A program made the translations under genes and the position numbers. A DNA stretch of 34,979 nucleotides, from assembly GCF_009936045.1 (NCBI RefSeq), contig NZ_QWEQ01000030.1, forward strand, positions 1-34,979. Direction: 5' to 3'. The DNA comes from Emergencia sp. 1XD21-10. GTDB lineage: Bacteria > Bacillota > Clostridia > Peptostreptococcales > Anaerovoracaceae. Of this stretch, positions 1 through 34,979 are shown one piece after another; position 1 is the stretch's first letter; the number at the start of each line of letters is the position of its first letter. Below the pieces are notes generated by a model, which was given only the letters and a program-made list of their open reading frames with translations, did not search any database and was not told the DNA's origin.

Positions 1-206
1 ACGTGTGCTGTAGAAATGGTGATTCCTCTTTCTTTTTCTTCTGGTGCCTTATCGATCTGGTCGAATGCTACCTTTTCACCCAGCTGATATCTCTGATACA
101 GGGTGGTTGTGATTGCTGCTGTCAGCGTTGTCTTACCGTGGTCTACGTGACCAATGGTTCCGATATTGATATGCGGTTTGGTTCTCTCAAATTTTGCTTT
201 TGCCAT
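1..206 (-). CDS. tuf: Elongation factor Tu, N-terminal fragment (cut by window edge)
   Basis: EF-Tu is the GTPase that delivers aminoacyl-tRNA to the ribosome. About 68 residues are visible, starting [20 protein letters not shown]; the P-loop GHVDHGKTT and the switch I region ending in [10 protein letters not shown] can be read directly. The rest runs off the window. The start at 206 is preceded by AGGAGG about seven bases upstream. The gene has its own promoter and follows sigH and tRNA-Thr in the direction of transcription, as in other Clostridia where a tuf copy precedes rpmG-secE-nusG (known context, not visible here). Identity is certain; whether this is one of two tuf copies cannot be told. 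Confidence 0.97.
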
Positions 207-303
207 TTTTGTTTTCCTCCTAATTGTATAACGTTATTTTTTAGAAAGGCGGACTTGGGCGTCCCCAAATCTGCTTATTGGGTTTTGCTCAAACCTAAAG
301 AAT

Positions 304-332
304 ATTTTAGCATAGTTTTCTGTAGTTTACAA
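304..332 (-). promoter_or_regulatory. tuf promoter (sigma-A type)
   Basis: Read on the minus strand: TTGTAA, a 17-base spacer, then TAAAAT with an upstream TG (extended -10). It lies about 100 bases before the tuf start and just after the terminator of the surface-protein gene, so tuf is transcribed independently. Confidence 0.7.
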
Positions 333-394
333 GTCATTTCCATGGTAAAACTGCGGTAAAACCAAAGCAATCTGCCAATGAATACAGCTGCATC

Positions 395-424
395 AAAAAA
401 GGACGTTTTACATACGTCCTTTTT
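395..424 (-). terminator. Rho-independent terminator after surface-protein gene
   Basis: The stem AAAAAGGACG/CGTCCTTTTT with a nine-base loop is followed on the minus strand by a T run. It separates the 450-2228 gene from tuf. Confidence 0.85.
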
Positions 425-449
425 CACTGTAGCTCTACTTGCGTCTATT

Positions 450-2228
450 CTATTTCCGTTTATAGATTAGTGCTGCACAGCCAGTCCCTGCTGCTGCTAG
501 AATCATCATCCATACTGCCAGCCACAAAAATGCGTCATCTCCGGTCTTTGGTGAACTGTTCTTTACAGTACCGTTGTCATTCTTCTTTTCAGTTTTATTC
601 GGTTTATCAGCCTTTGGAGTATCAGGTTCGTCAATATCAATGCCAGGTGCTAAAGGTACATCCGGCTCATCAATATCCACATCGCCAGGATCGTCTGGAT
701 TTTCTTCTCCCGGATTTGGATCAAGGGGAACATCCGGATCCTCAATTTCTGTCGGCGGCGTTACCGGAATATAGGTACTCCGGTACTGCGCTGTGACGGT
801 CAGATCCTCCTGTACATTGGTAAATTCTTTATCCCATCCCGTAAAGCGGTAGCCGCTGCGCACAGGATCTTCAGGAGCTGCTGCATCCTGACCGGCGAGC
901 ACTTCTTCACTCTTTAAAACGTTGCCGTTATAATCCACAAAGGTTACAGTAAAGCAATCTGTATATCTCGGTGTAACATAAATATCACCCTGACGGAATC
1001 TCAGGCTGGAAGCATCGCTTTCGTCAACCTTTTCAGTACCGCTGTTCACCCACTGCACATCAAAATCATCTTTCTTTGTGGAAAGGGTATAATCCAGTCC
1101 AACTTCCCGCGAATCTAGCTTCGAAGTCTGAATCTGACTCATCGTCTGGTCATACTGATAAGTCTGCAGATTGAGACTTGTAATCTTTTTGCCTTCTACA
1201 TCAAAACGATTTCCTAAAAGTTCTGCAAATCTGATTTCATTATCCTCATGATAATAATCGTATGCAGCAACTCTCACCCACGTACTCTGTGCCGCATCCC
1301 AAACATTTACAGTAAAGAGAGTTGGCTGGTAAAAGATTTCTTTAGAAGACACGTTGTTTCGTCCCACATTAAAAACAATATATCGATTTGAATAATCAGT
1401 TTTATCCGGACTGTCTGTAATTCCCGTTTTAATATATCCGCCCACTTCCATCGGCGCAAAGTTTTCCTGCGCACGTACATAGATTTTCAAATCTGTATTT
1501 TGTTTTGTCAGATAGGTTCTTGAACCTGTCAGTCGGAAAGATTCTGGCTTTACTGTATGCTCATAGCCAAGATAGCCGGTCTTGTAGTTTGCTCTGTGCT
1601 CCACATTGGCAAAACGATAATCCTTCAGATAAGTGGATTCTTTCTCTCCCTGAGGAACCGCCGCCGCAAAAACGAGTACAGGCACAGAATAGTAAGAATC
1701 CTGGGAATCCAATCGTGCACCGACAATCCCTGAGCTTGCGTCAGCCTCGTTTCTTGCTCTGAAAGTCAAAGTACCGATTCCGTTTTCATCTACTGTATAT
1801 TTGTTATCATTGGCAGTCGATCCGACCAGTCTCGGCACCTGCGCAATCCAATTTCCCGATCCGGGCCTACTCTCTCTGTCTGGCAAAGCGGCAGGCAGCA
1901 CATATCCTTCATCTGCCTGCAAGGTCAGTGTAACCTGCAGACCATCAAACTTATAATCAGTAACCTGTACGTTCCATCCATCAAAATGCAGCCGCGCATA
2001 GGTTCCAAAGGTTTTTTCATCTGTGTAATCCGGCGCAATTACATTGTCTCCGTTTAATTCCGCCTCCATTGCATCTACGTAATCATTGTAATTATCTCTT
2101 GTAATTTTTTCATCGGAAATCGAAGGGCTTTCTCCATCCGAAATCTCTGCTGCTGCAAAACTCAGCTGCAGTGACATTGCAATCATGAGTGCCATAATCA
2201 AGCAGCTAAACTTTTTTAATGTTTTCAT
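450..2228 (-). CDS. Secreted surface protein with InlB-type repeat and (S)PKTG sortase signal
   Basis: A 592-residue exported protein, probably anchored to the wall. Residues 1-27 form a signal peptide (KK, a hydrophobic core, then AFAA-like end). The large middle part (about 30-420) I do not recognise. Residues about 425-483 match the InlB B-repeat/Listeria-Bacteroides repeat (VTFVDYNGN ... GYRFTGWDKEF ... VTAQY). A proline/aspartate-rich spacer follows, with repeated DIDEPDVPLAPG-like units. The C-terminus has SPKTG at 559-563, a hydrophobic helix and the tail YKRK. SPKTG resembles the (S/P)PxTG signal used by some clostridial sortases. No sortase gene is in the window. Adhesion or surface display is inferred; the ligand is unknown. 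The start has a good AGGAGAAAGGAAG site. Confidence 0.8.
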   Translation of the reverse strand: MKTLKKFSCLIMALMIAMSLQLSFAAAEISDGESPSISDEKITRDNYNDYVDAMEAELNGDNVIAPDYTDEKTFGTYARLHFDGWNVQVTDYKFDGLQVTLTLQADEGYVLPAALPDRESRPGSGNWIAQVPRLVGSTANDNKYTVDENGIGTLTFRARNEADASSGIVGARLDSQDSYYSVPVLVFAAAVPQGEKESTYLKDYRFANVEHRANYKTGYLGYEHTVKPESFRLTGSRTYLTKQNTDLKIYVRAQENFAPMEVGGYIKTGITDSPDKTDYSNRYIVFNVGRNNVSSKEIFYQPTLFTVNVWDAAQSTWVRVAAYDYYHEDNEIRFAELLGNRFDVEGKKITSLNLQTYQYDQTMSQIQTSKLDSREVGLDYTLSTKKDDFDVQWVNSGTEKVDESDASSLRFRQGDIYVTPRYTDCFTVTFVDYNGNVLKSEEVLAGQDAAAPEDPVRSGYRFTGWDKEFTNVQEDLTVTAQYRSTYIPVTPPTEIEDPDVPLDPNPGEENPDDPGDVDIDEPDVPLAPGIDIDEPDTPKADKPNKTEKKNDNGTVKNSSPKTGDDAFLWLAVWMMILAAAGTGCAALIYKRK

Positions 2229-2587
2229 ATTTTCTTCCTTTCTCCTATAAAGCCCTTATTCTTTTCATTGTTGATTTCACTGCAGCCGCAGCACACCGGC
2301 AATTCAACTGCATGAAATTATAATATTAACTCAGTGGACTTATCATATCATGATTTGGGTTAGATTCTTGTTATATTTTGTCACATACTACCAAAAATTT
2401 CAAGTCCTTTAATAAACAAAATATTTCTTTTATCATGCTAACTGCATTTAAGCCGCGCTAAGCCGCGTTTAGGATAGCTTCAAAATATATTTACATTTAT
2501 TTTTGTATTCATTTTTTAGCATTATTTTTTGAATACATACAAATCATATCACAGCGAATACAATTATGTAAAGAAAGGATTTGAATT
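2229..2587. other. Divergent intergenic region with inverted and direct repeats
   Basis: A 359-bp AT-rich spacer between the minus-strand surface gene and the plus-strand RHH gene. It contains a tandem TAAGCCGCG repeat (2449-2457 and 2459-2467, period 10). It also holds an inverted pair TGTATTCA (2504-2511) and TGAATACA (2530-2537), with another GAATACA at 2556-2562. A TATAAT on the minus strand (2317-2322) may be the -10 of the surface gene, but no convincing -35 is seen. No longer reading frame with a ribosome site is present. Confidence 0.5.
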
Positions 2588-2758
2588 ATGGCAAAATTTA
2601 TTCCACAGAAACAAGATAAAGAAGTAATTTCCATACGGCTTACCTCTGACCTATTAAAATCCATCGATGAAAATGCAGGAAAGGCAGACCTAAGCAGAAA
2701 TGAATTCATCAATCAGTGCATCATCTTCGCCCTGCAAAATATAGAATTTGAGAATTAA
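2588..2758 (+). CDS. Small ribbon-helix-helix (Arc/CopG-like) DNA-binding protein
   Basis: A 56-residue basic protein. An N-terminal segment VISIRL can form the beta strand that inserts in the DNA groove. Then LTSDLLKSIDENAG forms helix 1 and LSRNEFINQCIIFALQNI helix 2, the classic RHH layout. The ATG is preceded by AAAGGA at good spacing. Proteins of this family are transcription regulators or antitoxins; no toxin-like partner gene lies next to it, so it is an orphan here. The nearby repeats TGTATTCA/TGAATACA are natural candidates for its operator (inference). Stand-alone, on the opposite strand to its neighbours. Confidence 0.75.
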   Translation: MAKFIPQKQDKEVISIRLTSDLLKSIDENAGKADLSRNEFINQCIIFALQNIEFEN

Positions 2759-2844
2759 ATGAGTACCTGAGAAGTAACAATGAAGCTGAAACCTCGCCCT
2801 TTTCTGATTCTCTGCAATTTACAAGAGGCAATCTTTCATCACAC

Positions 2845-2876
2845 AAAAACAAAAGACGCTGGAATTCCAACGTCTT
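2845..2876 (-). terminator. Terminator after tRNA-Thr
   Basis: On the minus strand the stem GACGTTGG/CCAGCGTC (one G-T pair) with loop AATT is followed by TTTTGTTTTT, directly downstream of the tRNA. Confidence 0.85.
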
Positions 2877-2883
2877 CTATACT

Positions 2884-2960
2884 TGGAGCTGTTGAGCAGA
2901 TTCGAACTGCCGAACCTCTTCCTTACCAAGGAAGTGCTCTACCTACTGAGCTACAACAGC
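2884..2960 (-). tRNA. tRNA-Thr (anticodon GGT)
   Basis: A full cloverleaf can be folded by eye: acceptor GCTGTTG/CAACAGC, D-stem GCTC/GAGC, anticodon stem CTTCC/GGAAG with loop TTGGTAA (anticodon GGT, reads ACC/ACU), T-stem GGCAG/CTGCT with TTCGAAT loop. The discriminator is T and CCA is encoded (2884-2886). It has its own strong promoter and terminator. tRNA genes at this place between sigH and tuf are common in Clostridia. Confidence 0.97.
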
Positions 2961-2976
2961 ATACCAATCGTTCTAT

Positions 2977-3005
2977 ATATTACTATATTTTCGGCTCTTT
3001 GTCAA
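2977..3005 (-). promoter_or_regulatory. tRNA-Thr promoter
   Basis: On the minus strand: perfect TTGACA, 17-base spacer, TAATAT, ending about 17 bases before the tRNA 5' end. A stable-RNA type promoter. Confidence 0.85.
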
Positions 3006-3046
3006 TGGCAAATTTACAAATCTTCACCGCGGTCATGAAAATCGAT

Positions 3047-3108
3047 AAAAAGCGGTTGCGCACAAGGTTTTATGCCTTTGCTACGTATAAAGCCTTTCTT
3101 CCCGCTTT
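3047..3108 (-). terminator. Probable long-stem terminator after sigH
   Basis: On the minus strand AAAGCGG (3108-3102) pairs with CCGCTTT, which runs into TTTTT (3055-3047). An inner helix TAAAGCCTT-like/AAGGTTTTA shortens the loop. It lies just past the sigH stop and before the tRNA promoter. The stem is interrupted, so this is less sure than the others. Confidence 0.5.
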
Positions 3109-3115
3109 CTCCAAT

Positions 3116-3742
3116 TCAATTTTCTAAAAATCGCTGTATCTTTTTCTTGATTCGCTGAATAGCATTGTCCACTGTCTTAGTAGAGCGGTGCAGATGCCCC
3201 GCAATTTCCCTATACTCTTCTCCTTTGAGCATATGGTTCCACACCTTTTTTTCCAGAGGACTAAAAATATCATGCTCGTTGGCTTTCAGAAAATCTACGA
3301 CTTCTCTCATCAGCATCATCGCTTCTGGGTCCGTATCTGCGCTATTTGCCGCAAGTCGCTCTGACAAAGCGGCTGCTTCCCCATTTTCAGCATTCTCCGC
3401 CTGAGAGTTCAGGGACACAGACTCATTGAGAATCTGATGTTTCTGACGATTCGCCGCTTTAATTGCAGTAATAATCTGGCGATTGACGCAAAGCTCCGCA
3501 AAGGTACGAAAAGAAGCTGCCTGGGTCTCGTCATAGTCACGAATCGCTTTAAAAATCCCAATCATACCTTCCTGCACTACATCCTCTATATCACCGCCAG
3601 CAATAAAGTAAGTCTTGGACTTCATCTTGGCAAGTTCTTTATACTTGTCAATGAGATATTCATAAGCAGTACTACTTCCCTCCTGCGCCATTTTTACAAT
3701 GGATTCATCGGTAAGGATATTTAAATCTTTATTATTTTCCAT
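3116..3742 (-). CDS. sigH: RNA polymerase sigma factor SigH (sporulation/stationary phase)
   Basis: A sigma-70 family factor of 208 residues, close to the 218 of Bacillus SigH. Region 2 is at about residues 15-100 (YLIDKYKELAKMKSK ... GGDIEDVVQEGMIGIFKAIRDYD, then SFRTFAELCVNRQIITAIK). Region 4 is the helix-turn-helix near the end (FSPLEKKVWNHMLKGEEYREIAGHL ... STKTVDNAIQRIKKKI). The linker (about 105-140) is longer and more acidic than I would expect. In Bacillus SigH drives spo0A, spo0F and early sporulation genes. I chose the MENNKDLN start because it has an upstream GAGGTG; the reading frame itself extends to 3784. It overlaps rlmB by 11 bases, so translation is probably coupled. Context (rlmB-sigH) fits sigH rather than another sigma factor. 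Confidence 0.92.
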   Translation of the reverse strand: MENNKDLNILTDESIVKMAQEGSSTAYEYLIDKYKELAKMKSKTYFIAGGDIEDVVQEGMIGIFKAIRDYDETQAASFRTFAELCVNRQIITAIKAANRQKHQILNESVSLNSQAENAENGEAAALSERLAANSADTDPEAMMLMREVVDFLKANEHDIFSPLEKKVWNHMLKGEEYREIAGHLHRSTKTVDNAIQRIKKKIQRFLEN

Positions 3743-4625
3743 CTCTCTGTCTGCGCACCTCATATAGCAAAACTGCCGCCGCATTGGAGGCGTTCAAAGA
3801 AGTGATATTTCCAACCATCGGCATGGAAACTGTAAAATCACACTTCTTTTTAACCAGCGGGCTAATGCCAGCCCCCTCACTTCCAATCACGATTGCAAGT
3901 TTTCCGGTTAAATCCTGCTGATAATAGGTCACACCGTCCATATCACAGGCAGCAATCCAGAATCCATCTTCTTTCAGTGCATCAATTGCCTGTCCAATGT
4001 TGGCAACTTTGACACAAGGCATGTACTCGACTGCACCAGCAGAAGATTTTGCTACGGTTTCCGTCAATCCGCAAGAGCGGCGTTTTGGAATAATCACGCC
4101 ATGAGCACCTGCGCACTCGGCACTACGCATGATTGCGCCCAGATTATGCGGATCTTCCAGATTGTCGAGAATCACAATTAAAGGCTGCTCTCCCGCCGCC
4201 TCTGCTTTGGCATAGATATCCTCCATCTCACTATAATGGTAGGCTGAAGCATAGGCAATGACCCCCTGGTGAGGCGCACCGCCGGCAATTCTGTCCAGAG
4301 TCTGTTTATCGCTCTGATAAATGGGAATTGCCTTTTCTTTTGCCATGGCAATAATCTTCGCAATGGAGCCCTCTGCGCCTTTTCCGACCAGAATTTTTTC
4401 CATTTCTCTGTCATTTCTAAGCGCTTCTATCACAGGGTTTCTGCCTAAAATCGCGCCTGCCGGAAGCTCTGCCTGCCAAAACTTTTCTTCACCTTGTCTC
4501 GTTTTAGTTCCCGCAGACTTTGTATTTCTCTCACTTCTGCGGCTTGCCTTCGCTTCCTCTGGCGCTCTGTAGGCTTTGCCCTTGCGGGCGTTAATGGATG
4601 CCCAGTCTCTTTTATTTTTTGCCAT
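3732..4625 (-). CDS. rlmB: 23S rRNA (guanosine-2'-O-)-methyltransferase, SpoU/TrmH family
   Basis: A 297-residue SPOUT-class methyltransferase. After a basic N-terminal tail (about 1-55) comes the substrate-binding domain (GRNPVIEALRNDREMEKILV), then the knotted SAM domain with LIVILDNLEDPHNLGAIMRS, AHGVIIPKRR, KLAIVIGSEGAGIS and SMPMVGNITSLNASNAAAV. These are motifs 1-3 of the SpoU family, including the conserved Asn/Arg and Glu. The family methylates G2251 of 23S rRNA in E. coli. The lysine- and arginine-rich N-terminal tail is extra relative to the enterobacterial enzyme. I chose MAKNKRD because GGAG lies upstream; the start overlaps folA by 14 bases. It stands between folA and sigH, as in the conserved clostridial block. 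Confidence 0.93.
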   Translation of the reverse strand: MAKNKRDWASINARKGKAYRAPEEAKASRRSERNTKSAGTKTRQGEEKFWQAELPAGAILGRNPVIEALRNDREMEKILVGKGAEGSIAKIIAMAKEKAIPIYQSDKQTLDRIAGGAPHQGVIAYASAYHYSEMEDIYAKAEAAGEQPLIVILDNLEDPHNLGAIMRSAECAGAHGVIIPKRRSCGLTETVAKSSAGAVEYMPCVKVANIGQAIDALKEDGFWIAACDMDGVTYYQQDLTGKLAIVIGSEGAGISPLVKKKCDFTVSMPMVGNITSLNASNAAAVLLYEVRRQRDGK

Positions 4626-5115
4626 CTTCTTTTCTCCTATATTCAAAAAACTGGTAACAGATTCCTTTTTCCTCCTGCAGTTCACTTTCCCAAACTACCT
4701 CAAATTCCGGCATTTCATCCAGATTGACAAACCAGGTATCTGCCGGAAATTCCGCGTAAATCTTAGTAATATAGCAGGTGTCACATTTAGGCAAAAAATC
4801 TCTGTAGACCTTTCCACCGCCGATAATCATGACTTCGTCAGAATCCAGGCCTGCCAGCACCGCAGAAAGTTCTTCTTCAGAATGCACCACGGTTACGCCG
4901 GAAGGCGCGTAATCGGCTCTGGTGGAAAGCACAATATTTTCACGGTTTGGAAGCGGTTTGCCGCCGGGCAAACTTTCCAGTGTCGCTCTGCCCATCACCA
5001 CAGTTTTTCCGGTCGTTCTCTCCTTAAAATATTTCAAATCACCTGAAAGGTGACAGAGCAGTCCGCCCTGATTGCCAATGGCCCAGTTTTTGTCTGTCGC
5101 AAGTATCAGTTTCAT
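4612..5115 (-). CDS. folA: Dihydrofolate reductase
   Basis: A 167-residue DHFR that reduces dihydrofolate to tetrahydrofolate with NADPH, needed to recycle the folate oxidised by thymidylate synthase. Visible motifs are ILATDKNWAIGNQGGL, the acidic GDLKYFK (Asp26, the catalytic acid), GKTVVMGRATLESLPGGKPL (cofactor loop), NIVLS, and VMIIGGGKVYRDFL. The conserved Trp22 of the E. coli enzyme is Cys here (LLCHLSGD), and the following Pro is Ser. Related clostridial enzymes also lack this Trp, as far as I recall. The start is preceded by AAGGGAG. It sits 355 bp downstream of thyA, its metabolic partner, across a palindrome array. Confidence 0.95.
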   Translation of the reverse strand: MKLILATDKNWAIGNQGGLLCHLSGDLKYFKERTTGKTVVMGRATLESLPGGKPLPNRENIVLSTRADYAPSGVTVVHSEEELSAVLAGLDSDEVMIIGGGKVYRDFLPKCDTCYITKIYAEFPADTWFVNLDEMPEFEVVWESELQEEKGICYQFFEYRRKEDGKK

Positions 5116-5470
5116 AAAATCTCCCTTCGCCCTAGTGGATGCTATCTTTCGATCGGCAACATTGACAAATTATTCTTTTTCCTAATTTTTTGTCAATGTT
5201 CAGCCGATATTTATCGCGCAAACAACGATATTTTCCTATCAACTTTGACAAAATTGCCAAAACTTTTGTTTTTTGTCAATCCAGGCAATGTTTTCACTCC
5301 AAAACCTTGACAAAATTGACAGATTTCCGATTTCTTGTCAATTTTGTCAAAATTGCATCGAAAACCGCAATATTAGCCGAGATTTTTGCCGATTTATTGA
5401 CAAAACCGCAAAAAATTTCAAAATTTGGCAATGCCATCGCAGCTGAAATACCATAGCTGAATTACCGCAA
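5116..5470. repeat. Array of three TTGACAAAAT palindromes between thyA and folA
   Basis: A 355-bp non-coding gap inside an otherwise tightly packed gene block. TTGACA occurs five times (5162, 5245, 5307, 5316, 5397) and its complement TGTCAA four times (5191, 5274, 5336, 5345). They form three hairpins. The first has arms ATCGGCAACATTGACAAA (5152-5169) and its complement at 5189-5208 with a two-base bulge. The second has TTGACAAAA (5245-5253) with TTTTGTCAA (5271-5279). The third has perfect 15-bp arms 5307-5321 and 5336-5350 around a 14-base loop. No T-run follows in terminator fashion. Function unknown: operators, mRNA processing sites or a repeat family are possible. The two open frames across it look spurious. 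Confidence 0.75.
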
Positions 5471-6301
5471 TTAAATCGCCACAGGGATGTTTTTTACCTG
5501 TGGATTTTTCTGGTAATCTTCGATTATAATGTCGTCCACGGTAAAGTCATAAAAATCCTTTACGTCCGGATTGAGTCTGAACTTCGGCGCCGGATACTGA
5601 GGTCTTTCGATTAGTTCCTCTACAATCGGCACATGGCGATCGTAAATATGGGCGTCAGCGATAACGTGCACCAGTTCGCCAGGAACCAGTCCGCAAACCT
5701 GCGCCAGCATATGTACCAGTACGGAATACTGCACTACATTCCAATTGTTGGCGGTCAGAATATCCTGCGAACGCTGATTCAAAATAGCGTTCAGTCTATC
5801 TCCCGTCACATTAAAAGTCATACTGTATGCGCACGGCTCCAGTCCCATTTCCATTAAATCATTGAAATTATAAATGTTAGTCATAATCCGTCTGGAGTAC
5901 GGCGTATTGCGAAGCTGCCAAATGACATTGTCCACCTGATCCATCTCGCCTTGGGCAAAGCGATATTTCACACCTAACTGATAGCCATAGGCTTTTCCAA
6001 TAGAGCCGGTTTCATCAGCCCAGGAATCCCAAATATGGCTGTTCAGATCATTTACATTATTTGACTTCTTCTGCCAAATCCACAGCATTTCATCCACCGC
6101 AGACTTGATTGCAGTCGGGCGCAGGGTCAGCGCCGGAAACTCTTCCTGTAAATCATAGCGATTCACTACCCCGAAATTCTTGATGGTGTGCGCGGGAGCA
6201 CCGTCTGCCCATTTTGCACGAACCTGCTGTCCTTCTGTAGAAAAGCCATGGTCTAAAATGCCGCGGCACATATTGACAAATAACACATCTGCTTTACTCA
6301 T
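5471..6301 (-). CDS. thyA: Thymidylate synthase (ThyA type)
   Basis: A 276-residue enzyme converting dUMP to dTMP with methylene-tetrahydrofolate. It resembles the Bacillus subtilis ThyA type: LLWIWQ-like EMLWIWQKKSNNVNDLN, IWDSWADETGSIGKAYGYQLG, MDQVDNVIWQLRNTPYSRR, the catalytic Cys157 in LEPCAYSMTFNV, NQRSQDI, NVVQYSVLVHMLAQVCGL, and VKDFYDFTVDDI. The residue after the catalytic Cys is Ala rather than the usual His/Val. The start ATGAG overlaps the mrnC stop (8 bases), with GAAGGAG upstream. In many Clostridia the flavin-dependent ThyX occupies this place next to mrnC; here it is the folate-oxidising ThyA, which fits the presence of folA downstream. Confidence 0.93.
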   Translation of the reverse strand: MSKADVLFVNMCRGILDHGFSTEGQQVRAKWADGAPAHTIKNFGVVNRYDLQEEFPALTLRPTAIKSAVDEMLWIWQKKSNNVNDLNSHIWDSWADETGSIGKAYGYQLGVKYRFAQGEMDQVDNVIWQLRNTPYSRRIMTNIYNFNDLMEMGLEPCAYSMTFNVTGDRLNAILNQRSQDILTANNWNVVQYSVLVHMLAQVCGLVPGELVHVIADAHIYDRHVPIVEELIERPQYPAPKFRLNPDVKDFYDFTVDDIIIEDYQKNPQVKNIPVAI

Positions 6302-6695
6302 TCTTATCTCCTTCTATTCTGCCCACGGCTTCCTTTACTATTTCTGTCATGCGTTCATCCTGTCCATCCAGATATAGATATCCGATTAAAGCCTCAAAAG
6401 CCGTCGCCAGCTTATACGCCACCGGTCCTGCGCTTCTGGATTTTGATACGCTTTTGTGATTTCTGGCACGCTTTACAATCGCAGTTTCCTCTTCTGTGAG
6501 AAAGTCCCTCATCAAGGATTTTATAGCTTTTGCCTGCGCCTCCGCTCGCACATAAGTCACCGCCATCTTATGCAGCATGTCCGCATTTTTCTGACCGCTT
6601 TCCATCACATGTTTTCTTATAAATACTTCATAAACGGCATCGCCTATAAAAGCCAATGCCGTTGTGTTTATTTCCCTTGGATTGAATTGTTCCAT
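6294..6695 (-). CDS. mrnC: Mini-ribonuclease III
   Basis: A 133-residue RNase III catalytic domain without the dsRNA-binding domain, matching Mini-III of Bacillus, which matures 23S rRNA ends. Motifs: ALAFIGDAVYEVFIRKHVM (the family signature with the metal-binding Asp), NADMLHKMAVTYVRAEAQA, and FEALIGYLYLDGQDERM with the second acidic pair. It starts one base after the cysS stop with only a weak site (AAAAGAG), so translation is probably coupled to cysS. It overlaps thyA at its end. The cysS-mrnC pair is a standard Firmicute arrangement. Confidence 0.95.
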   Translation of the reverse strand: MEQFNPREINTTALAFIGDAVYEVFIRKHVMESGQKNADMLHKMAVTYVRAEAQAKAIKSLMRDFLTEEETAIVKRARNHKSVSKSRSAGPVAYKLATAFEALIGYLYLDGQDERMTEIVKEAVGRIEGDKNE

Positions 6696-6696
6696 A

Positions 6697-8097
6697 TTAC
6701 TCTTTTATTATCTGCACGCCCTGTGGGGTGTCCTTGAGTGTAATGCCCTTTTCCTTCAACAGATCTCTGATTTCGTCAGCTCTTGCAAAATTCTTTGCCT
6801 TTCTCGCTTCCTGCCTCTCATCAACCAGCTTCTGAATTTCTTCGTCGATGGCGCTGTCTTCTTCTACCTGCAAAAGACCTAGCACGTCAGCAAATTCCAT
6901 CAGCGTATCCAAAGACGCTTTCGCAAATTCTCTTGTCGCGCCGTCCTTTACTGCAGTATTTGCCGCGGTTACCAGCTCGAAGACTGCACTGATTGCGTCA
7001 GCAGTATTCAAATCATCGTCCATAGCTTTCACAAATGCCGCCCGGAATGTATCGTAACCTTTCAGCTGCTCTTTTTCTGCCTCGGTCATAGGACCTTCTG
7101 CCCCTGCTGTCGTCAGATACGTCAGGTTTTCTTTACAGTTTGCCATTCTGGAAAGACCGTTCTTCGCCTGCTCCATCAGAGCGTCAGAGAAGTTAATCGG
7201 GCTTCTGTAATGACCGGAAAGCAGGAAGAAGCGCATAACCTCTCCGCTATACTCCTTTAGAATGTCTCTTACAGTAAAGAAGTTGCCCTTGGATTTAGAC
7301 ATTTTCTCGTTGTCAATGGTGATATAACCGTTGTGCATCCAGTAGTGGGCAAAGGGTACGCCATTGCAGCACTCAGACTGTGCAATTTCGTTCTCGTGAT
7401 GCGGGAACTGCAGGTCCTGTCCACCCGCGTGGATATCGATGGTATCGCCCAGGTGCTTTTTGGACATAGCAGAGCACTCGATGTGCCAGCCAGGTCTTCC
7501 CATACCCCATGGGGATTCCCATGCGATTTCATCTTCAGTTTTTCTTGCCTTCCACAGTGCAAAATCCAGCGGGTCCTGCTTTACTTCGCCCACCGCAATT
7601 CTAGCGCCGGACTCCAAATCATCGATGTTCTGCTTAGAAAGCTTTCCGTATTCAGGAAACTTTCTGGTAGAGAAATATACGTCGCCGTCCGCCTCATAGG
7701 CGTAGCCTTTATCGCAGAGCGTCTGTACGAAGTCGATAATTTCCTGAATGTGCTCAGATACCCTCGGGTGTACATCTGCTTTCTTAACGTTAAGCGCAGC
7801 CGCATCCTTATAGTATTCACCGATATATTTTTCGGAAACTTCCGGCGCAGTAATGCCCTCCTCTCTGGCTCTGTTGATAATCTTATCGTCAACATCGGTA
7901 AAGTTCTGCACAAACTTTACTTTATAGCCGCTGTATTCCATGTACTTTCTCAGCGTGTCAAATACAACGAAAGGTCTGGCGTTTCCAATGTGAAAAAAGT
8001 TATATACAGTAGGACCACAGACATAGATAGAAACTTCCCCCTCGCGAATCGGTACAAATTCTTCTTTTTTTCTAGTCAGTGTATTATAGATTTTCAT
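6697..8097 (-). CDS. cysS: Cysteinyl-tRNA synthetase
   Basis: A 466-residue class I synthetase, the usual length, charging tRNA-Cys in the cytosol. Seen: MKIYNTLTRKKEEF, CGPTVYNFFHIGNAR (the zinc Cys and HIGH-like HIGN), GWHIECSAMS and HHENEIAQSE (zinc ligands), and KMSKSKGNF. The C-terminal anticodon region ends in AKNFARADEIRDLLKEKGI. I chose the third in-frame ATG because AGAAAGGA lies eight bases before it; the frame opens at 8127. It overlaps cysE by 14 bases, which ties cysteine synthesis to its use. Confidence 0.97.
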   Translation of the reverse strand: MKIYNTLTRKKEEFVPIREGEVSIYVCGPTVYNFFHIGNARPFVVFDTLRKYMEYSGYKVKFVQNFTDVDDKIINRAREEGITAPEVSEKYIGEYYKDAAALNVKKADVHPRVSEHIQEIIDFVQTLCDKGYAYEADGDVYFSTRKFPEYGKLSKQNIDDLESGARIAVGEVKQDPLDFALWKARKTEDEIAWESPWGMGRPGWHIECSAMSKKHLGDTIDIHAGGQDLQFPHHENEIAQSECCNGVPFAHYWMHNGYITIDNEKMSKSKGNFFTVRDILKEYSGEVMRFFLLSGHYRSPINFSDALMEQAKNGLSRMANCKENLTYLTTAGAEGPMTEAEKEQLKGYDTFRAAFVKAMDDDLNTADAISAVFELVTAANTAVKDGATREFAKASLDTLMEFADVLGLLQVEEDSAIDEEIQKLVDERQEARKAKNFARADEIRDLLKEKGITLKDTPQGVQIIKE

Positions 8098-8755
8098 CTT
8101 CATTTCCTTTCTGTTCCTTGCTTGCAAGCTGATTTAGTTTATTCTCCAGCATAACCACTCTTCTGCGCAGACATTCAAGTTCTGTGGCTACCGGGTCGGG
8201 TAAATCCACCTGGTTCAAATCTTCTGTGCTTTCACCGTAACGTCTTACGATTTTTCCCGGAATGCCAACTACCGTGCAACCTGGCGGAATCTCATTAAGA
8301 ACGATGGAACCTGCGCCAATTTTTACATCGTCCCCCACAGAAAAAGGTCCAAGGACTCTGGCGCCGGAGCTGACAATGACACGATTTCCGATAGTAGGAT
8401 GCCTTTTTCCGGTGTCCTTTCCGGTACCGCCTAAGGTCACGCCCTGATAAAGCGTCACATCATCGCCGATTTCCGTGGTTTCACCGATAACCACCGCCAT
8501 GCCGTGGTCAATAAAACACCTCCTACCGATGGTGGCTCCCGGATGAATTTCTATACCGGTGAAAAATCTAGTCAGCTGAGAAATCATTCTTGCAAGCAAT
8601 TTAATATTATGTTTGTAGAGAAAATGAGCCGGCTTATGCCAAATCAGTGCCCAGATGCCCGGGTAACAGAGCAGAACCTCCAAACTGTTTCTCGCTGCAG
8701 GGTCTTTCTTCAGCACAGTTTGAATATCCTCTCTCACATCTTTCCAAAAAGCCAT
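8084..8755 (-). CDS. cysE: Serine O-acetyltransferase
   Basis: A 223-residue enzyme making O-acetylserine, the first step of cysteine synthesis. The N-terminal helical part (about 1-65: DVREDIQTVLKKDPAARNSLEVLLCYPG) precedes a left-handed beta-helix of hexapeptide repeats. Key segments are IEIHPGATIGRRCFIDHGMAVVIGET, the active-site region DVTLYQGVTLGGTGKD, KRHPTIGNRVIVSSGARVLG and VGDDVKIGAGSIVLNEIPPG. The C-terminal tail (about 185-223) is charged and may be a coiled coil. GGAGG precedes the ATG. No O-acetylserine sulfhydrylase gene is in the window. Confidence 0.95.
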   Translation of the reverse strand: MAFWKDVREDIQTVLKKDPAARNSLEVLLCYPGIWALIWHKPAHFLYKHNIKLLARMISQLTRFFTGIEIHPGATIGRRCFIDHGMAVVIGETTEIGDDVTLYQGVTLGGTGKDTGKRHPTIGNRVIVSSGARVLGPFSVGDDVKIGAGSIVLNEIPPGCTVVGIPGKIVRRYGESTEDLNQVDLPDPVATELECLRRRVVMLENKLNQLASKEQKGNEDENL

Positions 8756-8787
8756 CTTACAAATTCCTCCTACTTTTAACCAAATCT

Positions 8788-9264
8788 TTACTCAACTACA
8801 ATCGTCTTAATCTTTACTGGTTCCAGCGGGCAGTCCATGCGGTCTCTTTTCACATTGACTATATCCTGTGCAACCTCCATACCTTCTGTAATTTTTCCAA
8901 AAGAAGCGTACTGACCGTCAAGGTGCGGCGCATCAGCTACCATGATAAAAAACTGGGAGCCTGCAGAATCCGGCATCATCGATCTTGCCATGGACAGAAC
9001 TCCAGTGGTATGCTTCAGATCATTCTTTACACCATTTGAGGTGAATTCCCCCTTGATACAGTATCCCGGTCCGCCGGTGCCGTTGCCCTTCGGACAGCCG
9101 CCCTGAATCATAAAGCCCGGAATAACTCTGTGGAAAGTCAATCCGTTATAAAAACCTTCGTTTGCTAATTTCTCAAAATTTTCTACGGTAATCGGCGCAA
9201 CGTCTTCGAAAAGCTCGCCCTTCATGATACCGCCATTTTCCATTTCGATGGTTACTGTTTTCAT
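8788..9264 (-). CDS. ppiB: Peptidyl-prolyl cis-trans isomerase, cyclophilin type
   Basis: A 158-residue single-domain cytosolic cyclophilin (no signal peptide) that speeds proline isomerisation during folding. Motifs: [34 protein letters not shown] (active-site Arg and Phe), [33 protein letters not shown] and [16 protein letters not shown]. All main active-site residues appear to be present except that the usual Trp is Tyr (LDGQYA), as in several bacterial forms. GGAG precedes the start. It is inserted with the Nudix and chromate genes between proS and cysE, which is not part of the conserved Bacillus order. Confidence 0.95.
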
Positions 9265-9278
9265 TCTATTCGTCTCCT

Positions 9279-9743
9279 TTATTCTTTATATCTTAATTTA
9301 TAATAGGTCATGCCATTTCGTTCTTCTTCTAATATACCCCAAATTTCATCATTGAAAAATTTTGGATATATATGCTCCAGCGTGTTGATTTCTTCGCGGG
9401 ACATAAAGCGAACCTCGCGGAGCACCTGATGATCGTCATCAAACTCAGGGTCTTTGCCAAGCCCCAGCTGACCACCTCTGATTTCTCCCAGCATATAGTT
9501 GACAAAGCGCTGCCCTCTTTCTGGTGAAACCTCTTCAATGTGCCATGCTACGCCCACAACTTCAATATCAAGACCGGTTTCTTCCTTCGCTTCCCGAACC
9601 GCAGCTTCGATGGAGTTTTCGCCTTCTTCAATACCGCCGCCAGGAACCATCCAGATATCTCTGTCCTCGTGGTGCTGCCTTACCATTAAAATTTTGTCTT
9701 TTTCTTCATTGGTAATGACTACCCTTACGCCGCCTACCCACAT
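9279..9743 (-). CDS. Nudix hydrolase
   Basis: A 154-residue member of the Nudix family, which hydrolyses nucleoside diphosphates linked to another group. The Nudix box is complete: GX5E from G36 to E42, then REAKEETGL at 50-58. Substrate cannot be told from sequence. The domain starts with [20 protein letters not shown], a MutT-like strand. The start overlaps the end of the second chromate gene by 10 bases and is preceded by TTAGGAG. Operon partner of ppiB and the chromate genes. Confidence 0.9.
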
Positions 9744-10258
9744 AATATCGCTCCTAACACGCCCGCACCGACGATGATTGCGATGGGGCTTACCTTAAAC
9801 TTTCCTGCTAAGATTACCGTCGCCAGCGCAATAACAATTGCCACCGGATTCAGCGCAGCAAAGGCGCTCTCACCCATAAAGATGACCGCCGCTGCAATGA
9901 GCCCTACCGTAACCGGTCTGATTCCAGCAAAAGCACCGTCGATAATCTTACTTTCTTTGAATTTATTGATAAAATAACATACCAGAATCACCAGGATAAA
10001 AGAGGGCAGTGCTACGCCAAGGGTTGCTGCAAAAGCACCACCGTATCCGGCACAGTTAAAACCAACATAGGTTGCAGCATTCACTGCAATCGGTCCCGGA
10101 GTCACCTGAGAAATTGCGACCAGATTGGAAAATTCATCAGCAGACATCAGTCCAAACTGCTTCGCTCCCTGGTAAATAATCGGCAGCATTGCCATCCCAC
10201 CGCCAAAGCCAAAGAGTCCTATCTTTGCAAAGACAAAGAACAGCTGAAGGTAGATCAT
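9734..10258 (-). CDS. chrA: Chromate transporter family, half-size subunit B
   Basis: A 174-residue membrane protein equal to one half of the CHR ion transporter family. Family features seen: FFVFAKIGLFGFGGGMAMLPII near the start, VAISQVTPGPIAVNAATYVG (PGP motif), and GGAFAATLGVALPSFILVILVCYF, followed by further helices. The two halves are encoded by overlapping genes, the short-chain CHR arrangement, and probably act together. Chromate export is shown for some family members; the true substrate in an anaerobe may be another anion. The gene overlaps the first half by four bases (ATGA) and the Nudix gene by ten. Confidence 0.85.
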   Translation of the reverse strand: MIYLQLFFVFAKIGLFGFGGGMAMLPIIYQGAKQFGLMSADEFSNLVAISQVTPGPIAVNAATYVGFNCAGYGGAFAATLGVALPSFILVILVCYFINKFKESKIIDGAFAGIRPVTVGLIAAAVIFMGESAFAALNPVAIVIALATVILAGKFKVSPIAIIVGAGVLGAILCG

Positions 10259-10845
10259 ACACGCTCACCTCCATCACGGTTCTTTCGCTTTTCCATCACT
10301 GCAGTATAAACAAGGCCGGCTGCGATACCACCCACAATTGCCCATACCGCACTGACAGAAAGTCCTGCTATGAGCCCGAAGGATGCCAGCGCCAAAATCC
10401 ACTGGAAAGGCTTCTTCAAAACCTGCTTTCCGACTTTGTAGGCAGAAAATGCAATCAGACCTGTCGCCGCTGCCTTAATGCCGACCAAAGCTCCCTGCAC
10501 ATAAGGATTGTCGCCAATCCCCTGCAGAAGTTTTACAATGGCGATGATGATGATAAAGCTGGGAAGTATCACGCCGATTGTCGCAGCCAGCGCGCCGCCA
10601 ATGCCTTTTTTCTGATGTCCGATATAGGTCGCCATATTGATGGCAACTACCCCCGGAAGACCTTGGCTGACTGCAATACAGTCCACAGCTTCCTCTTCTG
10701 TCATCCAGTGTTTCTCATCAACTACGATTCCCTGAATCAAAGGAATCATCGCCATCCCACCGCCGATAGTGAACAGCCCCAGCTTGAAAAAGGACCAAAA
10801 CAACTGAAAATATATATTCTCTTTTACTCCGCTCGTTTTACCCAT
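10255..10845 (-). CDS. chrA: Chromate transporter family, half-size subunit A
   Basis: A 196-residue membrane protein homologous to its downstream neighbour: FWSFFKLGLFTIGGGMAMIPLIQ, DCIAVSQGLPGVVAINMATYIG, GGALAATIGVILPSFIIIIAIVKLL. The PGP of the partner is LPGV here, so the two halves are not interchangeable copies. It starts 12 bases after the proS stop with a weak GCGGA site, so it is probably translated from the same message as proS. Substrate unknown, as for the partner. Confidence 0.85.
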   Translation of the reverse strand: MGKTSGVKENIYFQLFWSFFKLGLFTIGGGMAMIPLIQGIVVDEKHWMTEEEAVDCIAVSQGLPGVVAINMATYIGHQKKGIGGALAATIGVILPSFIIIIAIVKLLQGIGDNPYVQGALVGIKAAATGLIAFSAYKVGKQVLKKPFQWILALASFGLIAGLSVSAVWAIVGGIAAGLVYTAVMEKRKNRDGGERV

Positions 10846-10857
10846 TTAAATTCCGCT

Positions 10858-12588
10858 TTATTTTTCCCTGTTTACAATTTCAATTGCCCTTGCAATTGCT
10901 TCGCTGACAGAAATCTCTTCCTTCTCGGCATCCCTTCTCAGCTTGTATTCTACCTTATCTTCACCTGCCAGCTTTCCTACGGTGATTCTCACTGGAATAC
11001 CCAGAAGATCTGCGTCCTTAAACTTAACACCTGGGCGCTCTTTTCTGTCGTCCAGCAGAACCTCCACTCTGGCGTCTAACAGTTCCTGATAGATTCTTTC
11101 TGCTACGCCTGCCTGCACTTCATCGTCCGGTTTTACCAAAGTGATAATTGCATGGTAAGGCGCTACTGACATTGGCCAGATAATACCGTTTTCATCGTGG
11201 TGCTGCTCCACAACAGCCGCCAGGGTTCTGGTTACGCCAATGCCGTAGCAGCCCATGACTATCGGCTGTTCCTTCTGATTTTCGTCTACATAGTTAGCGC
11301 CCATGGACTCAGAATATTTGGTTCCCAGTTTAAACACCTGACCCACTTCGATACCTCTGGCATGTTTTACCGGTGCACCGCAGATTGGACAAGGATCTCC
11401 TTCTTTGAGCACCTTCAAATCGGTTACAATGTCCCCTTTATAATCTCTTCCGTAGTTGACATTTTTCACATGGTGATCTGCCTTATTTGCGCCTGCGCAA
11501 AGGTTTGCAAGACCAGGAAGTTCACTATCCACAACAATGGTACAGTCGTGGAGTCCGCAAGGACCTGTAAAACCGCCAACACAGCCTGTTGCTGCTGCCA
11601 TCTTTTCTTCATCAGCAAATGCGATAGCATGTTCTGGAATCTTCAGTGCGTTGACCAGCTTAATCATGTTCAGCTCTCTGTCGCCTCTGACAAAGGCTGC
11701 CACATAACCGTTTTCTTCACCTTTCTCATCGTAAGTGACAAAGAGCAACGCTTTGATAGTCTGCGTCTGATCAAGCCCTAAGAAGTTTGCAACTTCTTCG
11801 ATGGTCTTAGTGCCCGGTGTATGCACTTCCTCCATAGGAAGCAGTTCCACATCGGTCTGCGCTGGTGCGTCTACACACTCAGCTCTTTCAGTGGTAGCCG
11901 CCATGGTACAGCTTTCGCAGTATGCGATTTCACTTTCACCGACTTCGGAAAGGGCGGTAAACTCATGAGAGTTGCTGCCTCCGATTGCGCCTGTATCCGC
12001 TTCTACCGGTCTGAAGGTCAAACCACAACGGGTGAAAATTCTGTCGTAAGCGTCATACATGGTCTTGTAACTTTCGTCAAGACCTGCATAGTCCTTATCG
12101 AAAGAATAAGCATCCTTCATGATGAACTCTCTGCTTCTCATCAGACCAAACCTAGGTCTTGCCTCATCTCTGTACTTAGTCTGAATCTGATACAGGTTCA
12201 TCGGAAGCTGTCTATAAGACGATACATCATTTCTGATGACATCGGTGAAAATTTCTTCGTGTGTAGGTCCCAGACAGAAATCTCTGCCGTTTCTGTCCTT
12301 CAGTCTCCAAAGCTCAGGTCCGTATGCGTACCATCTGCCGGATTCTTCCCAGAGTTCAGCAGGCTGCACTGCAGACATATGAATTTCCTGGGCGCCAGTT
12401 GCGTCCATTTCCTGTCTTACGATTTCTTCGATTTTACGAACTGATCTCCAGCCCAGCGGCATAAAACCGTACACGCCGGAAACCAGCTTGCGAATCATGC
12501 CGGTGCGAAGCAGCAGAATATGACTGGAAATTTCCGCTTCGTTTGGCACTTCCCTTAAAGTTTTAATATGCATTTTTGATAATCTCAT
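10858..12588 (-). CDS. proS: Prolyl-tRNA synthetase (bacterial type with editing domain)
   Basis: A 576-residue class II synthetase charging tRNA-Pro. It starts [15 protein letters not shown], typical for the family. Class II motif 2 lies in [27 protein letters not shown] (split here as [10 protein letters not shown] and [11 protein letters not shown]) and motif 3 in [15 protein letters not shown]. Between them, residues about 240-385 hold the inserted YbaK-like domain that removes wrongly attached alanine ([47 protein letters not shown]). The anticodon domain is at the C-terminus. It follows ispDF by 30 bases; there is no room for a T-box, so it probably depends on the operon promoter. In Bacillus this slot holds gltX, not proS. 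Confidence 0.97.
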
Positions 12589-12618
12589 TTTATTTTCACG
12601 ATCCTTTCTGGACGGATT

Positions 12619-13755
12619 CTACCGATTCAAAAGACACACAGCCTCTGCCGCAATGCCCTCTCCTCTTCCGGCAAAACCCAATTTTTCTGTAGTGGTTGCT
12701 TTTATACTGATCTTACTTTCGGGCACCTTCAGGGTCTTTGCGATGTTCTCGCACATTTGCCCTATAAACGGTGCCAGCTTGGGTCGCTGACACACCACAG
12801 TTACATCGGCATTTCCCAGGGAATATCCCTCCTCTGCTAAACGTTTTCCAACTTCCGCTAGAAGCTTCAGACTGGAAATCCCATGGTACGCTTCATCAGT
12901 GTCGGGAAAGAGCTTTCCGATATCGCCAAGAGCAGCAGCACCTAGCATAGCATCCATCAGTGCATGGACAAGCACGTCAGCATCAGAGTGTCCGTCGAGC
13001 CCCTTGTCATGAGGAATTTCAACGCCGCCGAGTATTAACTTTCTATCTTCTGTCAGCCGGTGTACATCATAGCCCGTGCCGATTCTTGTTTCCATCTGTA
13101 AATCCTCCGGTGTAGTAATTTTTAGGTTGGTATACTCGCCGGGAACAATAGATACTTTCTGACCCAGTCTTTCTACAAGGCTAGCATCATCAGTTCCGTA
13201 AAAGCCGTCTTCTGCCGCCTTTTCATAGGCGCGCTCTATCAGCGCAAACTGAAATGCCTGCGGTGTCTGCACGCAAAAAAGCTGACTTCGGTCTAAAGTT
13301 CCCTGCCAGTTGTGTCTTATAGTATCTTTAGGCGGCACAGCAGGAATTGCCGCACCAGTGCATTTTGCTTTCTCCACAACTGCCGTAATCAGCTGCGTGC
13401 TGACATAAGGTCTGACTCCATCGTGAATAAGCACAATGCTATCTGCTGCACCGATTTCATGCAAAACTTTAAGTCCGTTATAAATAGAATCCTGCCGCTC
13501 CTGTCCGCCAGTAACCAGATGTACCTGCCCGGCTTCAATCTCTATAGCAAAAAATCGGCGGCAAAGGTTCATATAATCTGCCCCCGTTACAATTACGGTT
13601 CCATCGACAACAGAATTTGAAAGAAACTTCTGCACTGTCTTTTCAAGTATGGTCTTTCCGTCAATCGTTAAAAATTGTTTTGGAAGCGGTGCTGCCATTC
13701 GTTTACCAGATCCGGCAGCACCGATAATCGCATATACCTTCGTTCCATTTAACAT
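12619..13755 (-). CDS. ispDF: Bifunctional IspD/IspF enzyme of the MEP isoprenoid pathway
   Basis: A 378-residue fusion of two enzymes. Residues 1-222 are MEP cytidylyltransferase Isp[21 protein letters not shown] (nucleotide-binding loop), [20 protein letters not shown] and [12 protein letters not shown]. Residues about 224-378 are cyclodiphosphate synthase Isp[12 protein letters not shown] with the metal ligands, [54 protein letters not shown]. The two reactions are not consecutive (IspE lies between them), but fused IspDF is known in several bacteria. In Bacillus the two genes are adjacent but separate at this same place beside yacL. It starts 24 bases after yacL and is co-transcribed with it. 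Confidence 0.96.
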
Positions 13756-13778
13756 AAATCATCATCTTTCGCCACAGG

Positions 13779-14918
13779 CTATTTTTTCAGTCTGCCGAAA
13801 ATCATTCTTCCCGCGGATGTCTGCAGCACACTGGTCACATTGATGCGGGTCGTCTTGCCAATCATTCTTCTACCATCTTCAACGACAATCATGGTGCCGT
13901 CATCCAGATAAGCAATCGCCTGACTGTTATCCTTCCCCTGTTTTACCAGAGTCACGGTCATCTCTTCACCTGGCAGAACCACCGGTTTCAGTGTATTGGC
14001 AAGCTCGTTTATATTGAGCACGCCTACACCGTTGATGGTTGCCACTTTGTTCAAATTAAAATCATTAGTTACGACTTTTCCGTTCATCAGCTGCGCCAAT
14101 TTCAAAAGTTTCACATCGACTTCCGGAATTTCCCGCAGAGATTTTTCGTTATCAGTATTATAGATTTCAATACCATAGTCATCCTGAATCTTATTGAGAA
14201 TATCAAGACCGCGTCTGCCTCTTGTCCGTTTCAGAGAATCGGAAGAATCCGCAATATGACGTAGTTCTACAAGCACAAATTCAGGAATCACAATTGGTCC
14301 TTCCAGAAAACCAGTCTTCATAATCTCTGCAATTCTGCCGTCGATGATGACACTGGTATCAAAAATCTTTGGGATTCCATCATTTTTCTTCTTACCTTTG
14401 CCAAACAAGGTGGATTCTGACCCTTGTTGTCCCTGCTGATTCTGCTGGTTCTGTCTGCGCACGCCCATGAAAAGGCTGAAAATTTCTCTGCTCTTCTTCG
14501 TCGCGATGACTACCCCCAGATATCCGAATAACACATAGGAAATAATCGTCAAACTGGTATAGAGATACGTATTCTTGATGCTTGCATAAATCTGTGTCAA
14601 AAGCAACGCAATGAGAAGCCCCAAAATAAGCCCTACTACACCTGTAACCAAATCATTTGCTGACACTCCTCTGAGATCGTCCTCAATATTATCTGCTACT
14701 TTTACACTCTGCCTTCTAATCGCCGGTGTCAATCTGAAAAAAATAATTCCAAATATAATAGCAAAAGCGATTTCGATTCCGAGCTGCTCTCCCCCAGTAA
14801 AATACTCACTCAGGTTTCCACCGCTTTTAGTATACCAAAGCACCAGCAGTTCAGATAGACCGTAACCTAAGATTGCACCTAACAATGTTACTAATCCTCT
14901 GATTAGTTTCTTAAACAT
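13779..14918 (-). CDS. yacL: PIN/TRAM-domain membrane protein (YacL family)
   Basis: A 379-residue protein with four N-terminal membrane helices (about 8-27, 48-64, 91-112 and 120-142). A glutamine-rich linker NQQNQQGQQG follows, then a PIN nuclease-like domain (about 185-310) and a C-terminal TRAM domain. The PIN acidic residues are visible in IFDTSVIIDGRI, PEFVLVELRHI, DVKLLKLA and VVTNDFNLNK, so the active site seems intact. The TRAM part reads VLPGEEMTVTLVKQGKDNSQA ... GTMIVVEDGRRMIG. YacL-like proteins are widespread in Firmicutes next to disA/ispD; RNA cleavage is assumed, not proven. A strong AGGAAGGGGGAG site precedes the ATG. It is the first gene of a long operon. Confidence 0.93.
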   Translation of the reverse strand: MFKKLIRGLVTLLGAILGYGLSELLVLWYTKSGGNLSEYFTGGEQLGIEIAFAIIFGIIFFRLTPAIRRQSVKVADNIEDDLRGVSANDLVTGVVGLILGLLIALLLTQIYASIKNTYLYTSLTIISYVLFGYLGVVIATKKSREIFSLFMGVRRQNQQNQQGQQGSESTLFGKGKKKNDGIPKIFDTSVIIDGRIAEIMKTGFLEGPIVIPEFVLVELRHIADSSDSLKRTRGRRGLDILNKIQDDYGIEIYNTDNEKSLREIPEVDVKLLKLAQLMNGKVVTNDFNLNKVATINGVGVLNINELANTLKPVVLPGEEMTVTLVKQGKDNSQAIAYLDDGTMIVVEDGRRMIGKTTRINVTSVLQTSAGRMIFGRLKK

Positions 14919-15048
14919 ATGCTCTCCCCCTTCCTTTAAAAATACATACAGCGTGCATACCGATCTTCAGGGAGAATAAGACAAGCACAGCCCCTACTAA
15001 TCGGTTTGCAAGGCGGGAGAAGCCTAATCCCCCACTTTACATCTATAT
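14919..15048 (-). promoter_or_regulatory. Structured 5' leader of the yacL operon (candidate)
   Basis: About 130 bases of leader lie between the expected transcript start and the yacL ATG. On the minus strand GGGGGA (15033-15028) pairs with TCTCCC (15020-15015) around a seven-base loop. Then ACCGAT (15005-15000) pairs with ATCGGT (14964-14959), enclosing AGGG/CCCT. The G-rich, structured character differs from the AT-rich surroundings. I do not recognise it as any known riboswitch class. Confidence 0.4.
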
Positions 15049-15054
15049 AAATAC

Positions 15055-15084
15055 AGTATAGTGCATTCCCGCGTCTTGTGTCAA
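15055..15084 (-). promoter_or_regulatory. Promoter of the yacL-ispDF-proS...thyA operon
   Basis: On the minus strand: perfect TTGACA, 18-base spacer, TATACT. The next ten genes downstream (ispDF through thyA) are spaced by about 30 bases or less or overlap, with no internal terminator seen, so this is probably the main promoter of an operon of roughly 9.6 kb. Confidence 0.8.
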
Positions 15085-15177
15085 CCCTCCTGTGTATACA
15101 AATTTCTTGTTAATTGCACGTCTTTTGTGTTAAAATTAACTATACAGTCTTCATGTAATGAACACAATGAAACTGTA

Positions 15178-15186
15178 TGATATAAT
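15178..15186 (+). promoter_or_regulatory. Extended -10 promoter of the two-component genes
   Basis: TGATATAAT is an extended -10 element (TG-N-TATAAT) 46 bases before the response-regulator start. No good -35 is visible, which suggests activation by a regulator, perhaps its own (inference). The 15085-15177 stretch before it is AT-rich with no other signal I can support. Confidence 0.5.
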
Positions 15187-15231
15187 TAAGTACATTGAAT
15201 CGTCAATATTCTATCAAGAGGAGGATTATTT

Positions 15232-15909
15232 ATGTATAAACTTTTAGTTGTTGATGACGAGCCTAAGATACGTGAAGTCATCAAAGAATACGCTGAATTT
15301 AACGGATATGAAGTAACCGAAGCCGAAGACGGAATGAGCGCCGTAGGTCTCTGCAAGCTCAACGAATATGACCTTGTCATTCTTGATATCATGATGCCAA
15401 AGCTGGACGGCTTTTCCGCCTGCAAAGAGATAAAAAAAATTCAGGACGTACCTATCATCATGCTGTCAGCAAGAGGCGAAGAATACGATAAACTTTTCGG
15501 TTTCGAACTGGGCATTGATGATTACATCGTAAAGCCTTTCAGCCCGAAAGAACTGATGGCAAGAATCAATGTAATTCTCGCTCGCAGGAATGCAGTCTCC
15601 CAAAGCAAATCCGACGTACTGCAGTTTAATGGACTGGAAATCAATATGGCAGCTAGAACTGTTACCGTAGACGGCCAACGTGTTGAATTGACTCCAAAAG
15701 AATATGAACTTCTTTTCTATCTCATCGAGCATAAAAATCTGGCATTATCCAGAGATAAGCTGCTCTCTGACATCTGGGGCTACGACTTCTTCGGCGATGA
15801 CAGAACGATTGATACCCATATTAAAAATCTGAGAAATAACCTGGGCCCATATCGGGATTACATCGTAACACTCAGAGGGGTGGGATACAAATTTGAATTT
15901 GAAGAATAG
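15232..15909 (+). CDS. Response regulator, OmpR/PhoB family
   Basis: A 225-residue two-domain transcription factor. The receiver domain (1-120) has the acidic pocket D8-D9, the phosphate acceptor D52 in LVILDIMMPKLDG, and the conserved Lys in DDYIVKPFSPKEL. The C-terminal winged-helix domain (about 130-225) shows ELTPKEYELLFYLIEHKNLALSR (split: LTPKEYELLFYL), DDRTIDTHIKNLRNNLG and TLRGVGYKFE. A strong AGAGGAGG site precedes the ATG. It is co-transcribed with the sensor kinase gene, which overlaps it. The pair is inserted on the opposite strand between yacL and radA, where disA usually lies in Firmicutes. Confidence 0.95.
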   Translation: MYKLLVVDDEPKIREVIKEYAEFNGYEVTEAEDGMSAVGLCKLNEYDLVILDIMMPKLDGFSACKEIKKIQDVPIIMLSARGEEYDKLFGFELGIDDYIVKPFSPKELMARINVILARRNAVSQSKSDVLQFNGLEINMAARTVTVDGQRVELTPKEYELLFYLIEHKNLALSRDKLLSDIWGYDFFGDDRTIDTHIKNLRNNLGPYRDYIVTLRGVGYKFEFEE

Positions 15910-17398
15910 ATTCGATTTTAAAAGCATACGTTTTAAACTTTGGATTTACTTCATCGGTTTTGCTATGCTTTTAATCGGCTTAATCTGGTTTCTGCAAATT
16001 TTCTTTCTCAATAACTATTATGACCACATGAAAACCGGTGAAATCACCAAAATCGCCAACATAGTCATTGATGCATACGAAGATAGCGGAAAAAATCTTT
16101 ACCGTCTGACTGAGGTTCTAGATGACATTTACGTGACGAACGAAGATATCTATATTCAGGTCGACAGTGTCGACGGTTCTGTACAGATTGCCCCAAGCTA
16201 CAAGGATCATATTTCCCTTTACAGATATAAATACAACTTGCAAATGCAGACCCTGCTGACAAAGCTGAAGGAGAGTCCTCTCAACAAAGTTGCGACCATT
16301 TCTGAAGATACCAATCCGTTGACAGGAGAAAAAACGAAAACCTTAGGCTACGCCTGCTATCTTTCCTCTCCCAGCGTACTTTTGCCTGATTCCAGCGGTA
16401 GTTCAGAACTTGTCATGTACATATTCTCGCCTTTGTACCCGGTAAAATCAACTGTCTCTATCCTGCGTGTGCAGCTGATTTATATCACCATCATCGCTAC
16501 ACTGCTAGCTCTTGCACTGGCTCTGTATCTTGCCCGCAGAATTTCCAGACCAATTAAAAATATCACCCATTCTGCAGCCGAGATGGGAAAAGGACATTAC
16601 GGTATCAAATTCCAAGGTGGTCATTATTCGGAAATTACTGACCTGGCAAATACATTAACCAATGCCTCCAGAGAACTGGAGAAAACCGATATGTACCAGA
16701 AAGACCTGATAGCCAACGTATCCCACGATCTTAGAACCCCGCTTACGATGATTAAATCTTATGCGGAGATGATTCGTGACCTTTCCGGTAACAATCCCAA
16801 GAAGCGCGATGCACATCTGGCAGTCATCATCGACGAAACAGATCGTTTAAACATACTGGTAAATGACATGCTCAATCTGTCCCGCATGCAAAACAGAACT
16901 ATTTCGCTGGAGCGCACCAACTTCGACTTAAAAGCTACAGCAGAGTCGCTGCTGGCTTCCTATGATTTGCTGGCTGAACAGGAAGGCTACAAGATTAAGT
17001 TCAACTGTTCTGCCCCGATGATAGTCAACGGCGACGAAGCCAGAATCAAACAAGTTCTGTCCAACCTAATCACCAATGCTGTAAAATACTGCGGTGAAGA
17101 CATGGTCATTATCATCAACCTGAAAAAGGCTGGTCGTAAAGTTCGGTGTGAAGTCATCGACCACGGTGCTGGCATCGCCCCTGATGAAATCAATCACGTG
17201 TGGGAGAGATACTACAAATCCAGTACTCACCACGTAAGACCGACCGACGGCAGCGGGCTGGGACTTTCTATAGTCAAGGAAATCCTGACCCTACACAAAG
17301 CAAACTATGGCGTCAACAGCAAGCTTGGCAAAGGCAGCACCTTCTGGTTTGAACTGGACTTAGTGAAACAGGATCGCAGTTTCTTTTATAAATCATAG
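15893..17398 (+). CDS. Membrane sensor histidine kinase
   Basis: A 501-residue kinase partner of the preceding regulator. Layout: membrane helix 1 (about 16-39), an extracytoplasmic sensor region (40-190), membrane helix 2 (about 192-215), HAMP linker (about 216-268), HisKA with the phosphorylated His278 in NVSHDLRTPLTMIKSY, and the ATPase domain with N box NLITNAVKYC, G1 DHGAGIAPDEI and G2 GSGLGLSIVKEI. All catalytic boxes look intact. The sensor region has no motif I know, so the signal is unknown. The start is a TTG (15893) with AGAGGGGTGGG upstream; TTG at 15899 is an alternative. The 17-base overlap with the regulator gene implies coupled translation. Confidence 0.92.
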   Translation: MNLKNRFDFKSIRFKLWIYFIGFAMLLIGLIWFLQIFFLNNYYDHMKTGEITKIANIVIDAYEDSGKNLYRLTEVLDDIYVTNEDIYIQVDSVDGSVQIAPSYKDHISLYRYKYNLQMQTLLTKLKESPLNKVATISEDTNPLTGEKTKTLGYACYLSSPSVLLPDSSGSSELVMYIFSPLYPVKSTVSILRVQLIYITIIATLLALALALYLARRISRPIKNITHSAAEMGKGHYGIKFQGGHYSEITDLANTLTNASRELEKTDMYQKDLIANVSHDLRTPLTMIKSYAEMIRDLSGNNPKKRDAHLAVIIDETDRLNILVNDMLNLSRMQNRTISLERTNFDLKATAESLLASYDLLAEQEGYKIKFNCSAPMIVNGDEARIKQVLSNLITNAVKYCGEDMVIIINLKKAGRKVRCEVIDHGAGIAPDEINHVWERYYKSSTHHVRPTDGSGLGLSIVKEILTLHKANYGVNSKLGKGSTFWFELDLVKQDRSFFYKS

Positions 17399-17415
17399 TA
17401 AAGATTCGTTATATT

Positions 17416-17452
17416 AAGACTCAGAGGTTTTCTAATCTCTGAGTCTTTTTTT
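17416..17452 (+). terminator. Terminator after the sensor kinase gene
   Basis: The stem AGACTCAGAG/CTCTGAGTCT with loop GTTTTCTAAT is followed by TTTTTTT. A textbook rho-independent terminator on the plus strand. Confidence 0.95.
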
Positions 17453-17525
17453 GAACTCTTCTATCTTGTACTTCCTATTTTCGATATTCTCAGCATAGTA
17501 AGACCCCCTCCCATGCAAGCTTTTT

Positions 17526-17567
17526 ACAAAAAAGTGTCAAAATCCTACAAAAAAATATCAAAATCCG
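17526..17567 (+). repeat. Two tandem 21-bp direct repeats upstream of the Rpn-family gene
   Basis: Units 17526-17546 and 17547-17567 differ at only three positions; the core is TCAAAATCC preceded by ACAAAAAA. Their period (two helical turns) and their place ending ten bases before the -35 element suggest a site for a transcription activator. Confidence 0.6.
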
Positions 17568-17576
17568 ACATCGACC

Positions 17577-17605
17577 TTGTTTTACTCTTTAGCATGGGTT
17601 ATACT
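17577..17605 (+). promoter_or_regulatory. Promoter of the Rpn-family gene
   Basis: TTGTTT, 17-base spacer, TATACT, about 40 bases before the chosen start. The weak -35 fits activation from the adjacent 21-bp repeats. Confidence 0.65.
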
Positions 17606-17646
17606 TCCATAAAATATATTTATTGGAAATAAGATTGGAGGTTACC

Positions 17647-18747
17647 ATGAATAAACAAAATAGTAAAAATAACTCACCGAATTCTCAGCACGTCGATGAC
17701 ACTTTCTTCAAAAATCCTAACCGCTGGCTCATCGGCTATGAGGATGACTGGGTATTTCATTATGTCTTTGGGCAAAATACAAAAGAAAGCAAAGATGCTC
17801 TAATTGCTTTTCTCAATGTCATTCTCTGCAAAGAGAAAAATCCTATCACAAGCATTGAAATTCTCAACCCTATCAATTATCGCACTTATCCAGCTGATAA
17901 AGAAACAACTCTGGATATCAAAGCCCGCACATCACAAAACGAGCTCTTTGATATTGAGCTACAAAATGGAAATTTGAAACACTATCCAAATCGCTGTGTG
18001 CAGTACGGTGGGAAACTGGTTAATTTGTCATTGGAAAAGGGAGAAGATTATGATAAAATGGGAAAAAGCATTGTTATCTCCATTGTAACGGGAACCCTGT
18101 TCCCGAACATTCCTGGCATTCATACTACATTCCATCTGTGGGAGGATTCCTGCCGCCACCTGCTTAGTGACCGACTGGAAATGCATTTCATCGAGCTGGG
18201 AAAAGTGCAGACAGATAAACCAATGGAAGCAATGAACAACGTGGAGCAGCTTGCCGCCTATCTGAAACTGGCAGGCGAAGAAAAATCCGCAAATTATTTA
18301 AAGACCCTAATTGAAGATGGAGGTGAAGCAATTCAGATGGCAGAAAAAGTATTTCAGCGTGCATCAGAAGATTTTTATGCCAGAGTTCGTCAGATGGAAA
18401 TTGAAATGCGCGAACATGATTTGGCGACAAAACGATTGCTGGAGGAAGAAGAACGAGCCGAACGGCTTCAGGAAGCTGAAAATAAAGGCATTGAAATTGG
18501 TATGAACAAGGGACTCAAGAAGGGGATTGAGCAAGGACTCAAGCAAGGACTAGAAAGGGGACTTGAACAAGGGATCCAACAGGGGCTTGAACAAGGGATC
18601 CAACAAGGGCTTGTTCAAAGTATCCGAGTACTGATTCTTGATAATCGCTCCGAAGGGATTTCTGAAGAAAAAATTCTACGCAAGCTTGTCACAATATTCA
18701 ACCTGAACGAGAACGATGCCCTGCATTACATGAATCAGTACAAATAA
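17647..18747 (+). CDS. Rpn-family PD-(D/E)XK nuclease / putative transposase
   Basis: A 366-residue protein of the family annotated as recombination-promoting nuclease or PDDEXK_2 transposase. The N-terminal half has DDWVFHYVFGQ, KDALIAFLNVIL, then TLDIKARTSQNELFDIELQ with the Asp and the ExQ motif of the nuclease core. The later FHLWED and LEMHFIELGK are also typical. The C-terminal part is a charged helix (about 225-280), then twelve tetrapeptides of the form x-x-G-hydrophobic (279-326), then a short folded tail. Such Gly-repeat tails are common in this family. Start MNKQNSK chosen because TTGGAGG lies just upstream; the frame opens at 17623. In E. coli RpnA cleaves DNA and raises recombination; activity here is inferred. 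Confidence 0.85.
   Translation: MNKQNSKNNSPNSQHVDDTFFKNPNRWLIGYEDDWVFHYVFGQNTKESKDALIAFLNVILCKEKNPITSIEILNPINYRTYPADKETTLDIKARTSQNELFDIELQNGNLKHYPNRCVQYGGKLVNLSLEKGEDYDKMGKSIVISIVTGTLFPNIPGIHTTFHLWEDSCRHLLSDRLEMHFIELGKVQTDKPMEAMNNVEQLAAYLKLAGEEKSANYLKTLIEDGGEAIQMAEKVFQRASEDFYARVRQMEIEMREHDLATKRLLEEEERAERLQEAENKGIEIGMNKGLKKGIEQGLKQGLERGLEQGIQQGLEQGIQQGLVQSIRVLILDNRSEGISEEKILRKLVTIFNLNENDALHYMNQYK
18481..18624 (+). repeat. 12-bp coding minisatellite in the Rpn-family gene
   Basis: Twelve consecutive 12-bp units coding x-x-G-(L/I/M). Units 8-9 and 10-11 form a near-perfect 24-bp duplication (18565-18588 and 18589-18612, one base different). Length changes would keep the frame. Confidence 0.85.
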
Positions 18748-18756
18748 AATAAATTC

Positions 18757-18803
18757 AAAAATAGAGGCAGTAAACCGGACTCTCGCAGCGCCGTTTTACT
18801 GCC
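18757..18803 (-). terminator. Terminator after radA
   Basis: On the minus strand GGCAGTAAAACGG pairs with CCGGTTTACTGCC (one mismatch region) and is followed by TCTATTTTTG. It lies between the convergent ends of radA and the Rpn-family gene; the plus-strand side lacks a T run. Confidence 0.75.
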
Positions 18804-18835
18804 CTGTTGCTATGTAAATTCACAATTGTTTCTAC

Positions 18836-20215
18836 TCATTCTCCGCGGAAAGCATCAATTGCCTGATAAATGTTTTCTGCACCAATCATACTGCAGCTTC
18901 CCAGTTTTTTTGTATCAATGCGATCGGCGTTTTTCTTAGGCAGGATAATCTGCTCATACCCCATACGTACTGCTTCCATGACGATTTTTTCAGCATTCTG
19001 CACAGAGCGCAAATCGCCAGTCAGACCTACCTCGCCGATTGCCATAACTCGCTTTTGGCTAACAACCCCTCGCATGGAGGAATAAACCGCCAACGCTACC
19101 CCTAAATCTATGGACGTGCTGTCTGGCCGCATACCGCCTACCACATTGACATAAACGTCCTGATTAATCATCGTTATACCGGCTTTCTTCTCCAGTACAG
19201 CTAAAATCATACTAAGTCTCTGATGATCCACGCCGACTGCCGTTCGTCTCGCAAATCCTACGTTAGCAGGCGCAGTTAATGCCTGAATTTCAAAAAGTAC
19301 CGGTCTGCTCCCTTCGTATACTGCGGTGATGACAGAGCCTTCACTCTTTACTGCAGTGCTTTCTAAAAAAGTGGCCGACAGATTCTTAATCTCGCGCAAA
19401 CCACCTTCCTCCATCTGAAAGGCACCGATTTCACTGGTAGTTCCAAATCGGTTTTTAAACACGCGAAGAATTCGCAGGTCATGATCTCTCTCCCCGGTAA
19501 AATTCAGCACGCAGTCCACCAGATGTTCCACAATCTTGGGTCCAGCCAACTCTCCATTCTTGGTAACATGGGCAACGATAAACACAGGGATATCTCCTGT
19601 TTTTCCAAGTTTCATCAATTGGTTTCCCACATCTCTGACCTGAGACACACTGCCGGGCACTGAGTCCAAAGTCTGTGTATACATAGTTTGAATGGAATCT
19701 ATAATTAAAAACTTCGGTTTAAGATTTTCGCAGGCTGCAACAATATTTTCCATGTTGGTTTCCGCCAGAATATAGAGGTTCTCGTTCAGTTCTCCGCAAA
19801 CCCGATCTGCCCGCATTTTAATCTGTGCCTCAGACTCTTCTCCCGAGATATAGAGAACCGTACCCAGTGACTTAGCCAAATTAGCAGCTGCCTGTATAAT
19901 CATCGTAGACTTGCCGATACCCGGTTCGCCTGAGATCAAAGTCAAAGAGCCCTTCACCAACCCTCCTCCTAGTACCCGGTTCAGTTCCCCGATGCCTGTA
20001 TCAATCCGAACGTAATCTCCTCCCGCACCAATTTCCTTTAGTTTAGATGGTTTAGCTCCTGCGGAGGCTCTTCGTCTCGTATCATTTGTCGGTGCCTCTA
20101 CAATCTTCTCCTCTACCATGCTGTTCCATGCACCGCAAATACACTGTCCAACCCATTTACTGCTTTCGTAGCCGCATTCCTGACAGACATATACTGTTTT
20201 CGCTTTCTTTGCCAT
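18836..20215 (-). CDS. radA: DNA repair protein RadA
   Basis: A 459-residue RecA-like helicase that helps branch migration in recombination. Parts in order: an N-terminal zinc motif, a RecA-type ATPase with Walker A GEPGIGKST (about 95-103) and Walker B LIIDSIQTM, the RadA signature KNRFGTTSEIG, and a Lon-protease-like C-terminus (VNVVGGMRPDSTSIDLGVALA ... IGEVGLTGDLRSV). The zinc motif reads C11-x2-C14 then C25-x-C27 (GQCICGAWNSM) instead of the usual CxxC, so one residue is missing between the last two cysteines. Own promoter and terminator. In Bacillus radA precedes disA and yacL; here a two-component system and a nuclease gene lie in between and disA is absent. Confidence 0.96.
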   Translation of the reverse strand: MAKKAKTVYVCQECGYESSKWVGQCICGAWNSMVEEKIVEAPTNDTRRRASAGAKPSKLKEIGAGGDYVRIDTGIGELNRVLGGGLVKGSLTLISGEPGIGKSTMIIQAAANLAKSLGTVLYISGEESEAQIKMRADRVCGELNENLYILAETNMENIVAACENLKPKFLIIDSIQTMYTQTLDSVPGSVSQVRDVGNQLMKLGKTGDIPVFIVAHVTKNGELAGPKIVEHLVDCVLNFTGERDHDLRILRVFKNRFGTTSEIGAFQMEEGGLREIKNLSATFLESTAVKSEGSVITAVYEGSRPVLFEIQALTAPANVGFARRTAVGVDHQRLSMILAVLEKKAGITMINQDVYVNVVGGMRPDSTSIDLGVALAVYSSMRGVVSQKRVMAIGEVGLTGDLRSVQNAEKIVMEAVRMGYEQIILPKKNADRIDTKKLGSCSMIGAENIYQAIDAFRGE

Positions 20216-20260
20216 AATACGCTAACCTCTCCTCTTTGCAAACATTTGTTCGTATCTTGT

Positions 20261-20289
20261 ATTATACCAAACACTGCCCCATTTGTCCA
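20261..20289 (-). promoter_or_regulatory. radA promoter
   Basis: On the minus strand: TGGACA, 17-base spacer, TATAAT, about 45 bases before the radA start, which has a GAGGAGAGG site. Confidence 0.75.
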
Positions 20290-20342
20290 CACCGATTATG
20301 CACGCCACACTGCAAAAGTTTGGAATGGCATAAAGGCTAAAG

Positions 20343-20383
20343 AAAAAACAGAATCCCAAAAGCCACCGACTTCCGGGATTCTG
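20343..20383 (-). terminator. Terminator after the EF-G-like gene
   Basis: On the minus strand CAGAATCCC pairs with GGGATTCTG, followed by TTTTTTC, 17 bases past the stop codon. Confidence 0.92.
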
Positions 20384-20399
20384 AAATTATTTTATCTAA

Positions 20400-22358
20400 T
20401 TATTTTTCCTGCTGTGCCTGATAGTCAGCGATAATCTTTTCAGACAGCTGTTTTGGCACTTCTTCGTATCTTTCAAATCTCATTTCAAAGACGCCTCTAC
20501 CCTGAGTCATGGAGCGAAGAACCAGCGCATAATCGAAGAGCTCAGCCTGCGGCGCTTCTGCAAGAATCTTCTGTCCGCCTCCATTCTGTGGTTCCATACC
20601 TAAAATCTTGCCTCTTCTCTTGTTCATGTCGCCCATTACGTCACCCATGTAATCATCGGAAACGAAGATTTCCATGTGCATAATCGGCTCCAGAAGGCAA
20701 GGCTTTGCTTCGACGATACCTTTCTTGAATGCCAGAGATGCAGCAATCTTGAAGGATACTTCGTTGGAGTCTACATCGTGGTAAGAACCATCGTACAATA
20801 CAGCCTTAACGTTTACTACCTTGCAGCCTGCAAGAGGACCTTTCTGCATACTTTCAATGAGTCCTTTTTCAACAGCAGGCACGTAGTTCTTTGGAATAGA
20901 ACCGCCGAAGAGTTCTTCGGAGAATTCAAATTCCTGCTGAGATGGTGAGAATCTGATGTGTACGTCACCGTACTGACCAGCGCCTCCGGACTGTTTCTTA
21001 TGTTTACCCTGTACATCAGAATTGCCCTTGATGGTTTCTCTGTAAGCAATCTTCTGCGGCACAACCTTAACAGTAACACCGAATCTGTCTTTTAACTTCG
21101 CCATAATGATACCCAGCTGGATATCGCCCTGACCGCCAAGAAGGGTCTGATGGGTTTCAGCGTTTCTTTCTACTACAAAGGACGGATCTTCTTCTCTCAG
21201 TCTTGAAAGACCTGTTCCCATCTTTTCTTCGTCTCCCTTATCAGCAGCTTCAATTGCGACGTAATAAGTCGGAGATGGATAATCCAGTGGCAGATATCTT
21301 ACGATATCGCTCTTGTCGCAAAGGGTATCGCCTGAAACGGTATACTGCAGTTTTGCAACGGCTACAATGTCGCCTGCTTCTGCATAGTTCAGTTCCAGCT
21401 GTTCTTTACCTCTGAGGAAGAACAGCTTGCCAAGCTTTTCAGCTTTTCCTGCTCTCTCGTTGTAAACTTCTGTACCGGAGTTAATCTTACCGGTTACCAC
21501 CTTCATGATGGAAATTTTTCCTACAAACGGGTCAACAATTGTCTTAAATACAAACGCAGACATCGGTGCGTCGGTGACAGAAATTTTTTCTACCGGCTCG
21601 TTCTTGTCGTTGAATCCCGGATATGCACCATGCTGCAGCGGTGTAGGAACATAGGTCAGCAACAGGTCTAGAAGACCTTCAATACCTTGTCCCAGCTGAA
21701 ATGCCGAAGAGCATACAGGGACAATAACGCCTTCGGAAATGCCTTTGATTAAGCCATTTCTTACTTCTTCATCAGAAAAATCATCTCCGTTGAAGTATTT
21801 TTCCATCAGTTCATCGTCAGCCATTGCGATTGCTTCTTTCAGCTCTTCGTCGATTTCTGCAGAAAGTGGCCAGCTGAATGGAATCAGTGTTTCACCGAAT
21901 TTTGCCTTCAGTTCATCAAAGGTTTTATAAAAGTCAAATTCGTCCTTATCTCTCTTATTGATAACGATGAATCTAGGTTTCTTATATCTTTCACAAGCAT
22001 TCCATGCAGCTTCGGTTCCTACCTGAATACCTGAACCTGCATCTACCAGAATCACAGCAGCCTCAGCAGCGCGAAGGGCCGCATTTACTTCGCCGACAAA
22101 GTCGAAATATCCCGGTGTATCGATAAAATTAATCTTGCTGTTCTTCCACTCAATTGGAACAACAGAAGTATTAATGGAATAACCTTTTTCAATTTCCATT
22201 TTGTCGTAGTCGGATACTGTATTTCCGTCCTCGACTTTACCCAATTTTGTGATTACGCCTGTTTCTAACAGAGCGGCTTCCAGGAATGTAGTTTTACCAC
22301 ATCCGCCATGTCCTAATAAAGCAACATTTCTAATTGTTTCGCTTGTGTAGCCTTTCAT
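20400..22358 (-). CDS. EF-G-like translation GTPase (paralogue)
   Basis: A 652-residue protein with the EF-G domain order: G domain with P-loop GHGGCGKTT (16-24), switch II DTPGYFDF and NKRD; domain II (MSAFVFKTIVDPFVGKISIM, then RAGKAEKLGKLFFLRG); domains III-V (GLSRLREEDPSFVVERNAET, GEQ-like ILGGQGDIQLGI, domain IV with IPKNYVPAVEKGLIE, and C-terminal EPIMHMEIFVSDDYMG). It is shorter than housekeeping EF-G, whose P-loop is AHIDAGKTT, so this is most likely the second, EF-G-like family member found in Clostridia and Actinobacteria. Its role (alternative elongation, ribosome recycling or rescue) is not settled. It is monocistronic, with AGGAGG, own promoter and terminator. Confidence 0.88.
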   Translation of the reverse strand: MKGYTSETIRNVALLGHGGCGKTTFLEAALLETGVITKLGKVEDGNTVSDYDKMEIEKGYSINTSVVPIEWKNSKINFIDTPGYFDFVGEVNAALRAAEAAVILVDAGSGIQVGTEAAWNACERYKKPRFIVINKRDKDEFDFYKTFDELKAKFGETLIPFSWPLSAEIDEELKEAIAMADDELMEKYFNGDDFSDEEVRNGLIKGISEGVIVPVCSSAFQLGQGIEGLLDLLLTYVPTPLQHGAYPGFNDKNEPVEKISVTDAPMSAFVFKTIVDPFVGKISIMKVVTGKINSGTEVYNERAGKAEKLGKLFFLRGKEQLELNYAEAGDIVAVAKLQYTVSGDTLCDKSDIVRYLPLDYPSPTYYVAIEAADKGDEEKMGTGLSRLREEDPSFVVERNAETHQTLLGGQGDIQLGIIMAKLKDRFGVTVKVVPQKIAYRETIKGNSDVQGKHKKQSGGAGQYGDVHIRFSPSQQEFEFSEELFGGSIPKNYVPAVEKGLIESMQKGPLAGCKVVNVKAVLYDGSYHDVDSNEVSFKIAASLAFKKGIVEAKPCLLEPIMHMEIFVSDDYMGDVMGDMNKRRGKILGMEPQNGGGQKILAEAPQAELFDYALVLRSMTQGRGVFEMRFERYEEVPKQLSEKIIADYQAQQEK

Positions 22359-22395
22359 CGATAAGACCTCCTACATTAATTTTGCGTATGTCAAT

Positions 22396-22424
22396 AGTAT
22401 AACACATTCTTCTCTTATAGTCTA
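22396..22424 (-). promoter_or_regulatory. Promoter of the EF-G-like gene
   Basis: On the minus strand: TAGACT, 17-base spacer, TATACT, 38 bases before the start codon. Confidence 0.55.
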
Positions 22425-22471
22425 TCGGATTTTCGAATAGTTCGACTATTCCATGAAATTTTTCCCAAATG

Positions 22472-22495
22472 AAAAAGGCTGCCTCATTACAGCCT
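22472..22495 (-). terminator. Terminator after the small membrane-anchored protein gene
   Basis: On the minus strand AGGCTG/CAGCCT with an eight-base loop, then TTTTTC. Confidence 0.85.
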
Positions 22496-22508
22496 CCTTG
22501 CTTTTCAT

Positions 22509-22952
22509 TTAACTGCTAAATAGTAAACTGGAATATCGAACCTCCCCGTCCTTATCTTTCCAGCTGATTCCAAGGGTAATCTTGTCCGCTTCGTTTATCG
22601 CCGTTTGCGCCAGTCTATATGCTTTCTTTGGTGCTCCCTGCGAAAAATGCTTCGAAACTGAGATTGGCACGCTTTCTGCCACTATTCTGCAAGGTTTTGC
22701 TTTCTTGCTGCAAAACGGCTGCACTTCTATTTCGCCAATATTTCCCTCTTCATTGCCCAAATAGCACACATACACCTGATATGTTCCTTCGCCTCTACCG
22801 GCGCTTCTGGATATGTACCCCTTCCAAAGTCCATCCTTACTCTCTGCGTAAAACTCGCCCGAATCCCTTACGACCATCGTGCATAAAAAAATCAAGCCTG
22901 CTGCAAAAACAACGATTCCAATTTTAAGCCAAATGCTATATCTGCTTCTCAT
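22509..22952 (-). CDS. Small membrane-anchored protein of unknown function
   Basis: A 147-residue protein I do not recognise. Residues about 9-28 (LKIGIVVFAAGLIFLCTMVV) form a single membrane anchor or uncleaved signal; a Cys at 24 is not in a clear lipobox. The rest (about 30-147) is probably outside the cell and predicted to be beta-rich (YQVYVCYLGNEEGNIGEIEV, ITLGISWKDKDGEVRYSSLLF), with three other cysteines. It has its own promoter and terminator and stands alone between the EF-G-like gene and an amidohydrolase gene. A carbohydrate- or ligand-binding surface role would be a guess. Confidence 0.65.
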   Translation of the reverse strand: MRSRYSIWLKIGIVVFAAGLIFLCTMVVRDSGEFYAESKDGLWKGYISRSAGRGEGTYQVYVCYLGNEEGNIGEIEVQPFCSKKAKPCRIVAESVPISVSKHFSQGAPKKAYRLAQTAINEADKITLGISWKDKDGEVRYSSLLFSS

Positions 22953-23026
22953 CTCTAATTCCCCCTAAAGTACTGCCATTTATCCCCTGTAAAAATCGTC
23001 CGCTATTTAATCTTTGACTTAACTTC

Positions 23027-23055
23027 AGTTTATTGCAAAGTTTTATCGCTGTCAA
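23027..23055 (-). promoter_or_regulatory. Promoter of the 22509-22952 gene
   Basis: On the minus strand: perfect TTGACA, 17-base spacer, TAAACT, with a leader of about 68 bases before the start. Confidence 0.75.
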
Positions 23056-23096
23056 TAGCTGTAGGAAAATTGTAAGAATTTAATCCCTTTATATAG

Positions 23097-24212
23097 TTAC
23101 AGCAGACTTTGAAAAAATGATACACTCCTTTCAATCAGATTGTCATTATAGTCAAATTCTGCTGAATGAATCGGCGTACATTCCATACCCGCGCCCATCC
23201 AAACCAGCGCGCCGGATGCTTTTTTCAGATACCAGCCGAAGTCTTCCGAACTTCTAATCGGGTTTTCCAAAGTCTGGGTCTTCCAGCCTTTTTCATCGGC
23301 AATATTTCGGATTTTTTCAATGCTTTCTCCGTGATTATAAGTCTCCGGGAACACATCGTGATAAGCAGTTTCCAGTAGAAGACCATACTGCTGCGCCTGC
23401 TCCTTTGCAAAATTTTCTATCCGGTCCCGCAATGCATTCATCTCATCTTCAATTTGTCCCCGAATAGTCAAAAGCAGTTTACCCTTATGGGCTGCTACCC
23501 CAAAAGCTCTTTCGCCGATATCCACCTGCACTACCGTCGCCAAAATCAGTCCTTCATGACATTCCGGTGCAGCCATCTTTTCTAACTCCAGCACCAATCT
23601 GCTAATCACCGCTGCAGGATTCCTCCCCTTTTCAGGCTGACTTGCATGGGCGGAAACTCCTGTAAACGTCAGCTCCATGCCCATGGATGCACAGTTAATC
23701 GTACCTTCCCGAAGAAGCAGCGCCCCTTCTTCAAAGCCCGGAAAATTGTGCAGCGCATAAACCGTTTCAATTTGTTTTTCTTCAATCAACTGCGCACAAA
23801 CTTTGCCGCCAGCGCCGTTTTCTTCCGCATGCTGAAAAATCAAATATACCTCCCTGTCTGTCCCTGTTTCGGAAAGTTCCATGGCAAAGGCTGCCAAGGC
23901 AGCGCTGTGCCCATCGTGTCCGCACTTGTGGGCAACACCTGGATTTTCAGAAGCATAAGGCAAATTGCTATCTTCAAAGACTGAAATAGCGTCCATATCC
24001 GCACGAAAAGCGATCCTTCCTTTTTCGCTCTTTTTCTTTGGCTCATATACCGCATAAAACCACTGTCCTCTATCGACCACCTGCAAATCTGTATTTACCT
24101 TGATAAACTCCATCAGTATTTTCTTTGTACGCACTTCCTTTTCCGAAAGTTCCGGGTATCGATGCAGCTCATGGCGCAGCGCAATCGCTTTTTCCAGCAA
24201 CTCCTGTTTCAT
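23097..24212 (-). CDS. M20-family metal amidohydrolase
   Basis: A 371-residue enzyme of the M20D type, which includes N-acyl-amino-acid, hippurate and indole-acetyl-amino-acid amidohydrolases. Metal-site and catalytic segments seen: RHELHRYPELSEKE near the start, IAFRADMDAI, HKCGHDGHSAALAAFA, FQHAEENGAGGK (the EE pair), YALHNFPGF, and near the end CTPIHSAEFDYND. The dimerisation domain occupies about 180-290 (GVSAHASQPEKGRNPAA). Cytosolic, no signal peptide. The substrate cannot be decided. Start MKQELLEKA chosen because AGGAGG lies five bases before it; a start at 24242 is also open. No adjacent gene suggests the pathway. Confidence 0.88.
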   Translation of the reverse strand: MKQELLEKAIALRHELHRYPELSEKEVRTKKILMEFIKVNTDLQVVDRGQWFYAVYEPKKKSEKGRIAFRADMDAISVFEDSNLPYASENPGVAHKCGHDGHSAALAAFAMELSETGTDREVYLIFQHAEENGAGGKVCAQLIEEKQIETVYALHNFPGFEEGALLLREGTINCASMGMELTFTGVSAHASQPEKGRNPAAVISRLVLELEKMAAPECHEGLILATVVQVDIGERAFGVAAHKGKLLLTIRGQIEDEMNALRDRIENFAKEQAQQYGLLLETAYHDVFPETYNHGESIEKIRNIADEKGWKTQTLENPIRSSEDFGWYLKKASGALVWMGAGMECTPIHSAEFDYNDNLIERSVSFFQSLL

Positions 24213-24256
24213 CTGTTCCTCCTCACATAACTGATCTGACATAACCTTTCTTCTTG

Positions 24257-24294
24257 CAAAAAGAGCCAGGGCTTTCGGTTACCCAGGCTCTTTG
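24257..24294 (-). terminator. Terminator after asnS
   Basis: On the minus strand AAAGAGCCTGGG pairs with CCCTGGCTCTTT (one bulge) and runs into TTTTTG, 10 bases past the asnS stop. Confidence 0.9.
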
Positions 24295-24304
24295 TCATAT
24301 CTTT

Positions 24305-25699
24305 TTAAAATTCTGCAGTTTTCGGTGTTCTTGGGAACGGCAGAACATCTCTGATGTTGCCCATTCCGGTCAAGTACATAATCATTCTCTCAAAGCCTAA
24401 ACCGTAGCCGGCATGTTTTACGCCGCCGTATTTACGCAGATCCAGGTACCACCAGTAGTCTTTTTCATCAAGACCAAGTTCTGCCATGCGGGCAGTAAGC
24501 ACGTCCAGACGCTCTTCTCTCTGGCTTCCGCCGATGATTTCACCAACACCCGGCACCAGCAAGTCGCAGGCTGCAACGGTCTTGTTGTCATCGTTTAATC
24601 GCATATAGAATGCCTTGATATCCTTTGGATAATCCGTAACGAAAATCGGCTTCTTGAATACTTCTTCTGTCAAATAGCGCTCATGCTCTGTCTGCAGGTC
24701 AATACCCCATTCTACCGGATACTGGAACTCCTTGCCGGACTTCAGCAGCAAATCTACTGCTTCAGTATAGGTGACTCTGCCAAAATCGGAATTTACGATA
24801 TTATCCAGTCTTTCCAACAGCCCTTTATCAATGAAGCTATTGAAAAACGCCATCTCTTCCGGTGCATGCTCGCGCACGTAGTTGATAATATATTTTACCA
24901 TAGCTTCCGCTAAATCCATATTATCGTTCAAATCAGCAAACGCAATTTCCGGCTCAATCATCCAAAACTCAGAAGCGTGTCTTGTAGTATTGGAATTTTC
25001 TGCTCTAAAGGTCGGTCCAAAGGTGTATACGTTTCTGAATGCCATAGCAAAGGTCTCTGCTTCCAGCTGTCCGCTTACAGTCAAACTGGTTTCCTTGCCG
25101 AAGAAATCCTGGCTGTAGTCGATCTTTCCATCTTCAGTCATAGGCAGATTGTCCATATCTAAAGTCGTAATGCGGAACATCTCACCTGCACCCTCGCAGT
25201 CACTGCCCGTAATAATCGGAGTATGTGCATAGACAAAATCCTGCTCCTGAAAGAATTTGTGCACGGCGTAAGCTACCAGAGAACGCACTCTGAACACCGC
25301 AGAGAAGGTGTTGCTTCTAGGTCTCAGATGCGCAATCTCTCTAAGGAACTCCATGGAGTGGCGTTTCTTCTGCAACGGATAATCTGCGGCAGAATCCGCC
25401 TCCATCGTCACCTCTTCTGCCTTGATTTCAAAAGGCTGCTTTGCTTCCGGTGTCAGCACCAGTGTGCCGCGAACCAGCCAAGCAGATGCAATCGGGGCCT
25501 TTGCAACTTCTTCAAAGTTGCTGATTTTGTCAGCCTCATAAACAACCTGCACGGACTTGAAAAAAGTACCGTCGTTGAGTTCTATAAATCCAAACTTATT
25601 AGAACTTCTATTGGTTCTGACCCAGCCTCTGACAACAACTTCCTTGTCGGCATAGGAGGCGGTGTTTCTGTGAAGTTCTCTAAGCTGTATATCTTTCAT
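24305..25699 (-). CDS. asnS: Asparaginyl-tRNA synthetase
   Basis: A 464-residue class IIb synthetase charging tRNA-Asn. N-terminal OB fold (about 1-105) with [21 protein letters not shown] (read as VVVRGWVRT and FGFIELNDG). Motif 1 and catalytic core: [34 protein letters not shown], then motif 2 [19 protein letters not shown] and motif 3 [23 protein letters not shown] marks AsnRS rather than AspRS. The presence of a direct AsnRS means Asn-tRNA need not be made by GatCAB. Start at the second ATG (MKDIQLRE) because AAGGAAGG is eight bases away from it and too close to the first. Confidence 0.97.
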
Positions 25700-25742
25700 T
25701 CTCATAACCTTCCTTTATAAAAATCGTTTATATCATTTATAC

Positions 25743-25771
25743 ATCATACCATGTAATTCCAATGACTTCAA
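25743..25771 (-). promoter_or_regulatory. asnS promoter (overlaps hipT stop)
   Basis: On the minus strand: TTGAAG, 17-base spacer, TATGAT, about 40 bases before asnS. The -35 overlaps the end of hipT, and no terminator separates the hip operon from asnS, so read-through is possible. Confidence 0.55.
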
Positions 25772-26730
25772 GAGCTGATTGCAGCGATTCTAGCAGAAAT
25801 CAATGCTTTTAAACTTTCTTTCATTTCTTCCGTTAAATATGAATCCTCACATTGCAAAAAAAAGGCGTCCTTCAGTCCACATATCCTTCCAATCATCTTT
25901 TCAGCAGATTTTTCAGGAATCCCGCAATGTGCAGCAAACTCCAAGAAATCCCTTCTCTTCAACCTTTTTCTCTTTCCATTTAAGGTAAGCGCTGTTTCAT
26001 CAGTATCTTCCGGTATAATCACATTAACAGGCAGTAAATCATATGCTTGCGACAGGCAAAATTCTCTATTTGCCGGCGCAGTTTCTATTAAAGAAAAATT
26101 CTTTAAATGCATATCAGAGTTTCCAATAATATAAGAAAACACTAGCCGCATATAAAGTTCTGATAAATCAAAGCCCCTATTAACCGAATACGCATTAATT
26201 ATTTTTCCACATATTTCGTATGACGCTTTATATTTGTCCAAGGTCAATCTTCCCGAAAGCTGGCAAAAGTCCTCCATGGCATACAGTTCTACCGAATCCC
26301 CATCTATAAGTCTGTCAATGCGTCTTGTAATATATGCGTATTCGTCATGAATTTTCACCAGTCCGTGAGGCACTGTCTTTACCCCCGCAATCCTTGCTAA
26401 CCTCATCGCCAAATCTTCAAACTCCGGAAGCTTCTCAAATTCGTCAGTTTGCGGCTTTAAAATATAACCCGTTGGATAGTCTACAAGTGTAAGACGGGAT
26501 TCCGTTTCTGTGGATAAGTGCAGTGAAAGCTTCTTCTGCACCCCAGGAACTGTCAATCCTTTATTTACCGTCTTCCTTGCTAACTGATTTAATCCCTCTT
26601 TTGTCACATCTAAAATAGGCATTTTATCCGTACCAAAAAAAGCTTTTACACACTTCTTGTGCCAGCAAGAATCTTTCTCCTCCAGCGACACCGAATCCCT
26701 AATATCCTTTTGACAGTATAAGCATTTCAT
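25768..26730 (-). CDS. hipT: HipT-like serine/threonine kinase toxin (HipA C-terminal part)
   Basis: A 320-residue HipA-like kinase lacking the HipA N-subdomain, which is encoded by the gene before it. Seen: a small metal-binding-like start with C3, C6, H24 and C27; Gly-rich loop LTVPGVQKKLSL (T60-V-P-G63); ATP lysine in GYILKPQ (K92); catalytic loop GNSDMHLKNFSL (D206, N211); and metal Asp in QAYDLLP (D231). These core residues are intact, so it should be active. HipA of E. coli phosphorylates GltX and HipT of E. coli O127 phosphorylates TrpS (known); the target here is unknown. The autophosphorylated serines of HipT correspond to Thr and Pro here. It starts two bases after hipS. Expected effect: growth arrest when not restrained. 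Confidence 0.88.
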   Translation of the reverse strand: MKCLYCQKDIRDSVSLEEKDSCWHKKCVKAFFGTDKMPILDVTKEGLNQLARKTVNKGLTVPGVQKKLSLHLSTETESRLTLVDYPTGYILKPQTDEFEKLPEFEDLAMRLARIAGVKTVPHGLVKIHDEYAYITRRIDRLIDGDSVELYAMEDFCQLSGRLTLDKYKASYEICGKIINAYSVNRGFDLSELYMRLVFSYIIGNSDMHLKNFSLIETAPANREFCLSQAYDLLPVNVIIPEDTDETALTLNGKRKRLKRRDFLEFAAHCGIPEKSAEKMIGRICGLKDAFFLQCEDSYLTEEMKESLKALISARIAAISS

Positions 26731-26732
26731 CT

Positions 26733-27065
26733 CTATTCTTTCTCCGTTCTGATCGACACATCACCGATACAATCCCTACAAGTTAAAAGCAGTAGACCAA
26801 ACCGGTCGTTAGCATTGATTTTCCAGTTCCTGCTTGCAACATCAAGAAGCCAGCCTTCTGGAACAAGACCATCAAAAAAAGAAAATAGCATGCTAGCACT
26901 ATAACCCTTCTCGCTTAAAGGTAGTGTCAAGCTAACTGCCACTGCGTTTTCCTTGTTTCTATATTCATTATCATAAGAAAAAGTATATCCTTCCTCTGTT
27001 TCTGCTACTACCCCTGCGTACTGATTTTGGATATATACATATCCTTTTCGATACTCTAATGGCAT
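26733..27065 (-). CDS. hipS: HipS-like antitoxin (HipA N-terminal subdomain)
   Basis: A 110-residue free-standing N-terminal HipA subdomain: YVYIQNQYAGVVAETEEGYTF-like beta strands (about 9-31), AVAVSLTLPLSEKGYSA (41-57), and FSFFDGLVPEGWLLDV (61-76), ending with the strand CIGDVSI. In the E. coli O127 HipBST system HipS is the antitoxin that blocks HipT, with a Trp inserted near the kinase site; W72 in PEGW is the likely equivalent (inference). Start MPLEYRKG chosen because AAGGAGAG lies inside the end of hipB just upstream; the frame opens at 27113. It sits one base after hipB and two bases before hipT, so the three are co-translated. Confidence 0.85.
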   Translation of the reverse strand: MPLEYRKGYVYIQNQYAGVVAETEEGYTFSYDNEYRNKENAVAVSLTLPLSEKGYSASMLFSFFDGLVPEGWLLDVASRNWKINANDRFGLLLLTCRDCIGDVSIRTEKE

Positions 27066-27066
27066 T

Positions 27067-27267
27067 CTATCTCTCCTTTTTAACAGGCATTGCTTCCATG
27101 CCAAACATCGCAAGTGCCTGATTTACCTTATCCAGTCGTACAGTTTCCTTCCCCTGCTCTAACTCTCTGACAAAACGCAGTCCAAGGCCCGAACGTATAG
27201 CAAATTCCTCTTGCGTCAACCCTAACTTTTTTCTTTCTTGTTTTATATAATATCCAATTCTATTCAT
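27067..27267 (-). CDS. hipB: HipB-like Xre-family DNA-binding protein
   Basis: A 66-residue helix-turn-helix regulator: IGYYIKQERKKLGLTQEEFA, RSGLGLRFVRELEQG, ETVRLDKVNQALAMFG is a complete Cro/C1-type fold with recognition helix around LGLRFVRELE. In hip systems HipB represses its own operon. An in-frame TAA lies 12 bases upstream, so the ATG at 27267 is the first possible start, but no Shine-Dalgarno sequence precedes it. The -10 element ends six bases before the ATG, which points to a leaderless message. The C-terminal tail (MPVKKER) is short compared with E. coli HipB. Confidence 0.88.
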   Translation of the reverse strand: MNRIGYYIKQERKKLGLTQEEFAIRSGLGLRFVRELEQGKETVRLDKVNQALAMFGMEAMPVKKER

Positions 27268-27273
27268 ATTTAC

Positions 27274-27302
27274 ATATTACACCCTATCGGGTGCATTTTC
27301 AA
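27274..27302 (-). promoter_or_regulatory. hipBST promoter with operator in its spacer
   Basis: On the minus strand: TTGAAA (27302-27297), 17-base spacer, TAATAT (27279-27274). The palindrome CACCC-N4-GGGTG (27280-27293) fills the spacer next to the -10. Binding there would block polymerase directly, so autorepression by HipB is a sound inference. Transcription should start at or next to the hipB ATG. Confidence 0.75.
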
Positions 27303-27316
27303 TCATTTTTTCTATT

Positions 27317-27336
27317 ATATACCCTTTAGGGTATAT
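27317..27336. promoter_or_regulatory. Second HipB-type operator palindrome
   Basis: Perfect arms ATATACCC and GGGTATAT around TTTA. It lies 24 bases upstream of the hipB -35 and shares the ACCC-N4-GGGT core with the spacer operator. A TATAAT on the minus strand overlaps its left arm and could be a second -10. Confidence 0.7.
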
Positions 27337-27358
27337 TTCCGCATTCTATTTTTATAAT

Positions 27359-27871
27359 TTATACCCCTTCAGGTATAGTTTTCTCTTTTTCAAATTCCAG
27401 CCGCATATCATTCCAGACTGCACCACCGTGAGCCGACTCTGACACCCCGATTTTCTGAAAGCCGAATTTCTCATAATATGCAATTAAATAATCCTTGCAC
27501 GCCAGGATTATTCCCTTAAGCCCTGCCTGCCTTGCCGCCTCAATACTGTACTCCAAAACCTGCCCGGCAAAGCCTTTCTTTCTGTGTTCGTCCGATGTCA
27601 GAACTGATAAAATCGCAAAATACGGACCCGCCTCAAGGGATATATTTTCATAAAGCGCATCAGAAAACACATCCCGCTGCGTCAGTCTTCCCACTACCGC
27701 GCTGACAATCTCACCATCAAGCTCTCCCACAAAGAACCAGTCGCTGATGTTCTTCAAGCGATACTCATAAGTCTCTCGCAAAGCCGCCTCCGCTGGCGGA
27801 AATGCCTGCTTTTCGATTTCCCAAACTCTGTCCAAATCCGGCAGTCTGCCGTTCCGAATGGTTAGTTTCAT
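27359..27871 (-). CDS. GNAT-family N-acetyltransferase
   Basis: A 170-residue acetyltransferase. Motif order: IRNGRLPDLDRVWEIEKQAF at the start, FFVGELDGEIVSAVVGRL, the acetyl-CoA site LTSDEHRKKGFAGQVLEYSI (R/Q-x-x-G-x-G/A variant: RKKGFAG), and YYEKFGFQKIGVSESAHGG. The ending AHGGAVWNDM resembles the arylalkylamine N-acetyltransferase branch of the family, so an amine substrate is possible. It follows prmC by 36 bases and probably ends the rho cluster. ATG at 27871 chosen; a GTG at 27874 is adjacent. Its last codons overlap an operator-like site of the hip module. Confidence 0.88.
   Translation of the reverse strand: MKLTIRNGRLPDLDRVWEIEKQAFPPAEAALRETYEYRLKNISDWFFVGELDGEIVSAVVGRLTQRDVFSDALYENISLEAGPYFAILSVLTSDEHRKKGFAGQVLEYSIEAARQAGLKGIILACKDYLIAYYEKFGFQKIGVSESAHGGAVWNDMRLEFEKEKTIPEGV
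27361..27376. promoter_or_regulatory. Third, weaker operator-like site inside the GNAT gene end
   Basis: ATACC-N6-GGTAT, matching the second operator at 13 of 16 positions. It lies in the last codons of the GNAT gene. The three sites have centre spacings of about 40 bases, which would allow looping or cooperative binding. Confidence 0.45.
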
Positions 27872-27907
27872 CACACCGCGCTCCCTTGCAAAGTTTTCTG
27901 CAATCCC

Positions 27908-28813
27908 CTATTTCTTCCCTTTCAGTACTGCCGCTACGATTCTATCACGTCCTGCCAAATCCTGCAGACAGGTCACGCAGGCAAACTGCTCAGTTTGTTC
28001 AATGAGACTGCATACAGCTTCCCTCTGATCGTGACCGATTTCAAACATCAGCACGCCATCTTTTTTCAGACAGTCAGCAGCGTCCGCAATAATCCTTCCG
28101 TAGAAGTCTAGTCCACCTGCTCCGCCGTCCAGCGCCATCATTGGCTCGTGGTCGCGAACCTCACGCTGCAGCGTTGGAATCACAGAAGTTTTTATGTAAG
28201 GAGGATTAGAGATAATCATGTCAAACCGCTTGTTTTTAAACCGACCCTTAAATGGAAGCAGCAGATTTCCCTCCTGAAAAGTCACTTTGACCCCCAGCTT
28301 TCCGGCATTTTCCTTTGCGACCGCAAGGGCGTCTTTACTAATATCCGAGCAGGTCACCTTGGTTCCTTTGCAAAGCTTTGCGAGAGAAAGTCCGATTGCG
28401 CCACTGCCGCAGCAAAGATCCAGCACCTCCCAATCCTTTTTTCTCTTTGGGAGAAACGCCTCTCCACGCAGTGTTCCATCAGAAATTACACCCATAGCAT
28501 CCTCTACCAGTGTTTCCGTGTCCTGACGGGGAATCAGCACGCTTTCATTCACGTTAAATTCCAGGCCCATAAAATCCTGCGTACCAGTAATATACTGGAG
28601 CGGCTTTCCGCTGCTCCGCAAATCCAACAGTGTAAAATACTCATCGCACAAACTGTCCGGCAAAATCTTCTGATATTCCAAAATCAACTGTGCGCTAGTA
28701 ATTTTCATTAAATAGCAATACAACAGTTTGCAGTCGATTGCTGCATCACCGATTTGGCGTTCTTCAAGCTGTCTTTTGCCGATATTTAAAATTTCTTTCA
28801 CCGAAAGGCTCAT
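27908..28813 (-). CDS. prmC: Peptide chain release factor N5-glutamine methyltransferase
   Basis: A 301-residue SAM enzyme that methylates the GGQ glutamine of release factors. The N-terminal helical domain (about 1-80) ends in RSSGKPLQYITGTQDFMGLEF (PLQYI-x-G is typical). The SAM motif is VLDLCCGSGAIGLSLAKL and the catalytic motif FDMIISNPPYI (NPPY). Also LDGGAGGLDFYGRII. In most Clostridia prmC is followed by prfA; here a GNAT gene follows and prfA is not in the window. It starts 13 bases after the DUF1385 gene, in one operon with rho. Confidence 0.95.
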   Translation of the reverse strand: MSLSVKEILNIGKRQLEERQIGDAAIDCKLLYCYLMKITSAQLILEYQKILPDSLCDEYFTLLDLRSSGKPLQYITGTQDFMGLEFNVNESVLIPRQDTETLVEDAMGVISDGTLRGEAFLPKRKKDWEVLDLCCGSGAIGLSLAKLCKGTKVTCSDISKDALAVAKENAGKLGVKVTFQEGNLLLPFKGRFKNKRFDMIISNPPYIKTSVIPTLQREVRDHEPMMALDGGAGGLDFYGRIIADAADCLKKDGVLMFEIGHDQREAVCSLIEQTEQFACVTCLQDLAGRDRIVAAVLKGKK

Positions 28814-28826
28814 TCTTTACTCCTCT

Positions 28827-29891
28827 TTATCCCTGCGCATCCGCAGATTCCTGCTGGCCCTGCTTAGCGTCCTCCTTGCTCTTTCTCTCTATCTTATGCT
28901 CCTGTATCAAATTTCCTTCAAGGTCACAAATCCCCTCAAAATACGGCGTATCCTCAGGCACCATAACTGCTTTCATAGCACAAATAGCAACTTCCAACTG
29001 GTCATCGGACGGATTCTTTGTAGTCAACTTTTGTAAGTACAGTCCCGGCAGGCTAAGAATCTTGACAACCCAGCTGTCACTCCTTCCTGCCCACTTCAAA
29101 AGCTCGTAGGAAAGTCCTGCAACCACCGGTACCAGCAGCAGCCTTGACACAATTCGGAGTACCAAATCCGGCCAGCCAAGGAATAGGTGAAGCACGAAAC
29201 TGATAACCATAACAAAGAGCAAAAAGCTGGTTCCGCACCTCGGGTGCAGTGTATAAAACTGCTGCGCATTGGCAGGAGTCAACTCTAAATTGTTTTCAAA
29301 ACAGTGAATGCACTTATGTTCGGCACCGTGGTACTGAAACACCGTCTTGATATCCTTCATCTGGCTGATCAGCCCCAGATAAATCACAAAAATTCCAATT
29401 CGCATGATGCCTTCAATCAAATTAAAAGCAAAATCGCTGTCAATAATCGGCTGAAGCAAATTTGTCACTACTGTCGGAAGCAAAATAAACAAACCGATTG
29501 TCATGGCGAGAGCCAAAATCACGGAAAGGTAAATCATCAGATTCCATGCGCCCTTCTCCCCAAAATGTCTGTTAAGCCATGCTTCCATTTTGTCCTCTTC
29601 TGCGTTTTCCTCACTGGACCAGCTGGCTTCCAACACGTCCGCAGAATACATCAGAATGCCGGTCCCCTGCACCAAAGACATGACAAAGGCAACAACCCCT
29701 CTGATAATCGGAATCTTTGTCCACTTTCCCATTTTCTTATTCGGCTCTGTTTTCATGTGGATTCGTCCGTCAGGCAGCCTCACCGCAACCGCAGTGCGCG
29801 ACAGTCCTTTCATCATAATCCCCTCCATGACCGCCTGTCCACCAACGGGCGTTGGGCATGCGTCTTTCAAAAAAATCTTGCTCAAATCCAT
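28827..29891 (-). CDS. DUF1385 membrane protein (YqhQ-like)
   Basis: A 354-residue protein of the DUF1385 family. The conserved start VGGQAVMEGIMMKGLSRTAVAVR is present (GGQAVMEGVMM signature), followed by KIPIIRGVVAFVMSLVQG. Membrane segments follow at about 122-150 (YLSVILALAMTIGLFILLPT), 170-185, and 228-262. Family residues YHGAEHKCIHCFENN and HPRCGTSFLLFV are there, with His and Cys that could bind a metal. Function is not known. It usually lies between rpmE (ribosomal protein L31) and prmC in the rho cluster; here it follows rho directly and rpmE is missing. Confidence 0.9.
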   Translation of the reverse strand: MDLSKIFLKDACPTPVGGQAVMEGIMMKGLSRTAVAVRLPDGRIHMKTEPNKKMGKWTKIPIIRGVVAFVMSLVQGTGILMYSADVLEASWSSEENAEEDKMEAWLNRHFGEKGAWNLMIYLSVILALAMTIGLFILLPTVVTNLLQPIIDSDFAFNLIEGIMRIGIFVIYLGLISQMKDIKTVFQYHGAEHKCIHCFENNLELTPANAQQFYTLHPRCGTSFLLFVMVISFVLHLFLGWPDLVLRIVSRLLLVPVVAGLSYELLKWAGRSDSWVVKILSLPGLYLQKLTTKNPSDDQLEVAICAMKAVMVPEDTPYFEGICDLEGNLIQEHKIERKSKEDAKQGQQESADAQG

Positions 29892-29904
29892 AATTAACCT
29901 CTAT

Positions 29905-31476
29905 CTACTGCTGTATAAAAATCTTTTTTATAATCTGGATAAAATTTTCATTGTTTCTGGTATGCGCCAGATTGTCGATAATCGTCTCTGTCACTTCCTG
30001 CACAGGACTGTTCGCAAGAGCTCTTCTCATTGCCCAGATTGCTTCCATCTCATCCTGACTCATCAGCAAATCCTCCTTACGGGTTCCAGATTTGTTCAAG
30101 TCGATGGCAGGGAATATTCTCTTCTCTGACAATTTCCTGTCCAGATGGACTTCCATATTACCTGTACCCTTAAATTCCTCAAATATAACATCATCCATGC
30201 GGCTTCCTGTTTCAACCAGCGCTGTCGCCAAAATGGTGATGCTGCCACCCTCTTCGATATTTCTTGCTGCACCGAAAAATTTCTTCGGCTTGTGAAGAGC
30301 ACCTGGATCAAGTCCGCCGGACAAAGTTCTTCCTGAAGCTGGAACCACCAGATTGTAGGCTCTTGCCAGTCTGGTAATACTGTCAAGCAGGATGACTACA
30401 TCTTTGCCGTGCTCTGCCAGGCGCTGTGCCCTTGCCAGAACCATCTCCGCAACCTTTACGTGGTGCTGCGGCATTTCATCAAAGGTAGAATAGATAACTT
30501 CGCCGCCGCTAAGGGAGCGTTTCATGTCGGTCACTTCTTCCGGACGTTCGTCAATGAGCAAAACAATCATCTCCACTTCCGGGTGTTTTTTCTCGATGTT
30601 ATTGGCAATACTCTTCAAAAGAGTCGTCTTGCCAGCTTTTGGCGGTGCCACAATCAGACCTCTCTGTCCTTTTCCAATAGGCGCAATCAGGTCAATGAGA
30701 CGCATAGCAAGTTCTTTGCTGCGATCCTCCAAGGTCAGTCTTTCCCTTGGGAAAATCGGCGTCAAATCCTCAAAATCCGGTCTGCGCATAGCCACACCCG
30801 GTTCATCCCCGTTGACCGTCAGCACATAAAGCAGCGCGCCGAAGCGTTCGCCCTCGTTAGGCAGTCTGGAAATTCCTTTAATCAAATCACCCGTCTTCAG
30901 ATTAAATCTTCTAATCTGCGTTGGTGAAACATATACATCCCTGTCACTGGTCAGGAAATTATTAAAACGCAAAAATCCGAAACCACCTTCAGCAATTTCC
31001 AAAATTCCCTCCACTTCCGGACGTTCCTGTTCCTTGTGGGTAGGGACTTTTCTGCGCACAGGGTGAGCCTCCTCATGTGCGAGCACCTGCGCTCCTGCTT
31101 CTTGGACCTGTCCTGCCTCAGGGCCCAATGGCTGCAATTCCACTTCCGGCTCTATCTTGTCTTCCTCTGACCTCTGTAAAATTTCCATCGCAGGCTTTTC
31201 TGCCTGCAATGCTTCCTGCAAAGCCGCCTCTTCCCGCGCTTTTCGCGCCAGCGTCTCTGCCTTTGGCGGGCGCCCCCTCCGTTTCACAGGCTTTGGCTCT
31301 GCAGGTTCATCAATTTTCCTGACAATTGCAGCTGCTCCTTCATCCACCTGTGCAGCTTCCGCTGCACGCTTTGCCAAAGTTTCTGCCTTCGGCGGACGAC
31401 CCCTTCTCTTTGCAGGCTTGATTTCTGCTGCCTGTGTTTCTATTTTCTGTGTTTCTTCTAATTTCTTTCTTGGCAT
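29905..31476 (-). CDS. rho: Transcription termination factor Rho with long basic N-terminal extension
   Basis: A 523-residue RNA-dependent ATPase helicase. Residues 155-225 are the RNA-binding cold-shock-like domain ([31 protein letters not shown]). The ATPase follows with [19 protein letters not shown] (Walker A), [10 protein letters not shown] and [16 protein letters not shown], and the R-loop region [22 protein letters not shown] (split as [10 protein letters not shown] and KKFFGAARN). The first 150 residues are an extra segment in two near-identical AT-hook-like units, [18 protein letters not shown] (23-40) and [18 protein letters not shown] (65-82), then an acidic stretch. Ribosome site is weak (AGGG, 14 bases away). 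First gene of the rho-DUF1385-prmC-GNAT cluster. Confidence 0.96.
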
Positions 31477-31623
31477 GTAATAATCAGACCCTAAGGCCTG
31501 TTCCTTTCTGTGTATAGTGATAATAGCTTTAATTGAAAATTATTTATTAAGGGAAAACGTTTAAGATGCGGCTTTCTAAAATAGAAAAAGCCCTTACCAT
31601 CAAAAGACGAAAACTCTAATTTC

Positions 31624-31652
31624 ATTATAATACAATGTGAAACCAATGAAAA
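31624..31652 (-). promoter_or_regulatory. Probable rho promoter
   Basis: On the minus strand: TTTTCA, 17-base spacer, TATAAT, giving a leader of about 140 bases before rho. A long leader would suit rho autoregulation, which is known in other bacteria. Confidence 0.55.
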
Positions 31653-31790
31653 GGGTATTTTTTTGTAAAAGGACCGCGAAAACTGCTGACAAACTAATAT
31701 TTCTGCGGAGACATTTCAAATAAAAAGTGATATTGAGCCGAAAAAAGATTCAGGTCAAATGCGGAGAAACCGACGCGCCACAATCTCAAT

Positions 31791-31892
31791 GTTTTTTTGT
31801 ATCTATGGCGTTCACCCTCTGGAAAACGCCATATTCTAAGAGTTTTTTTGTATAAATGGCATCAGCCACTCGCCAAACGCCATATTTGAATT
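31791..31892. repeat. Two tandem 51-bp imperfect repeats with hairpins
   Basis: Units 31791-31841 and 31842-31892 both begin GTTTTTTTGTAT, carry ATGGC near the start and end in AAACGCCATATT. The first contains an inverted repeat TATGGCGTT/AACGCCATA. Middle parts differ, while the ends are kept, as if the hairpin matters. Confidence 0.65.
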
Positions 31893-32190
31893 TATTTTCT
31901 AAAATACTGGCGTGCCTGCCTCCTGATATCCACTTTTTTGATATTTTACTGTAGAGTGCCAAAGTTTTTCCGACTATTTGTCTGCATTTCTTTCTGCATC
32001 TGCCATTTTTTCTTAAAACACTTTTATATGTGGCACTTTTTCATAGGTCTCCGCCATGTATACAGAAATCAATCCCAAATGTGGCACAGGGGCAAATCAC
32101 CGGCACGACATGTCTTCATTCTCTTGCTGTTAATCTTACTTCCGTACACAAAACTGCCGCTCTAACTTCTTCAAGCGGAGGCGCTGACCT

Positions 32191-32226
32191 AAAACAAGAA
32201 GCTGTCTCATTTTATCTTGAGACAGC
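32191..32226 (-). terminator. Terminator after hbd
   Basis: Perfect stem GCTGTCTCA/TGAGACAGC with an eight-base loop, 23 bases past the hbd stop. On the minus strand it is followed by TTCTTGTTTT, a weak T tract. Confidence 0.75.
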
Positions 32227-32248
32227 CCCTTTTGTGCATATGTTCTAT

Positions 32249-33097
32249 TTATTTTGTATAATCGTAGAAACCGATACCGGTCTTTCTTCCCAGCTTACCG
32301 GCTCTTACCATTTTTCTCAGCAGCACATGTGCTCTGTACTTAGGATCACCGTATTCGCTATACAGTACATCCATAATTGCAAGGCATACATCAAGACCAA
32401 TCAGATCGCCCAGTTCAAGCGGTCCCATCGGGTGGTTAGCGCCCAGCTTCATAGCTGTGTCGATGCCTTTCGCATCAGCAACGCCGTCAGCCAGAATGCC
32501 GATACCTTCGTTAATCATCGGAATTAAAATTCTGTTTACAACAAATCCTGGTGCTTCTGCAACTTCTACTGGAGTCTTACCCAGTTTCTCTGCCAGTTCT
32601 ACGATTGTTGCCTTAGTTTCATCGGAAGTTGTCAGCCCCTGAATGATTTCTACTAATTTCATAGCAGGAACAGGGTTGAAGAAGTGCATACCGATTACTT
32701 TGTCAGGTCTGCCTGTTGCAGCAGCGATTTCGGTAATGGACAGGGAAGATGTATTTGTAGCAATGATTGCTTCTGGCTTAACCAGCTGATCCAGTTCAGC
32801 AAACAAAGCTTTCTTTGCTTCCATATCTTCTGTTGCTGCCTCAATAATCAGGTCTGCATCTTTTACAATGCTGATATCAGTGGAACCCTGGATTCTGCCC
32901 ATGATAGCTGTCTTGTCTTCTGCAGTGATTTTTTCTTTCTTGATCATCTTATCCAGATTCTTTTCTACGGTAGCAATACCTTTATCTACAGAAGTCTGTC
33001 TTCTGGCTCTCAGTACTACTTCGTATCCGTTCTGTGCAAGTACCTGAATGATGCCAGCGCCCATAGTGCCGGTTCCTAATACACCAACTTTTTTCAT
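32249..33097 (-). CDS. hbd: 3-hydroxybutyryl-CoA dehydrogenase
   Basis: A 282-residue enzyme reducing acetoacetyl-CoA to 3-hydroxybutyryl-CoA in butyrate/butanol-type fermentation. Seen: NAD-binding [50 protein letters not shown], catalytic [15 protein letters not shown] (His), and [17 protein letters not shown]-terminal: [18 protein letters not shown]. In many Clostridia it is clustered with crt, bcd, etfAB and thl; here it stands alone with its own promoter and terminator. AGGAGG precedes the start. Confidence 0.96.
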
Positions 33098-33172
33098 TAT
33101 AATAACCTCCTACTTAATGATTGTTAATTTTATTCAAAAGTTTTGTTAAAAAATTAACTTTCCTTTTTTCTA

Positions 33173-33200
33173 ATTATATCACAATAAAAAATAAAGTAAA
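33173..33200 (-). promoter_or_regulatory. hbd promoter
   Basis: On the minus strand: TTTACT, 16-base spacer, TATAAT with an extended TG (TGATATAAT), about 75 bases before hbd. Confidence 0.7.
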
Positions 33201-33224
33201 CCCCTGAAATAAATTATTTCATTC

Positions 33225-34310
33225 TTACTGGGCTATAACCAGTAAATCCGTGATCCCCTTTGAAAGCTGCATAAACGCGAATAATTGTCCCAGATTATAG
33301 TCGTCCATATGGGTCAAAGAAACTTTCACACCGCAGGCTGTTTTTTCAAAGTGGCGATTTGCTTCCTCTGCCATCAGAAGATTCAGGGAGCCATCTTCGT
33401 TACATCCGTCAAAGTATGGCATCATAATATCCAAACTGTCCTTCTCTACAAGGAGCAGGGTCTGAAAAGCTGATTCAAGTTCCACATTCGCCGACTGCGA
33501 AGGCATTCTCCTGCAGCTGCCATACCACGCGCCAAAATCTACAAGCTGATTCTGCCAGACAAGCAGCAGCTCCTCACCGGCGCCGCTGTCCTTACCGCAT
33601 GCTTTTCGATATGCTGCGCGCCCTACTGCGTAATCTACACCATCCAAATCCCAGGACGGTGACGCCAGCATATCGTAAAACCCTGACAAATACAACTCCA
33701 AATTTACGCCTTTAATGGCGAGTGCAAGCAGAAGGGCTGAGGTTCCAGCTCCATATGCCGCCGGAATTTCCGGATAAGATAGCAATGGATAATCCTCCGC
33801 GGCTGCTTCCACTGTCAGAAATTTACTTTCTTTTCCTGCAATGGCAAAAATCCGCTCAGCAGCCTGTTCCTTTCCGCAGCTGGAAATAAGCTGCTGCTTG
33901 AGCACGCTGTACGCCCCTCGAAGCTGCAAACTCTCTTCCGCCTCTGATATAGCAAGAAGTGTAAAGGATTTCCCTTCCAATGAATGCAGCAATGACGCAT
34001 AGGCTGACGGCGAAAAGGTGTCGCCAAAGACGATGACCTTTGACTTTTCCTCTACTGGCTCTGCTGCAGAAATACCAGCGCGAAGCAGCTTCGCCATCTG
34101 CCCCGACGCCAAAACTACAGTCACATCTGCTGACTGCGCGATTTTATCTCCCAAAGCCTGCAGTTCCTCCGCCTGCGCCATGTCTGCTCTTGTTATACTG
34201 CGGCGAACCCACTGACTTTCCCAAAGCTGATCCAGACAAGCTGGGCATTTTACTTTCAATTCTTCCGTATGCAGTTTTTCAAAATTTCTCGTTTCAATAA
34301 TAATATTCAT
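33225..34310 (-). CDS. Glucose-6-phosphate isomerase-like protein, probably inactive
   Basis: A 361-residue protein whose layout recalls phosphoglucose isomerase (double SIS-type fold), though similarity is weak. VTVVLASGQMAKLLRAGI (63-80) and KVIVFGDTFSPSAYASLLHSLE (91-112) align with the first sugar-binding domain, and TLLAISEAEESLQL (117-130) lies where the KSGTT phosphate loop should be. EIPAAYGAGTSALLLALAI (181-199) lies where the GGR(F/Y)S signature should be. YNLGQLFAFMQLSKGI (338-353) matches the C-terminal LGxLF helix, after which the catalytic FDQxGVExxK segment is absent. So sugar phosphate binding and catalysis look lost. An in-frame TAA 12 bases upstream fixes the ATG, and no ribosome site precedes it. 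Assignment is moderate. Confidence 0.6.
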   Translation of the reverse strand: MNIIIETRNFEKLHTEELKVKCPACLDQLWESQWVRRSITRADMAQAEELQALGDKIAQSADVTVVLASGQMAKLLRAGISAAEPVEEKSKVIVFGDTFSPSAYASLLHSLEGKSFTLLAISEAEESLQLRGAYSVLKQQLISSCGKEQAAERIFAIAGKESKFLTVEAAAEDYPLLSYPEIPAAYGAGTSALLLALAIKGVNLELYLSGFYDMLASPSWDLDGVDYAVGRAAYRKACGKDSGAGEELLLVWQNQLVDFGAWYGSCRRMPSQSANVELESAFQTLLLVEKDSLDIMMPYFDGCNEDGSLNLLMAEEANRHFEKTACGVKVSLTHMDDYNLGQLFAFMQLSKGITDLLVIAQ

Positions 34311-34316
34311 ATGTTC

Positions 34317-34345
34317 AGTTTAACATGAAAATACAGTTCGTTCAA
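34317..34345 (-). promoter_or_regulatory. Leaderless-type promoter of the PGI-like gene
   Basis: On the minus strand: TTGAAC, 17-base spacer, TAAACT, then six bases (GAACAT) and the ATG. Transcription should begin at about the start codon. Confidence 0.65.
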
Positions 34346-34430
34346 TTATTCTCTGTCACAATTTTTCTGCTTTATTTTAACTCTTTTAATTCGTAAACTA
34401 ATTTTCTTAAAAGTAAAATATAGCCTACTA

Positions 34431-34461
34431 AAAATGGGCAATCCCGTTATGGAACTGCCCA
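34431..34461 (-). terminator. Terminator of the 34.8-kb transcript
   Basis: On the minus strand TGGGCA pairs with TGCCCA and is followed at once by TTTTTAG. It ends any transcript coming from the promoter at 34845-34873 before the PGI-like gene. Confidence 0.75.
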
Positions 34462-34513
34462 CTCATTTTTGAAAACTATGCAATTTTTCCAAGTCTGCAA
34501 ACCCGCATAAACG

Positions 34514-34572
34514 ATATACTCCCCATATGATAGTTTTGGATATTTCCATTGTCTACCATATGGGGAGCATAT
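34514..34572. repeat. Long palindrome with 16-bp arms
   Basis: Arms ATATACTCCCCATATG (34514-34529) and CATATGGGGAGCATAT (34557-34572) are complementary except for one T-G type pair, around a 27-base AT-rich loop. No T run follows on either strand, so it is not a usual terminator. Confidence 0.8.
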
Positions 34573-34597
34573 CAAAATACAGCTTTATCAAAAACTT

Positions 34598-34708
34598 TTA
34601 ATTGTCCATTGGTTTCATCGTCGGGACGAAATCGGTCATATTGATAAGTTCCTCCATAATCTGTTTTACTGTCCTATTTTCTCGATTCTCCAGATTGTCA
34701 ATCTGTAA
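34598..34708 (-). pseudogene. Short coding remnant (about 36 codons)
   Basis: The frame reads QIDNLENRENRTVKQIMEEL and ends INMTDFVPTMKPMDN before a TAA, which looks like real protein rather than random translation. A TGA stands directly before it, and the same frame continues upstream as DVKVIHSMT. No start codon with a ribosome site fits the whole, although a GGAGG lies inside. I do not recognise the family; the end of a decayed mobile-element or phage gene is one guess. Confidence 0.35.
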
Positions 34709-34804
34709 TCAGGTCATACTATGAATCACTTTTACATCGTGTATGTGTACGATTTGATGTAAATGATGTATGCTCTTATGACTAACTTCTGATTTTATAA
34801 GAGA

Positions 34805-34839
34805 AGTCCTGACATTCCCGATACGGGAACATCAGGACT
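34805..34839. repeat. Hairpin at the expected 5' end of a transcript
   Basis: AGTCCTGA/TCAGGACT, a two-base internal mismatch, then TTCCCG/CGGGAA with a three-base loop. It begins about six bases after the -10 of the minus-strand promoter at 34845-34873. Confidence 0.8.
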
Positions 34840-34844
34840 ATATT

Positions 34845-34873
34845 ATTTTACTCATTTTTGAAGTATAAGTCAA
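34845..34873 (-). promoter_or_regulatory. Promoter of a hairpin-rich, apparently non-coding transcript
   Basis: On the minus strand: TTGACT, 17-base spacer, TAAAAT. The predicted transcript of roughly 400 bases starts at the 34805-34839 hairpin and would end at the 34431-34461 terminator. Confidence 0.6.
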
Positions 34874-34979
34874 GTCCCTCAAATTCGGAGCGCTTGAGTT
34901 CCTGTAGGTTTACAATAGATGTGTTACAACTGAATAAAAAAATTGCAAGATCTCATTTTTGTGTTAAAGTTAAGTTACC

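Follow-up and report, generated by a model that had tools for sequence, protein, structure and literature searches.

HipBST modules have been studied experimentally in E. coli, H. influenzae, T. auensis and L. pneumophila, all of them Gammaproteobacteria, and HipS was reported to be the antitoxin in both of the studied systems described in PMC8262856 and PMC9325769. In the module of Legionella pneumophila (PDB 8ezr, 7vkb), hipB is preceded by three operators at even distances, to which the binding of HipB was determined experimentally (PMC10653801), and the same report gives a wide distribution for the HipBST_Lp clade, above all in the FCB superphylum. Changes in six residues of Legionella HipT (D133, R134, E144, R154, K157 and K201) abolished or reduced the binding of HipS (PMC9325769). 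The module of E. coli O127:H6 (PDB 7ab3-7ab5) has TrpS as its target and an SIS Gly-rich loop with two phospho-serines. According to PMC10627512, alanine at either of these serine positions almost or completely abolishes toxicity, Trp65 of HipS is needed for neutralisation, HipT has an N-terminal mini-domain 'of unknown significance', and T[IV][TP] loops define a HipT group beside the SIS one.

Here we analysed a window of 34,979 nucleotides, the whole stretch of contig NZ_QWEQ01000030.1 of Emergencia sp. 1XD21-10, in which an earlier note had claimed a split hipB-hipS-hipT module at 25768..27267 and likened it to that of E. coli O127. The host genome has 3.39 Mb, with the window as its contig 27, and the module is chromosomal. 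The note's label of a "Clostridium-like" genome was loose, as the nearest named record among the matches listed is an Emergencia sp. MAG of the Anaerovoracaceae, with 88% HipT identity.

The hipBST genes and their solved relatives

27267-27067, minus strand: hipB, ATG start, 66 aa, Y4mF/TIGR03070-type HTH regulator
27065-26733, minus strand: hipS, ATG start, 110 aa, HipA N-subdomain-1 homologue, predicted antitoxin
26730-25768, minus strand: hipT, ATG start, 320 aa, HipA-like Ser/Thr kinase without N-subdomain 1
24305-25705: asnS, asparaginyl-tRNA synthetase, directly downstream of hipT

Open reading frames and family matches agreed on this three-gene unit, whose sizes and gaps (1 nt between hipB and hipS, 2 nt between hipS and hipT) were as the note had given them. 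In the family scan, HipT matched HipA_C with 143 bits (cut-off 30.5) and had no match to Couple_hipA up to E 1. HipS matched Couple_hipA (88 bits, E 8.7e-25, cut-off 22.5) and HipB matched TIGR03070 couple_hipB (79 bits, cut-off 71.65). For hipS the list of open reading frames also offers a TTG start giving 126 aa, and an AGGAG site upstream of the ATG at 27065 favours the latter; the hipT ATG is preceded, rather far upstream, by a GGAG. The dN/dS values against the 88%-identical relative were 0.072 for hipT, 0.073 for hipS and 0.089 for hipB, those of the neighbouring prmC, GNAT acetyltransferase and asnS genes being 0.063, 0.081 and 0.015; against genome G004 the synonymous sites of hipT were saturated. 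A chance origin is excluded because of the family E-values and of these dN/dS values of 0.07-0.09.

The tripartite order is that of Legionella, and the best-scoring solved relatives of the three proteins also belong to this organism. The search of the PDB gave 129 bits for Legionella HipT, 65 for E. coli O127 HipT and 22.6 for E. coli HipA; Legionella HipS (65 bits) and Legionella HipB (28.7 bits) were the top matches of HipS and HipB. Therefore, the likeness to E. coli O127 stands as regards the HipBST type, and the Legionella-type kinase is the closer model. The HipBST type was evident from the hipB-hipS-hipT order, from HipT being colinear with the kinase core, from the Gly-rich loop of HipT and its motifs for catalysis and Mg binding, and from the correspondence of HipS with N-subdomain 1. 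In the two-gene HipBA type the kinase includes this subdomain, whereas here the two are separate.

The HipS-HipT interface also fits the HipBST type. E70 and W72 in the PEGW motif of HipS align with Glu63 and Trp65 of E. coli HipS, a motif that in Legionella reads PEGI instead. P[EA]GW was present in 82 of 83 listed loci and, by the pattern used, absent from L063. These 83 loci are the window, L010, L011 and L029-L108 (the last being the best 80 of 569 candidate relatives), and consist for the most part of those nearest to the window protein, with near-copies among them, and not of an unbiased sample. Five of the Legionella interface residues, D133, R134, E144, K157 and K201, correspond to D139, R140, E153, K166 and K210 of the window HipT, as read from the pairwise alignment of both HipTs in the PDB search, and all five are invariant in an alignment of 58 rows (58 of 81 sequences, i.e., the window and the best 80 of 569 relatives). 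The sixth, R154, corresponds to T163 and is not conserved. By sequence and by analogy with the studied systems, we infer that HipS is the antitoxin of this module. Taken together, gene order, families, the Glu-Trp pair of HipS, the kinase motifs and most HipS-contact residues bear out the HipBST type, and the module is an ordinary, intact member of an already known family, to which the sections below make modest additions.

Kinase core and N-terminal mini-domain of HipT

The same 58-row alignment showed K92, R137-x-D139-R140, D206, H208, N211 and D231 to be invariant, which agrees with the earlier statement that K92, D206, N211 and D231 are intact. The Gly-rich loop is T60-V-P-G-V-Q, with the triplet TVP, which fits the published T[IV][TP] group, and differs from the S-psi-Q of Legionella (PMC10627512). 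TVP was found in 63 of the 83 listed loci; the first position was Thr or Ser in 82 of them. The S-psi-S criterion of the E. coli SIS group was found in none of the 83. At the first phospho-acceptor position Thr was nearly always present, and the second was Pro, Ala or Thr in nearly all listed loci. As the second position is Pro, the dual-serine logic of E. coli (S57/S59) cannot be transferred. This loop, together with the fact that E. coli is not the closest model (129 versus 65 bits), means that TrpS is not to be assumed as the target.

26611..26730, minus strand: HipT mini-domain, residues 1-40, C3-x2-C6 ... W23-H24-x2-C27, probable zinc site

The CxxC..HxxC motif of this mini-domain was present in 82 of the 83 listed loci (L011 lacked it), a count taken among close relatives, with one of six scan peptide patterns lying on the motif itself. 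C3, C6, W23, H24 and C27 were invariant in the 58 aligned rows, and the predicted structure of the mini-domain had a pLDDT of 91-96 by blocks of ten. The Pfam LIM family scored 13.6 bits against HipT, below its cut-off of 22.9. The motif was also found in the plasmid-encoded HipTs of Bacteroides finegoldii, Parabacteroides distasonis, Runella, Hymenobacter and Persicobacter. The HipT of an Arcobacter plasmid has CxxC..CxxC instead, and that of B. thetaiotaomicron lacks CxxC..HxxC. The alignment with Legionella HipT began at query residue 40, so that the CxxC-WHxxC stretch was left unmatched. Neither PMC8262856 nor PMC10653801 nor PMC9325769 uses the word "zinc" in its main text, and PMC10627512 does not use "zinc finger". 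The ligand pattern and the predicted fold suggest that the mini-domain probably binds zinc.

The predicted hipB promoter and its palindrome array

27274..27302, minus strand: predicted hipBST promoter, TTGAAA (27302-27297), 17-nt spacer, TAATAT (27279-27274)
27280..27293, unstranded: O1, CACCCTATCGGGTG, predicted operator between the -35 and -10 boxes, differing from the 18-nt pattern at 3 positions
27318..27335, unstranded: O2, TATACCCTTTAGGGTATA, predicted operator, perfect match to the pattern
27360..27377, unstranded: O3, TATACCCCTTCAGGTATA, predicted operator, 1 mismatch

Three palindromes of the TACCCN4GGGTA type lie upstream of hipB, and the 39-nt repeats containing them start 40 and 42 nt apart. 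The interval 25768..27267 contains the complete genes; with the palindrome array, the functional unit reaches upstream to about 27377. The evenly spaced triple array is like that of Legionella, whose operators, by contrast, have another sequence and 53-bp gaps (PMC10653801). At 27359-27377 the upstream GNAT acetyltransferase gene ends inside O3, where the palindrome encodes its last residues, IPEGV; the alignment with the nearest relative leaves out the last 8 residues.

The array was then sought in the relatives. hipB was identified in 74 of the 83 listed loci, which gave 73 distinct upstream stretches of at most 260 nt, with the hipB starts picked by rule. Counting sites that agree in at least 8 of 10 positions, there was one in 4 promoters, two in 14, three in 53 and four in 2; thus, 69 of the 73 had at least two, versus 0.34% of dinucleotide shuffles (none in 90.5% of shuffles, two in 0.34%). 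This rule is a loose one, since it also counts a TAGCCN4GGCTA palindrome upstream of an unsplit hipBA (L022). At 9 of 10 positions no site was found in 7 promoters, one in 19, two in 25 and three in 22, so that 47 of the 73 still had at least two; the shuffles never had more than one (one in 0.48%). The spacing was 40-42 nt in 116 of 126 site pairs under the 8-of-10 rule. Three TACCC-type sites about 41 nt apart were also present on the Bacteroidota plasmids of B. finegoldii, P. distasonis, Runella and Hymenobacter, one of the three reaching only 7 of 10 positions in Runella and P. distasonis. The HipB of these plasmids has a recognition region similar to that of the window HipB, and their HipT starts with the same CxxC..HxxC; they differ in a HipT identity of about 40-46%, in being plasmid-borne and in the loop, which is SLT, AVT or TVT. 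No TACCC-type sites were found upstream of the hipBST genes of B. thetaiotaomicron and Arcobacter. All these results evidenced that the palindrome-array promoter is conserved across phyla.

Two unsplit hipBA loci of the same bacterial family (L013 and L022) also have hipB upstream and palindromes before it, but there HipA is unsplit and the palindrome, judged by eye, is TAGCC-N4-GGCTA, with three copies 39 nt apart in L022. From this sequence comparison, the array of operators may predate the splitting of the gene.

Concerning the position of the proximal site, a -35-like box (at least 4 of 6 positions) preceded it in 68 of the 73 promoters, versus 23 of the 126 upstream sites. As such a box precedes the proximal sites and seldom the upstream ones, the proximal site fills the spacer of the promoter. 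The -10-like box did not discriminate, most upstream sites having one too, because it is supplied by the TATA flank of the palindrome itself. A match to promoter consensus alone is weak, since 10 promoter-like sites were found in 1.9 kb against 5.2 expected. HipB is inferred to bind O1-O3 on sequence grounds. With regard to a wider regulon, a search of the whole genome for TATACCCN4GGGTATA with up to 3 mismatches gave 89 forward sites versus 114 in the backward control, i.e., no enrichment, and the only perfect match in the genome was O2.

The predicted -10 box and the hipB ATG are separated by 6 nt, and the list of open reading frames contains no in-frame start upstream of this ATG. In 44 of the 73 upstream stretches, among them that of the window, the proximal site starts exactly at -26, and in 51 of the 73 at -28 or nearer. 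A Shine-Dalgarno-like motif is missing between the site and the ATG in all of these 51; as this interval measures only about 4-13 nt, the lack of the motif is partly due to the short spacing. A few loci, such as L010, L075 and that of Treponema putidum (L093), have a longer hipB leader with a clear Shine-Dalgarno motif; in L043 and L045-L047 the apparent motif belongs to a weaker palindrome. Anti-Shine-Dalgarno duplex energies for hipB were set aside, as the GGG of the operator, upstream of the predicted transcription start, inflates their values. The hipB transcript may be leaderless, as judged from this arrangement.

Distribution, mechanism and rival readings

The branch occurs in Bacillota, Spirochaetota and Bacteroidota, and no functional study of it was found in the open-access literature listings. 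Its distribution is patchy. A HipT match at E≤0.001 was obtained in 18 of the 99 genomes searched, that of the window included, and only six of those 18 (G000, G008, G004, G011, G047 and G058) had a near full-length HipT with at least 54% identity. Within the genus, near full-length hipT was present in 4 of 13 genomes, the window's own included and some of them being incomplete, and therefore the module is dispensable. Of 291 genomes sampled across the class, 9 gave a match at E≤1e-30, the window's own and G011 among them. In another genus relative, without a full-length match, a hipT fragment of about 80 residues with 54% identity (G010:C12:7177-7419, L012) is possibly a decayed copy. The genome of the window has four further, weaker HipA_C genes (L002-L005, on C34, C11 and C8), two over the cut-off and two under it.

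The window has the order GNAT-hipBST-asnS in common with G008 and G004 (whose contigs are those of L029 and L030), and in G011 hipBST and asnS lie on different contigs. Matches to asnS at E 1e-10 were found in 5 of 80 listed loci, some of which have little flank: those of G008 and G004; L084, where the match lies about 3.9 kb downstream and has 54% identity; and L072 and L073, whose matches (25-27% identity, opposite strand) are probably to another class II synthetase. A functional link between hipBST and asnS was rejected, as the adjacency is rare in relatives and looks incidental. A promoter-like site of its own lies before asnS at 25771-25743.

With respect to a phage origin, no match was found in 50,697 phage records, and a scan for viral contigs, which detects close relatives only, had none confirmed. 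Among known defence systems, PADLOC gave only weak partial matches of hipT and hipS, to the candidate PDC-M03. Of the window genes scanned, the only one with a mobile-element-like Pfam name encodes a PD-(D/E)XK family transposase (PDDEXK_2, 17623-18747); another, at 20400-22358, encodes an EF-G-like GTPase of 652 aa that matches EF-G domains.

We consider it very probable that this is an intact chromosomal HipBST module with a growth-stopping kinase HipT, restraint by HipS, autorepression by HipB and a probable zinc mini-domain. Active HipT would stop growth, as sequence and analogy suggest. HipS would dock on HipT with W72 inserted beside the Gly-rich loop, holding the kinase inactive, a step suggested by the E. 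coli and Legionella structures and by the conserved contact residues. HipB dimers would bind the three operators, whose spacing of about 41 bp amounts to some four helical turns, and HipB on the proximal operator, between -35 and -10, would exclude RNA polymerase and thus repress the operon. The N-terminal mini-domain of HipT would probably fold around a zinc ion.

That hipS and hipT are instead a pseudogene pair, left when a single fused hipA was recently broken by a frameshift or nonsense mutation, could be thought from their match to two parts of a single HipA and from their very short spacing. However, the two genes are in separate frames in all 80 relatives (best 80 of 569; ORF scan), and they are split as well on six annotated plasmids, five from Bacteroidota and one from Campylobacterota. 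In the 68 parsed listed loci, a Shine-Dalgarno-like motif precedes hipS in 64 and hipT in 65, and the overlap of both genes is 4 nt in 49; the dN/dS of about 0.07 against the nearest relative also argues against decay. In a 31-row tree with 22 split and 9 unsplit sequences, in which L002-L005 are absent, the window branch joins the split kinases of the Bacteroidota plasmids with a support of 96/97, and the nine unsplit HipAs sampled fall elsewhere. The bootstrap of this tree did not settle completely, and its deep joins are unsafe owing to several long branches; as to a single origin of the split kinases, the split label needs two changes on it, and 8% of the bootstrap trees have one. The phylogeny check for a recent break thus came out against it, the split state being orthologous across phyla, and such a break is highly improbable.

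Two other readings, each of them unlikely, keep the module intact and change its parts. HipB could be the true antitoxin, as in HipBA, with HipS only as a structural subunit; HipB does belong to the couple_hipB subfamily, and in the HipBST system of E. coli neutralisation is stronger with HipB (PMC8262856). Nevertheless, the window HipB is short (66 aa) and contains no Trp, whereas a C-terminal Trp of HipB was proposed to be active in E. coli HipBA (PMC10627512), and HipS has the antitoxin role in both studied systems cited above. Alternatively, HipT could have lost its toxicity and become a domesticated signalling enzyme, a possibility raised by the Thr at the first phospho-serine position and the Pro, Ala or Thr at the second, given the effect of alanine in E. 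coli. Against it, the 58 rows show no change in any catalytic residue, and T[IV][TP] loops are a published HipT class. In addition, tblastn with the window proteins found hipS and hipB together with hipT in all 80 loci (best 80 of 569), as would be expected if HipT needs restraint.

Within the reading of an intact, HipS-restrained module, a more speculative extension, rather doubtful at present, is a metal- or redox-gated HipBST in which loss of zinc or thiol oxidation would free the kinase and a leaderless hipB would shift the ratio of HipB to HipST. If this were true, the CxxC-WHxxC mini-domain would hold zinc and control the binding of HipT to HipS, HipB or the target, and changes in the initiation of translation would shift that ratio through the difference between leaderless hipB and the Shine-Dalgarno-led hipS and hipT. 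For the family, the branch sets a limit to extending the TrpS target beyond E. coli, and it offers two handles, namely the conserved, putative metal-ligand motif of the HipT mini-domain and a palindrome-array promoter found across phyla.
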